From Prevotella sp. (GTDB lineage: Bacteria; Bacteroidota; Bacteroidia; Bacteroidales; Bacteroidaceae), in assembly GCA_017459445.1 (NCBI GenBank), contig JAFUDJ010000034.1, positions 1-49,956 on the forward strand: 49,956 nucleotides of DNA. The letters run 5' to 3'. This document shows positions 1 to 49,956 of this stretch, piece by piece. Each line of letters begins with the position of its first letter. The first letter of the stretch is position 1. The notes under the pieces were generated by a model, which ran no database searches, was not told the DNA's origin, and was given only the letters and a program-made list of their open reading frames with translations. A program made the position numbers and the translations under genes.

Positions 1-201
1 CCTCAACCTTGCTCCGACCTCAACCCTTTCGGATGGTGTGAAGGCTATGTGAAGCCTTTTTGGCATGTTTGCGGCATCCCAGCACCTCTGAAACCCCTTT
101 ATATAAAGGGAAAGCGGGAATTCGTGTGAAAGGTGAAGGCATTTTTTTAAATCGTCTACGGGCGCGTGTACACGCGAGGTTAGCCTCGCCACCTGCCGCC
201 C

Positions 202-301
202 GATGCCTGTTTGCCTACCGCCGGATGCCTGTTTGCGGAAAAACGCTCACCGTTTTGGCGAAAACGCTCACCGTTTTCCGAAAAGCGCTCACCGTTTTCC
301 G
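202..301. repeat. Tandem array, 21-22 bp period
   Basis: Two copies of GATGCCTGTTTGC start at 202 and 224 (22 bp apart). They are followed by three copies of CGCTCACCGTTTT starting at 244, 265 and 286 (21 bp apart). Each of the last three is itself a small hairpin, AAAACG-CTCAC-CGTTTT (the third with AAAGCG). There is no spacer variation of CRISPR type. It resembles in period, not in sequence, the arrays at 16193, 19391 and 40005. Confidence 0.75.
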
Positions 302-374
302 TCCAACGGCGGCTCCGTCCGTTCCGTTTGAGCCTCCCTTGCTGCGTAAACCATTATTTAAAAGAGCGAAAAGG

Positions 375-400
375 GGAACAAAACAGGGCCGAAGCCCGGC
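375..400 (-). terminator. Hairpin downstream of the small gene
   Basis: On the minus strand, GGGC-TTCG-GCCC (387-398) carries a UUCG-type tetraloop and is followed by TGTTTTGTTCC. It lies about 20 bases after the stop codon of the 50-codon gene and is the likely terminator for it. The stem is only four to five base pairs, so this is a moderate call. Confidence 0.45.
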
Positions 401-420
401 TCCCATTCCCCTCAGAGTTG

Positions 421-573
421 TTATTCCTCGTCGTCGAAGAAACCTTCGCGACCGAGCAACTTGTCTTTATCACTTACTGTTCCGCTTTTTACGCCAACAG
501 AAGAGGCCGACTGAAGCAAAACTGTTTCTATGCGGATAACCTCCGCAGCAGGTGTCATATATGTCTTTTTCAT
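421..573 (-). CDS. Small 50-aa protein of the MKKTYxxPxxxVxxI type
   Basis: ATG at 573-571 and TAA at 423-421 give 50 residues starting MKKTYMTPAAEVIRIETVLL and ending in the acidic tail FFDDEE. It is too short for most gene callers. Bacteroidota, notably Prevotella, carry many unannotated small genes with the same layout: MKKTY, a Pro, a beta-strand such as VVKI, a Ser/Gly-rich middle and a D/E-rich tail; this is from memory of such genes, not from a search. No signal peptide or transmembrane segment is evident and the function is unknown. It lies 120 bases downstream of the BACON-domain gene on the same strand, with a GC-rich hairpin between, and is followed by a hairpin. No clean TAnnTTTG promoter is seen just upstream. 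Confidence 0.6.
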   Translation of the reverse strand: MKKTYMTPAAEVIRIETVLLQSASSVGVKSGTVSDKDKLLGREGFFDDEE

Positions 574-645
574 ACGTTTTGTCTTTTTGAAAGAAATTAT
601 CAGAAATTATTCGGAAATATTTTATGCAAGTCTGGCGCAGCCACT

Positions 646-678
646 CCCCGCCCCTAATAGGGGAGGGGCAGGGGTGGG
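646..678. repeat. G/C-tract palindrome (REP-like)
   Basis: CCCCGCCCC (646-654) pairs with GGGGAGGGG (660-668) across the loop TAATA, followed by a further CAGGGGTGGGG. It sits between the stop of the BACON-domain gene and the small gene and may end transcription of the former. G-tract palindromes of this kind are dispersed in Prevotella and Bacteroides genomes. A related C/G-tract palindrome lies inside the AAA ATPase gene at 36204-36290. Confidence 0.6.
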
Positions 679-693
679 GTTACACCGTTTTGA

Positions 694-2529
694 TTATTTA
701 ATTACAACTTTTTTACCATTCACGATGTACAGACCTTTAGTAGGCTGAGCGACGCGCTGACCGCTGAGGTTGTAAACTTCATTATTCACTCTTTCACTAT
801 TCATTAGCGTAGCGTCTATGCCAGTTGTTTCCTCGCCGAAGCTGAAGGCAAGGAAGGCACGAGCAGCAGTAGGAGCAGGCAGATAAACGCGACCAGCACC
901 CAACAAACCACCAGTCCACTTGTAGAAGCCGACACCTTCTGTATCTTTAGCCAATACATACACACCATCAGTAGTCTCATCGTCGCTCACCTCTAACAGG
1001 TTGTCAGCAGGATCATTCTCGTTAAGATTAAGGGCATCTGTGTCACACAGTGTGAATGAATGTGTACCAGCACCTTGCAGGAGAACGGGTTCTCCAGCAG
1101 GAATAACAAGAAGTTCTGCCAAGGTTGCCTTTGTTGCATCTGAACCGTCAACGATATAGGCAGTTACGCCCGAGGGCACTTCTACGTTGTTAGGTGCAAT
1201 CCATGTTGCCCAACCATCAGTGCCAACAACTTTCGATACAGTGCTGGGGCAATAGGTCACGGCAATGGTTGTATAGAAAGGATTACTTCCATTACGTGTG
1301 AATACGACGCTCTGTGCACAGCCCGTCCATGTAGCTGATTTGTTTCCGCTCGCAGCTTCATAACTTCCACTTGAAACGGTAACGGCATTTAGATTCTGCG
1401 TTCCCTCAAAATCAATCTGTGTAATAACATAACCGTCGGAGGCTGCAATTGTCATCTGCGTATCAGTATAGAGACGCAGGGTGCCATCTGTCCACCAACG
1501 CCAATACTTATTATCAGCAGTAGGTTCTGGAGTTATTGTGATGTTTCCTGCAGTAAATGTTTTGGCTTCCTTTATGTCTGTACCTGATGGCTGCAAGCCA
1601 GTACCATAGTCAAGTTCATCTGTATATGTGAAATCAAAGTAACCGTCAACTACTGTAGCAGGTATCTTGGCTTGTGTAATGGTTACCTCCTTTGTCACAG
1701 TCTTGTCAGTGTCGTATGTGTAGGTAAGGCGAACTATTGCGGAACGTGCTGCATCATCATTTTCCGTAGCAGTGAACGCAACAGCTGTAGAACTTACTGT
1801 ACCCACAGTTAACCAGTCGGATGATTCTTTTAATGCTGCTGTCAACACACCACCTGTAACGGGATTGTTAATGGTATAGACGATAGAACCTTCAGTGTCG
1901 TTGTATGCAATCTCTACTTTGTTTGCTGTAATGGAAGGAGTATTAGCTTCTGCTACTTCAACAAACAAATATTCGACATTCCCACTTTGCGACTTTTCGT
2001 AGCAAGCAAATCGAGTGCTACCTTGATTTCCCCGTATAGAACGAGCCGATGTCTGATTATTTGAAATTGTGGCTACATAACCTGTTTCATCGATGCTAAT
2101 TGTCCACTGCGAAGTGGTAAGCGAGTTATCGTCTGACTGATGAATATTGTTTGATGTATTTGTTAACGCAACATATTTCTTGTCAGTGTTATCGTATAGC
2201 GTCCAGCTATCTTCTTCTCCTCCTAAAGTCAATATATGAGCATCATCTATAGAAGTGATCGATAAGGTTGTAAAATCATCAATGTCGCCAGAGACTGTTA
2301 CAGATGTGGAACCATAATAGGACTTAGAACTATTATAAGTTCCAAATGACAGCCAAGTTGGATCCGTCATTTTGTTTGTCTTGTAACGATTGACTATCAA
2401 GTAGTTTTTTCCTGCCTCCAACTGGCTAGTAGATGTCACCGGGACATAATCTGTTGCCCACAACTGCGTACTTCCTACTATTAGGGCGAATAGCAGGAGC
2501 ATCCTTGTAAGTAAATTTCTTTGTTTCAT
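694..2529 (-). CDS. Secreted BACON-domain protein with C-terminal sorting motif
   Basis: 611 residues. A signal peptide (residues 1-25, hydrophobic core MLLLFALIVGS, cleavage after LWA) shows export. Residues about 198-289 read as a BACON domain: SSDWLTV, then alternating strands ending VTKEVTITQA; these are often carbohydrate- or mucin-associated all-beta modules. Residues about 30-195 and 300-540 are further beta-rich segments I cannot name. The last 27 residues (VYNLSGQRVAQPTKGLYIVN and a basic end) match the C-terminal sorting motif of Prevotella surface proteins, suggesting type IX secretion or surface anchoring. The gene is AT-richer than most of the window. Just before the sorting motif, codons for MNSERVNNE are made of the TGAATAG-type heptamer also found in leaders at 43089 and 35696. 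No enzymatic domain is recognised. Confidence 0.85.
   Translation of the reverse strand: MKQRNLLTRMLLLFALIVGSTQLWATDYVPVTSTSQLEAGKNYLIVNRYKTNKMTDPTWLSFGTYNSSKSYYGSTSVTVSGDIDDFTTLSITSIDDAHILTLGGEEDSWTLYDNTDKKYVALTNTSNNIHQSDDNSLTTSQWTISIDETGYVATISNNQTSARSIRGNQGSTRFACYEKSQSGNVEYLFVEVAEANTPSITANKVEIAYNDTEGSIVYTINNPVTGGVLTAALKESSDWLTVGTVSSTAVAFTATENDDAARSAIVRLTYTYDTDKTVTKEVTITQAKIPATVVDGYFDFTYTDELDYGTGLQPSGTDIKEAKTFTAGNITITPEPTADNKYWRWWTDGTLRLYTDTQMTIAASDGYVITQIDFEGTQNLNAVTVSSGSYEAASGNKSATWTGCAQSVVFTRNGSNPFYTTIAVTYCPSTVSKVVGTDGWATWIAPNNVEVPSGVTAYIVDGSDATKATLAELLVIPAGEPVLLQGAGTHSFTLCDTDALNLNENDPADNLLEVSDDETTDGVYVLAKDTEGVGFYKWTGGLLGAGRVYLPAPTAARAFLAFSFGEETTGIDATLMNSERVNNEVYNLSGQRVAQPTKGLYIVNGKKVVIK
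780..806 (-). repeat. TGAAWAR heptamer repeat inside the coding region
   Basis: On the minus strand TGAATAG, TGAAAGAG, TGAATAA and TGAAG follow one another (7-8 base period) and encode MNSERVNNE between the body of the protein and its sorting motif. The same words form the leader of the DUF3316 gene (43089-43123) and the AAA/DUF4435 junction (35696-35720). Confidence 0.6.
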
Positions 2530-2610
2530 AATTTTGTTGTTATTAAATAATTATATTGAATATTGTTTTGCTTTAACTCATGTCTTACTCCATTGGTACA
2601 TCGTTTCCTT

Positions 2611-3396
2611 CTATTCCTTTTTGCCGATAGGGTTATAAAGATTGGAAAATTTCACCTTCTTCGTAGCGTGTTCAAGTCCCACTCGTCGTAACAGCTCTAC
2701 GTAATTCTTCTGATAATATTCAGGTGTCCACGGGTCGAAGACGACTTCTTCTACATATTGGTTGATGTCAAAGGGATATGTCCATGTCTTTGTTTCTGCC
2801 GAAGCGGTCTCGTCACAGACCAACAGGCGTACCTCATTTTCACTTTCAAATGCCTTGCGTTTGGCAAGCAGAAGCATTATTTCGGAATTAAGCAGTATTC
2901 TGCGAGCCTCTCCGCTGACAGAAGCGAGGTCGGCCACGCCTTTCGACGATTCAGCAAAGATGTCTATGTCATTTTTATCTATATAAGATACTGGTGCAAG
3001 AATGAACCGTGCGTCGCCTGCGCTGAATGCCCGCAGACTCTGTTTGAGATGTTCTATAGAAACCTTTATCTTCACACAACGTGTGACACCATTTTGGGAC
3101 AGGTTGCGCCAGATACTGTCACTCTCTGGTGTCAGGCTCCAGCACTGTCCGAACCAACGTTTAGATTTATGTGGGGCATCATGCGACAGCAATAATTTCT
3201 CATAGGGGTCTTGCCACATCCACGGCCGTACAAGAGTATTCGTTGAAAGGATAGACGTACTTCCCCTTGAACTGCAAAGGAACATGTCAAGGAACTGCTC
3301 TAACGTCATGACACGATACAACATTTCCTCACTAGAAGTCACCTCAATTCGGGCCTTTAGATGTTGATAGTAGAAATCATTTGTTATTTCATCCAT
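2611..3396 (-). CDS. DUF2971-like protein
   Basis: 261 residues, no signal peptide, presumably cytosolic. Features fitting DUF2971: an N-terminal YRVMTLEQF segment, a W-x-DPYE motif near residue 60 (the family usually has a FNDPFD-type stretch there), a central WSLTPESDSIWRNLS block resembling the 'S....LMWSHYA' block, and a late K.FESENEVRLL block matching 'K...W..E.E.R'. The biochemical role of DUF2971 is unknown; members occur sporadically, often in accessory or defence-rich DNA. The gene is AT-richer than the downstream core genes and is preceded by a long leader (3397-3680) with its own promoter, which suggests a separately acquired unit. Assignment to DUF2971 is from motif layout only. 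Confidence 0.65.
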   Translation of the reverse strand: MDEITNDFYYQHLKARIEVTSSEEMLYRVMTLEQFLDMFLCSSRGSTSILSTNTLVRPWMWQDPYEKLLLSHDAPHKSKRWFGQCWSLTPESDSIWRNLSQNGVTRCVKIKVSIEHLKQSLRAFSAGDARFILAPVSYIDKNDIDIFAESSKGVADLASVSGEARRILLNSEIMLLLAKRKAFESENEVRLLVCDETASAETKTWTYPFDINQYVEEVVFDPWTPEYYQKNYVELLRRVGLEHATKKVKFSNLYNPIGKKE

Positions 3397-3681
3397 CGAT
3401 TCTTATCCCATGCGGTCCCCGCCGTCCCTCGCGCGAACCTTAATTATATTATACGTCAGAAGCGTGGAACTGATATGCTCCATGTCTCTGTTCAAAGGCT
3501 CTGGTAAACCCGCAATAAAAGATATAGATACAATCAGCCCACGCTATACAGCGTGAACCGTTGACATCTTCGTCTTGTTATTGCTTTTTGAAATTTACCA
3601 GATTTCTTGAACACAAGAGCGAAGCACAACGCTTCATTAATTCAACAATGTCTGCCGCACAGTATACACCATACGGCGCTG

Positions 3682-3713
3682 CAAAGATACAAACAAATAT
3701 CGAACCAGCCAAA
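3682..3713 (-). promoter_or_regulatory. Bacteroidota promoter upstream of DUF2971 leader
   Basis: Read on the minus strand: TTTG (3713-3710), 20 bases, TATCTTTG (3689-3682). This is an exact fit to the Bacteroidota primary sigma consensus TTTG-N19/20-TAnnTTTG. The -33 element begins within the T-run that ends the glmM terminator. Confidence 0.75.
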
Positions 3714-3717
3714 GAAA

Positions 3718-3754
3718 AAGCCGGAAAAGTGCGACGAGGCAACTTTTCCGGCTT
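3718..3754 (-). terminator. Terminator of glmM
   Basis: Perfect 12-bp stem AAGCCGGAAAAG / CTTTTCCGGCTT with a 13-base loop (3730-3742), followed on the minus strand by TTTCTTTGG. It lies about 50 bases past the glmM stop. Confidence 0.8.
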
Positions 3755-3802
3755 AAAAAGTGCAGGACAGATACGGTCTGCGACGCTTTGTTTAGGCGCT
3801 GA

Positions 3803-5239
3803 CTACTGCATGTCGTAGACCACCTGCATGAGGCGCTTGCCTATCTCGTCGGCCTGCTCCATGGTGGCCGCCTCGCTATAGACGCGGATGATGGGCTCGG
3901 TGTTCGACTTGCGCAGGTGCACCCAGCGGTCGGGGAAGTCGATTTTCACGCCGTCGATGTCGTTGACGGTGGCCGTGGGGTCGGCAGCAAACATATCCTT
4001 TACCTTGCGGAGGATGGCATCGACATCAGTATCGGGCGTGAGGTCGATGCGGTTTTTGGCTATCTGGTAGTCGGGGAAGGTGCGGCGCAGCTCGCTGACC
4101 TTGCAGCCCTTCTTGGCCAGCGAGGTCAGGAAGAGGGCTATGCCGACGAGGGCGTCGCGGCCGTAATGGCTCTCGGGATAGATGACGCCGCCGTTGCCTT
4201 CGCCGCCGATGACGGCACCCACCTCCTTCATCTTCGTGGTAACGTTGACTTCGCCGACGGCGGCTGCGGCGTAGCGCCCGCCATGACGCTCGGTGACATC
4301 GCGCAGGGCGCGGGTCGAAGAGAGGTTGGAAACGGTAGTGAGGGGGGTGCTGACGGGTGAACCGTCAGCCACAGGAGCTGCGGCGGGGGTATTGGCCAGC
4401 ACATAGTCGGCAACGCTAACCAGCGTATACTCCTCGCCGAACATGGTGCCGTCCTCGCAGATGAATGCCAGGCGGTCGACATCCGGGTCGACGACGATGC
4501 CGAGGTCATAGCGCCCTGTCTTCATCTCATCCATGATACCCGTCAGGTTCTTCTCCAACGGCTCGGGGTTATGGGCGAACTCACCCGTCACCTCGGCGTT
4601 GAGGAACTTGAAGCCGACGCCTAAGCGCTCGAGCAGCTTGGGCAGGATGATGCCGCCGACGCTGTTGATGCTGTCGACGCAGACCGTGAAGCGGGCCTTG
4701 CGCACGAGGTCGGCATCGACCAGACGGAGGTCGAGGACTGACTGGATATGGCGGTCGTCGAAGCTATGGTCGACGGTGACGTGGCCGATGCGGTCGACGG
4801 TGGCATACTCGAACTGTTCCTTCTCGGCCATGGCCAGCACCTCCTTGCCGTCGGCATCGGTGAGGAACTCGCCCTCGCCGTTGAGCAGCTTCAGGGCATT
4901 CCACTGGCGCGGATTATGGGAGGCGGTGATGATGATGCCGCCGTCGGCGCCACTCATGCGGACGGCCAGCTCAGTGGTCGGCGTGGTGGCATAGCCGATG
5001 TCGAGGACTTCGCAGCCCATGCCGACGAGCGTGCCACATACTACGTCGCGCACCATCGGGCCGGAGATGCGGCCGTCGCGGCCGACAACGATTTTCACGG
5101 GGCCGTCGTGGGCGGCTTTCTGGGATATGAAGGTGGCGTATGCGGTGGTGAACTTCACGATATCCAGCGGATTCAGCGTATCGCCGGGGCGCCCGCCGAT
5201 AGTGCCGCGGATGCCGGAAATGGATTTGATTAAAGTCAT
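3803..5239 (-). CDS. glmM: Phosphoglucosamine mutase
   Basis: 478 residues, alpha-D-phosphohexomutase family. It converts glucosamine-6-phosphate to glucosamine-1-phosphate on the way to UDP-GlcNAc for peptidoglycan and LPS. Visible: the phosphoserine loop TASHNPRQWN (Ser107), metal loop DPDVDRLAF (251-259), sugar-binding GGEGNGG and the C-terminal phosphate-binding RKSNTEPIIR. A phosphomannomutase role cannot be excluded, but length and motifs favour GlmM. The protein is about 16 residues longer than I recall for Bacteroides GlmM (462), the extra being an Ala/Pro/Ser stretch at about 285-300 (PAAAPVADGSPVSTP) encoded by DNA containing an 8-bp hairpin. The leader carries an 8-bp-period CG array. 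It follows the DUF4827 gene at a 111-base gap and ends at a strong terminator. Confidence 0.92.
   Translation of the reverse strand: MTLIKSISGIRGTIGGRPGDTLNPLDIVKFTTAYATFISQKAAHDGPVKIVVGRDGRISGPMVRDVVCGTLVGMGCEVLDIGYATTPTTELAVRMSGADGGIIITASHNPRQWNALKLLNGEGEFLTDADGKEVLAMAEKEQFEYATVDRIGHVTVDHSFDDRHIQSVLDLRLVDADLVRKARFTVCVDSINSVGGIILPKLLERLGVGFKFLNAEVTGEFAHNPEPLEKNLTGIMDEMKTGRYDLGIVVDPDVDRLAFICEDGTMFGEEYTLVSVADYVLANTPAAAPVADGSPVSTPLTTVSNLSSTRALRDVTERHGGRYAAAAVGEVNVTTKMKEVGAVIGGEGNGGVIYPESHYGRDALVGIALFLTSLAKKGCKVSELRRTFPDYQIAKNRIDLTPDTDVDAILRKVKDMFAADPTATVNDIDGVKIDFPDRWVHLRKSNTEPIIRVYSEAATMEQADEIGKRLMQVVYDMQ
4349..4369. repeat. Hairpin inside glmM, in an apparent in-frame insertion
   Basis: GCTGACGG (4349-4356) and CCGTCAGC (4362-4369) form a perfect 8-bp stem with the loop GTGAA. 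It encodes part of the Ala/Pro/Ser-rich stretch at residues 290-297 of GlmM, which lies between the metal loop and the conserved TVSNLSSTRALRDV and is not expected in the family. Confidence 0.55.
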
Positions 5240-5261
5240 TTTCTTATTGAGGATTTAGGGA

Positions 5262-5335
5262 TTTTCGATTTTTCGAAATTTCGAAATTTCGAGATTTCGA
5301 TTTCTCGGTAATTCGATTTCTCGGTAATTCGATTT
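5262..5335. repeat. 8-bp-period CG array in the glmM leader
   Basis: CG dinucleotides occur at 5266, 5274, 5282, 5290, 5298, 5306, 5314, 5322 and 5330, exactly every 8 bases, in units of the form AAATTTCG / AATTACCG / AGAAATCG as read toward glmM. The array ends about 25 bases before the glmM ATG. The rfbB leader (22171-22314) has the same period, consensus and orientation relative to its gene. Confidence 0.9.
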
Positions 5336-5350
5336 TCATTTATCATTTAG

Positions 5351-6019
5351 TTATCTTTCCCGCTCGTAGGTTATCTCGTAATAGCAGGGATAGACGCTGG
5401 CGGAGGCATCGGCCGTGCCTTGCGAATGGGGGACGATGAGGCGCACCTTGGCCACCTCGTCGTCATCACTCAGGGGATTGGGGCGCCCCACATTGACATA
5501 GTTGAGGGGTACGAGCCAGCCGCCGGGAACGGTGGATGAGCCGTGATACTGATACATCATGCCCGAGATGAAGGAGGCCGTGATGGTCGTTCCCGTGCGC
5601 TCCACGCTCATCTTGTCGATGAAGTTAGCCACGTTGACGGAGCCATAGCCGCTGATGTAGTAATAGGCCATCTGGTCGTTGCGGATGAGCACGGAGTCGA
5701 GCAGCAGGTTACGCTCCTGAAAGCGGCACAGCAGTGTCACGCTTTTGTTTTCCTCCAGCTTCTCGCCGCAGCCCTGGCGCACGATTTGCATATAGACACC
5801 AGTGCGGTCGAAGCGTACATACTGGTTGCTGGCCACGTCGGTGGTATTGCCCTGTGCGTTGAACAGTTCCTCGCTGATGACCTGTATGCCCTGCTTGTTG
5901 ATGAAACGGCTGATGGCATCCTGCTCCTTCGCCTTCATGTCGGCATAGGTTTCGTACTTCTCGCAGGCCGTCATCAAGGCGCAAAGCAGACATATAATCG
6001 GGAAAAATAACCTCTTCAT
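5351..6019 (-). CDS. DUF4827 lipoprotein (FKBP-like fold family)
   Basis: 222 residues. Type II signal peptide with lipobox LMTAC (Cys19), so an envelope lipoprotein. The body matches DUF4827 of Bacteroidota: an alpha-helical start (MKAKEQDAISRFINKQG), then beta-rich sequence with VYMQIVRQG, ENKSVTLLCRF and the late GWLVPLNYV. The layout resembles FKBP-type isomerases, but the active-site residues of FKBP are not obvious, so catalytic activity is doubtful. It lies 66 bases after the DHH phosphoesterase gene and 111 before glmM, in the same direction, consistent with one transcript from the promoter at 8103-8133. Confidence 0.8.
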   Translation of the reverse strand: MKRLFFPIICLLCALMTACEKYETYADMKAKEQDAISRFINKQGIQVISEELFNAQGNTTDVASNQYVRFDRTGVYMQIVRQGCGEKLEENKSVTLLCRFQERNLLLDSVLIRNDQMAYYYISGYGSVNVANFIDKMSVERTGTTITASFISGMMYQYHGSSTVPGGWLVPLNYVNVGRPNPLSDDDEVAKVRLIVPHSQGTADASASVYPCYYEITYERER

Positions 6020-6085
6020 GATAGTTGCATGTTGGATTTCGGGCGCAAAATTACTAAATTCCTTCCAAATATCAGCAATATTAGG

Positions 6086-7120
6086 CTACTTTAACTTGTC
6101 TTCAAACGCCTGCAGCGCCAGCTTGACCGTGTCGACGGCCTGCCCCATGGTGCCTTCGAGGCGTCCGCCGGAAGCATTCAGATGGCCTCCGCCGTTAAAG
6201 AAGCGGGCCGCCATCTCGTTGCAGGGGAACTGGTCGACGGAGCGCAGGCTGACCCACACAAGGTTGTCGCGGTCGGTGTCTTCGCGCAGCGATATGCTGA
6301 GCTTCAGTCCCTTGATTTGCAGCGGCATGTTGACCAGGCCCTCGGCATCGCCCTTGACGAAGTGGAAGTGCTTCAGGTCCTGACGCGTCAGCGTGAACCA
6401 CGCGGCATGCCGGCGGGCGTCGACAGTCAGTTTGTTACAGAGCACATGGCCCACCAGCCGCAGCCGGTGCTCGCTGTAGTTATGATAGACGTTACGGTAG
6501 ATTTTATCCTTGTCGATGCGCTTGGTAAGCAGCTGACTGATAATATAGTAGATGTCGGGGTCGGAAGAATTGTAGGTGAAGCCGCCCGTATCGGTCATCA
6601 TGCCGCAGTAGACAGGCACGGCGAAGTGCTTCATAAGCCTGTCGAAGAGTCCTAACTGCCAGACGATGCGGAACACCAGTTCGCAGGTAGACGACATTTC
6701 GGGATGCGAGATGCAGAGCACGGTGTCGATGTCCGGGTCAAGATGATGGTCGATAAGCACCTTCCTGGCCGGCGAGGCACAGAGCGAGGCAGCCATGTCG
6801 TCGGTCCGCGAGGCTGTGTTGAAGTCGAGACATATCAGCAGGTCGGCCACCCGCAGCACTGCGTCGACATACTCCTTGCGCTTGTCGTAGCGCACGATTT
6901 TCTCCGAATTAGGCAGCCACTGCAGGTAGTCAGGATATTGGTCAGGGACGACCATGAGCGGTTCCTTGCCCAGCAGGCGCAGCACCTCGGCCATGCCCAG
7001 CACGGCCCCCAGGGCGTCGCCGTCGGGATGCTGGTGACAGCAGAGCACAACGGTCTGCGTATCTTCAAGCAGGGAGTGCAGCAAGCTACACTCCCCGTCA
7101 GTCATTACTGGTTTCAGCAT
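6086..7120 (-). CDS. DHH/DHHA1 phosphoesterase (NrnA-like)
   Basis: 344 residues. DHH domain: HQHPDGDALGA (metal ligands, residues about 29-39), CLDFN, and the eponymous DHH within VLIDHHLDPD. DHHA1 domain: GGGHLNASGGRL near the C-terminus, binding the substrate. NrnA-type proteins degrade short oligoribonucleotides (nanoRNA) and dephosphorylate pAp; related members cleave cyclic dinucleotides. There is no membrane or GGDEF part, so it is a cytosolic NrnA-like enzyme rather than GdpP. It starts four bases after the stop of the upstream nucleotidyltransferase, so the two are co-transcribed. Confidence 0.88.
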   Translation of the reverse strand: MLKPVMTDGECSLLHSLLEDTQTVVLCCHQHPDGDALGAVLGMAEVLRLLGKEPLMVVPDQYPDYLQWLPNSEKIVRYDKRKEYVDAVLRVADLLICLDFNTASRTDDMAASLCASPARKVLIDHHLDPDIDTVLCISHPEMSSTCELVFRIVWQLGLFDRLMKHFAVPVYCGMMTDTGGFTYNSSDPDIYYIISQLLTKRIDKDKIYRNVYHNYSEHRLRLVGHVLCNKLTVDARRHAAWFTLTRQDLKHFHFVKGDAEGLVNMPLQIKGLKLSISLREDTDRDNLVWVSLRSVDQFPCNEMAARFFNGGGHLNASGGRLEGTMGQAVDTVKLALQAFEDKLK

Positions 7121-7124
7121 GGGT

Positions 7125-8066
7125 TCAGAAAAGCTTGTTCGGATAGACGCCCTCGTCGACCAGCCGCTGAATGCGGTCTACCGTGTCCTGACGGTCGGCA
7201 GCATAAGTGACGCCGAACCACTTCGACGTGGTGTCGAGCACCTTGACGGTTGCCGTCTTGTCGTTGATGAGCTTGTTGACCATCAAGGGGATGAAGAACT
7301 CGGCCTTGAGGTTCTCCATGTTCTTCGGGTCGCTGAGGAACTCCTTGAAATAAGCCTCGCTGTAGTCGAAATAGTCGGGTGTAAAACCCCAGACGTTCAT
7401 GGACACCGGCGTATTGTCGCCCACGGCCACCCAGCGGCCTTCCTCGTCCTTGTAGCGCACGGGCTGGTCGGCAGCACCGGCCTGCGAGCCGTCTTCGGCG
7501 CAGCGCACTATCTCGGTGCGCTCCACGACGGTAGTCAGGTTGCCGTCAGCATCCTTCGAGCAGATGCCCCGGGCCACGGTACCGTTCTCCGACAGCGTGT
7601 TACCCACGCGGAAGCCCACCATGGCATACTGGTTCTTGGCACCCTCGGGCAGCTCGCTCAGGAACTTGCCCATCACCATGAAGGCGTCGCGGTTGTAGAA
7701 ATCGTCGCAGTTGATGACGCAGAACGGCTCCCGGATGATGTCCTTACCCATCAGCACGGCATGGTTGGTGCCCCATGGCTTCTGACGGCCTTCGGGAACG
7801 CTGAAGCCTGCGGGCAGTGCGTCAAGGGCCTGGAAGCACAATTCGCACTGCACCTTCCCTTCATACTTGGAGAGAATCTGCGTACGGAACTGCTCCTCGA
7901 AGTCCTTGCGGATAACCCATACAATCTTGCCAAAGCCAGCCTGTATGGCATCGTAAATACTATAGTCCATGATTGTCTCACCGTTGGGACCCAGCCCGTC
8001 GAGCTGTTTCAGTCCGCCATAACGGCTGCCCATTCCGGCAGCGAGTAAGAATAATGTCGGTTTCAT
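7125..8066 (-). CDS. Sugar-phosphate nucleotidyltransferase
   Basis: 313 residues of the NTP_transferase family. The N-terminal LLAAGMGSRYGGLKQLDGLG holds the nucleotide-binding GxGxR...K signature, followed by MDYSIYDAIQAG and the metal-site region FCVINCDDFY (about residues 107-116). This family activates a sugar-1-phosphate by transfer of a nucleoside monophosphate; the sugar and the base cannot be read from sequence. It is first in a minus-strand operon ahead of a DHH phosphoesterase, DUF4827 and glmM, and nearby glmM suggests a link to cell-envelope sugars. Its promoter is at 8103-8133. Confidence 0.82.
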   Translation of the reverse strand: MKPTLFLLAAGMGSRYGGLKQLDGLGPNGETIMDYSIYDAIQAGFGKIVWVIRKDFEEQFRTQILSKYEGKVQCELCFQALDALPAGFSVPEGRQKPWGTNHAVLMGKDIIREPFCVINCDDFYNRDAFMVMGKFLSELPEGAKNQYAMVGFRVGNTLSENGTVARGICSKDADGNLTTVVERTEIVRCAEDGSQAGAADQPVRYKDEEGRWVAVGDNTPVSMNVWGFTPDYFDYSEAYFKEFLSDPKNMENLKAEFFIPLMVNKLINDKTATVKVLDTTSKWFGVTYAADRQDTVDRIQRLVDEGVYPNKLF

Positions 8067-8102
8067 CGTGTTTTTTATTTGTAATTACTTTCTTTCAATC
8101 TG

Positions 8103-8133
8103 CAAAGGTAGCACTTTGCGGGCAAACTACAAA
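8103..8133 (-). promoter_or_regulatory. Promoter of the nucleotidyltransferase operon
   Basis: Minus strand: TTTG (8133-8130), 19 bases, TACCTTTG (8110-8103), about 37 bases upstream of the ATG at 8066. Full match to the Bacteroidota consensus. Confidence 0.75.
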
Positions 8134-8157
8134 GAAAATATGCCAGTTTTTCAAAAC

Positions 8158-8187
8158 GGACGCTGCATCAACAGCATCACAGCGTCC
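8158..8187 (-). terminator. Hairpin overlapping the stop of the acetyltransferase gene
   Basis: GGACGCTG (8158-8165) and CAGCGTCC (8180-8187) pair perfectly; the TGA stop at 8179-8177 lies in the loop. The following GTTTTGAAAAAC on the minus strand is a weak T-run, so termination of the Mrp-GH28-acetyltransferase operon here is plausible but not certain. Confidence 0.5.
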
Positions 8188-9121
8188 ATTCGTAGGAGTC
8201 GTAGCAGACGGCTCTCCCGCCAAAGCCTTCCTTCTGGAATATCAGCGGTTCGTTCAGGTCGTCGTTGGTTGTCAGGTTCGACGTGCCGAAGTCGAAATAG
8301 CGGAAGCCTGCCGCGCCGCTCTGCCGGAGCAGTTGGTCGAAGAGGCAGTCGATGGCTCCCGTGTGCTTGCCCTCCTCGTTGGCCGAAATGTATTGTGTCT
8401 TCACCGTCCATCCGCTGACGTACAGCACCGTGCCGCCCAGCAGTTCACCGCCCTTTTTGACGACGACCAGCCGTATGGCGTCGGGAAAGCGCGAGTGGAG
8501 CAATGATATTTCGTCCAGCGTATGCACAGGACGGGCATGGAACCGCTGCTGCAAGTTAGCCTCCAACAGCTGCCAATAGGGTGCGAAATCGGTAGCTTCC
8601 TCTACATGCAGCCCACCCCTTTCAGCCTTTTTAATGCCTCGGCGACGCAGTGTAGACATCGGCAGACGGCTATGCAGGTCGACCACGGAGGCGACATCGC
8701 GCGTCCGCAGCGTGGCCCGGCAGACATTGGTCAGGGCAAACAAATCCTCCTCTGACGGCTGGCGCGCATAAATCCATGGCACATGCTTGTAGACGACATG
8801 GTGGAAACCGGCAGCCGACAGGTAGTCGTTCAGCTCCATCAGCACCGTGCGCACCTTGGCGGCGCGGCATTCGTTGCCCATCACCAGCCCGCCATACGTC
8901 AGTCCCTGGTGGCTCCACCAGGTGCCCCGCCCATCGTCATTGCCGGGCAGCAGAGCATAGAGGCGTCCCTTTTCCATCACCAGCAGGGAGTGGTCGGCAA
9001 AGCGGTCGGCATGATAGTCCATGTAACGGCGGTCGAAGAGGAACGTTCCGTTCTTCGACTGCGCCACGAACTGATTCCATGCTGCGGCGTGTTCGGGGGT
9101 ATAGCGCACGATGTCAAACAT
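8177..9121 (-). CDS. GNAT/FemAB-like acyltransferase
   Basis: 314 residues, no signal peptide. The layout, with two related halves, a conserved RRGIKKAERGGLHVEE segment after the first half and a C-terminal YFDFGTSNLTTNDDLNEPLIFQ-like block, matches the FemAB/BioF2-like GNAT proteins of Bacteroidota (peptidoglycan bridge or sugar acyltransferases). Typical late features are 'GG.L.Y...' (GELLGGTVLYVSG) and 'FDFG.SN'. Substrate unknown. It starts two bases after the GH28 gene and is last in the Mrp-GH28-acetyltransferase operon; the tight spacing is clear but a functional tie to pectin breakdown is not evident. Confidence 0.7.
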   Translation of the reverse strand: MFDIVRYTPEHAAAWNQFVAQSKNGTFLFDRRYMDYHADRFADHSLLVMEKGRLYALLPGNDDGRGTWWSHQGLTYGGLVMGNECRAAKVRTVLMELNDYLSAAGFHHVVYKHVPWIYARQPSEEDLFALTNVCRATLRTRDVASVVDLHSRLPMSTLRRRGIKKAERGGLHVEEATDFAPYWQLLEANLQQRFHARPVHTLDEISLLHSRFPDAIRLVVVKKGGELLGGTVLYVSGWTVKTQYISANEEGKHTGAIDCLFDQLLRQSGAAGFRYFDFGTSNLTTNDDLNEPLIFQKEGFGGRAVCYDSYEWTL

Positions 9122-9123
9122 CC

Positions 9124-10554
9124 CTATTTCCCGTTTAATGCGTTCTTCACAAACGTTACCTGGTCGAGTTTGACATGCGCAGTGCCCTCGTCGATAAGCT
9201 TATCCACCTTATTATATATAATAGTGGCGTGGCTGATGTCGATGTCGTGGATGCAGTCAAGCCCTGCTATACCGCTGGCCTTGATGCCCGTCTTGGCGCC
9301 ACGGCACACGAGGTTCCTGATATGGATGTCCTGGAAGTCGGGCGCCCAGCGGCGCTGTTCCTCGGTAAAGGTCGGTGCAGCATTCGGGTCGCTGCCAGCC
9401 GGACGGTCCACGTAGTCGCATTGGAAGATGACGGCCTCGTCCTTGATGTCGCTCATCACGATGTCCTCAATATACAGCTGTTCCGTCTTGCCGCCACGCC
9501 CTATGCCGCTCTTGAAGCGCAGTCCGGTGTCGGTTCCGCTGAAGCGGCAGTTGCGCACCACGATGCGGCGCACGCCGGCTGCCGTCTCGCTGCCAAGCAC
9601 AAAAGCCCCGTGGGCATGGTAGACGGTGCAGTTCTCGATAAGCACATCCTCCACGCCGTTGATGCTGTTCTTGCGCGGCCGTCCGCTCTTCATGCAAAGG
9701 CCGTCGTCGCCGGCGTCGACCGTCGCGTTGACAATCAGCGCGCGGTGGCAGTCGCTGAGGTCGATGGCGTCGCCGTTCTGGGCATTCCACGGGCAGCGCA
9801 CAGTGATGCCGTCGATGATGATATTCTCGCAGTAGCAGGGATGGACGTGGAACTTCGGGGCGTTCTGGAACGTCACGCCACGGAGCAACAGGTTCTGGCA
9901 GTCGGTCAGCCGCACCAGGTCGTTACGCATGTGCTCCTGCTTCTCGGGGGAGTCCTGAATGTCGGGATAGCCCGACTTCAGCTGCCAGGGATACCACAGC
10001 TGCCCGTTGTCCTTTTCCACGCCGCCCATTTCCTTGAAGGCTTTCCACTCGACGTCGCTCACCTTGCCGCGCTTCACGGGGCGCCACTGCTGACCGTTGC
10101 CGTCGATGATGCCACTGCCGGTAATGGCTATGTCGTGCTTGCCGTCGGCACTGATGCAGGGCAGCACACGTCCGGAGCGCCGCTTGGTGTCGACATACAG
10201 GCGCTTGTCGGGCGAGAAATAGATGATGGCATTCTGGTCGAGACGCAGTTCGATGTGGCTGTCCAAGACGATAGGTCCCGTCAGCCAGACGCCCTGCGGC
10301 ACTTCGAGCACGCCGCCGCCCTTGGCAGCCAGCAGTTCAATGCCTTTGGCAAATGCCTCGGTGCAGAGTGTCACGCCATCGCCTACTCCACCCACAGCCG
10401 TCAGGCTAACCTGATTGGCGGGAATGGCCGGCATGCTGACCTGAGCCATGCTAACGGGCAGTTTCTGATAGTACTTGGCATAGTCTTGTGCCTTCGCTGT
10501 GACCCCTGCCATCATCAGCAAGGCAGCCACGATATAAACCTGATAATGTCTCAT
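9124..10554 (-). CDS. Glycoside hydrolase family 28 (polygalacturonase-like)
   Basis: 476 residues. Signal peptide (1-22, ending VTAKA) indicates export, probably to the periplasm. Right-handed beta-helix repeats follow, with the four GH28 motifs in order: NGDAIDLSD (NTD-type), DAGDDGLCMKSG (catalytic aspartates), AHGAFVLGSE (HG) and LRFKSG (RIK-type). GH28 enzymes hydrolyse galacturonan or related uronic-acid linkages of pectin. The N-terminal block GGVGDGVTLCTEAFAKGIE is the usual family start. It has no susC/susD partners here, so it is not in a classical polysaccharide utilisation locus. It lies four bases after mrp and two before the acetyltransferase. Confidence 0.92.
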   Translation of the reverse strand: MRHYQVYIVAALLMMAGVTAKAQDYAKYYQKLPVSMAQVSMPAIPANQVSLTAVGGVGDGVTLCTEAFAKGIELLAAKGGGVLEVPQGVWLTGPIVLDSHIELRLDQNAIIYFSPDKRLYVDTKRRSGRVLPCISADGKHDIAITGSGIIDGNGQQWRPVKRGKVSDVEWKAFKEMGGVEKDNGQLWYPWQLKSGYPDIQDSPEKQEHMRNDLVRLTDCQNLLLRGVTFQNAPKFHVHPCYCENIIIDGITVRCPWNAQNGDAIDLSDCHRALIVNATVDAGDDGLCMKSGRPRKNSINGVEDVLIENCTVYHAHGAFVLGSETAAGVRRIVVRNCRFSGTDTGLRFKSGIGRGGKTEQLYIEDIVMSDIKDEAVIFQCDYVDRPAGSDPNAAPTFTEEQRRWAPDFQDIHIRNLVCRGAKTGIKASGIAGLDCIHDIDISHATIIYNKVDKLIDEGTAHVKLDQVTFVKNALNGK

Positions 10555-10558
10555 GCGT

Positions 10559-11665
10559 TCATTTTTTAAGTCCTACTATCTTCGTCTTGGGCAGTTCGCG
10601 GTTGCGCTTGTTGACCACCGTAACGACGGCCTGGGCCAGATTGATGAAGGCCAGCCCGGAGGCCGAGTCACTATTCATGGCCGACGGCTCGCCGGCATCG
10701 CCACTTTCGCAGATGCTCTGCACTAAAGGAATCTGGGCCAGCAGGGGCACCTGCATCTCGGCGGCCAGCTGTTTGCAGCCTTCCTTGCCGAAGATGTAGT
10801 ATTTGTTCTCCGGCAGTTCGGCAGGCGTGAACCATGCCATGTTCTCCACGAGGCCGAGGATAGGCACGTTCACCTTCTCGTTGCGGTACATGTCGATGCC
10901 TTTGCGGGCATCGGCCAGCGCCACCTGCTGCGGCGTCGAAACGATGATGGCGCCGGTGATGGCCAGCGTCTGCAACAGCGTCAGATGAATGTCGCTGGTG
11001 CCCGGCGGCGTGTCAAGGATAAAATAGTCCAGCTCGCCCCAGTCGGCATCGGCAATAAGCTGTTTCAGGGCACTGGTGGCCATGCCTCCGCGCCACAGCG
11101 TGGCGGTGTCGGGGCTGACGAAGAAGCCTATCGAGAGCATCTTCACGCCATACGCCTCGATGGGGTTTATCAGTTGACGGCCATCCACCTCGACGGCATA
11201 GGGCCGTTCGTCCTCGACATGGAACATCTTAGGCATTGACGGGCCGAAGATGTCGCAATCCAGCAGCCCTACCCTGTAGCCCAGGCGGGCCAGGGCAATG
11301 GCCAGATTGGCCGAAACGGTCGACTTGCCCACGCCGCCCTTTCCCGAGCTGACGGCAATGATGTTCTTCACGCCGGGCAGCAACTGGTCGCCCGTAGGGC
11401 GCGGCTTCGACTTGAACTCCGTCTGTATGACGACCTCCACGTCCTTGCCGCAATGGTATTTGACGGCTGCCTCGGCAGCCTTGACGGTCGATTTCAGGAA
11501 CGGGTCGGTGTCGCGGGGGAATTCCAGCACCACCGTTACCTTGTTGTTCTCACTGTCTATGGCGGGCTGGTCGGCCACCATGCCGCTTTCTACTAAGTTT
11601 TTCTTCGTGCCGGCATACGTCACCGTAGCCAGCGCGTCCATAATCATCTTGGGATATAATGCCAT
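10559..11665 (-). CDS. mrp: Mrp/ApbC-type iron-sulfur carrier ATPase
   Basis: 368 residues. N-terminal MIP18/DUF59-like domain (about 1-85) followed by a ParA/MinD-type P-loop ATPase: Walker A SSGKGGVGKST (about 105-115), FGPSMPKMF, GLVENMAWF. Mrp/NBP35 proteins carry and deliver Fe-S clusters to apoproteins in the cytosol. The usual CxxC near the C-terminus of eukaryotic-type members is not clear; GKEGCKQL keeps one cysteine in the expected region. It leads an operon with GH28 and an acetyltransferase and has an exact consensus promoter at 11703-11734. Confidence 0.9.
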   Translation of the reverse strand: MALYPKMIMDALATVTYAGTKKNLVESGMVADQPAIDSENNKVTVVLEFPRDTDPFLKSTVKAAEAAVKYHCGKDVEVVIQTEFKSKPRPTGDQLLPGVKNIIAVSSGKGGVGKSTVSANLAIALARLGYRVGLLDCDIFGPSMPKMFHVEDERPYAVEVDGRQLINPIEAYGVKMLSIGFFVSPDTATLWRGGMATSALKQLIADADWGELDYFILDTPPGTSDIHLTLLQTLAITGAIIVSTPQQVALADARKGIDMYRNEKVNVPILGLVENMAWFTPAELPENKYYIFGKEGCKQLAAEMQVPLLAQIPLVQSICESGDAGEPSAMNSDSASGLAFINLAQAVVTVVNKRNRELPKTKIVGLKK

Positions 11666-11702
11666 CTGCTTATTCGTTGTTTCTTAGATTCGGTTTGGGA
11701 TG

Positions 11703-11734
11703 CAAAGGTACGAATAAGCGTGTAAAAATCCAAA
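11703..11734 (-). promoter_or_regulatory. Promoter of the mrp operon
   Basis: Minus strand TTTG (11734-11731), 20 bases, TACCTTTG (11710-11703), about 38 bases from the mrp ATG. Confidence 0.78.
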
Positions 11735-11759
11735 TTTATCCATGACTTTTCGAGCAGCC

Positions 11760-12089
11760 CTACATGTTGGTGCAGTGCTCGTTGGCGTTGCGCTTCACCG
11801 TCTCGCCCTTTTTCAGCTGGCGTGCGCTATAGTTGATACGCTTGAAGCCGTCGATGATTTTCTCCGGCGACGTCTTGTCGGCGTCATAGGTGACGGTCAC
11901 CGTCTGCTGCTCGATGCTGGTCTTGATTTCCTTGACGCCCTTGACGAAGCGCACGTTCTTCTTGATTTTCTGCTCGCAGTTGTCGCAGTGCATCTGCGGA
12001 ACGGTGGTGAACACGGCTGTCTTGATGTTCTTGGCTATAGCCGCTGTCGACAGCATCAGGGCGGCTATCAGGAGGATGTTCTTTTTCAT
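11760..12089 (-). CDS. Exported heavy-metal-associated (HMA) domain protein
   Basis: 109 residues. A signal peptide (MKKNILLIAALMLSTAAIA) is followed by one HMA domain of ferredoxin-like fold with the metal-binding motif MHCDNCEQKI (Cys at about 35 and 38), a TVTYDADKTSPEKIIDGFKR segment and a basic tail. Periplasmic HMA proteins bind soft metals such as copper. It lies 32 bases downstream of the TonB-dependent receptor, a pairing that suggests metal or metallophore handling in the envelope. The metal is not determined by sequence. Confidence 0.85.
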   Translation of the reverse strand: MKKNILLIAALMLSTAAIAKNIKTAVFTTVPQMHCDNCEQKIKKNVRFVKGVKEIKTSIEQQTVTVTYDADKTSPEKIIDGFKRINYSARQLKKGETVKRNANEHCTNM

Positions 12090-12121
12090 TGTTGCTTATG
12101 TATCTTTTATGGACTTTCGGA

Positions 12122-14059
12122 TTAAAACTTTTCCAAGTGCAGGCGCAGGCCGGCATACAGCATGCGACCGTGGACGGGTCCCCACACCAGCGTGCTCTCA
12201 AAGGCCTGGTCGAAGGGCGTCATGGCGTTGCGGATGGGGTCGCTCTGCCGGAAGTTGGTGAGGTTTTCACCACCGACGTAGACAGAGAAGTAGCGGAACT
12301 CGCGGGTAATCTGTGCCGACAGTTGCTCATAGGCCTTGAAGCGCTCGCTGCCCACGACGCGGCCGCCGCCGTTGAGCTGTAGCGTGGCGTCGAACTGCCA
12401 GATTTCCGTCGGCGTCTTATAGGAGGCGGTGACGAGTCCTTTGTATTTGCTGGTCAGCGGGCGCTCCATCAGCTGTCCGCCGATGGTCTGGCGCACATCG
12501 TTCATACGGTAGGCGGCAGTCATCGTGAAGCCCTTGAACAAGGGATACGACGCGTCGACCTGCAGCGTATGCGAATAGCTGCGGCCGTCAAGCGGACTGA
12601 CACGAATCGTCGCCGGGTCGCTCTCGTAGTCGACGACAGCCTGATGCTGGAACGTGGTATAGTAGTACTCGGCGTTGAGGCGTAGCGTCTGTCCGAGCAG
12701 CGGGATGTTGAGGGCTCCGCTCAGCCCGAAGTTCCAGGCGGCCTCCTGCTGCATGCCGCTACTCACAAGCGTACGGCCCGAAGCCAGGAGATAGTGCATC
12801 TCAGCCAGAGGGTGAACCGTCCGGAAGCCACGGCCCGCCGTGGCGCGGAGCGTCAGCAGGTCGGCGGGCATCCATTTCAGGTGGAGGCGCGGAGTGACAT
12901 ACCAGCCGAATGCCGTGCTATGGTCGGCACGCACACCGGCCATGGCTATCACGCGCTCATTCAGGTTATAGGTGTACTGGATGTAGGCGCCTGCGGTCGT
13001 CTCCCGTTCGCTGCCTGCGTCGTCGTATTGCAGGTTGCCGCCCACGCTCATGCTGTGGTGGGGGGCCATGTCCGTCTCATACATCAGCTGGGCGTAGACG
13101 TTACGCTGGTCGATGTCCAGTGCCTTGTGCCCGTAGTGGCCCTCCGTCCGGTGGATGGCGGCATTGGCCATCAGCGCCAGGTTGCTGTTCTTCTCGGGGT
13201 TGAAGATGAAGGCATGCTTCATATAGGCCGCATAGCGGTTGGTCGTCAGGGATATGGCATAGGGGTGGTGGGTATCGGGCGACGGGTGGTGGGCTGACTG
13301 CCCGCCCTCGCGTTTCTCGGACAGCAGCTGCACGCCGGCATGCATGAGGTAGCGCCCGGTCGTCAGTTTCCAGCGGTTCATCACGTTAACCTGCCGGCGG
13401 TTGGGTTTGTCCATGAAGCCGTCGCCGTTGTCGTCATGGCTGCCCCAGTCGTTCTCGCCATGCAGCAACAGGACGGTGGAGAGCCTGTCGGACAGGTGCA
13501 GGTTGCCGTCGAAGTTGGCCTCGAAGCGGCTCTTGGTGTCGCCGTAGACGTTAGCGTTCAGCTGCTCTGCGTCGTCGGGCTTCTTGTATTCGATATTGAT
13601 TTGTCCGGTGATGCTCTCAGGCCCGTTCTTCACCGTTGACGTGCCTTTCGACACCTGGATGCTTTTCATCCATGGCCCCGGCACGTAGTCAAGGGCAAAA
13701 GGCAGGGCGGCGCCACGGAAATCGGGTAGCGTCTCGCCCATCAGCTGTACGTAGGTGCCGCTCAGCCCGAGCAGTTTGATTTGCTTGGCACCGGTGGCGG
13801 CATCGGCATAGCTGACATCGACCGACGGATTGGTCGAGAAACTCTCGCCCAGATTGCAGCAGGCTGCACGGAACAGCTCCTGCTGGGTGATGAGTGAGCC
13901 GTTGACGGCTCCCGCCACGCGGCGCACCGACTGCCGCGACGTCACCGTCACGCCCTGCAGTGCAGCCTCCTTCTCTGCCACGTCTGTCGTGTCGGTCTGC
14001 GCAGCGAGGCTCGTAACTGCCAGTATATTATATAATAAGGTGTTAAGTCTAAGTGTCAT
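12122..14059 (-). CDS. TonB-dependent outer-membrane receptor
   Basis: 645 residues. Signal peptide 1-20, then a plug domain (about 40-150) with NLGESFSTNPSVDVSYADA and SIQVSKGTSTVKNGPESITG, then a 22-strand-type beta-barrel ending LRLHLEKF. There is no carboxypeptidase-like N-terminal extension, so it is not a SusC-type importer; pairing with the HMA protein hints at a metal or metallophore ligand. Residues about 254-266 (QSAHHPSPDTHHP), in a predicted extracellular loop, are encoded by a perfect 7-bp-period G-rich array (13263-13297). It starts nine bases after trmB and continues into the HMA gene, so the ilvE-trmB-receptor-HMA genes look co-transcribed. Confidence 0.87.
   Translation of the reverse strand: MTLRLNTLLYNILAVTSLAAQTDTTDVAEKEAALQGVTVTSRQSVRRVAGAVNGSLITQQELFRAACCNLGESFSTNPSVDVSYADAATGAKQIKLLGLSGTYVQLMGETLPDFRGAALPFALDYVPGPWMKSIQVSKGTSTVKNGPESITGQINIEYKKPDDAEQLNANVYGDTKSRFEANFDGNLHLSDRLSTVLLLHGENDWGSHDDNGDGFMDKPNRRQVNVMNRWKLTTGRYLMHAGVQLLSEKREGGQSAHHPSPDTHHPYAISLTTNRYAAYMKHAFIFNPEKNSNLALMANAAIHRTEGHYGHKALDIDQRNVYAQLMYETDMAPHHSMSVGGNLQYDDAGSERETTAGAYIQYTYNLNERVIAMAGVRADHSTAFGWYVTPRLHLKWMPADLLTLRATAGRGFRTVHPLAEMHYLLASGRTLVSSGMQQEAAWNFGLSGALNIPLLGQTLRLNAEYYYTTFQHQAVVDYESDPATIRVSPLDGRSYSHTLQVDASYPLFKGFTMTAAYRMNDVRQTIGGQLMERPLTSKYKGLVTASYKTPTEIWQFDATLQLNGGGRVVGSERFKAYEQLSAQITREFRYFSVYVGGENLTNFRQSDPIRNAMTPFDQAFESTLVWGPVHGRMLYAGLRLHLEKF
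13263..13297. repeat. Heptamer array inside the TonB receptor gene
   Basis: GGG starts at 13263, 13270, 13277, 13284 and 13291: GGGTGGT, GGGTATC, GGGCGAC, GGGTGGT, GGGCTGA. The period is exactly 7. Heptamers of the same GGGYRRY form make up the array inside the DUF4435 gene (35422-35463). Confidence 0.8.
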
Positions 14060-14068
14060 GTTGGTTGC

Positions 14069-14881
14069 CTACTTGCCTACTTCCAGGCTGCTGCGCTTGT
14101 CGCGGTGGTAGGAGCGATAGTCGTCGAGGGGTATCTCAATGTTCGTCTCCTCCAGTGTTCCTTCGCGAGGCAGGCGGAATTTTAGATATTTGATGTTGAG
14201 GCCGCGCTCCATCCACATACTCTCATAGTATGTCCGGATGGTTAAGAGGCGTGCAAACTCCGCATCCTCCATGCTGCCCTGCCCGCCTCCGTAGAGGTCG
14301 TCGGTACGGAAGAGCACGGGCAGGTGGTTGTGCTCCGCCATCAGCGTGGTGTAGGTGAAGAGGAAGTTGGAGTCGGTCTTGAGGTGGATGATGCCGTTGT
14401 CGACCAAAAAGCGGCGGTAACGCTCCATAAAGTAGGTGGAGGTGAGGCGCTTGCGCGGGTTCTTCATCTGCGGGTCGCTGAACGTCAGCCATATTTCCTG
14501 CACCTCGCCGGGTGCGAAGAAGTGGTCGATAATCTCAATATTGGTACGCAGGAAGGCCACATTGCCGAGCCCTTCGCGCAGGGCCTGCGTGGCTCCTGTC
14601 CACATGCGGGCTCCCTTGATGTCGACCCCGATGAAATTCATCTGGGGAAACAGCTTGGCCAGCCCCACGGTGTATTCGCCCTTGCCGCAGCCCAGCTCCA
14701 GGACGATGGGGTTCTGGTTGTGGAAATACTGCTCGTGCCAGTGCCCTTGCATAGGGAAGGGAATGCGCGGCAAGCGCTGACCGTCAGGACCGAGAGCGTG
14801 GTCCACTACCGAATAGGGGTACTGGAACACGTTCTCGTAGGTCTCCATGTCGGCGAATTTCGCCAGTTTGCCTTTACTCAT
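14069..14881 (-). CDS. trmB: tRNA (guanine-N7-)-methyltransferase
   Basis: 270 residues from the ATG at 14881. It methylates G46 of tRNA with S-adenosylmethionine. Motif [18 protein letters not shown], then [12 protein letters not shown], the family-specific [15 protein letters not shown] and a C-terminal [13 protein letters not shown] chose 14881 because homologues start near MSKGKLAKF; the frame is open upstream to 14956 only because a 42-bp (14-codon) repeat duplicates the start region (extra [12 protein letters not shown] twice). The gene lies between ilvE and the TonB receptor in one direction. Confidence 0.9.
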
Positions 14882-14959
14882 TGCGGGGTGTTGGTTGCGA
14901 TGGCATCGCAACATACTAAACATTGCGGGGTGTTGGTTGCGATGGCATCGCAACATACT
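14879..14959. repeat. 42-bp direct duplication at the trmB start
   Basis: The 39-base block at 14879-14917 is repeated exactly at 14921-14959 (period 42, a multiple of 3). Each copy holds the near-perfect palindrome TTGCGATGGCATCGCAA and, at its left end, the CAT that is the complement of an ATG in the trmB frame. The real trmB ATG (14881-14879) is in one copy and a second ATG in the same frame (14923-14921) is in the other. The block fills the gap to ilvE. Confidence 0.9.
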
Positions 14960-14965
14960 GAACTG

Positions 14966-15982
14966 TTAGCCGATGACGACGGTTGTCCAGCCGTGCTTGT
15001 CTTCTATCTCGCCATACTGGATGCCGCGCAGCGTGTCGAAGAGCTTCTTCGACATGGGGCCGGGCTTGTCGCCAAACGAGTAGCGCTTGCCGGTGTCGAG
15101 GTCGTCGATATAGCTGATGGGACTGATGACGGCTGCCGTTCCGCAGGCGCCGGCCTCCTCGAAGGTCTCCAGCTCTTCCTCGGGAATGGGGCGGCGCTCC
15201 ACCTTCATGCCCAGGTCCTCAGCCACCTGCATCAGCGACTTGTTGGTGATAGAGGGCAGGATAGAGGTCGACTTCGGGGTGATGTAGGTGTTGTCCTTGA
15301 TGCCGAAGAAGTTGGCGGCACCGCACTCGTCCATGTATTTTTTCTCCTTGGCGTCCAGATAGAACTCGCAGGCGTAGCCCTTCTCGTGGGCCAGGTTGTT
15401 GGCAAACAGCGATGCAGCGTAGTTGCCACCCACCTTATATTTACCCGTTCCGAGCGGTGCCGAGCGGTCGTAGTCGCGTATGATGACGTAGGGGTTGGCG
15501 GCGAAGCCTCCCTTGAAGTACGGGCCTACGGGGGTTACAAAGATGAGGAAGCAGTACTCCTTGGCGGGGTGAACACCCACCTGTGCGCTTGTGCCGATGA
15601 GCAGCGGACGGATGTAGAGCGTGGCTCCGCTCTCGTAGGTCGGTATCCATTCCTGATTCAGGCGCACCACCTTCATGACCATCTCCGTGAACAGTTCCGT
15701 CGACACTTCGGGCATCAGGATGCCGCGACAGGTAGATTGCAGGCGCTTGGCATTCTCGTCAACACGGAACACACGCACCTTGCCGTCCTTGCAACGATAG
15801 GCCTTCAAGCCCTCGAAAGCTTCCTGACCGTAGTGCAGGCAGGTGGCAGCCATGTGCAGGTTCAGGTACTCGTCGGAGCATACTTCTATCTCACCCCACT
15901 TGCCGTCACGATAGTAACAGCGCACGTTGTAGTCGGTCTTCATGTAACCGAACGACAGGTTTCCCCAGTCTAAATTCTTCAT
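14966..15982 (-). CDS. ilvE: Branched-chain amino acid aminotransferase
   Basis: 338 residues, fold-type IV PLP enzyme. It transfers the amino group between glutamate and the keto acids of leucine, isoleucine and valine, the last step of their synthesis. Visible: FEGLKAYRCKDGKVRVFR, the PLP-lysine region GTGKYKVGGNYAASL, ECGAANFFGI and the glycine-rich phosphate loop EAGACGTAAVISP. Length fits the family (about 340). Promoter element at 16014-16021. It is first in a run with trmB, the TonB receptor and the HMA protein. Confidence 0.94.
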   Translation of the reverse strand: MKNLDWGNLSFGYMKTDYNVRCYYRDGKWGEIEVCSDEYLNLHMAATCLHYGQEAFEGLKAYRCKDGKVRVFRVDENAKRLQSTCRGILMPEVSTELFTEMVMKVVRLNQEWIPTYESGATLYIRPLLIGTSAQVGVHPAKEYCFLIFVTPVGPYFKGGFAANPYVIIRDYDRSAPLGTGKYKVGGNYAASLFANNLAHEKGYACEFYLDAKEKKYMDECGAANFFGIKDNTYITPKSTSILPSITNKSLMQVAEDLGMKVERRPIPEEELETFEEAGACGTAAVISPISYIDDLDTGKRYSFGDKPGPMSKKLFDTLRGIQYGEIEDKHGWTTVVIG

Positions 15983-16013
15983 ATATTTTCTGTTTTATGG
16001 ATGTTTCTGCATG

Positions 16014-16021
16014 CAAAAGTA
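16014..16021 (-). promoter_or_regulatory. Promoter -7 element of ilvE
   Basis: Minus strand TACTTTTG, 32 bases from the ATG. A full TTTG -33 element is not present at 19-20 bases; TTGC is the nearest. Confidence 0.55.
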
Positions 16022-16192
16022 CACATTTTACGGCATTGCTGCAACTTTTTAATGCATTTTTGCATCTATATGCCTGCTAAAAGCGCCAATTATCCTTTCA
16101 TCCTTCCAGCCGGCACGGGGGACGGGCCGGAATCGGGGGCCGGATAAGGGGGGACTGAGGCAATGCCTCAGTGTACCTGACACCGGGAGGAG

Positions 16193-16327
16193 CCGGATAG
16201 AGGGGGAAGGGCGACCGGATAGAGGGGGAAGGGCAGCCGGATATAGGGGAAGGGCGACCGGGGGCAGGACGGAAGGGCAGCCGGATATAGGACGGAAGGG
16301 CGGCCGGGGGCAGGACGGAAGGTTGGA
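16193..16327. repeat. G-rich array, about 22-bp period
   Basis: CCGG begins each unit at 16193, 16215, 16237, 16258, 16281 and 16304 (spacings 22, 22, 21, 23, 23). Units are of the form CCGGATAGAGGGGGAAGGGC or CCGGGGGCAGGACGGAAGG. Strong purine bias on the plus strand. It lies downstream of xseB. Confidence 0.8.
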
Positions 16328-16349
16328 AGGATAGAATCCGGTGATGACG

Positions 16350-16541
16350 TCACTGGCGCTCGGCCTGTATCTTCTGGATGTCAGCCTCGGTCTTGGTCAG
16401 CTTGTCCTGACAGAGCTTAATGAGGCGCTGTGCGGTCTTCAGCTGCACGGCCAGCTCGTCGATGTCGAACTCGTTGGCTTCCATTTTACGGACGATGTCT
16501 TCCAACTGTCTGAGGGCTTCTTCGTATTTCTGAGGATTCAT
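16350..16541 (-). CDS. xseB: Exodeoxyribonuclease VII small subunit
   Basis: 63 residues. It is the helical small subunit that binds XseA in the exonuclease VII complex, which degrades single-stranded DNA to oligonucleotides. YEEALRQLEDIVRKMEANEFDIDELAVQLK is the family signature (full helical hairpin), and the length is normal. It follows xseA at 21 bases. The short gap is made of 9-base units (CCCGTTAAA, CCTACAAAC, CCATCAACC) ending CCATG. Confidence 0.93.
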   Translation of the reverse strand: MNPQKYEEALRQLEDIVRKMEANEFDIDELAVQLKTAQRLIKLCQDKLTKTEADIQKIQAERQ

Positions 16542-16562
16542 GGGGTTGATGGGTTTGTAGGT

Positions 16563-17828
16563 TTAACGGGGTTGTTGCGTGACGGTGGAGCGGAAGGTGC
16601 CTTTCTCCACGCGGGTCTCTATCTCGTCGCCGGGGCGCAGAGCGGCAGGGTCGCGCACGGCGCGCCCGTCCTTCAGGGTGATGCTGTAGCCCCGGGCCAG
16701 CAGGATTTGCGGGTCGAAGCCCTGCAGCTTCAGCGCCAGCTGCTCCAGCCGGTGCTTCTGGGCGGTCATGCGCCGCTCGATGGCCACGGGCATGCGTCGC
16801 TGCAGCAGCTCGATGCGGTGGCGCCCGTCGCCCACCACGCGCATGGCAAGGGTCGGAATGAGCGTGGCCAGCTGGCTGAGGCGCTGCTGCTGGGAGCGCA
16901 AGCGGTTGGTGACATACTGGCTAAGTCCGGCCTCGGCCCGCTCGATGCGCTCCAGGACGCGGCGCAGGTTGTCTATCAGGAAGGCGGCGGCGGCGGTCGG
17001 TGTCTTCACGCGGGTGTGGCTCACCATGTCAAGAATGCTCTCGTCGCGCTCGTGGCCGATGCCGGTGATGACGGGCAACGGGAACTGCGCCACGTTCTCG
17101 GCCAAGGCCAGGGTGTCGAAGCCGCTCAGGTCGGCTGTGGCTCCCCCGCCCCGGATGATGACGACACAGTCGTAGAGGCCGGCCTGAGAAGGGGCGGAGA
17201 GCGTGGTAGCATAGATGGCGTTGAGGGCGCTGATGATGCTCTGCTCCACCTGTTCGCCCTGCATGACGGCGGGGAAGAGCGTCGCGGAGAAGCGGAAGCC
17301 GTACTCGTTGTCCTCCAGCTGGCGCATGAAGTCGCCATAGCCGGCGGCAGCGGGGGCGCTGATGACGGCAATGCGCTGGGCAAAGAGCGGAAGGCGGAGC
17401 TCACGCTGCATGTCGAAGACGCCCTCCTCCTTCAGCTGGCGGATGATGTCCTGACGGCGGCGCGCCATGTCGCCGAGCGTATAGGTGGGGTCGATGTCGC
17501 TGACTATCCACGAAAAGCCGTAGGCCTCGTGGAACTGGGCGTAGACGCGCAGCAGCACCTTCATGCCGGCACGCAGCGGCTGCCCGGTGGTTCGCTCGAA
17601 GTAGGGGCGCACCAGCTGCCACGTCTGTCGCCAGCACTTGGCTGACGCCCGCGCCACGGGGGTGTTGGAGCGCTCGTCCTTCTCAATGAGCTCCATGTAG
17701 CAGTGGCCGCCGTGCTCGCGGCATTCCGACAGCTCGGCCTCCACCCAGTATTCGTCGGGCAGCCGCATGGCAATGGCGTCGCGTACCAGAAGGTTGAGTT
17801 GGCGGAGCGTGTAGGGCTTGGAGGGCAT
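16563..17828 (-). CDS. xseA: Exodeoxyribonuclease VII large subunit
   Basis: 421 residues. N-terminal OB-fold (about 8-100; YWVEAELSECREHGGHCYMEL), then the catalytic domain (VISAPAAAGYGDFMRQL, DCVVIIRGGGATADLSGFD, GIGHERDESILDMVSHTRVKTPTAAAAFL), a coiled-coil region (about 280-375) and the C-terminal ARGYSITLKDGR segment. All family blocks are present and full length. It is the nuclease subunit for single-stranded DNA degradation in repair. The 40-base gap to the upstream subtilase gene is a 9-bp-period array. Confidence 0.94.
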   Translation of the reverse strand: MPSKPYTLRQLNLLVRDAIAMRLPDEYWVEAELSECREHGGHCYMELIEKDERSNTPVARASAKCWRQTWQLVRPYFERTTGQPLRAGMKVLLRVYAQFHEAYGFSWIVSDIDPTYTLGDMARRRQDIIRQLKEEGVFDMQRELRLPLFAQRIAVISAPAAAGYGDFMRQLEDNEYGFRFSATLFPAVMQGEQVEQSIISALNAIYATTLSAPSQAGLYDCVVIIRGGGATADLSGFDTLALAENVAQFPLPVITGIGHERDESILDMVSHTRVKTPTAAAAFLIDNLRRVLERIERAEAGLSQYVTNRLRSQQQRLSQLATLIPTLAMRVVGDGRHRIELLQRRMPVAIERRMTAQKHRLEQLALKLQGFDPQILLARGYSITLKDGRAVRDPAALRPGDEIETRVEKGTFRSTVTQQPR

Positions 17829-17889
17829 GGGGATTATGGGGCTGATGGGGTTAATGGGGGTGATGGGGCTAATGGGACTGATGGGGATG
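17829..17889 (-). repeat. 9-bp-period array in front of xseA
   Basis: On the minus strand CCCCATCAG, TCCCATTAG, CCCCATCAC, CCCCATTAA, CCCCATCAG, CCCCATAAT follow one another and end directly in CCCCATG, the xseA start. The upstream end forms the last codons (YHPHQSH) and stop of the subtilase gene. No purine-rich ribosome binding site can be fitted. Confidence 0.85.
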
Positions 17890-19299
17890 ATAGGTTCCTA
17901 ACTGGTAGGCGCGCCAGAAATTCGGCATGCCATAGCCGTAGATGTTGTCAGGATGGTCGCAGTTGTTGCCGGTCTGCCGCACCAGCCGGATGATTTCCTG
18001 AGCCGTCATCTGGGGCAGCGCCTGCCACAGACAGGCCGTCAGGCCGCAGATGATGGGGGCGGCAAAGGAGGTCCCCATGTCTTCGCGTATGGTGCCGCGC
18101 CCGTTGACGAGATAGGCGGGGGCGCCGATGGCCACGACATCCGGCTTCACACGGCCGTCCTGCGACGGTCCCACCGAGCTGAAGGGAGCTATGGGATGGG
18201 GCTCGTCGGCCGTCACGGCGCCGACGGTCAGCATGTCGTCGGCATCGGCGGGAACGGTCAGTTTCTTCCACGGCCCCATGCCGGTGTTGCCGGCAGAGTT
18301 GACCAGCACGATGCCTTTCCGCGCCAGCAGCGACGCCGAGCGGCTGACAAAGGCCGTACGCCCGTCGAGGTGCCACAGCTGGTGCGACATGGCGGGGTGG
18401 TCGTACTCGTTGTATCCTAACGACGAATTGATAAGGTCGCAGCCCACGGAGTCGGCGAACTCGGCCGCCATCGTCCAGTAGTCCTCCTCCACCTCCTGCT
18501 CCGACTGCAGGTCTTCGCTGCGCAACAGCCAGTAGCTGGCCTTGGGTGCCGTGCCCACAAAATAGTAGGGCACGGAGACGGCCATAGTGGACAGCACCTT
18601 GGTGCCGTGGTCGGTCTCGGCAAAGATGGAGGGCGACGGCGGGCACACGAAGTCGCGCCAGCCCCTGATGTCGATGCGCTGGAGGGCGGGAATGCGGTCG
18701 GCATTGCGGAAGCCGCCGTCGACCACGGCTATCATCATGCCCTCGCCGCGACAGCCGATGTCGTGGAGGCGCTGGCCGTGCAGGCAGGCAAGCTGGCGGT
18801 AAGGCTTGCCATAGAGCTGGCCGGCGACGCTGTCCTGCTCGTCAAAGCGCTGGCTGTATTTCGGGCGCTCTGCCGTCTGCTCCACGGAGTCGGGGGCTAT
18901 CCACACCAGCCGGCTGTCCTTCACGCAGGGCAAGTCGCCCAGCCGCCGGACGGCCGTGGTGTCGGCGGTCCTGACCAGCACGGTGTTGTGCCAGCGGCTC
19001 TGGCCGACGACGCTGAGGTGCTGATTCTCAATGAGCCTGACATAGTGGGCCGACACGGGGAGGTCGGTGGAGTCGACGGCGAGCTGTTGGCGCCGGCGGC
19101 GCTCCACGGCGCGCCGGGAAAGGAAGCGCTGGGGATGGTCGAGCGAGTAGCCGCAGCCCTGCTTGTCGGTGAGATAGACGCGGTAGATGTAGGCCGGCCC
19201 GTCCTTGTAGCGTATGCGCTGCGCCATGCCGGCAGTCGTTCCGGCGCGTAACAGCGTCGCAACCAGCAGCAAGGCGAACAAAGTCAGTATTCGTGGCAT
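17869..19299 (-). CDS. S8 family serine peptidase (subtilase)
   Basis: 476 residues. Signal peptide (1-25), a propeptide-like region (about 26-155), then the subtilisin domain with catalytic Asp194 (AVVDGG), His231 (DHGTKV) and Ser411 (GTSFAAP); the oxyanion Asn is in LVNSAGNTG (about 336). It acts outside the cytoplasm, substrate unknown. No C-terminal sorting domain is present; the C-terminus (YHPHQSH) is encoded by the start of the 9-bp array that leads xseA. It is first in a run with xseA and xseB, driven by the consensus promoter at 19326-19356. Confidence 0.9.
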   Translation of the reverse strand: MPRILTLFALLLVATLLRAGTTAGMAQRIRYKDGPAYIYRVYLTDKQGCGYSLDHPQRFLSRRAVERRRRQQLAVDSTDLPVSAHYVRLIENQHLSVVGQSRWHNTVLVRTADTTAVRRLGDLPCVKDSRLVWIAPDSVEQTAERPKYSQRFDEQDSVAGQLYGKPYRQLACLHGQRLHDIGCRGEGMMIAVVDGGFRNADRIPALQRIDIRGWRDFVCPPSPSIFAETDHGTKVLSTMAVSVPYYFVGTAPKASYWLLRSEDLQSEQEVEEDYWTMAAEFADSVGCDLINSSLGYNEYDHPAMSHQLWHLDGRTAFVSRSASLLARKGIVLVNSAGNTGMGPWKKLTVPADADDMLTVGAVTADEPHPIAPFSSVGPSQDGRVKPDVVAIGAPAYLVNGRGTIREDMGTSFAAPIICGLTACLWQALPQMTAQEIIRLVRQTGNNCDHPDNIYGYGMPNFWRAYQLGTYHPHQSH

Positions 19300-19325
19300 G
19301 TTGTTCTATGGTTAGTATCGGTGTG

Positions 19326-19356
19326 CAAAGATACTGCAAATCGGGCGAATTGCAAA
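19326..19356 (-). promoter_or_regulatory. Promoter of the subtilase-xseA-xseB genes
   Basis: Minus strand TTTG (19356-19353), 19 bases, TATCTTTG (19333-19326), 27 bases from the ATG at 19299. Confidence 0.75.
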
Positions 19357-19390
19357 GAAAAATACCGTTATTTTTTTACACGCGCCGCAG

Positions 19391-19517
19391 ACTTTTATGC
19401 CAAACGGCGCGCACTTTTATGTCAAACAGCACGGACTTTTATCTTGAAAGTTGCGGACTTTTGACATAAAAGTCCGTTGCGTTTGACATAAAAGTCCGTA
19501 CGAAATGACATAAAAGT
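19391..19517. repeat. 22-bp-period palindromic array
   Basis: ACTTTTAT-type words start at 19391, 19413, 19435 and 19457, each exactly 22 bases apart. The last merges into the centre ACTTTTGACATAAAAGT. From there the inverted word ATAAAAGT ends at 19473, 19495 and 19517, again 22 apart. The whole can fold into one long imperfect hairpin of about 60 bp. It lies in the divergent gap between the subtilase gene and the MATE gene, between their promoters. No spacers, so not CRISPR. Compare 40005-40129. Confidence 0.9.
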
Positions 19518-19562
19518 GCGGAGCACATGACAGCATTCCTTGCGCTAATAAACGCTAAAAGA

Positions 19563-19594
19563 TTTGGCTGTTCAGACAATAAAGCGTACCTTTG
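19563..19594 (+). promoter_or_regulatory. Promoter of the MATE operon
   Basis: TTTG (19563-19566), 20 bases, TACCTTTG (19587-19594). Transcription would begin near 19600, which places the start codon at 19611 rather than at the in-frame ATG at 19527. Confidence 0.8.
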
Positions 19595-19610
19595 CACATT
19601 ATTTATATAT

Positions 19611-20960
19611 ATGACCAACAAGCAAGCAACCCTTGAGCTGGGCACAAAACCCGTCGGACAGCTGCTGGCGCAGTATGCCATGCCGGCCATTGTGGCCATG
19701 ACGGCATCCAGTCTCTACAACATCATCGACCGCGCCTTCATCGGCCAGGTGGTAGGTCCGGAGGCCATTGCGGGCCTGGGCATCACCTTCCCCTTCATGA
19801 ACCTGAGCGGAGCCTTCGGCGCCGCCGTCGGCGTGGGCGCCTCGACGTGCATCTCGGTGAGGTTAGGGCAGAAGGACTACAAGCGCGCGGAGAACCTGCT
19901 GGGCAACACCGTGACGCTGAACCTCATCATCGGCTTCCTCTTCATGGTGGTGTGCCTGATATTCCTGGACCCCATCCTGCGCTTCTTCGGAGCCTCCGAC
20001 GTCACGCTTCCATACGCCCGCGAGTTCATGACCGTCATCCTGTTAGGCAACATGGTGACGCACATGTACTTCGGCATGAATGCCGTGCTGCGCGCCGCCG
20101 GCAAGCCGCGCCACGCCATGTACGCCACGCTGTTCACCGTGCTGTGCAACATCGTGCTGGTCATCGCCTTCGTGTGGTGGCTGCGGTTAGGAATACGCGG
20201 CGCGGCACTGGCCACCGTCACCAGCCAGTCGCTGGCCCTGTGCTGGCAGATGTGGCTGTTCAGCGACAAGAGGGAAATCCTGCACCTGAAGCGGGGCATC
20301 TACCGGCTGAAGGCTGACTTGGTGCGCAACATCATAGCCATCGGCATATCGCCGTTCCTGATGAACGTCACGTCGTGCGTCATCGTCATCTTCATGAACA
20401 ACCAGTTCGTGCGCTATGGCGGCGACATGGCGGTGGGAGCCTACTCCATCGCCAACTCGGTGGTTATGGTGTTCTTCATGTTCGTCATGGGCATGAACCA
20501 GGGCATGCAGCCCATCGTAGGCTACAACTACGGGGCAGAGAAGTACGACCGCATGTTCCGCTGTCTGTGGCTGACCATCGCGTCGGCCACAGGAATCCTG
20601 CTGGTGGGATGGGCACTGTCGATGCTGTTTCCCGACAAGATTGCCCGCATCTTCACCACCGACCCGGAACTGATAGCCCTGTCGGCACGGGGCATCAAGC
20701 TGGACATGCTGGTGTTCTTCGTCGTCGCCTCGCAGGCCGTCATCACCAATTTCTTCCAGTGCATCGGCAAAGTGAAGGTCAGCATCTTCCTGTCGCTGTC
20801 GCGCCAGCTGTTCATGCTGCTGCCCATGGCCTACCTCTTCCCGCTGCTCTGGGAACTGGACGGCGTGTGGTACTCCATGCCGGCCAGCGACTTGGCGTCA
20901 TGCCTGATGACGCTGCCCATCCTGTGGTGGTACATGAAGAAAATAAGAATCAAGCAATAA
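19611..20960 (+). CDS. MATE family multidrug/cation antiporter
   Basis: 449 residues from ATG 19611. Twelve hydrophobic segments in two bundles of six, with the family-typical starts LLAQYAMPAIVAMTASSLYNIIDRAFIGQ and GMNQGMQPIVGYNYGAEKYDR. MATE proteins expel drugs and cationic compounds in exchange for Na+ or H+ across the inner membrane; the substrate is not predictable. The frame is open back to 19527, but that would lie upstream of the promoter and add a non-membrane MTAFLALINAKRF start, so it is rejected. It leads a plus-strand run with a cytidylate-kinase-like gene, a phosphodiesterase and rfbB. Confidence 0.92.
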   Translation: MTNKQATLELGTKPVGQLLAQYAMPAIVAMTASSLYNIIDRAFIGQVVGPEAIAGLGITFPFMNLSGAFGAAVGVGASTCISVRLGQKDYKRAENLLGNTVTLNLIIGFLFMVVCLIFLDPILRFFGASDVTLPYAREFMTVILLGNMVTHMYFGMNAVLRAAGKPRHAMYATLFTVLCNIVLVIAFVWWLRLGIRGAALATVTSQSLALCWQMWLFSDKREILHLKRGIYRLKADLVRNIIAIGISPFLMNVTSCVIVIFMNNQFVRYGGDMAVGAYSIANSVVMVFFMFVMGMNQGMQPIVGYNYGAEKYDRMFRCLWLTIASATGILLVGWALSMLFPDKIARIFTTDPELIALSARGIKLDMLVFFVVASQAVITNFFQCIGKVKVSIFLSLSRQLFMLLPMAYLFPLLWELDGVWYSMPASDLASCLMTLPILWWYMKKIRIKQ

Positions 20961-20997
20961 CAAATCATCAATAAGAACTTAGGAGAGAAGAATTATC

Positions 20998-21627
20998 ATG
21001 TCGAACGGCAATCAGCATATCATTATCTGCGTCGGGCGCCAGTTAGGAAGCGGCGGACATGACATCGCCCGCATGCTGGCCATGGACTTCGGGGCCAAAT
21101 ACTACGACCGCGAACTGCTCAACCTGGCCGCCAAGGAGAGCGGATTCAGCGAGAAATTCTTTGAACAGACCGACGAGCAGCGCGGCATCCTGCGCTCGCT
21201 GTTCCACCTGAACGCCTCGCCGCTGCCCGGCAGCAGCCTGTACCAGAACAACTTTTCACAGGAGGCGCTGTTCAAATTCCAGAGCGACGCCATCCTGAAA
21301 GCTGCCGACGAGGGACCGTGCGTATTCGTCGGGCGCTGTGCCGACTATGTGCTGCGCGAGCGCAACGACGTGGTGAGCATCTTCATCACGGCATCGAAGC
21401 GATTCCGCATCGACCAGATTATGGCCAAGGAAAACATCGACTTCCCCTCGGCACGGAAATTCCTGGCCAGCCACGAGAGCAAGCGGGCGGCCTACTACAA
21501 CTACTACACGGGCAAGAAATGGGGCGCCGCCGAGTCGTACGACCTCTGCATCGACGCCTCGGTGCTGGGCCTGCAGGCCACCGAGAAATTCATTGCCGAC
21601 TTCATCCGCAAGCGCTTTAACCTATAA
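20998..21627 (+). CDS. Cytidylate-kinase-like protein
   Basis: 209 residues. It matches the cytidylate-kinase-like family (PF13189): a nucleotide-binding loop of the form CVGRQLGSGGHDIARML (about 12-28), YYDRELLNLAAKESG, and FVGRCADYVLRERNDVVSIFI. The true Cmk P-loop is GxSGxGK, so substrate use may differ; a nucleoside monophosphate kinase role is likely but unproven. ATG start and 37-base gap from the MATE gene suggest co-transcription. Confidence 0.8.
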   Translation: MSNGNQHIIICVGRQLGSGGHDIARMLAMDFGAKYYDRELLNLAAKESGFSEKFFEQTDEQRGILRSLFHLNASPLPGSSLYQNNFSQEALFKFQSDAILKAADEGPCVFVGRCADYVLRERNDVVSIFITASKRFRIDQIMAKENIDFPSARKFLASHESKRAAYYNYYTGKKWGAAESYDLCIDASVLGLQATEKFIADFIRKRFNL

Positions 21628-21689
21628 GTCCCATCCATTCCCTATAGGTCCTGTCAGACTTATACATCCCATAAGACCCAAGAAACCCT

Positions 21690-22181
21690 ATGAAAAAAAT
21701 CGGAATCATCAGCGACACACACAGCTACTGGGACCCGAAATACCTGCACTACTTCGAGCCGTGCGACGAGATATGGCACGCCGGCGACATCGGGTCGCTG
21801 GAAGTGGCCGAGAAACTGGCGGAGTTCCGGCCCTTGCGCGCCGTCTGCGGCAACTGCGACGGCGGCGACCTGCGGCTGATGTACCCCGAGGTGCTGCGCT
21901 GGAAGTGTGAGGACGTCGACGTGCTGATGAAGCACATCGGCGGCTACCCCGGCAACTACGACTACTCCATCCGTGGCCAGCTCTATGCCTCGCCGCCCCA
22001 GCTATTCATCGCCGGGCACTCGCATATCCTGAAGGTGAAGTTCGACAAGACCCTCAATCTGCTGCACATCAACCCCGGTGCCGCCGGCCTGCAAGGGTGG
22101 CACAAGGAGCGCACGCTGATAAGACTGACCATCGAAGGCAATAAATTCACCGATTGCGAAGTTATAACCCTGTCGAAATAA
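21690..22181 (+). CDS. YfcE/MJ0936-type metallophosphodiesterase
   Basis: 163 residues, calcineurin-like phosphoesterase. Metal-binding motifs in order: ISDTHSY (Asp8, His10), HAGDIGS, CGNCDGGD, and IAGHSH with the following NPGAAG. Such enzymes are manganese-dependent phosphodiesterases with activity mainly known on artificial substrates. The last codons (ACC CTG TCG AAA TAA) lie in the first units of the 8-bp array that leads rfbB. Confidence 0.88.
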   Translation: MKKIGIISDTHSYWDPKYLHYFEPCDEIWHAGDIGSLEVAEKLAEFRPLRAVCGNCDGGDLRLMYPEVLRWKCEDVDVLMKHIGGYPGNYDYSIRGQLYASPPQLFIAGHSHILKVKFDKTLNLLHINPGAAGLQGWHKERTLIRLTIEGNKFTDCEVITLSK

Positions 22182-22314
22182 CGTAATGCCGAAACCTCGA
22201 ATTACCGAAGCCTCGAAACCTCGAAATATCGAAACTTCGAAGCATCGAAACTTCGAAATACCGAAACATCGAAATAACGAAACATCGAAATACCGAAACA
22301 TCGAAATACCGAAA
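22171..22314 (+). repeat. 8-bp-period CGAAA array in the rfbB leader
   Basis: Eighteen consecutive 8-base units (NNNCGAAA; most often TACCGAAA and CATCGAAA alternating) without slippage. It starts inside the last codons of the phosphodiesterase gene and ends five bases before the rfbB ATG. Consensus and orientation relative to the gene match the glmM leader array (5262-5335). Confidence 0.93.
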
Positions 22315-22318
22315 TAAT

Positions 22319-23455
22319 ATGAAAAGAACCATTGTAATTACCGGTGGCGCAGGCTTTATAGGAAGCCACGTGGTGCGCCTGTTTGTGAACAAGTACCCTG
22401 AGTATCACATCATCAACCTGGACAAGCTGACGTATGCCGGCAACTTGGCTAACCTGAAGGATGTGGAGAACAAGCCCAACTACGAGTTCGTCAAGATGGA
22501 CATCTGCGACTTCGACGCCTTCTACCAGCTGATGCAGGACAAGAAGGTGGACGGCATCATCCATCTGGCTGCCGAGAGTCACGTAGACCGCAGCATCAAG
22601 GACCCCTTTACGTTTGCCAAGACCAACGTCATGGGTACGCTGTCGCTGCTGCAGGCTGCCAAGCTCTACTGGGAGTCACTGCCTGAACGCTACGAAGGCA
22701 AGCGCTTCTACCACATCTCGACCGACGAGGTGTACGGCGCCCTGGAGCTGACACACCCCGAAGGCATCGAGCCGCCGTTCACCACGACGGCCTCTTCGGC
22801 TGAGCACCACCTGGCCTACGGCGACAAGTTCTTCCTGGAGACCACGAAGTACAACCCGCACTCACCGTACAGCGCCGCCAAGGCCAGCTCAGACCACTTC
22901 GTCCGTGCCTACCACGACACCTACGGCATGCCCGTCATCGTGACCAACTGCTCGAACAACTACGGCCCCTACCAGTTCCCCGAGAAACTCATCCCGCTGT
23001 TTATCAACAACATCCGCCACCGCAAGCCGCTGCCGGTCTACGGAAAGGGCGAGAACGTACGCGACTGGCTGTTCGTCGAAGACCATGCCCGCGCCATCGA
23101 CCTGATATTCCACAAGGGCATGATTGCCGAGACCTACAACATCGGCGGCTTCAACGAGTGGAAGAACATCGACATCATCAAGGTAGTCATCAAGACCGTC
23201 GACCGCCTCTTAGGCCGCAAGGAAGGCGAGGACATGGACCTCATCACCTTCGTCACCGACCGCGCCGGCCACGACCTGCGCTATGCCATCGACTCGTCGA
23301 AGCTGCAGAAGGAGCTGGGATGGGAGCCTTCGCTACAGTTTGAAGAGGGTATTGAGAAGACCGTCCGCTGGTATTTGGACAATCAAGAGTGGCTCGACAA
23401 CGTGACTTCCGGCGACTATCAGAAGTACTACGACAACATGTACGCCGGACGATAA
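22319..23455 (+). CDS. rfbB: dTDP-glucose 4,6-dehydratase
   Basis: 378 residues, extended short-chain dehydrogenase. NAD-binding TGGAGFIGSH (6-15), HLAAESHVDRS, catalytic STDEVYG and YSAAKASSDH (Tyr/Lys pair), NCSNNYGPYQFPEKLIP. It converts dTDP-glucose to dTDP-4-keto-6-deoxyglucose for rhamnose and other deoxysugars of surface polysaccharides. The other rml genes are not adjacent. It ends at a bidirectional terminator facing lpd. Confidence 0.95.
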   Translation: MKRTIVITGGAGFIGSHVVRLFVNKYPEYHIINLDKLTYAGNLANLKDVENKPNYEFVKMDICDFDAFYQLMQDKKVDGIIHLAAESHVDRSIKDPFTFAKTNVMGTLSLLQAAKLYWESLPERYEGKRFYHISTDEVYGALELTHPEGIEPPFTTTASSAEHHLAYGDKFFLETTKYNPHSPYSAAKASSDHFVRAYHDTYGMPVIVTNCSNNYGPYQFPEKLIPLFINNIRHRKPLPVYGKGENVRDWLFVEDHARAIDLIFHKGMIAETYNIGGFNEWKNIDIIKVVIKTVDRLLGRKEGEDMDLITFVTDRAGHDLRYAIDSSKLQKELGWEPSLQFEEGIEKTVRWYLDNQEWLDNVTSGDYQKYYDNMYAGR

Positions 23456-23460
23456 AAAAC

Positions 23461-23504
23461 AAGTGCCATACTTACTCACCGCAAGTATGGCACTTTTCTT
23501 TTCC
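23461..23504. terminator. Bidirectional terminator between rfbB and lpd
   Basis: Perfect 13-bp stem AAGTGCCATACTT (23461-23473) / AAGTATGGCACTT (23483-23495), 9-base loop, followed by TTTCTTTT on the plus strand and preceded by an A-run that serves the minus strand. Both genes converge here. Confidence 0.9.
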
Positions 23505-23507
23505 TGA

Positions 23508-24773
23508 CTATTCAGCCGCCGCCCGCAATATCTCGCTCAGCGTGGGGTGAATATGCACCATATCACGCAACTGCGACAGCGTCGTGTCACGGCACATGAG
23601 GGCAGAAACCTCCTGAACCATGTCGGCAGCATGGGCACCATAGGCATGACAGCCGAGAATGCGACCGGCATCCGGCCCATCGGGCGAGGCTGCAACGAAG
23701 AGCTTGAGCATGCCTTCGGTCTCGTTCATGGCCAGCGCCTTGCCATTGGAACGCCAGAATGCCTTCCTGCAAAGGTAGTCGGCACCCTGCGCCTTCAGCT
23801 GTTCCTCGGAAGGACCGACACAGGCGGCCTCCGGTTCGGTGAAGATAGCCGACGGCATGATGTCGAAACGGATGCCATCCCGGCGGCCAAGGATATGGTT
23901 GACAGCCCGAACGGCCTGCATCTCAGCAGCATGGGCCAGCATCTGACGGCCATTGACGTCGCCAATGGCATAGATGCCTTTGACGGTAGTCTGGAAGTTA
24001 TCGTCGACGGTAACGCCCTTCCGCTCGTCATATTCAAACCCCGCCTTGGCAAAGTCGGCCGACACATTGGGCTTGCGCCCAGTGGCGATGAGAATGGCAT
24101 CGGCATCCATATCGGCCAACGACTGGACGGCGGTCTTCATGCGGAACGTGATGCCCCGCTTCTCCAACAGCTTGCGTAAGCGCTTGGCAATGTCGCTGTC
24201 AAGCATGGGAAGACACTCCTTCAGGAACTCGACGACGGTTACCTCGGAGCCGAAACGCTGGAACACGGAAGCGAATTCCATGCCGACAACGCCGGCACCG
24301 ACAATGCAGAGGCGCCTGGGCAGGGCCTGCAACTGTAGCAAACCGGTGGAAGTCATGACGCGCGTATCGGTGTCAATGCCCGCTATCGGCGGCATCTTGG
24401 CACTGCTACCCGTAGCAATGACAATGCTTTTGGCGGTGACCGTCGTGTCAGCAGCGACGGCATCGCCACACACCGACACGGTATCAGGGCCGACAAACTG
24501 GGCCTTGCCGCGAAGCAGCGTAATGCCGGGAGCGGCAAGAATGCCCTCCACACCGGCCCGCAACTGGGCGACCACCTGCGGCATACGCTCAATGGCATCG
24601 GCAAAAGTGGCACTGTGGACGTAGGTCTTGGTAGGTATGCAACCACGGTTCAGGCAGGTGCCTCCCACCTCGGCCTGCTCCACAATGACTACTTGCAGCC
24701 CTTGCTTGGCGGCATATTCAGCGGCGCGGTAGCCCCCGGGCCCCGCGCCGATAATAAGCACATCAGTCTGCAT
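23508..24773 (-). CDS. lpdA: Dihydrolipoyl dehydrogenase (L-protein)
   Basis: 421 residues, flavin disulfide oxidoreductase. FAD site IIGAGPGGYRAAE, redox-active pair GGTCLNRGCIPTK (Cys40, Cys45 approx.), NAD site IVGAGVVGMEFASVF, ATGRKPN, YAIGDVNGRQMLAHAA, and the catalytic HIHPTLSE at the C-terminus. Shorter than the usual 450-470 residues but with all functional blocks. Position as last gene of the glycine cleavage operon, overlapping gcvPB by 11 bases, argues that it reoxidises the lipoyl arm of GcvH. Confidence 0.93.
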   Translation of the reverse strand: MQTDVLIIGAGPGGYRAAEYAAKQGLQVVIVEQAEVGGTCLNRGCIPTKTYVHSATFADAIERMPQVVAQLRAGVEGILAAPGITLLRGKAQFVGPDTVSVCGDAVAADTTVTAKSIVIATGSSAKMPPIAGIDTDTRVMTSTGLLQLQALPRRLCIVGAGVVGMEFASVFQRFGSEVTVVEFLKECLPMLDSDIAKRLRKLLEKRGITFRMKTAVQSLADMDADAILIATGRKPNVSADFAKAGFEYDERKGVTVDDNFQTTVKGIYAIGDVNGRQMLAHAAEMQAVRAVNHILGRRDGIRFDIMPSAIFTEPEAACVGPSEEQLKAQGADYLCRKAFWRSNGKALAMNETEGMLKLFVAASPDGPDAGRILGCHAYGAHAADMVQEVSALMCRDTTLSQLRDMVHIHPTLSEILRAAAE

Positions 24774-26172
24774 CGTTCACCATTTGCTTATAGGTTGTCA
24801 CAGGATGCTTGGCAGCCAGCACGTCATCGACACGTCCGATAGGCGTGGTATGCGGTGCCGACTTCACCAGCTCGGGGTCGCTCTTGGCCTCTTCGGCTAT
24901 ACGGCGCATGATGCTGATGAATCCGTCTATCGTCTCCTTTGACTCATTCTCCGTAGGCTCTATCATCAGCGACTCGTGGAACAAGAGCGGGAAATAGATG
25001 GTGGGAGCATGATAACCATAGTCCAACAGACGCTTGGCGACGTCCATTGTCGTGACACCAGTCGACTTGTCCTTCAGGCCGTCGAAGACAAACTCATGCT
25101 TGCAGAGGCCGTCGATAGGCAGCTCATAGACATCCTTCAGCGACTCTTTGATATAATTGGCATTGAGCGTTGCCAGCGGTCCTACCTCCTTGATATGCTC
25201 ACGACCCAGCGAGAGGATATAGGCATAGGCACGGATGGCCACGGCAAAATTGCCATGATAGGGCGACACCCCGGGGAAGAACGGCTCCAGTCCCTTGCGC
25301 ACACCAACAGGTCCGGCACCGGGACCGCCGCCGCCATGAGGCGTCGAGAAGGTCTTGTGCAGGTTGATATGCATGACATCGAAGCCCATATCCCCAGGAC
25401 GAGCAGCACCCAGCATGGGATTCAGGTTGGCTCCGTCGTAGTACATCAAGCCGCCGGCGGCATGCACCAGCTGCTCTATCTCGGGAATCTGGCGTTCAAA
25501 AAGCCCCAGCGTGTTGGGATTGGTCATCATCATGGCAGCTACTTCCGCACCATGCTGGGCCAGCAAGTCCTTCAGAGCCTCCACGTCAACAGTACCGTCG
25601 GCCAACGACTTCACCTCGATGATGTCCAGTCCGCAGACTGCTGCGGAGGCCGGGTTCGTGCCGTGGGCGGAGTCGGGTACGATAACCAGCCGACGGGCAC
25701 TGTCGCCACGGCTTTCATGATACTTCCTGATGACCATCAGGCCCGTCAGTTCGCCATGGGCTCCGGCAAAAGGCTTCAGCGTAAAAGCATGCAGACCCGT
25801 CAGCGCACAGAGCGAACGGCACAGCAAAGTGCAGACAGCCTCGGCGCCCTTGACGGTCTCGGCAGGCTGCAGCGGGTGAAGACTGGCGAACTGCGGCAGG
25901 GCAGCCATCTCCTCGTCTATCTTCGGGTTGTACTTCATGGTACACGAACCCAACGGGTAGAAGCCGTTGTCTACGCCGAAATTGTTGCCCGAAAGATTGG
26001 TGTAGTGACGCACCACCGTCATCTCGTCACACTCAGGCAGCCGGGCATCCTCCTCACGACACAGCTCACGGGGCACGGTATAGTTGCCGAAACGGTTCTT
26101 CGGCAATGAGTAGCCACGGCGTCCGGGCTGCGACAGCTCGAATATCAAATGGCCATATAACTTGTTATTCAT
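24763..26172 (-). CDS. gcvPB: Glycine dehydrogenase (decarboxylating) subunit 2
   Basis: 469 residues, the PLP-carrying half of a split P-protein. PLP lysine in HINLHKTFSTPHGGGGPG (Lys273); also SCTMKYNPKI and PDSAHGTNPASA. With GcvPA it decarboxylates glycine and passes aminomethyl to GcvH. It overlaps gcvPA by four bases and lpdA by 11, so the three are translationally coupled. Confidence 0.95.
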   Translation of the reverse strand: MNNKLYGHLIFELSQPGRRGYSLPKNRFGNYTVPRELCREEDARLPECDEMTVVRHYTNLSGNNFGVDNGFYPLGSCTMKYNPKIDEEMAALPQFASLHPLQPAETVKGAEAVCTLLCRSLCALTGLHAFTLKPFAGAHGELTGLMVIRKYHESRGDSARRLVIVPDSAHGTNPASAAVCGLDIIEVKSLADGTVDVEALKDLLAQHGAEVAAMMMTNPNTLGLFERQIPEIEQLVHAAGGLMYYDGANLNPMLGAARPGDMGFDVMHINLHKTFSTPHGGGGPGAGPVGVRKGLEPFFPGVSPYHGNFAVAIRAYAYILSLGREHIKEVGPLATLNANYIKESLKDVYELPIDGLCKHEFVFDGLKDKSTGVTTMDVAKRLLDYGYHAPTIYFPLLFHESLMIEPTENESKETIDGFISIMRRIAEEAKSDPELVKSAPHTTPIGRVDDVLAAKHPVTTYKQMVNDAD

Positions 26173-27482
26173 AGGGCAGCAATCTTTACGAGGTTATCAA
26201 TTTCTTCTTTGGTTCGCTTCTCGGTAACGGCAAAAAGGAAGCCGTCGCCGACACGGATGCCACCGAGAACGCCGGCCTTGATGAAACGTTCATAGAGCGT
26301 ATCGGCCTCGCCGTCATAGCTAACCAGGAACTCGTTGAAGAACGGCTGGTCATAAACCAGTTTGAAGCGTCCCGTCTTCAGCAGCGCGTCGCATAGATAG
26401 TGAGCACCGGCATAGCTCAGTTCGGCTGCTTCCTTCACGCCCTGACGCCCCATCAGCGACATATACATGGTCACGAAAAGGGCCATCAGCGACTGGTTGG
26501 AACAGATGTTCGACGTGGCTTTCTGCCGGCGGATGTGCTGTTCACGGGCCTGCAGAGTCAGGACAAAGGCGCGCTGGCCGCGATTGTCGACCGTCTTGCC
26601 CACAATGCGGCCCGGCATCTTGCGAATCAGCTTCTCCGTACAGCACAGATAGCCCACGTAGGGACCGCCGAATTGCATGGGAATGCCCAGCGACTGACCG
26701 TCGCCGACGGCAATATCGGCACCCCACTCGCCCGGAGTCTTCAGCACGGCAAGGTCGGCGGCAACGCCATTCATCAGGAAGAGCGCCTTCTGGGCATGGA
26801 TGGCATCGGCAAAACCACTGTAGTCCTCGACAATACCGTAATAGTTAGGCTGCTGCACCAAGACACCGGCCACACCGCCCCCGGCAAGTTGCGCTTCGAG
26901 GGCGGCCCTCGAAGTAACGCCATCCTTGGCGGGAATCATCTGCAGGTCTATGTCCTGGAAGTGGGCATAGGTCTTAACCACCTCCAAAACCTTGGGGTCG
27001 ACGGTCTCGGAAACGAGCACACGGCGCTGCTTCTTGCCTGCGGCGACAGCCATCATGACGGCTTCGGCTGTAGCCGTCGAGCCGTCATACATCGAAGCAT
27101 TGGAAATATCCATGCCTGTCAGCTCGGCCATCATGGACTGGTACTCAAAGATATAGTGGAGCGTGCCCTGCGAAATTTCGGCCTGATACGGCGTGTAGCT
27201 GGTCAGCAGCTCAGAGCGCTGCAGCAACTGGGGAATGACGGCAGGGGTGTAATGGTCGTAGACACCGGCACCGGCAAAGCAGACCAGCGGCGTGTTCTGG
27301 CTTCCCAGCTGGTCGAACAGCTGCCGCACCTCCAACTCGCTCATCTCTTCCGGCAACTGGTATTCACCACGGAAGCGAATCGACTCGGGCACCTCGGCAT
27401 AGAGGTCGTCAAGCGTTTTCACGCCCACCCGTTGCAACATCTGCTGCAAGTCGTCGTCAGTATGGGGAAAATACTTATACAT
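26169..27482 (-). CDS. gcvPA: Glycine dehydrogenase (decarboxylating) subunit 1
   Basis: 437 residues, N-terminal half of the split P-protein. Typical start MYKYFPHTDDDLQQMLQRVG, then TSYTPYQAEISQGTLHYIFE, GMDISNASMYDGSTATAEA and RGQRAFVLTLQAREQHIRR. It forms an alpha2beta2 enzyme with GcvPB. It lies 41 bases after gcvH. Confidence 0.95.
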   Translation of the reverse strand: MYKYFPHTDDDLQQMLQRVGVKTLDDLYAEVPESIRFRGEYQLPEEMSELEVRQLFDQLGSQNTPLVCFAGAGVYDHYTPAVIPQLLQRSELLTSYTPYQAEISQGTLHYIFEYQSMMAELTGMDISNASMYDGSTATAEAVMMAVAAGKKQRRVLVSETVDPKVLEVVKTYAHFQDIDLQMIPAKDGVTSRAALEAQLAGGGVAGVLVQQPNYYGIVEDYSGFADAIHAQKALFLMNGVAADLAVLKTPGEWGADIAVGDGQSLGIPMQFGGPYVGYLCCTEKLIRKMPGRIVGKTVDNRGQRAFVLTLQAREQHIRRQKATSNICSNQSLMALFVTMYMSLMGRQGVKEAAELSYAGAHYLCDALLKTGRFKLVYDQPFFNEFLVSYDGEADTLYERFIKAGVLGGIRVGDGFLFAVTEKRTKEEIDNLVKIAAL

Positions 27483-27523
27483 TGTGTACTACTTAGTGAC
27501 AAGGTGTGTTCCCTCTTTTTCGC

Positions 27524-27907
27524 TTACTGCTTATCGCAGAAGGCAGCATAGGCCTGTGCCGCCATCAGGTTGTCCAGCTCTGTCTTGTCGGCCAGCTTCA
27601 CCTTGATAATCCAGTTCTCATAAGCATCACTGTTGACAAGCTCAGGCTGGTCGTCCAATGCCTCATTGACTTCGACGACGACACCGGTCACGGGAGAAAT
27701 CAAGTCGCTGGCAGCCTTTACGCTTTCCACGGCGCCGAACTCTTCACCGGCAGTCACTTCGTCGTCAACCTCCGGCATATCCACATACACCACATTGCCC
27801 AGGGCATGCTGTGCATAGTCGGAAATACCGATATAACCATACTCACCTTCTACACGTACATACTCATGCGACTCACTGTAGTAGAGTCCTTCCATTACTT
27901 TTGCCAT
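27524..27907 (-). CDS. gcvH: Glycine cleavage system H protein
   Basis: 127 residues. Lipoyl-carrier with the attachment lysine Lys64 in ESVKAASDLISP; EYVRVEG and GISDYAQHALGNVVYVDMP are family blocks. The lipoyl arm shuttles between P, T and L proteins, all encoded here. The ligase that can attach lipoate is also in the operon (lplA). Confidence 0.96.
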   Translation of the reverse strand: MAKVMEGLYYSESHEYVRVEGEYGYIGISDYAQHALGNVVYVDMPEVDDEVTAGEEFGAVESVKAASDLISPVTGVVVEVNEALDDQPELVNSDAYENWIIKVKLADKTELDNLMAAQAYAAFCDKQ

Positions 27908-27949
27908 AAATATTCTATTTTAAAATGTTTAATGTTTAATCTTTATCCT

Positions 27950-29032
27950 TCAGCTTTTCTTGTAGTGCTTGTCATAGAAGCGCTTCTTGCAGACCGTGCC
28001 GGCAAATGTCTTCTTACGAATCTGCACCTCCACTTCCGTACCAAGGGCGGCGCTCCCGGCATCTATCAGTGCCATGCAGACGCTCTTGTCGGTAGAAATC
28101 GTGTGATAACCTGTCGTCACCTCACCGATGACCTCGCCATCCTTGAGCACGGCATAGCCATGACGGGGGATAGCCTTGTCGTGCAACTCAATGCCGACAA
28201 CGCGCTTTACCGGACCGTCAGCCTTCTGGCGAGCCAGCGCCTCCTTACCGATAAATTCCTCCTTATCCAGTTTGACGAACATGCTCAGGCCAGCCATCAC
28301 GGGCGTAATTTCAGGTGACAACTCATCACCATAGAGCGGCAGTCCTACCTCAAAGCGCAACGTATCGCGGCAGCCCAGTCCACAGGGCTTGCAACGACCG
28401 CTGGCAATCAGCTTGTCCCAGCACTCATTAATATAAATAGGTGTAGCGTAGATTTCAAAACCATCCTCGCCGGTATAGCCGGTACGACTGACAATGACAT
28501 CGCCGACCTGCTTGAAGGTATAGAAGGCCAGCTCCCTGCAAGCAATACCCAATACCTCTTCCATCACAGCCTCGGCCTGCGGTCCCTGCACGGCCAACTC
28601 GCCATACTGCTCGCTCTGGTTTTCCAATGCCACGTCATAGCCGTCGGCCTGCTGCTGTATCCATGCCCAGTCCTTATCGACATTGGCGGCATTGATAACC
28701 AGGAAATAGCGGTCGGCAGCCATTCTATAGACCAACAGGTCGTCCACCGTTCCACCGTCTTCATTGCACATCATGCCGTAGAGAATCTGACCGTCAACAA
28801 TCTTGCTGACGTCGTTGGTAAAGATATGGTTGACATAACGCTGGGCATCGGGGCCACTGATGAGCACCTCACCCATGTGACTGACGTCAAAAACGCCACA
28901 GGCCTGACGCACCGCCTGGTGCTCGTCCACGATATTCGTGTACTGAATAGGCATCTCAAAGCCGCCGAAAGGAGAGATGAGCGCTCCGAGTGCCACGTGT
29001 TTGTCATAGAGACAGGTTCTTTTATTTTCCAT
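27950..29032 (-). CDS. gcvT: Aminomethyltransferase (T-protein)
   Basis: 360 residues. Moves the methylene group from the H-protein arm to tetrahydrofolate and releases ammonia. Family blocks: FDVSHMGEVLISG, MCNEDGGTVDDLLVYR, ILVTRTGYTGEDGFEI-like VIVSRTGYTGEDGFEIY, GCRDTLRFEVGLPLYGDEL. The length is standard. It starts 10 bases after the lplA stop. Confidence 0.95.
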   Translation of the reverse strand: MENKRTCLYDKHVALGALISPFGGFEMPIQYTNIVDEHQAVRQACGVFDVSHMGEVLISGPDAQRYVNHIFTNDVSKIVDGQILYGMMCNEDGGTVDDLLVYRMAADRYFLVINAANVDKDWAWIQQQADGYDVALENQSEQYGELAVQGPQAEAVMEEVLGIACRELAFYTFKQVGDVIVSRTGYTGEDGFEIYATPIYINECWDKLIASGRCKPCGLGCRDTLRFEVGLPLYGDELSPEITPVMAGLSMFVKLDKEEFIGKEALARQKADGPVKRVVGIELHDKAIPRHGYAVLKDGEVIGEVTTGYHTISTDKSVCMALIDAGSAALGTEVEVQIRKKTFAGTVCKKRFYDKHYKKS

Positions 29033-29042
29033 ATAATAAGGA

Positions 29043-29753
29043 TTACATTAAATAGATGAATTCTTCACGGAGATAGTTTTCTTCCAACTGTTCAATAGCA
29101 GCCACCTCTTCGAGAGTCAACGTCCGCTCATTGCTGCACAGCGTAGTCCGGATAAGTGCCATCGTTTCCTCGATGTTCAGCGGAACATAGTCCTTCAGCA
29201 GCGTGATACGCTGACGAACGCTCTGGATGCCCTTCGACTGTAGCTTCTCGGTGCTTGGCGTGATGGCATTTAGCATGTGCTCCATATTGGTATCGTAAAG
29301 CATGGTGCTGTGGACGATACTCTTGCCGGGCAGGTGATAGCAGGCAGTGCCACAAACCTTGCGACCGCCAATAAGGATGTCGTTATGACGGGTACCGACA
29401 GCATCCACACCCATCTTCCGGAACACCAGCAGCATCATATTGATAAAGCGGTTGAAGGCCTGGCCGACCTGCTCGCCATTGGAAATATAGGACAACATGA
29501 CGTTGTCCTTGTCGGCATAGACGCAGCCTCCCCCACTCTTCCGGCGGTACACCTGTATCCGGTGCCGGCGGCAATAGTCCATATTGACCTCATTCTCTAT
29601 CTGCTGGTTGCGGCCGAAGATGACACTGGGCTCCACACGCCACATGAAAAAGCAGTCGTCGGCATCGAAATGGCGGGCTACAAACTCCTCCATTGCCAGA
29701 TAGAACGACAGCTTTCTCGTAGTAATTGCCTCAGGCAGGTTAATAAATAACAT
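29043..29753 (-). CDS. lplA: Lipoate-protein ligase A-like protein
   Basis: 236 residues from ATG 29753. BPL/LplA fold: EPSVIFGRNQQIENEVN, RRKSGGGCVYADKDNVMLSY (lipoate/ATP-binding GGG), RHNDILIGGRKVCGTACY, and KIQSVRQR-type KGIQSVRQRI. It adenylates free lipoate and transfers it to lipoyl domains, here most likely GcvH. The frame is open to 29876 but that extension would precede the promoter at 29784-29815 and lacks homology-like sequence. It lacks the long C-terminal accessory domain of E. coli LplA. It leads the operon lplA-gcvT-gcvH-gcvPA-gcvPB-lpdA. Confidence 0.88.
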   Translation of the reverse strand: MLFINLPEAITTRKLSFYLAMEEFVARHFDADDCFFMWRVEPSVIFGRNQQIENEVNMDYCRRHRIQVYRRKSGGGCVYADKDNVMLSYISNGEQVGQAFNRFINMMLLVFRKMGVDAVGTRHNDILIGGRKVCGTACYHLPGKSIVHSTMLYDTNMEHMLNAITPSTEKLQSKGIQSVRQRITLLKDYVPLNIEETMALIRTTLCSNERTLTLEEVAAIEQLEENYLREEFIYLM

Positions 29754-29783
29754 CGTAATAGTGAATAGTCGCTTTATTTTGTG

Positions 29784-29815
29784 CAAATATATAAAGAATT
29801 TATGTAATTCGCAAG
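29784..29815 (-). promoter_or_regulatory. Promoter of the glycine cleavage operon
   Basis: Minus strand CTTG (29815-29812, one mismatch to TTTG), 20 bases, TATATTTG (29791-29784), 31 bases from the lplA ATG. I see no glycine riboswitch: only about 25 leader bases remain. Confidence 0.65.
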
Positions 29816-29830
29816 AATTTTTGATTTTAT

Positions 29831-29861
29831 TTTGCAGTTTAATCGTTTTGCAGTATCTTTG
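29831..29861 (+). promoter_or_regulatory. Promoter of dxs-trkA-trkH
   Basis: TTTG (29831-29834), 19 bases, TATCTTTG (29854-29861), 32 bases before the dxs ATG. It is back to back with the glycine cleavage promoter. Confidence 0.78.
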
Positions 29862-29893
29862 CAGTCTGAAAAACAAAGAATAAAAGATATATC

Positions 29894-31813
29894 ATGGGGC
29901 TATTAACCCAAATACAATATCCCTCTGACCTGCGTAAACTGGATGTTGACCAGTTACCGGAACTTTGTCAGGAACTGCGCGACGACATCGTCAAGGAACT
30001 GTCGGTAAACCCCGGACACTTGGCATCGAGTCTGGGCGTGGCGGAAATCACCGTAGCCTTACACTATGTCTACAACACACCCGAAGACCGCGTCGTCTGG
30101 GACGTAGGCCACCAGGCCTATGGCCATAAGATTCTGACCGGTCGCCGGGAACAGTTCTGCACTAATCGCAAGCTGGGCGGCATCCGTCCGTTCCCCTCTC
30201 CGGTCGAAAGCGAGTACGACACCTTCATGTGCGGCCACGCCTCCAACAGCATCTCGGCGGCTCTCGGCATGGCTGTTGCAGCCAAGACAGAGGGCAAAGA
30301 CCGCCGCGTAGTGGCCGTCATCGGCGACGGAGCCATGTCGGGCGGGCTGGCCTTTGAGGGCTTGAACAACGTGTCGTCAACGCCTAACGACATGCTGATT
30401 ATCCTGAACGACAACAACATGTCCATCGACCGGGCCGTAGGCGGCATGCAGGAATACCTGCTTTCACTGAGCACCAATGAGACCTATAACGCCCTGCGCT
30501 TCAAGGCTTCACGCTGGTTGCACAACAAAGGACTCATGAGCGACGACCGCCGCAAGGGGCTTATCCGCCTGTCGAACGCCATCAAGTCGGCCATCTCTCA
30601 CCAGCAGAACATGTTTGAAGGCATGGACATCCGCTACTTCGGACCCTTTGACGGACATAATGTCAAGGAGCTGGTACGCATCTTGCGCCAGATGAAGGAC
30701 ATGAAAGGACCCAAGCTGTTGCACCTGCATACCCAGAAGGGCCACGGCTATGCCCCGGCCGAGAAGGATGTTACCGTGTGGCATGCGCCCGGAAAATTCG
30801 ATGCCGAGACCGGTCAGCGGCTCGTTAAAGACATGAGCAACGAGCCTCCCAAGTTCCAGGAGGTCTTTGGAGAGACACTACTGGAACTGGCCCGCCAGAA
30901 CGACAAAATCGTCGGGGTCACGCCGGCAATGCCGACGGGCTGCTCCATGAACATCATGATGCGGGAGATGCCCGACCGTACCTTCGACGTAGGTATTGCC
31001 GAGGGGCACGCCGTCACTTTCTCCGGAGGCATGGCCAAGGACGGCCTGCAGCCGTTCTGCAATATCTATAGTGCCTTCTCACAACGCGCCTATGACAATA
31101 TCATCCATGACGTCGCCCTGTTAGGGCTTAATGTCGTCATCTGCCTGGACCGTGCCGGACTGGTCGGTGAAGACGGTCCCACTCACCATGGGGCATTCGA
31201 CCTGGCAGCGCTGCGCATCATTCCCAACATGACCATAGCCTCACCCATGGACGAGCGGGAGTTGCGGCGGCTGATGTATACCGCCCAACTGCCTGACCGT
31301 GGACCCTTCGTCATCCGCTATCCCCGTGGAAGGGGTTCCGTGGTCGACTGGCGCTGTCCGTTGGAAGAAATCCCCGTAGGGAAAGGGCGTAAGCTGCGTG
31401 ACGGCAGCGACATTGCCATAGTAACGCTCGGCCCCATCGGCGTACAAGCCGCCGAGGCCATTGACGAAGTGGATGCTTCCGCAGGCGGCAGCGGCACGGC
31501 TGCACACACAACGGCCCACTACGACCTGCGCTTCCTGAAGCCCCTCGACGAGGAGATGCTGCACGAGATTGGGCGGAAGTTCGGGAAAATCATCACCATA
31601 GAGGATGGCGTACGCAATGGCGGCATGGGTACTGCCGTCATGGAATGGCTGAACGACCACGGCTATTCGCCCCGGATAAAGCGGTTAGGACTGCCCGACG
31701 CATTCGTCGAGCACGGGACGGTAGCACAGCTGCAGGCCATTGTCGGCATTGACAAGGAGAGCATCAAGCAAGCCATCCTCCAATACCAGTCATCCAACAT
31801 CCACCCCTTATGA
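29894..31813 (+). CDS. dxs: 1-deoxy-D-xylulose-5-phosphate synthase
   Basis: 639 residues, thiamine-diphosphate enzyme. Condenses pyruvate and glyceraldehyde-3-phosphate, first step of the MEP isoprenoid pathway. Blocks: [21 protein letters not shown] motif [56 protein letters not shown]. Near residue 525-540 a short Ala/Gly/Thr stretch ([14 protein letters not shown]) seems extra compared with the usual sequence before [13 protein letters not shown]. The stop overlaps the trkA start by four bases (ATGA). Confidence 0.95.
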
Positions 31814-33153
31814 AAATCATTATTGGCGGTGCAGGTGCCGTAGGTACTCACCTGTCTAAGCTGTTGTCGAAGGACCATCAGGACTGTGTACTCATTGACG
31901 AGAACGCTGAACGACTGGCCGGATTGGAGGGCAAGTACGACATCATGACGCTACACGGCTCACCCACCAGCATTCAGGCATTGAAGAATGCTGGTGTTGA
32001 GCATGCCGACCTCTTCGTAGGAGTCACGCCTGATGAGAGCCAGAACTTTCATGCCTGTACCATAGCCCACGCCCTTGGGGCGAAGAAGACAGTGGCACGC
32101 ATCGACAACTACGAGTATTTATCGGAGAGCCTCAAGCCGTTCTTCGAGAAAATGGGCGTCAACTCGCTCATCTATCCTGAAGTATTGGCAGCCATCGACA
32201 TCACCAACGGCCTAAAGCAGTCATGGGTACGCCAGCGATGGGACGTCCATGGCGGTGCACTCGTCATGCTGGGCATCAAACTGCGCGACACCTGCGAGAT
32301 TCTGAACCAGCCGTTGCGACTGCTCTGCGGCCCTGACGACCCTTACCACGTCGTCGCCATCAAGCGCAGCGACGAGACGCTGATACCCGGCGGTAACGAC
32401 GAGCTGCACGTCAACGACATCGCCTACTTCATGACGACCCGTGAATACATCCCCTATATCCGCAAGATTAGCGGCAAGGAGCACTATGCCGACGTGAAGA
32501 ACGTCATCATCATGGGTGGCGGAAAGACGGCCGTCCGCGTGGCCCTGACAGCCCCCGACTACATGAACCTGAAGATTATCGAGTCCGACGAGCAACGTTG
32601 TGAACAGCTCAACGAGCTGCTCAACGACGTGGACACCATGGTCATTCACGGCGACGGACGCGACTTGGGACTGCTACAGGAAGAAGGCATTCAGAACACA
32701 CAGGCCTTCGTGGCACTGACGGGAAACACCGAGACCAATATCCTGGCCTGCCTGACAGCCAAGCGCTTAGGGGTTCGCAAGACGGTGGCCATGGTCGAAA
32801 ACCTGGACTACGTGGAGATGGCCGAGAGCCTGGACATCGGCACCATCATCAACAAGAAGACGCTGGCGGCCGGCCATATCTACCAGATGATGCTCGACGC
32901 CGACGTCAGCAACGTGCGCTCACTGATGATGGTCGACTCTGACGTGGCAGAGTTCGTGGCCGCAGAGGGGTCGAAGGTCACCAAGCGGGCCGTCAAGGAC
33001 CTCGGCCTGCCGTTTGGTGTCACCATCGGCGGTCTGGTCCGCCGGAACCAAGGCATCCTGGTCAATGGCAACACACTTATCGAGGCCGGCGACTCCGTCA
33101 TGGTGTTCTGCCACGAGCAAAACCTGAAGAAACTGGAGAAATACTTCAAGTAG
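31810..33153 (+). CDS. trkA: Trk potassium uptake regulatory protein TrkA
   Basis: 447 residues, two RCK units each with a Rossmann NAD-binding domain ([13 protein letters not shown] at 3-15; [15 protein letters not shown] near 232) and a C-terminal TrkA-C domain. It is the cytosolic gating subunit of the Trk potassium system with TrkH, encoded next. Overlap with dxs and a 35-base gap to trkH make one operon; this order is common in Bacteroidota. Confidence 0.94.
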
Positions 33154-33188
33154 AGTAAGTATTAACTGTTAAACATTACGCATTATTA

Positions 33189-34649
33189 GTGGTAAATCTG
33201 CGGCTGATATACAAGATTCTGGGCTCTCTGCTCTTCCTGCTTGGCACGCTGCTGTTCTGCTCGGCGGGCGTCGCCTTGTACTATAAAGAGGACGATGTCA
33301 TAGCCTTCCTCGTGTCAGCCATCTTCACCTGCTGCGCCGGTTTCGTGCTGAAATACATCGGGCGCAATGCCACTAACAACCTTAGCCGCCGCGACGCCTA
33401 CCTGCTGGTCACCGTAAGCTGGGTAGTGTTCAGCCTGTTCGGCATGCTGCCTTTTATCATCAGCGGCTACATCCCCAACGTCACCAATGCCTTTTTCGAG
33501 ACCATGTCCGGCTTCACCACCACAGGCGCCTCCATCCTCGACGACGTGGAATGGCTGCCGCACGCTACCCTCTACTGGCGCACGCAGACACAGTGGATAG
33601 GCGGCTTGGGTATCGTCTTCTTCACCATTGCCATCCTGCCGTCCATGGTAGGCAGCGGAAGCATCCGCGTCTTCGCCGCCGAAGCCACCGGTCCGCTCCG
33701 TGCCAAGATGCATCCCCGCCTGTCGACGATGGCCAAATGGATATGGTCCATCTATCTGGCACTGACGGTAGCCTGCATCCTGTCCTACTGGGCAGCGGGC
33801 ATGGGTCTTTTCGACAGCATCAACTACGCGATGACGACCACCGCAACGGGCGGCTTTGCCACGCATAACGACTCCACGGCCTACTTCAACTCGCCCGCCA
33901 TCGAATACATTGCCATCCTTTTTCAGTTCCTTTCAGGCATCAACTTCACCATGCTCTACGTCGGCATCTTCAAGCTGCGGCCTGGCAGCCTGCTCAAGAG
34001 TACGGAGTTCAAGTTCTACGTTGCCATCGTCTTCACGGCCACGGCATGGGTGATGTACATGGTCATGTCCAACAACGGCTACGGGCTGGAGACGGCATTC
34101 AGGACGGCACTGTTCCACGTCGTTTCCTTCATGACGACCACCGGTCTCGTCAACAACAACGCCGCCCTGTGGCCGCCCATCACCTGGGTTGTCCTTTATT
34201 GCCTGATGTTCATCGGGGCCAGCTCCGGTTCCACCACGGGCGGTTTCAAGTGCATACGTGCTGCCATGGTGGTGAAGGTGCTCCGCAACGAATTCCACAA
34301 GCTGCTGCATCCCAACGCCGTACTGCCCGTGAAAATCGACGGCATGCCCGTGCCGCGCTCCCAGCTGAATACGCTGCTGGCTTTCTTTGCCATATTCTCC
34401 ATCATGACGCTGGCCACAGGGGCGCTGATGATAGCAGCCGGCGTTGACTTCACCAACTCCATGACCATTGCGCTGAGCTGCATGAGTAATGTCGGACTGC
34501 CTTTGAACACGCAGATAGGTCCTGAGATGTCGTGGGGCGATTTGCCTGAACACGTCAAATGGCTCTGCTCGTTCCTCATGCTCATAGGGCGTTTGGAGAT
34601 TATGTCCGTCCTCGTGCTTTTCACCCGCAGCTTCTGGCGGGACAACTAA
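33189..34649 (+). CDS. trkH: Trk potassium uptake protein TrkH
   Basis: 486 residues, the K+-translocating membrane subunit. Four repeated membrane-pore-membrane units; selectivity-loop-type sequences TTTGASIL, TATGGFATHN, TTTGLVNNN and SNVGLPLNT. The start is GTG (33189); no ATG fits nearby without losing the first membrane helix (LRLIYKILGSLLFLLGTLLF). It converges with the DUF4435 gene at a 12-base gap. Confidence 0.93.
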   Translation: MVNLRLIYKILGSLLFLLGTLLFCSAGVALYYKEDDVIAFLVSAIFTCCAGFVLKYIGRNATNNLSRRDAYLLVTVSWVVFSLFGMLPFIISGYIPNVTNAFFETMSGFTTTGASILDDVEWLPHATLYWRTQTQWIGGLGIVFFTIAILPSMVGSGSIRVFAAEATGPLRAKMHPRLSTMAKWIWSIYLALTVACILSYWAAGMGLFDSINYAMTTTATGGFATHNDSTAYFNSPAIEYIAILFQFLSGINFTMLYVGIFKLRPGSLLKSTEFKFYVAIVFTATAWVMYMVMSNNGYGLETAFRTALFHVVSFMTTTGLVNNNAALWPPITWVVLYCLMFIGASSGSTTGGFKCIRAAMVVKVLRNEFHKLLHPNAVLPVKIDGMPVPRSQLNTLLAFFAIFSIMTLATGALMIAAGVDFTNSMTIALSCMSNVGLPLNTQIGPEMSWGDLPEHVKWLCSFLMLIGRLEIMSVLVLFTRSFWRDN

Positions 34650-34661
34650 TCATCAGGCTGT

Positions 34662-35696
34662 CTATTCAAGATAATGCTTAATATCGTCGAGGATACGGCT
34701 GAAAGGAGCTGCCCACTGATAGCCGGAACTCTTGCGAAGCGTCTGGCGGATGTCCTGTAGGGAGTGCTCGTAGCAGGACATCTCGTTACGCTTCTGCGTA
34801 TGATGGACGGCGGTGCGCGCTATCTCGTCCTGCCGTTCCTGGCGCAGGCGGTTGCACACCTTATTTAATATAGGCACCACCACATTGTCGAACAGCGAGT
34901 GCCCTTGGATGTAGAGATAGGTGGTCTGCGGGGTGACACCCAGCGCCTTGACGCTCTCCTTGACCTGCAGATACGCCTCCTTGTTGCCGGGAAACTCAGC
35001 CTGCAGCTGGCGCACCTTGACGCCCACCTTGCGGCGCAAGTGCTCTATCGATGGCTTCGGGTCCTGCACGTTAAAGCCTCCGGGGTCTATGATGCGGGCC
35101 ATGTCCGACAGCGAGAAGCGGTTGTGGTTGCCGGTGCGGTAGGCCCATACCGACCATACGAAGAGCGGGAAGACGGCCTCGCTGTACTGCCGCAGATAGT
35201 CGTCGAAGTCGAAGATGCGGTGGTCGTTGAGCGTCACGGCGACACAGACGTCGTGCAGCGACGGGGCATAGCACTGCATATTCTCGATGGCGTAGGCATA
35301 GGTATGGAAGACGTACGGGCTCTGCAACACCTTCTGCGACTGCGGCGTCGCCCCCTGCAACAGATAGTCGTAGTCGGCATCGACGCAGGCTATCATGTCG
35401 CGTCCCAGCCGCGACTCCGTCGTCGCCTGCTGCCCGTCGCCTGCTGCCCGCTGCCCGTCGTCGATAAAATTCAGGAGCACCGCCTTCTTGCCCCGCTCCA
35501 GTTTGCGGTGCGAAGGCAGCATCACCTCGAAGTAGCGCGTGTCGTCCTCGAAGCGGCTGAGCACGGTACGCCAGAAGTAGATATCGTCGTAGCTCTCGAC
35601 GTAGGCCACGATGCGCCGCCGTGCCTGCTTCGGCTTCAAGGCGTTGGCGGCCTCGAAGTAGCGGCTGTTCAGGTTGTCTTTCAGGCGGTTCGGCAT
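34662..35696 (-). CDS. DUF4435 (TOPRIM-like) protein, partner of AAA ATPase
   Basis: 344 residues from ATG 35696 (a GTG at 35711 would add five residues and overlap the upstream gene). DUF4435 resembles TOPRIM nuclease folds: an early acidic VAYVESYDDIYFWR (Glu34), and CVDADYD (Asp106, Asp108) as the second acidic pair. The gene directly follows an AAA ATPase; ATPase plus DUF4435/TOPRIM is the composition of PARIS (AriA/AriB) and resembles OLD-family nucleases split in two, so a defence or DNA-surveillance role is likely, though none is shown here. Residues about 79-93 (DGQRAAGDGQQATT) are encoded by a heptamer array (35422-35463) that splits the conserved region and may be an insertion. Convergent with trkH. 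Confidence 0.75.
   Translation of the reverse strand: MPNRLKDNLNSRYFEAANALKPKQARRRIVAYVESYDDIYFWRTVLSRFEDDTRYFEVMLPSHRKLERGKKAVLLNFIDDGQRAAGDGQQATTESRLGRDMIACVDADYDYLLQGATPQSQKVLQSPYVFHTYAYAIENMQCYAPSLHDVCVAVTLNDHRIFDFDDYLRQYSEAVFPLFVWSVWAYRTGNHNRFSLSDMARIIDPGGFNVQDPKPSIEHLRRKVGVKVRQLQAEFPGNKEAYLQVKESVKALGVTPQTTYLYIQGHSLFDNVVVPILNKVCNRLRQERQDEIARTAVHHTQKRNEMSCYEHSLQDIRQTLRKSSGYQWAAPFSRILDDIKHYLE
35422..35463. repeat. Heptamer array inside the DUF4435 gene
   Basis: Six units at exact 7-base period: GTCGCCT (35422), GCTGCCC, GTCGCCT, GCTGCCC, GCTGCCC, GTCGTCG. The minus-strand forms (GGGCAGC, AGGCGAC) are of the same type as the TonB-receptor array at 13263. At 42 bases it keeps the reading frame. 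Confidence 0.85.
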
Positions 35697-35720
35697 CTTC
35701 TCACTTTTCACTCTTCACTT
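35696..35720 (-). repeat. TGAAAAG heptamers at the AAA/DUF4435 junction
   Basis: On the minus strand TGAAGAG, TGAAAAG, TGAGAAG run into ATG. They encode the end of the ATPase (VKSEK, stop TGA at 35703-35701) and form the leader of the DUF4435 gene. Purine-rich, so they could also serve as ribosome binding site. Same words as 43089-43123. Confidence 0.7.
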
Positions 35721-36549
35721 CAATGTCGGTCACCTCGGTCACCTTGTCCGCCCAGCCGTTCATGATGACGGCGGGACTGTGGGTGGTAAGGATAATCTGC
35801 ACGTTGGGGTTCAGCTCTACGATGAGGTCGATGAGTCGCTTCTGCCACTCGATATGCAGGCTGACCTCCGGCTCGTCCATGAAGAGCACGTAGGGCAGCT
35901 GGTCTTCCACCAGCACCGTCAGCAGGATGGCCAGTATCTGTTTCTCGCCCGACGAGAGCTGGTACGGCACCAGCGTCTCGCCAATCTGCGAGAAGCGGAT
36001 TTCGTTCTCCGTGCGAATAATCTTCTTGCCCGTCTCGGCAAACAGGTCGTCCACGATGTCCTGGAAGCGCGTCTTGGCCTGCGACAGCTGCTGGGCGGCA
36101 TCGGTCTTGCCCGCCTGCAGCTCAGAGATGATGCGGTTGCCGATGTTCACCTGATAGTCCAGGTACTTCCGTTGCAGATGGTAGAGCTGGAGGTCGAGCG
36201 CCGAAGCCCCTTCCCATCTGCCCCAACTGGCGGCCGTTTCCGTGCCGTTGCTGCCTCTCCAGTCGGAGGGGGCTTGGGGAAGGCTGCTGTCCAGCGAGCG
36301 GATGATGTCACACCGGACGTGCGTGGCGTCCTCGGGCTCTACCGTGATGTGCACTCCCTTCAGCAGGTGGTTCTGCAGGTCACCGTTGGTATTGATGCTG
36401 CGGGACACCTTATTTAATATAGTAGACTTCCCCACCCCATTGATACCACTGAGGACGTTGACGTGCGGGTCCAGCTCCCACAAGATGTGCTTCTTGCCGC
36501 CCCACAGCGCGTCAATCTCTATCTGCTTGATATAGTTCGCGTACTTCAT
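35701..36549 (-). CDS. OLD-like AAA ATPase (AAA_15/AAA_21 type)
   Basis: 282 residues, ABC/SMC-type ATPase without a long coiled coil. Walker A GINGVGKST (35-43), signature LSSGEKQ (198-204), Walker B VLFMDEPEVSLH (221-232), switch His257 (TTHSPA). It is followed by a DUF4435 gene, so the two form an ATPase/TOPRIM-like module comparable to PARIS or split OLD systems. Residues about 88-117 (from SSLPQAPSDW to GRWEGASA) replace what is normally a short loop and are encoded by a C/G-tract imperfect palindrome (36204-36290), probably an in-frame repeat insertion. The promoter lies only about 17 bases upstream in a mirror-image divergent promoter region. Confidence 0.82.
   Translation of the reverse strand: MKYANYIKQIEIDALWGGKKHILWELDPHVNVLSGINGVGKSTILNKVSRSINTNGDLQNHLLKGVHITVEPEDATHVRCDIIRSLDSSLPQAPSDWRGSNGTETAASWGRWEGASALDLQLYHLQRKYLDYQVNIGNRIISELQAGKTDAAQQLSQAKTRFQDIVDDLFAETGKKIIRTENEIRFSQIGETLVPYQLSSGEKQILAILLTVLVEDQLPYVLFMDEPEVSLHIEWQKRLIDLIVELNPNVQIILTTHSPAVIMNGWADKVTEVTDIEVKSEK
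36204..36290. repeat. C/G-tract imperfect palindrome inside the ATPase gene
   Basis: On the minus strand CCTTCCCC-AAGCCCC near one end can pair with GGGGCAGATGGGAAGG near the other. Base composition and structure resemble the intergenic REP-like palindrome at 646-678. It encodes low-complexity sequence in an otherwise conserved protein. Confidence 0.5.
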
Positions 36550-36563
36550 AGCTCTAAGTTTTC

Positions 36564-36628
36564 TGCAAAGGTACGAAATAAATTAAGAAATAAAAAATAA
36601 GAAATAAAATTTATTTCGTACTTTTGCA
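36564..36628. promoter_or_regulatory. Mirror-image divergent promoters
   Basis: Arms 36564-36584 and 36608-36628 are inverted repeats with 20 of 21 matches. The left arm gives TACCTTTG on the minus strand (36573-36566) for the AAA ATPase gene, the right arm TACTTTTG on the plus strand (36619-36626) for the EamA gene. The EamA ATG is at 36635, so its mRNA should have almost no leader; the ATPase leader is also only about 10 bases. Neither has a clear TTTG -33 box; the centre is A-rich. Confidence 0.7.
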
Positions 36629-36634
36629 GCCGCA

Positions 36635-37564
36635 ATGAAAAAGAATCAAGCTCTTATAGCCCACTTGTCGATGTTCGGAGCGTGTGCCGGATGGGGGTTG
36701 ATGGCTCCTGTCGGCAAGGATGCCATGACGCACGGCTTCGACGGACTGTCAATGGTAACGTTCCGCGTGGTCGGCGCCTGTCTGCTGTTCTGGGTAGCCT
36801 CGCTGTTTGCCAAGAAGGAGCATGTGCCGCGCAAGGACAAGCTGATGTTCGCCGGAGCTGCCGTCTTCGGCCTGGTGTGCAACCAGTGCTGCTACACGAT
36901 GGGCCTCAGCATCACGTCGCCCATCAATGCCTCCATCGTCACCACGTCGATGCCCATCTTCGCCATGCTCTTGGCAGCCCTCATCCTGAAGGAGCCCATT
37001 ACGGGCAAGAAGGCGCTGGGCGTGCTGATGGGATGCTCGGGCGCGCTCATCCTCATCCTGACGTCGGCGGCCCACGCCAGCGACAAGGTTGGCGACATCC
37101 GGGGCGACCTGCTGTGCCTGTTTGCCCAGTTCTCGTTTGCGTTGTATCTGTCGCTGTTCAATCCCCTTATCCGCCGGTACAACGTTTTCACCATCAACAA
37201 GTACATGTTCTCATGGGCCACGCTGATGCTGCTGCCGTTTACGTTCAGCCATGTCAGGGAGGTATTGGGTGAACCAATACCCACACGGACGTGGTGGGAG
37301 GTGGCTTATGTGGTGTGCGTGGGCACCTTCTTCGGCTACATACTGACCATGATAGGCCAGCGCACGCTGCGCCCCACGGTGGTATCGGTCTACAACTACG
37401 TGCAGCCCGTGGTCTCCGTGGCCGCGTCGCTGCTGATGGGCATCGGCGTGCTGAAGCCTACCCATGCCCTGGCCGTCGTCTTGGTGTTCAGTGGTGTGTG
37501 GCTGGTTACGAAATCCAAATCGCGGCGCGACATGGATAAGCTAAAACAGAAAAGGGAAGAGTGA
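36635..37564 (+). CDS. EamA/DMT superfamily transporter
   Basis: 309 residues, ten hydrophobic segments in two EamA repeats (about 8-145 and 160-300), with GWGLMAPVGKDAM, NASIVTTSMPIFAMLLAALILKEP and the second-repeat equivalent YNYVQPVVSVAASLLMG. Inner-membrane permease for metabolites or amino acids; substrate unknown. It ends in a bidirectional terminator shared with the FKBP lipoprotein gene. Confidence 0.9.
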   Translation: MKKNQALIAHLSMFGACAGWGLMAPVGKDAMTHGFDGLSMVTFRVVGACLLFWVASLFAKKEHVPRKDKLMFAGAAVFGLVCNQCCYTMGLSITSPINASIVTTSMPIFAMLLAALILKEPITGKKALGVLMGCSGALILILTSAAHASDKVGDIRGDLLCLFAQFSFALYLSLFNPLIRRYNVFTINKYMFSWATLMLLPFTFSHVREVLGEPIPTRTWWEVAYVVCVGTFFGYILTMIGQRTLRPTVVSVYNYVQPVVSVAASLLMGIGVLKPTHALAVVLVFSGVWLVTKSKSRRDMDKLKQKREE

Positions 37565-37590
37565 AAAACTCTTCCCTTTTCTATTTTCTG
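37548..37590. terminator. Bidirectional terminator
   Basis: Perfect 15-bp stem (37548-37562 / 37568-37582, from AGAAAAGGGAAGAGT) with the 5-base loop GAAAA and then ATTTTC. It includes the EamA stop codon and touches the stop of the convergent FKBP gene. Confidence 0.9.
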
Positions 37591-38225
37591 TCTCCCTCTT
37601 CCTTCTGCCAGAAGTCTTGCAGCCGCAGGTCGAATATCAAGGTGCTGTAAGCCGGGATGGAGCCGTTGGCTGACGTATTATAGCCCAGCTGATAAGGGAT
37701 GAATACGCGCCAGTGGTCGTCGCGGTGCATGTGCAAGAGGGCCGTTACGAATCCTACTAACGTCGACGAGTTGAGCGCCAGTTTCGTCGGAGTCGCAATG
37801 TCAGGGTCGTAGACGCCTGAGAAGGTACGCTCGAACTCATAGCCGTCCTCCTTGTATTTGTTGGCCGACGGCAGCAGCTTCCCCACGTAGTGAACCTCCA
37901 CGGTGTCCTGGCCTATGGGCGACGTTGTGTTGGCACTGCTCTCCAGTTTCTGCACGACGATATAGTCGGTAGGCGCATAGGTGTGCCCCTTGTCGGGCTT
38001 GGAGTAGCCCGGTATCAGGGCCCACTGCGTGTCGCCGCCGGCTATCCGGGCCTGCGTCTCCGCCACCAATGCGTTGAAGTAGGCATCGTTGGTAGCCTGC
38101 CAGTTGGGGTACTCCTCTATGGTGTCGTCCTCTTCCTTGCACGAGGTGAATAAAGGTAAAAGGGTAAAGAGGTAAAAAGGTAAAACTTTTACCCAACCCT
38201 TTATCTTGTTCCTTGTTGTCTCCAT
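37581..38225 (-). CDS. FKBP-type peptidyl-prolyl isomerase lipoprotein
   Basis: 214 residues. Type II signal peptide with lipobox LFTSC (Cys29), then an FKBP domain (about 110-205): DTVEVHYVGKLL, GYEFERTFSG, TLVGFVTALLHM, DDHWRVFIPYQLGY and a final YSTLIFDLRLQDF. These match FKBP strands and the active-site region (Y, F, D, W/H, Y, F positions partly altered), so isomerase activity is plausible. It acts as an envelope-folding lipoprotein. The hydrophobic core of the signal peptide (LPFYLFTLLPLF, residues 15-26) is encoded by an 8-bp array (38153-38184) that is the inverse of the leader array at 38243-38305. Confidence 0.87.
   Translation of the reverse strand: METTRNKIKGWVKVLPFYLFTLLPLFTSCKEEDDTIEEYPNWQATNDAYFNALVAETQARIAGGDTQWALIPGYSKPDKGHTYAPTDYIVVQKLESSANTTSPIGQDTVEVHYVGKLLPSANKYKEDGYEFERTFSGVYDPDIATPTKLALNSSTLVGFVTALLHMHRDDHWRVFIPYQLGYNTSANGSIPAYSTLIFDLRLQDFWQKEEGDRK
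38153..38184. repeat. 8-bp array encoding a signal-peptide core
   Basis: GGTAAA-type units with T of GGT at 38157, 38165, 38173 and 38181 (exact period 8). Read on the coding (minus) strand it is TTTTACCT, which gives an all-hydrophobic L/F/Y/T/P peptide. Confidence 0.85.
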
Positions 38226-38242
38226 GTCTTAACTTCCTTGCC

Positions 38243-38305
38243 TTTTTACGCTTTTACCTTCTTTTTTTTTACTTCTTTACCTTTTTATTTTTTACCTTTT
38301 TACAT
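38243..38305. repeat. 8-bp array in the leader of the FKBP lipoprotein gene
   Basis: TTTTTACC-type units with A of TAC/TAT at 38248, 38256, 38271, 38279, 38287, 38294 and 38302: period 8 with two one-base slips and one blank. It fills the glyS to FKBP gap and covers the last six bases of glyS. In the mRNA it reads GGUAAAA, complementary to the array inside the signal-peptide codons. Confidence 0.8.
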
Positions 38306-39841
38306 CAGTTTCTTCAGCAGACTGGCAATGCTCACCTTCTCCTCGATGATGCTGTTGAGTTCGCTGATGGGCACACGCTCCTGCTCCATAGTGTCGCGGA
38401 AGCGCAGGGTGACGCAGCCGTCGTTGAGTGTGTCGTGGTCGACGGTGACGCAGTATGGCGTGCCGATGGCATCCTGACGGCGATAGCGTTTGCCGATGGA
38501 GTCCTTCTCGTCGTATTGGCAGTTGAAGTGGAACTTCAGCTGGTCGATGATTTCGCGGGCCTTCTCGGGCAGTCCGTCTTTCTTCACCAGCGGCATCACA
38601 GCCAGCTTGACAGGTGCCAGGGCTGCCGGCAGGCGCAGCACCACGCGCGTCTCGCCGTTCTCCAGTTTCTCCTCGCAGTACGAGTGGCACATGATGCTGA
38701 GGAACATGCGGTCCACGCCGATGGAGGTCTCGATGACGTACGGTGTGTAGCTCTCATTGGTCTGCGGGTCGAAGTACTTGATGCTCTTGCCGCTGTATTT
38801 CTCGTGCTGCGACAGGTCGAAGTTGGTACGCGAGTGGATGCCCTCCACCTCCTTGAAGCCGAACGGCATTTTGAACTCGATGTCGGTGGCGGCGTTGGCG
38901 TAGTGGGCCAGCTTGTCGTGGTCGTGGAAACGGTAGTTCTCAGCGCCGAAGCCCAGGGCCTGGTGCCACTTCATGCGCGTCTCCTTCCACTTCGGGAACC
39001 ACTCCAGCTCGGTGCCGGGCTGTACGAAGAACTGCATCTCCATCTGCTCAAACTCACGCATGCGGAAGATGAACTGGCGGGCCACTATCTCGTTGCGGAA
39101 CGCCTTACCTATCTGGGCGATGCCGAAGGGAATCTTCATGCGGCCCGTCTTCTGCACATTCAGGTAGTTCACGAAGATGCCCTGTGCCGTCTCCGGGCGC
39201 AGGTAGACCTTCATGGAACCGTCGGCCGAGGCACCCATCTCCGTGGCAAACATCAGGTTGAACTGGCGCACGTCAGTCCAGTTGCGCGTGCCGCTGATGG
39301 GGCAGACGATTTCCTCGTCGAGGATAATCTGCTTCAGCGCCTCCAAATCGGGGCCCTGCATGGCGGCGGCATAGCGCGCGTGCAGCGCGTCGCGCTTCTC
39401 CTTGGCCTCACGGACGCGCTCCGAGGTCTCCAGATACTTCTGCTCGTCGAACGAGTCGCCGAAGCGCTTGCGGGCCTTCTCGACCTCCTTCTGGATTTTC
39501 TCGTCGTACTTGGCTATCTGGTCTTCTATGAGCACGTCGGCGCGGTAGCGCTTCTTCGAGTCGCGGTTGTCGATGAGCGGGTCGTTGAAGGCGTCCACAT
39601 GGCCCGAGGCTTTCCAGATGGTGGGGTGCATGAAGATGGCCGAGTCGATGCCCACGATGTTCTCGTGCAGCATCGTCATGGCCTTCCACCAGTACTGCTT
39701 GATGTTATTCTTCAACTCCACGCCGTTCTGACCGTAGTCATAGACAGCGCCTAAACCGTCGTAAATCTCACTCGAGGGAAACACGAAGCCATACTCCTTG
39801 CAATGGCTTACGATTTTCTTGAAAACGTCTTCTTGTGCCAT
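38300..39841 (-). CDS. glyS: Glycyl-tRNA synthetase
   Basis: 513 residues, class II, the single-chain alpha2-type enzyme. Blocks: GFVFPSSEIYDGLGAVYDYG, RPETAQGIFVNYLN, motif 2 FRNEIVARQFIFRMREFEQME, motif 3 TSIGVDRMFLS, C-terminal anticodon-binding domain (APVKLAVMPLV to the end). It charges tRNA-Gly. Promoter element at 39874-39881. Confidence 0.96.
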   Translation of the reverse strand: MAQEDVFKKIVSHCKEYGFVFPSSEIYDGLGAVYDYGQNGVELKNNIKQYWWKAMTMLHENIVGIDSAIFMHPTIWKASGHVDAFNDPLIDNRDSKKRYRADVLIEDQIAKYDEKIQKEVEKARKRFGDSFDEQKYLETSERVREAKEKRDALHARYAAAMQGPDLEALKQIILDEEIVCPISGTRNWTDVRQFNLMFATEMGASADGSMKVYLRPETAQGIFVNYLNVQKTGRMKIPFGIAQIGKAFRNEIVARQFIFRMREFEQMEMQFFVQPGTELEWFPKWKETRMKWHQALGFGAENYRFHDHDKLAHYANAATDIEFKMPFGFKEVEGIHSRTNFDLSQHEKYSGKSIKYFDPQTNESYTPYVIETSIGVDRMFLSIMCHSYCEEKLENGETRVVLRLPAALAPVKLAVMPLVKKDGLPEKAREIIDQLKFHFNCQYDEKDSIGKRYRRQDAIGTPYCVTVDHDTLNDGCVTLRFRDTMEQERVPISELNSIIEEKVSIASLLKKLM

Positions 39842-39873
39842 ATCTGTTTCTTTATAATTTGCAAATTTAGCTG

Positions 39874-39881
39874 CAAAGGTA
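39874..39881 (-). promoter_or_regulatory. Promoter -7 element of glyS
   Basis: Minus strand TACCTTTG, 33 bases from the glyS ATG. The expected -33 position is poor (TGTC). Confidence 0.6.
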
Positions 39882-40004
39882 CGACTAATTCGGCAAAATC
39901 CGACACGTTGACAACATTATTTAATATAATAAGCAGAAAAACCATGGCATTTCGCAGCGGGAATACTGCCGCCCGCTTCCTGATTTTATGGCAAACGAAA
40001 TCAT

Positions 40005-40129
40005 GTTTCTCCGCTAAACGTACCAAGTTTCTCCGCTAAACCGGTTTCATTTCTCCGGTAAACGAAGGAAGTTTAGCGGAGAAACTGACCTCGTTTACCG
40101 GAGAAACTTGGTACGTTTACCGGAGAAAC
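40005..40129. repeat. 22-bp-period palindromic array
   Basis: GTTTCTCCG-type words start at 40005, 40027 and 40049 (22 apart). The centre GTTTAGCGGAGAAAC starts at 40071. The inverted word CGGAGAAAC ends at 40085, 40107 and 40129 (22 apart). Unit number, period and central palindrome match the array at 19391-19517, while the sequence is unrelated. It also lies in a divergent gap. Confidence 0.9.
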
Positions 40130-40307
40130 TGACAACTGTCTGACTTTCTTGTCGTTGCCATGCGGGATAAAAGGGGCCGCCAACTGCCATCAATCCGGGG
40201 CAAAAGGAGCATGGAGCGAGCTGCCGCCAGGCCGCAAAAAACGTTAATTATCCCTAAAATAACGGCCATCGGGCGCGGGTACAGGGCAAGAAGAGAAAGA
40301 AAATGTG

Positions 40308-40315
40308 TAAATTTG
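40308..40315 (+). promoter_or_regulatory. Putative promoter -7 element of parC
   Basis: TAAATTTG, 38 bases before the ATG at 40354; no good -33 TTTG at 19-20 bases. Confidence 0.45.
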
Positions 40316-40353
40316 CTGCGCTTATGAAAAGCTATCCATTAACCCGCTAACCT

Positions 40354-43071
40354 ATGGACGACGAGACAAGAGACGACATACAGGAAACACCGGACGTAAC
40401 AGACACTCCGGAAGAGAACGAGCAGCACTCCGACTACCAGCCGGTGAACCGGTTCGACGCGGCAGCCGTACACCACCTGTCAGGCATGTACCAGAACTGG
40501 TTCCTGGACTATGCGTCGTACGTCATTCTGGACCGCGCCGTGCCGCACATCGAGGACGGTCTGAAACCCGTGCAACGCCGCATCCTGCACTCGATGAAGC
40601 GCATGGACGACGGCCGATACAACAAGGTGGCCAACATCGTGGGCCACACTATGCAGTTCCACCCGCACGGCGACGCCAGCATCGGCGACGCACTGGTGCA
40701 GATGGGACAGAAGGACCTGCTCATCGACACGCAGGGCAACTGGGGCAACATCCTGACGGGCAACAAGGCCGCCGCACCGCGATACATCGAGGCACGCCTG
40801 TCGAAGTTTGCCCTGGACACGGTGTTCAACCCCAAGACGACGGAATGGCAGATGTCGTACGACGGGCGCAACAAGGAGCCCATCACGCTGCCCGTCAAGT
40901 TCCCGCTGCTGCTGGCACAGGGTGCCGACGGCATTGCCGTGGGCCTGTCGACGAAAATCCTGCCCCATAACTTCGTGGAGATTTGCGACGCCGCCATCAG
41001 CTACCTGCACGGCGAAGAGTTCCACCTGTACCCCGACTTCCCGACGGGCGGCAGCATCGACGTGTCGAAATACAACGACGGCCAGCGCGGCGGCGTGCTG
41101 AAGGTGCGCGCCAAAATCGAGAAGCTGGACCCGAAGACGCTCGTCATCCGCGAGATACCGTTCTCGAAAACCACCGAGACCATCATCGACTCCATCCTGA
41201 AAGCCGTCGAGAAGGGAAAAATCAAGGCCCGCCACGTGGAGGACCTGACGGCGGCAAAGGTGGAGATACAGGTGCAGCTGGCACCGGGCGTGTCGTCGGA
41301 CAAGACGCTCGACGCGCTGTTTGCCTTCTCGGACTGCGAAATCAACCTGTCGCCCAACTGCTGCGTCATCGAGGACAACAAGCCGAAGTTCCTGACCATC
41401 TCCGACGTGTTGCGCCACTCCACCGACCGCACCAAGGAACTGATACGTCAGGAGTTGGAGATTCGCAAGGGCGAGCTGCTGGAGCAGCTGCACTTCGCTT
41501 CGCTGGAGAAAATATTCATTGAGGAGCGCATCTACAAGGACAAGAAGTTCGAACAGGCACCGACCATCGACGCCGTCTGCGAGCACATCGACGAGCGACT
41601 GACGCCGTACTATCCGCAGATGGTGCGCGAGGTAACCAAGGACGACATCCTGCGACTGCTGGAAATCAAGATGCAGCGCATCCTGAAATTCAACAAGGAC
41701 AAGGCCGACGAGCTGATGGCCCGCATCAAGGCCGAGATAGAAGAGATAGACCGCGACCTCAACAACCTCACAGAGGTCACGGCGCAGTGGTTCCAGTTCC
41801 TGAAGGACAAGTACGGCAAGGAACATCCGCGCCTGACGGAAATCCGCAACTTCGACACCATCGAGGCCACGAAGGTGGTGGAGGCCAACCAGAAACTGTA
41901 CATCAACCGGCAGGACGGCTTCATCGGCACGGGACTGAAGAAGGACGAGTTCGTATGCAACTGCTCGGACATCGACGACATCATCCTGTTCTACAAGGAC
42001 GGCAAGTTCAAGGTGGTACGGGTGGCCGACAAGCTGTTTGTCGGCAAAAACATCATGTGGCTCGGCGTATTCAAGAAAAACGACCAGCGAACCATCTACA
42101 ACGCCGTGTACCGCGACGGCCGCAAGGGCTTCTACTACATCAAGCGCTTCAACGTGCCCAGCGTCACCCGCGACCGCGAATACGACCTGACGGCAGGCAC
42201 GGAGGGCTCGCGCGTGGTGTACTTCTCGGCCAATCCCAACGGCGAGGCGGAGGTCATCAAGGTGACACTGGACCCGGCACCGAAGCTGAAGAAGATTTTC
42301 TTCGACAAGGACTTCTCGGAGATTCTCATCAAAGGGCGCGGCGCCAAGGGCAACCTGCTGACGAAATACCAGATACACCGCATAGGACTGAAGAGCCACG
42401 GGCGCTCGACACTGGGCGGGCGCAAGGTGTGGTACGACCCCGACGTGAACCGCCTGAACTACGACGAGCACGGAATGCTGCTCGGAGAGTTCTTCGACGG
42501 CGACCAGATACTGGTCATCCTGAAGAACGGCGACTACTATCTGAGCGGCTTCGACGCCAATGTACACTTCGAGGACAACATTGCCCGCCTGGAGAAATAC
42601 CAGGCCGACAAGGTGTGGAGCTGCGTGCTCTACGACGCCGATAACCAGGGCTACCCCTACGTGAAGCGCTTCCTCATGGAAGCCTCGAAGCGCAAACAGA
42701 ACTACATAGGCGAGAACCCCAGCTCGCAACAGCTGCTACTGACCGACACACCCTACCCACGACTGCGGGTGACCTACGGCGGCAACGACGAGTTCCGGGG
42801 CAGCGAGGAGATTGATGCCGAGCAGTTTATCAGCGTCAAGGGCTATAAGGCCAAGGGCAAGCGGCTGACGACGTGGCAGGTTGCCGCCATCGAGGAGCTG
42901 GAGCCGACCCGTTTCCCGGAGGCCCCCGCCTCCCCCAGCCCCGACAGCGCCACCAGTGCCGACGAGTTCGGCTCGCCGGAAGAAGAGAACCTCGACCCTG
43001 ACGCCGGCAAGAGCCAGCAGCAGGTCCTGGACGAGCTGACCGGACAACTAAGCCTCTTCCCCGATGAGTGA
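40354..43071 (+). CDS. parC: DNA topoisomerase IV / gyrase-type subunit A
   Basis: 905 residues. Type IIA topoisomerase breakage-reunion subunit with catalytic Tyr144 in AAPRYIEARLS, the preceding HPHGDASIGDALV (quinolone-region equivalent), NFVEICDAAISYLHG and a beta-pinwheel-like C-terminal half. With ParE it decatenates daughter chromosomes. Sequence around RRILHSMKRMDDGRYNKVANIVGHTMQFHPHGD is the Bacteroidota ParC type rather than GyrA (no GyrA-box QRRGGRG seen). ParE is not in the window. N-terminal 30 and C-terminal 60 residues are acidic and poorly conserved. Confidence 0.93.
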   Translation: MDDETRDDIQETPDVTDTPEENEQHSDYQPVNRFDAAAVHHLSGMYQNWFLDYASYVILDRAVPHIEDGLKPVQRRILHSMKRMDDGRYNKVANIVGHTMQFHPHGDASIGDALVQMGQKDLLIDTQGNWGNILTGNKAAAPRYIEARLSKFALDTVFNPKTTEWQMSYDGRNKEPITLPVKFPLLLAQGADGIAVGLSTKILPHNFVEICDAAISYLHGEEFHLYPDFPTGGSIDVSKYNDGQRGGVLKVRAKIEKLDPKTLVIREIPFSKTTETIIDSILKAVEKGKIKARHVEDLTAAKVEIQVQLAPGVSSDKTLDALFAFSDCEINLSPNCCVIEDNKPKFLTISDVLRHSTDRTKELIRQELEIRKGELLEQLHFASLEKIFIEERIYKDKKFEQAPTIDAVCEHIDERLTPYYPQMVREVTKDDILRLLEIKMQRILKFNKDKADELMARIKAEIEEIDRDLNNLTEVTAQWFQFLKDKYGKEHPRLTEIRNFDTIEATKVVEANQKLYINRQDGFIGTGLKKDEFVCNCSDIDDIILFYKDGKFKVVRVADKLFVGKNIMWLGVFKKNDQRTIYNAVYRDGRKGFYYIKRFNVPSVTRDREYDLTAGTEGSRVVYFSANPNGEAEVIKVTLDPAPKLKKIFFDKDFSEILIKGRGAKGNLLTKYQIHRIGLKSHGRSTLGGRKVWYDPDVNRLNYDEHGMLLGEFFDGDQILVILKNGDYYLSGFDANVHFEDNIARLEKYQADKVWSCVLYDADNQGYPYVKRFLMEASKRKQNYIGENPSSQQLLLTDTPYPRLRVTYGGNDEFRGSEEIDAEQFISVKGYKAKGKRLTTWQVAAIEELEPTRFPEAPASPSPDSATSADEFGSPEEENLDPDAGKSQQQVLDELTGQLSLFPDE

Positions 43072-43088
43072 TGCGGGCTTCGCCCTAA

Positions 43089-43123
43089 TGAAAAGTGAAG
43101 AGTGAATAATGAAAAGTGAAAAT
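43089..43123 (+). repeat. Heptamer array containing the DUF3316 start codon
   Basis: TGAAAAG, TGAAGAG, TGAATAA, TGAAAAG, TGAAAAT at exact period 7. The DUF3316 ATG (43109-43111) is formed inside the array. Confidence 0.85.
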
Positions 43124-43936
43124 AGCATCAAGACAAGCCGGCAACAATGGATAGTGGCGCTACTGGTCACTATTCACTATGCACTATTCATTAGCCCCGC
43201 AGGGGCGCAAACCGTCATCACCCGCTCAACCATGGCCGGCATAGGCGGCAGCAACGTGCTGGACACCTACCTGTCGGACGAGAGATTCACGGGCTTCGGC
43301 GCCAGCTTCCTCTCCGCCGTGGAGCGGCAGAAGACGGACAGGCACTGGTCGACCGTGATAACGCACGAAGCCAACTTCGCAACGGTGAAGGACCGCGCCA
43401 ACACGCAGCACGAGCTGGAAGGGGCCTACAACCTGTACTGGGGACGGCTGCGCAGCTGGGAACTGATGGACGGACGGCTGCGGCTGCAAGCGGGCGGCAT
43501 GGCCAACGTCTCGCTGGGTGTCATCTACAACACGTCGAACGGCAACAACCCCGCCCAGGCACGGGCCCACCTGAACGTGATGCCGACGGGCGTGGCCAGC
43601 TATCGCTTCACTCTTTTCCACCGGCCCATGACGGCACGCTACGAACTGGCGCTGCCACTGGCGGGCATTCAGTTCTCGCCAAGCTACGGACAGTCGTACT
43701 ATGAGATATTCAACCGGGGCAACTACGACCACAACGTCGTGCCGACAACCTTCGTGTCGGCACCGGAATGGCGCCACATGCTGACACTCGACGCCAGCCT
43801 GTCGCGCAGAATCACCCTGCGCATCGGCTATCTGGGCAACATCCAGCAGGCCAAGGTGAACCACCTGCGCCAGCACATCTGGACGCACCGCTTCCTCATC
43901 GGTGTGACGAAACGGTTCAGCATCACACCAAGGTAG
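43109..43936 (+). CDS. DUF3316 family exported protein
   Basis: 275 residues. Signal peptide (about 1-34, core WIVALLVTIHYALFI, cleavage after PAGA). The mature part looks like a small outer-membrane beta-barrel: alternating strands, GFGASFLSAVERQ, VSLGVIYNTSNGNNPAQARAH and a C-terminal FLIGVTKRFSI. DUF3316 is confined to Bacteroidota and its role is unknown. The start codon lies in a heptamer array, and the signal-peptide core is encoded by four inverted heptamers (43167-43194). It follows parC at 37 bases and precedes the S41 gene at 81. Confidence 0.83.
   Translation: MKSENSIKTSRQQWIVALLVTIHYALFISPAGAQTVITRSTMAGIGGSNVLDTYLSDERFTGFGASFLSAVERQKTDRHWSTVITHEANFATVKDRANTQHELEGAYNLYWGRLRSWELMDGRLRLQAGGMANVSLGVIYNTSNGNNPAQARAHLNVMPTGVASYRFTLFHRPMTARYELALPLAGIQFSPSYGQSYYEIFNRGNYDHNVVPTTFVSAPEWRHMLTLDASLSRRITLRIGYLGNIQQAKVNHLRQHIWTHRFLIGVTKRFSITPR
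43167..43194 (+). repeat. Inverted heptamer array encoding a signal-peptide core
   Basis: TCACTAT (43167), TCACTAT, GCACTAT, TCATTAG at exact period 7. They are the reverse complement of the ATAGTGA/TGAATA words in the leader and encode VTIHYALFIS. Confidence 0.85.
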
Positions 43937-43937
43937 G

Positions 43938-44012
43938 AAGGCAAAAAGGTAAAAAAGTAAAAAGGTAAAAAAGAGAAAAAGTAAAAAGGTAAAACAAAAA
44001 GGCAGAAAAACA
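43938..44012 (+). repeat. 8-bp AAGGTAAA array in the S41 leader
   Basis: Consecutive 8-base units AAGGCAAA, AAGGTAAA, AAAGTAAA, AAGGTAAA, AAAGAGAA, AAAGTAAA, AAGGTAAA, followed by ACAAAAAGGCAG. It fills the gap from the DUF3316 stop to just before the ATG at 44018. Confidence 0.88.
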
Positions 44013-44017
44013 ATAGA

Positions 44018-45058
44018 ATGATACAAGCGCTTACATCCCCGATTATCAAACAGGTAAAGGCTTTACCTGCCTATCTGTTTGCCTTTCTACTTCTGGGTTG
44101 CGTCAATAACGAGGAACGCGACGACACGCCCACGGGAAACTTCGAGGCGCTGTGGCACATCATCGACGAGCACTACTGCTTCTTCGACTACAAGCAACAG
44201 GAGTACGGACTCGACTGGAACGACGTCTATCAGAAATATAAGGTACGCGTGCACGACAAAATGAACAGCCGGCAGCTGTTCGAGGTGTGCTGCGACATGC
44301 TGAGCGAGCTGCGCGACGGACACGTCAACCTGGCCAACTCGATGGACTACGGGCGCTACTGGACCTGGCAGGAGGCATTCCCCAAGAACTTCAGCGACAC
44401 GCTGTCGCGCCACTATATGGGCACCGACTACATGATAGCGGGCACGCTGGGCTACCGCGTGCTGGACGACAACATAGGCTACGTGCGCTGCGCCACGTTT
44501 GAAACCGCCATCGGCGAAGGCAACCTGGACGACGTTCTGTCATACCTTGTCCTATGCCGGGGACTCATCATCGACATCCGCAACAACGGCGGCGGCGACC
44601 TCACCATGGCTGAACGACTGGCGGGGCGCTTCGTACAGGAGCGGACGCTGGTAGGATACATGCAGCACAAGACGGGAAGGGGACACGGCGACTTCTCCGG
44701 CATGGAGCCTATTTACCTCGACCCGTCCAGCAATATCCGATGGCACAAGCCCGTGTGCGTGCTCACCAACCGCTCCGTCTACAGCGCCGCCAACGAGTTC
44801 GTAGCCATGATGCGCGCGCTGCCCGGCGTCTGCATCGTAGGCGACAGGACGGGAGGCGGCAGCGGCCTGCCCATGAACAACTCGCTGCCCAACGGCTGGA
44901 GCGTGCGCTACTCGGCATGCCCCCTGTACGATGCGCAGCGGCAGCACATAGAATTCGGCATCGAGCCCGACATTCATGCCGAACTGACGGACGCCTCAAC
45001 GGCCAAAAACAAGGACGACATCATTGAGACAGCAAGAAATTATCTCACAAGCAAATAA
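44018..45058 (+). CDS. S41 family C-terminal processing peptidase, lipoprotein
   Basis: 346 residues. Signal peptide with lipobox LLLGC (Cys28). S41 core: ELRDGHVNL (about 88-96), LIIDIRNNGGGDLTMAERLAG, catalytic serine in NRSVYSAANEF and the following GDRTGGGSGLPM; the lysine of the Ser/Lys dyad is not clear to me. The PDZ domain of classical Ctp proteases is absent or very short. Probably a periplasmic or surface tail-specific protease, substrate unknown. Signal-peptide codons from 44064 (TACCTGCC, TATCTGTT, TGCCTTTC, TACTTCTG) have an exact 8-base period, the inverse of the leader array. Confidence 0.87.
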   Translation: MIQALTSPIIKQVKALPAYLFAFLLLGCVNNEERDDTPTGNFEALWHIIDEHYCFFDYKQQEYGLDWNDVYQKYKVRVHDKMNSRQLFEVCCDMLSELRDGHVNLANSMDYGRYWTWQEAFPKNFSDTLSRHYMGTDYMIAGTLGYRVLDDNIGYVRCATFETAIGEGNLDDVLSYLVLCRGLIIDIRNNGGGDLTMAERLAGRFVQERTLVGYMQHKTGRGHGDFSGMEPIYLDPSSNIRWHKPVCVLTNRSVYSAANEFVAMMRALPGVCIVGDRTGGGSGLPMNNSLPNGWSVRYSACPLYDAQRQHIEFGIEPDIHAELTDASTAKNKDDIIETARNYLTSK

Positions 45059-45096
45059 TTTTTATTTTTTATTTTCTATATTTTGTTTTTTATTCG

Positions 45097-45104
45097 TACC
45101 TTTG
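45097..45104 (+). promoter_or_regulatory. Promoter -7 element for tRNA-Leu and purB
   Basis: TACCTTTG about 75 bases before the tRNA; T-rich sequence upstream but no TTTG at the proper distance. Confidence 0.6.
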
Positions 45105-45178
45105 CATCCGCAAAACACCAAACAGCAAATGGCAAACGCAAAATCGTAAACAACAAATGCATAAATGGAAATAAACAG

Positions 45179-45260
45179 GCGCCTGTGGCGGAATTGGTAG
45201 ACGCGTTAGACTTAGGATCTAATGTTTCACGGCGTGCAGGTTCGAGTCCTGTCAGGCGCA
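45179..45260 (+). tRNA. tRNA-Leu (anticodon TAG)
   Basis: 82 bases. Acceptor stem GCGCCTG (45179-45185) pairs with CAGGCGC (45253-45259), discriminator A. Anticodon stem TTAGA/TCTAA with loop CTTAGGA gives TAG at 45213-45215. Long variable arm of class II type and T-loop GTTCGAGTC. CCA is not encoded. Read CTN, mainly CTA. It shares a transcript start region with purB. Confidence 0.96.
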
Positions 45261-45328
45261 CAAGTTTCCAAAAAGAAGCAAGACATATAGCTATATATAA
45301 TAAGGTATTAGAGAGAACAAGAGAAAAA

Positions 45329-46678
45329 ATGGAACTGGATGTATTGACAGCCGTCTCGCCTATTGACGGCCGTTACAGGAGCAAGACACAAGCCCTGGCA
45401 GGATATTTTTCCGAATACGCACTCATCCGCTACCGGGTACGCGTGGAGATAGAGTACTTTATAGCACTCTGTGAGCTACCCTTGCCACAACTGGAAGGCT
45501 TCGACCACAGCCTGTTTGAACCGCTGCGCGACATCTACCGCCGGTTTTCCGAGCAGGATGCACAGCGCGTGAAGGACATCGAGGCGGTGACCAACCACGA
45601 CGTGAAGGCCGTGGAATACTTCATCAAGGAGCAGATTGACGTGCTCGGCGGCTTCCCCGCCGAGGCCAAGGAGTTCATTCACTTCGGCCTTACCTCGCAA
45701 GACATCAACAACACCAGCGTCCCCTTGTCTGTCAAGGAGGCCTTGGAGGAGGTGTACTGCCCCATGATAGAGGAACTGATAGAACAGCTGAACGACTATG
45801 CCGAGCAGTGGAAGCAGGTGCCGATGCTGGCCAAGACACACGGGCAACCGGCTTCGCCGACCCGCCTGGGCAAGGAAGTCATGGTGTACGTCTACCGGCT
45901 GGAGGAACAGCTGAGAGCTTTGAAAGACACGCCCGTCACGGCAAAATTCGGCGGCGCCACCGGCAACTATAATGCACACCATGTGGCATATCCGCAATAC
46001 GACTGGCGCGAGTTCGGCAACCGCTTCGTGTCAGAGAAACTGGGACTGGAACGCGAGCAATGGACCACGCAGATATCCAATTACGACTGGCTGGGCGCCA
46101 TTTTCGACGCGATGCGCCGCATCAACACCGTCATCATCGACCTGGACCGCGACTTCTGGATGTATATCTCCATGGAGTATTTCAAGCAGAAAATCAAGCA
46201 GGGCGAGGTGGGTAGCAGTGCCATGCCGCACAAAGTGAACCCGATAGACTTCGAGAATTCTGAAGGCAACCTGGGAATGGCAAACGCCATCTTGGCATTT
46301 CTGGCACAGAAATTGCCTGTCAGCAGACTGCAGCGCGACCTGACCGACTCGACGGTGCTGCGCAATGTCGGGGTTCCTATGGGACATGCCCTGATAGCCA
46401 TGCAAAGCACGCTGAAGGGATTGCGCAAGCTGATTCTCAACGAAGCAAAGCTGCAACAGGACCTTGACAATACATGGGCCGTGGTGGCAGAAGCCATTCA
46501 AACCATCCTGCGCCGTGAGGCATACCCCAACCCCTACGAGGCACTGAAGGCGCTGACACGCACCAATGAACAGATGACCGAAGAGACTATCCACGCCTTT
46601 ATCCGGCAACTGAACGTCAGCCCCGAGGTGAAGGAAGAACTCATGGCCATCACGCCCAGTAACTACACGGGCATGTAG
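45329..46678 (+). CDS. purB: Adenylosuccinate lyase
   Basis: 449 residues from ATG 45329. Fumarase/aspartase family; cleaves SAICAR and adenylosuccinate in purine synthesis. Blocks: start LTAVSPIDGRYRSK, KEFIHFGLTSQDINNTSV, KTHGQPASPTRLGKE, and the signature GSSAMPHKVNPIDFENSEG. The frame is open back to 45083 but would then include the tRNA, so the ATG at 45329 is the start. An AT-rich TATATAATAAGGT word lies in its leader (45293-45305). Confidence 0.95.
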   Translation: MELDVLTAVSPIDGRYRSKTQALAGYFSEYALIRYRVRVEIEYFIALCELPLPQLEGFDHSLFEPLRDIYRRFSEQDAQRVKDIEAVTNHDVKAVEYFIKEQIDVLGGFPAEAKEFIHFGLTSQDINNTSVPLSVKEALEEVYCPMIEELIEQLNDYAEQWKQVPMLAKTHGQPASPTRLGKEVMVYVYRLEEQLRALKDTPVTAKFGGATGNYNAHHVAYPQYDWREFGNRFVSEKLGLEREQWTTQISNYDWLGAIFDAMRRINTVIIDLDRDFWMYISMEYFKQKIKQGEVGSSAMPHKVNPIDFENSEGNLGMANAILAFLAQKLPVSRLQRDLTDSTVLRNVGVPMGHALIAMQSTLKGLRKLILNEAKLQQDLDNTWAVVAEAIQTILRREAYPNPYEALKALTRTNEQMTEETIHAFIRQLNVSPEVKEELMAITPSNYTGM

Positions 46679-46785
46679 GCAGAATAACAGAATACCAAAA
46701 TATCGACAAAAAAAGAAAATAACAAGCAACACAAAAAGAGGAGCCGTGAGGCCCTTGAAAATAAAAACAAAAAGAAAACACAACT

Positions 46786-48255
46786 ATGGAACTTGAGAAT
46801 GCAACGCCAAACTTCGACCAAGAGCCGAAGAGCGAGAAGAAACAGGGAGAACAGGCTGCTGAGCAGCAGTCAACCACCAGCCACGAGAGCGGCTATCAGG
46901 GTTATCGCCAAGGACGTTCACCGCGTCCGCGTATCCATCAGCAGACACGTCCCTACAACCAGGGAGGCTACAACCACAATCAGAATCAGGACGAGGGTGG
47001 CTTCCGTCCCGAGGGTTTTGGTGCCGGTCTACAGAGCGGCATGTCCCAGCGTGGCGGCTATCGGCCTCATAACTATAACAACGAGGGCGGCTATCGGCCC
47101 CGCCAGCAGTATGGACAGCAGGGCGGTTTCCGCCCGCGCTATAACCAGCAGCAGGACGGTGAGGGCGGCTACCAGCCCCGCCAGCAATACGGACAGCAGC
47201 AAGGAGGCTACCGTCCTCGCCAGCAATATGGACAGCAGGGCGGCTATCGCCCGCGCTACAACCAGCAGCAGGACGGCGAGGGTGGCTATCAGCCCCGCCA
47301 GCAAAACGGCGCGCCCCGCTTCGACCAGTGGTCGAAGAACGGACAGCAGGGCGGCTATCGCCCGCGCCAGCAGTATGGACAGCAATACGGTCCCCAGGGC
47401 GGCTACGGTCAGCAGCGCCAAGGCGGCTATGGCTCACAGCGCGGCGGCTACAAGCAGAAGCGCGGCAACTACGACCCCAATGCCAAGTACTCTTTGAAGA
47501 AGCGTATAGAATATAAGGAGGAGAATTACGACCCCAACGAGCCGATTCGCCTGAACAAGTTCCTGGCTAATGCCGGTGTTTGCAGCCGCCGCGAGGCTGA
47601 TGAGTTCATCCAGGCCGGCGTCGTCACTGTCAATGGCAATGTCGTAACGGAGCTGGGCACGAAGGTGTTGCGCACCGATGAGGTGATGTTCCACGAGCAG
47701 CCCGTCACCATGGAGAAAAAGGTCTATGTGCTGCTGAACAAGCCGAAGGACTATGTCACCACCAGCGACGACCCCCAGCAGCGCAAAACCGTCATGGACC
47801 TAGTGAAGGGAGCATGCCCCGAGCGCATCTATCCCGTAGGACGGCTGGACCGCAACACTACTGGTGTACTGCTCCTGACCAATGACGGCGACCTGGCCTC
47901 GAAGCTGACTCACCCGAAATTCCTGAAGAAGAAAATCTACCATGTATATCTGGACCATAACGTGACGGCTCACGACATGCAGCAGATTGCCGAGGGCATC
48001 ACACTGGACGACGGCGACATCAAGGCTGATGCCATTGAGTATGCAGACCCCGTGGACAAAAAGCAGGTGGGCATTGAGATTCACTCAGGCAAGAACCGCA
48101 TCGTGCGACGCATCTTCGAGAGCCTTGGATACAAGGTAACGAAGCTTGACCGTGTGCAGTTTGCCGGACTAACAAAGAAGAATGTACGCCGTGGCGACTG
48201 GCGCTACCTCACTGAGGAGGAGGTTGACCGCCTGCGCATGGGAGCGTATGAGTAA
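46786..48255 (+). CDS. RluB-type 23S rRNA pseudouridine synthase with Gln/Gly/Arg-rich N-terminus
   Basis: 489 residues. Residues 1-235 are low complexity: about a dozen units of GGYRPRQQYGQQ and GGYRPRYNQQQDGE, rich in Gly, Gln, Arg, Tyr, like RGG or prion-like RNA-binding tails. Then an S4 domain (about 251-310, IRLNKFLANAGVCSRREADEFI) and the RsuA/RluB catalytic domain with GRLDRNTTGVLLLTNDGDL (catalytic Asp about 355), ending RRIFESLGYKVTKLDRVQFAGL. It isomerises a uridine in 23S rRNA. N-terminal extensions of this kind occur in Bacteroidota RluB proteins. It ends three bases into the asnS leader array. Confidence 0.9.
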   Translation: MELENATPNFDQEPKSEKKQGEQAAEQQSTTSHESGYQGYRQGRSPRPRIHQQTRPYNQGGYNHNQNQDEGGFRPEGFGAGLQSGMSQRGGYRPHNYNNEGGYRPRQQYGQQGGFRPRYNQQQDGEGGYQPRQQYGQQQGGYRPRQQYGQQGGYRPRYNQQQDGEGGYQPRQQNGAPRFDQWSKNGQQGGYRPRQQYGQQYGPQGGYGQQRQGGYGSQRGGYKQKRGNYDPNAKYSLKKRIEYKEENYDPNEPIRLNKFLANAGVCSRREADEFIQAGVVTVNGNVVTELGTKVLRTDEVMFHEQPVTMEKKVYVLLNKPKDYVTTSDDPQQRKTVMDLVKGACPERIYPVGRLDRNTTGVLLLTNDGDLASKLTHPKFLKKKIYHVYLDHNVTAHDMQQIAEGITLDDGDIKADAIEYADPVDKKQVGIEIHSGKNRIVRRIFESLGYKVTKLDRVQFAGLTKKNVRRGDWRYLTEEEVDRLRMGAYE

Positions 48256-48290
48256 TTGACAATTGACAATTGATATTGATAATTGATAAT
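48256..48290 (+). repeat. Heptamer array forming the asnS leader
   Basis: TTGACAA (48256), TTGACAA, TTGATA (six bases), TTGATAA, TTGATAA, then TG: nearly exact period 7 filling the whole gap between the pseudouridine synthase stop and the asnS ATG, which is formed by the end of the array. Confidence 0.85.
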
Positions 48291-49755
48291 GAAAAGAACG
48301 AAGATAATTGACGTACTGAAGAGTACGGAATATGGAAAAGAAGTCTGTATAAAGGGCTGGGTACGCACCCATCGTTCCAGCAAGGCCGTTGACTTCATTG
48401 CACTGAACGACGGTTCGACCATCAAGAATGTGCAGGTAGTCGTCGACCCCGCCAAGTTTGACGAAGAACTGTTGAAGCAGATGACCACGGGTTCGTGCAT
48501 CTGTGCCGTCGGCACACTGGTTGAAAGCCAGGGCGCCGGACAGACCAGCGAGATACAGGCTACGGCACTGGAGCTTTACGGCGGCTGCGACAATAACTAC
48601 CCCATGCAGAAAAAGGGACAGTCGTTTGAGGTGATGCGCAAGAACGCCCACATGCGTTTGCGTACCAATACCTTTGGTGCTGTGATGCGTATCCGTCATA
48701 ACATGGCCATGGCCATACACACCTATTTCCACGAGCATGGCTTCTACTACTTCCACACGCCGCTCATCACGGCTTCGGACTGCGAGGGTGCCGGCAACAT
48801 GTTCCAGGTGACAACGAAAAACCTGTACGACCTGAAGAAGGACGAAGAGGGCAAGATTATCTACGACGACGACTTCTTCGGCGAGCAGACCTCGCTGACG
48901 GTCTCCGGACAGTTGGAGGGAGAGCTGGGCGCTACAGCCCTCGGTGCCATCTACACCTTTGGCCCCACATTCCGCGCAGAGAACTCAAATACGCCACGCC
49001 ACTTGGCTGAGTTCTGGATGGTAGAGCCTGAGGTTGCCTTCATAGACCAGGAGGAACTGATGGACCTGGAGGAAGACTTCATAAAATATTGTGTACGCTG
49101 GGCACTCGACAACTGCAAGGATGACCTGGAATTCCTGAATAAGATGATTGACAAGACGCTTATCGAACGCCTTGAAAGCACCGTGAAGTCGGAATTTGTC
49201 CGACTTACCTACACCGAAGGTATCAACATCTTGCAGGAAGCTATCAAGAATGGCAAGAAGTTTGAATTCCCCTGCAACTGGGGCGATGACCTTGCCTCAG
49301 AACATGAGCGCTACCTGGTGGAGGAGCATTTCAAGAAGCCTGTCATCATGACCGACTATCCGCGCGCCTTCAAATCGTTCTATATGAAGCAGAATGAACC
49401 CGTATCATCGGCCACAGCACCCGTCGATTCAGTCGACGGGGCCTCTATCGGCTACAAGGGCAGCGTGGCTCCCGGCCCGACGATGCAAGGTACCGACGTG
49501 CTGTTCCCGCAGATTGGCGAAATCATCGGTGGCTCGGTTCGTGAGGAAAGCTACGACAAACTGATGAGCGAGATTAAGCGCCGCCAGATGGATATGACAC
49601 ACCTGTGGTGGTATATCGACACACGCCGCTGGGGCAGTTGCCCGCATGCCGGCTTCGGCTTAGGCTTCGAGCGCCTCATTCTGTTCGTAACAGGCATGCA
49701 GAATATCCGCGACGTCATTCCTTTCCCACGCACGCCGAAGTCAGCCGAATTCTAA
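48289..49755 (+). CDS. asnS: Asparaginyl-tRNA synthetase
   Basis: 488 residues from ATG 48289 (an in-frame TTG at 48283 is less likely). Class IIb: N-terminal OB-fold ([26 protein letters not shown]), motif 2 [24 protein letters not shown], motif 3 [27 protein letters not shown]. The AsnRS-type motif 2 and lack of the AspRS insertion decide the specificity. It charges tRNA-Asn. It ends before a terminator at 49807. Confidence 0.95.
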
Positions 49756-49806
49756 ATTGCAGTTGGAAATAGCATCTATTTGCACAGAATAGACAAAACT
49801 TCTACA

Positions 49807-49854
49807 AATATGTTCCAAATTTCTATATAAAAGTTTGGAACATATTCTTTTTTT
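49807..49854 (+). terminator. Terminator of asnS
   Basis: 13-bp stem AATATGTTCCAAA (49807-49819) / TTTGGAACATATT (49834-49846), 14-base loop, then C and seven T. Confidence 0.85.
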
Positions 49855-49865
49855 ACGTATCTTTG
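49834..49865 (+). promoter_or_regulatory. Promoter for a gene beyond the window
   Basis: TTTG (49834-49837), 20 bases, TATCTTTG (49858-49865). The -33 box is the first four bases of the descending arm of the asnS terminator. The remaining 90 bases to the window end hold no start codon I can assign. Confidence 0.75.
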
Positions 49866-49956
49866 CAGCAGATATTCAAAAAAATCGTATCTATTTGGCT
49901 TTCAATGCCAAATTTTGAAGGTGAAAATGTAGGGTAACGATTTAGTCCCAATTCTG

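Follow-up and report, generated by a model that had tools for sequence, protein, structure and literature searches.

Bacterial intergenic repeats are usually sorted by sequence, and the nearest described thing to the arrays that we report here comes from Porphyromonas gingivalis, a member of the Bacteroidales. According to passages of the paper describing it, this element, BrickBuilt, is a 23-nt minisatellite within a MITE, with 19 copies in ATCC 33277 and a unit number that differs between strains (PMC4596501). As depicted there, it resembles our arrays in its repeat of two-turn size, its dispersed intergenic copies and its predicted stem-loops. However, BrickBuilt is made of spacerless direct repeats with a leader, a tail and IS5-like terminal inverted repeats, and it ranges from 1 to 22.8 units in those passages, whereas our arrays combine a conserved core with a variable spacer, have a mirror or palindrome geometry, use several unrelated cores, and hold six cores in the two arrays studied most closely (A and B) and mostly 5-7 in three other genomes, G040-G042. 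Passages of a second paper mention BrickBuilt only (PMC5771137).

Our window, by which we mean the whole stretch of 49,956 nucleotides that was analysed, belongs to a Prevotella sp. draft genome of 1.97 Mb that is 55% complete. REP/BIME elements offer a further comparison with what it contains: they too are palindromes, some of them species-specific, with many intergenic copies that are often in opposite orientation, but they are presented in passages of PMC3733652 as palindromes of 20-40 bp, the majority with a GTAG or CGTC tag, that mostly lie downstream of genes, whereas the pitch of our arrays is exactly two turns and B is without a constant tag. In B, for which this was examined, neither tag stands at the foot of the palindrome and no constant tetranucleotide adjoins the core. 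The 23 arrays of the host genome, instead of keeping to downstream positions in unidirectional or convergent gaps, are in divergent gaps in 12 cases, in tandem ones in 10 and in a convergent one in 1. The RAYT family (PF01797), which was matched in 18 of the 24 genomes searched, was detected neither in G003 and G012, which are each 99% complete and contain period-22 arrays, nor in G000 (55% complete). Because of tag, position and RAYT, a REP/RAYT reading was rejected. CRISPR arrays, with repeats of about 21-48 bp and unique spacers of about 26-72 bp, were likewise set aside, B having 15-bp cores, 7-bp spacers and an inversion at its centre.

Phased operator and iteron arrays, such as the met boxes of MetJ, the plasmid centromeres bound by ParR and the Pho boxes, occur at few loci per replicon. 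Our arrays would resemble them in offering short, repeated sites on a single face of the helix, where proteins can bind cooperatively, but they number tens per chromosome, beside unrelated genes and with cores that differ between species. In the titles and abstract beginnings of open-licence PMC papers we found no description of phase-locked palindrome arrays in Bacteroidota, and in passages of the RepRanger paper a single word beginning with Bacteroid occurs, in the genome table (PMC12306157). Here unrelated sequences share one two-turn spacing, so that surveys based on sequence would miss their relation.

Anatomy of the two arrays

Array A (19391-19517, 127 bp, no strand assigned) consists of three left and three right cores in a mirror arrangement. 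Its left cores, of type ACTTTTATGNCAAAC, occupy 19391-19405, 19413-19427 and 19435-19449, and its three inverted cores occupy 19459-19473, 19481-19495 and 19503-19517; the word ACTTTTAT begins at 19391, 19413 and 19435 in the left arm, ATAAAAGT finishes at 19473, 19495 and 19517 in the right arm, and the junction between them is ACTTTTGACATAAAAGT. These are the 22-base steps that an earlier, sequence-only reading of the window had pointed out. Its claim that the same word recurs at 19457 proved wrong: the word there is ACTTTTGA, inside the centre palindrome, so that A counts three left and three right cores, and the core starts (0, 22, 44 / 68, 90, 112) give a centre step of 24 bp from core to core.

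In the host genome A is found at 13 places including the window's own (12 other full-length copies, plus partial ones). In a recount that includes array C27:71519, all 13 have six cores with 22-bp steps in both arms, laid out as 3+3 in 10 copies, 2+4 in two and 4+2 in one; the A core profile was built from 8 of these 13 arrays. When a gap of anywhere from 3 to 33 bases was allowed, 56 TTTATGNCA pairs were found, all 56 at pitch 22. The copies have long segments in common, some in opposite orientation, which shows that the A cassette was copied.

Array B (40005-40129, no strand assigned) is built of six cores of 15 bp, GTTTCTCCGSTAAAC, half of them direct and half inverted, and bears out the description of a second array with the same geometry and an unrelated sequence. 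It occurs at 10 places in the host genome, the window's own and nine others, with a 3+3 layout in all ten, 7-bp variable spacers, and a pitch of 22 throughout, centre included. Core pairs number 20 forward and 20 reverse, and all 33 listed have pitch 22. Across the 60 cores of the ten arrays, 11 of the 15 positions are invariant and the mean information is 1.80 bits per position; the spacers have 0.50 bits per position and 32 of 40 are distinct.

Both A and B sit within longer mirrored arrays, and the degenerate units around B keep to the register. B has an A-type motif, ATTTTATGGCAAACG, as its outer left unit (39983-39997, + strand) and TGCCATCAAT as an outer right unit (40181-40195, + strand), both in register, the latter at a distance of eight units from the first core. 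The motif TGNCATNAAA, with at most two mismatches, has 67 occurrences in the outer arms of all ten B arrays together and extends out to eight units; 50 of the 67 fall in one of the 22 phases (p ~1e-52 for a given phase). Around A, 27 of 40 outer motif hits lie in phases 9-13; a possible degenerate outer unit of its right arm, TGACAGCATT (19528-19537, + strand), stands by eye near the 22-bp register of A and was left out of this phase count because of its three mismatches to the motif. Since B, too, is surrounded by outer units of an A-like type, two unrelated core types are found in one common register.

Arrays of other units are present in gaps of the same genome, with 8/16-bp TTTCGA-type units (window 5263-5337, 22173-22314 and others) and, elsewhere, with 7/14-bp TTCACTATTCACT-type units. 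The sole Rfam match in the window at the gathering threshold is a tRNA gene (45179-45260).

The same spacing in other genomes

As far as searched, A and B are private to the host species, since A has no DNA match in 39 related genomes (E 0.001), the B core pair is found in one of 120 genomes of the genus, the host genome, and in none of the others, and in G007, the nearest relative examined, the orthologous A gap is short and has neither motif, with subtilase and MATE neighbours that are 66% and 82% identical. The exact B pair pattern has no record in GTDB contigs, from which the host genome is possibly left out, and the exact A pair pattern has none in viral contigs; a triple TGNCATNAA pattern matches six viral contigs, with units that look unrelated to A and B. 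The sequence-only reading had proposed that A would be a chance duplication if related strains lacked the periodicity at orthologous gaps and the genome held no further arrays of this geometry. The G007 gap is indeed without an array, but many more such arrays exist in the host genome and in other species, and with 12 other copies of A and nine of B the arrays are not due to chance.

That the elements form a class set by geometry, as had been suggested, is upheld by the 13 copies of A, the 10 of B, the frequency of period 22 in relatives and the two-turn pitches of one core in two species. In stretches of five genomes of the same genus (G007, G016, G010, G003 and G012; 1.6 Mb), period 22 is the commonest, with 27 of 79 tandem arrays, followed by period 44 with 10 arrays; these stretches were not selected for arrays, but contigs of G007, G003 and G012 had already come up in earlier matches, and L347 contains an earlier TTTATGNCA pair match, counted as period 44. 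The share in the host genome, 30 of 87, is biased because the stretches were chosen around copies of A and B. A first loose scan for arrays gave 482 clusters, was judged to contain mostly coding noise and was replaced by other scans.

Reading the units yields the period-22 cores TTCCCAGCGTGGGAA (G007), AAAAGGTNACCTTTT (G010), AAGTATCATACTT (G003) and AAAAGSNNNSCTTTT (G012). Types in common are TGTCCAA/TTGGACA, in G003 and G012, and AAAAGGT, in one G003 array. The core AAAGGTNANCTTT, searched with a free gap allowing pitches 15-45, has matches in 2 of 40 genomes, G010 and G022, so cores are not strictly species-specific. All listed matches are 35 or 57 bases long in G010 (pitch 22 or 44) and 34 or 55 bases long in G022 (pitch 21 or 42); a two-turn rule predicts exactly this, a pitch of 21 in one species and of 22 in the other to the exclusion of any others.

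Palindromicity averages 0.62 in the period-22 arrays (n=57, including 30 of the host genome) versus 0.51 (sd 0.08) in column-permuted controls. Values of at least 0.80 are reached by 6 of the 57, by none of the 30 from the host genome (highest 0.71) and by a fraction of 0.00 of the controls, and they also occur at period 21 (3 of 14) and period 23 (1 of 5). As a good number of the period-22 arrays lack a clear palindrome, the class is not uniformly palindromic.

A triple-motif pattern of pitch 22 matches at least 107 stretches of GTDB contigs; several Bacteroidota MAGs are matched repeatedly, and other phyla too are among the listed matches (phytoplasmas, Shewanella, Nocardia). A search of eight genomes for core pairs returned 176+174 (forward + reverse) in G040 (UBA5515), 75+76 in G041 (UBA4866), 127+127 in G042 (CTSoil_023) and 41+41 in G047 (AS08sgBPME_458), with reversed controls of 0 in each; the cores being palindromic in these four, forward and reverse counts mostly see the same pairs. 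G045 and G046 had 6 and 9 pairs versus 0 in the reversed control, and G043 (1 vs 2) and G044 (20 vs 15) were not clearly above it. In G040 and G041, all listed matches have pitch 22, pitches 13-41 being allowed, and two core families, ATTCATGSCATGAAT and TATAATGSCATTATA, occur together, with mostly 5-7 cores per array. At L239:6097-6194 a third core type, CAATGSCATTG, alternates with CAACCGCATTG at pitch 22, and in G042 this array has contracted to a single unit.

Constraint on cores and spacing

Rates of change come from G040-G042, that is, from few loci and from other genomes than that of the window's species. In 12 orthologous array pairs (ten loci, two of them used twice, with L128/L236 aligned over only 39 flank columns), changes were found in 17 of 882 core positions, 43 of 363 spacer positions and 239 of 2363 flank positions, and the free centre base was changed in 9 of 63 cases. 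Cores differ from flanks with p ~1e-17, and for spacers versus flanks p = 0.31. The partners in this set had all been located through a core pattern, a source of bias, and the rates were therefore determined again with partners identified from the DNA similarity of the entire locus. In three such pairs, which count only partners with a still recognisable array and leave out two contracted ones, the inner ten core positions (r 2-12 minus the centre) were changed in 1 of 170 cases, spacers in 17 of 98, flanks in 110 of 646, the centre in 4 of 17 and the outer four core positions in 13 of 68. That clade thus has a constrained core of 11 bp.

Spacing is kept as well. Inside arrays there are 3 indels in 1308 columns (22, 88 and 22 bp), all multiples of 22; flanks have 32 in 2363 columns, none of them a multiple of 22. 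The lack of any in-array indel off the multiples of 22 has p ~2e-8, or 1e-4 with half the exposure, and one more 22-bp insertion within an array was seen among the locus-similarity pairs. In 2 of the 5 locus-similarity comparisons only one core of the array is left and 88 bp have been lost, which speaks against strong selection on unit number.

A putative binding protein and its rivals

A conserved core, a variable spacer and a fixed helical spacing are what characterizes phased protein-binding arrays, and all three are found here. We consider it reasonably probable that the arrays are phased binding sites of a putative DNA-binding protein, sites that were dispersed through copying and whose core and spacing are maintained by selection. 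A sequence-specific protein, probably a dimer, would recognise each core, which measures 15 bp in B and is a palindrome of 11 bp in UBA5515-type genomes. Because the cores are two helical turns apart, several units of the protein, six of them in A and B, would be aligned on the same side of the helix, where they could bind cooperatively. A constant core, a neutral spacer sequence, a fixed spacer length and a two-turn period are together signs of a protein touching its neighbour on the same face. In the host species the cores are asymmetric and flip within the array, which would produce a mirror-like assembly; in several other species they are true palindromes. The arrays would reach new intergenic sites when stretches of a few hundred base pairs are copied, after which whole units could be gained or lost by recombination, and core sequence and spacing would be held by purifying selection. 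This reading starts from the observed anatomy, geometry, dispersal and phase lock of the arrays, their core-versus-spacer constraint and their species-different cores, and it adds a putative protein, its cooperative binding and a presumed architectural role. The sequence-only reading had named a binding protein as a possible keeper of the arrays; the conserved cores and the strict two-turn spacing are as such a protein would have them, and the protein itself is what we infer.

A mobile element is the likely origin of the dispersal, but it leaves the constraint at orthologous copies unexplained. It is unlikely that the arrays are miniature mobile elements and nothing else, MITE-like as BrickBuilt is, with cores serving as transposase or recombinase sites, the geometry reflecting a synaptic complex and the conservation reflecting recent copying. 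Such elements would account for the six-core cassettes with common segments at unrelated sites, and for a 279-bp element present twice in one G041 locus, with one mismatch, 3.36 kb apart and in unrelated flanks; like MITEs, the cassettes of A and B and this duplicate are dispersed, near-identical copies with defined ends, and the copying foreseen from the window alone is supported by them. One G040 array, together with about 375 bp, is missing from the orthologous G041 gap, and this and the 279-bp duplicate indicate that arrays are gained or lost as blocks. At this occupied/empty comparison, the edges of which have diverged, inspection by eye showed no target-site duplication. L131 has partly inverted flanks with 116-nt arms that are 75% complementary. 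Against mobility as the whole explanation, no target-site duplication was seen by eye at the 279-bp duplicate; the transposase search, which covered the Y1 family (PF01797) only, detected none in the two 99% complete genomes with period-22 arrays; and orthologous copies keep their cores while the spacers drift, which selection for mobility does not explain.

Two observations touch on recombination at these sites. At L229:3742-7377 the two 279-bp elements, in direct orientation, flank genes for an AraC-type regulator, a Gcw_chp protein and an ammonium transporter, and the match of these three genes in G042 sits on another contig; the layout may have arisen when recombination at the array led to integration, or may stem from the assembly. 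An insertion-sequence-like end, TGACCCGTCCTGAATAAGGTTG, adjoins or is near arrays at L106, L111, L140 and L147 (G041, G040, G042), as if arrays attracted insertions, which may be compared with the reported targeting of REPs by insertion sequences.

It is improbable that the arrays work as RNA or single-strand hairpins, be it as terminators, attenuators or processed transcripts. Their inverted arms do give very stable predicted folds (-65 kcal/mol, z -9.9 for A; -79 kcal/mol, z -12.5 for B), and the statement that A can fold as one hairpin is correct to that extent. As the functional form, however, a single hairpin was rejected for B because its mirrored spacers do not pair: their columns pair at 0.50 versus 0.59 for columns of different arrays, and 2.45 of 7 positions pair versus 3.09 between different arrays. 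An RNA needs no fixed length of loop or spacer, yet in-array indels come only in multiples of 22, and neither A nor B has an Rfam match at the gathering threshold. Only 1 of the 23 host-genome arrays lies between convergent genes (background 10 of 75), and this, with the lack of conserved spacer pairing in B, led us to discard intrinsic terminators too.

The genes around the arrays bear on a further possibility, hardly a probable one, namely that the arrays are operators of one regulon whose regulator controls the adjacent promoters. A lies between a subtilase-family gene (PF00082; 17869-19299, - strand) and a MATE transporter gene (PF01554; 19527-20960, + strand, with its likely start codon at 19611), and B between the genes of a class II aminoacyl-tRNA synthetase (PF00587, PF03129; 38300-39841, - strand) and of DNA gyrase/topoisomerase IV subunit A (PF00521; 40354-43071, + strand). 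Promoter-like TANNTTTGY boxes, which we take to be the Bacteroidota -7 box, point outward from A, at 19325-19333 (- strand) for the leftward gene and at 19587-19595 (+ strand) for the rightward one. Of the 46 array sides, 15 have such a box pointing outward within 150 bp and 2 have one pointing inward, and in those A arrays that have an outward box it stands 34-86 bp from the array edge; this bias would also suit a local regulatory role. Yet the 46 neighbour proteins in the host genome are diverse, many of them housekeeping; any Pfam or NCBIfam family occurs in two of them at most, and the one-regulon reading was rejected since the neighbours are unrelated. The divergent setting stressed by the sequence-only reading is right for the gene pair of A, but a special tie is not supported: 12 of the 23 arrays are divergent versus 26 of the 75 background gaps that span at least 150 bp within the stretches analysed (the others being 39 tandem and 10 convergent), a non-significant excess (p = 0.15). 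Among 26 arrays of G040-G042, some of them mutual orthologues and all with a gene on both sides, 12 are tandem, 9 divergent and 5 convergent, much like background; the gene calls behind the orientation counts, here and in the host genome, are home-made ORF choices. Because the neighbours share no function and orientations are not clearly off background, a role in chromosome architecture or insulation would suit the arrays better than control of one regulon.

Neutral minisatellites, that is, slippage products with a period inherited from an ancestral unit, are very improbable, for although whole-unit variation (7 vs 3 in L133/L136) and the contraction of some arrays to one unit would suit them, this reading fails because cores change far less than their own spacers, and it is also at odds with unrelated cores of different species having the same period and with strongly diverged outer units keeping register.

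Returning to phased binding sites for a putative protein, a broader proposal can be made only tentatively. The arrays may form an element class of the Bacteroidota set by helical geometry, in which a fast-evolving putative protein, co-evolving with its core, would organise the chromosome between transcription units. With the same reserve, the class could be delimited by about 3-7 palindromic or mirrored cores, a pitch of 21 or 22 bp that is fixed per core within a species, and tens of arrays per genome. If a dedicated protein coats the arrays, this large bacterial group would possess an as yet undescribed system of chromosome architecture or insulation, with tens of sites in each genome, and a natural series of variants of core and pitch (21 versus 22 bp with the same core) would be at hand for testing how DNA phasing is read out.

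Other repeats of related dimensions were met with on the way. In L142, from a Chitinophagaceae MAG, about ten TGCCATCAACGTCTAC-type units, whose tails vary, form a direct minisatellite with a 22-bp period. Words similar to TTTATGTCRGT recur at an 11-bp, one-turn pitch in L050, L064 and L070 (G018) and in L067, L073 and L076 (G007), at several of these loci near AATTCTCTAGAGAATT palindromes, and may be a cousin of the two-turn array class.
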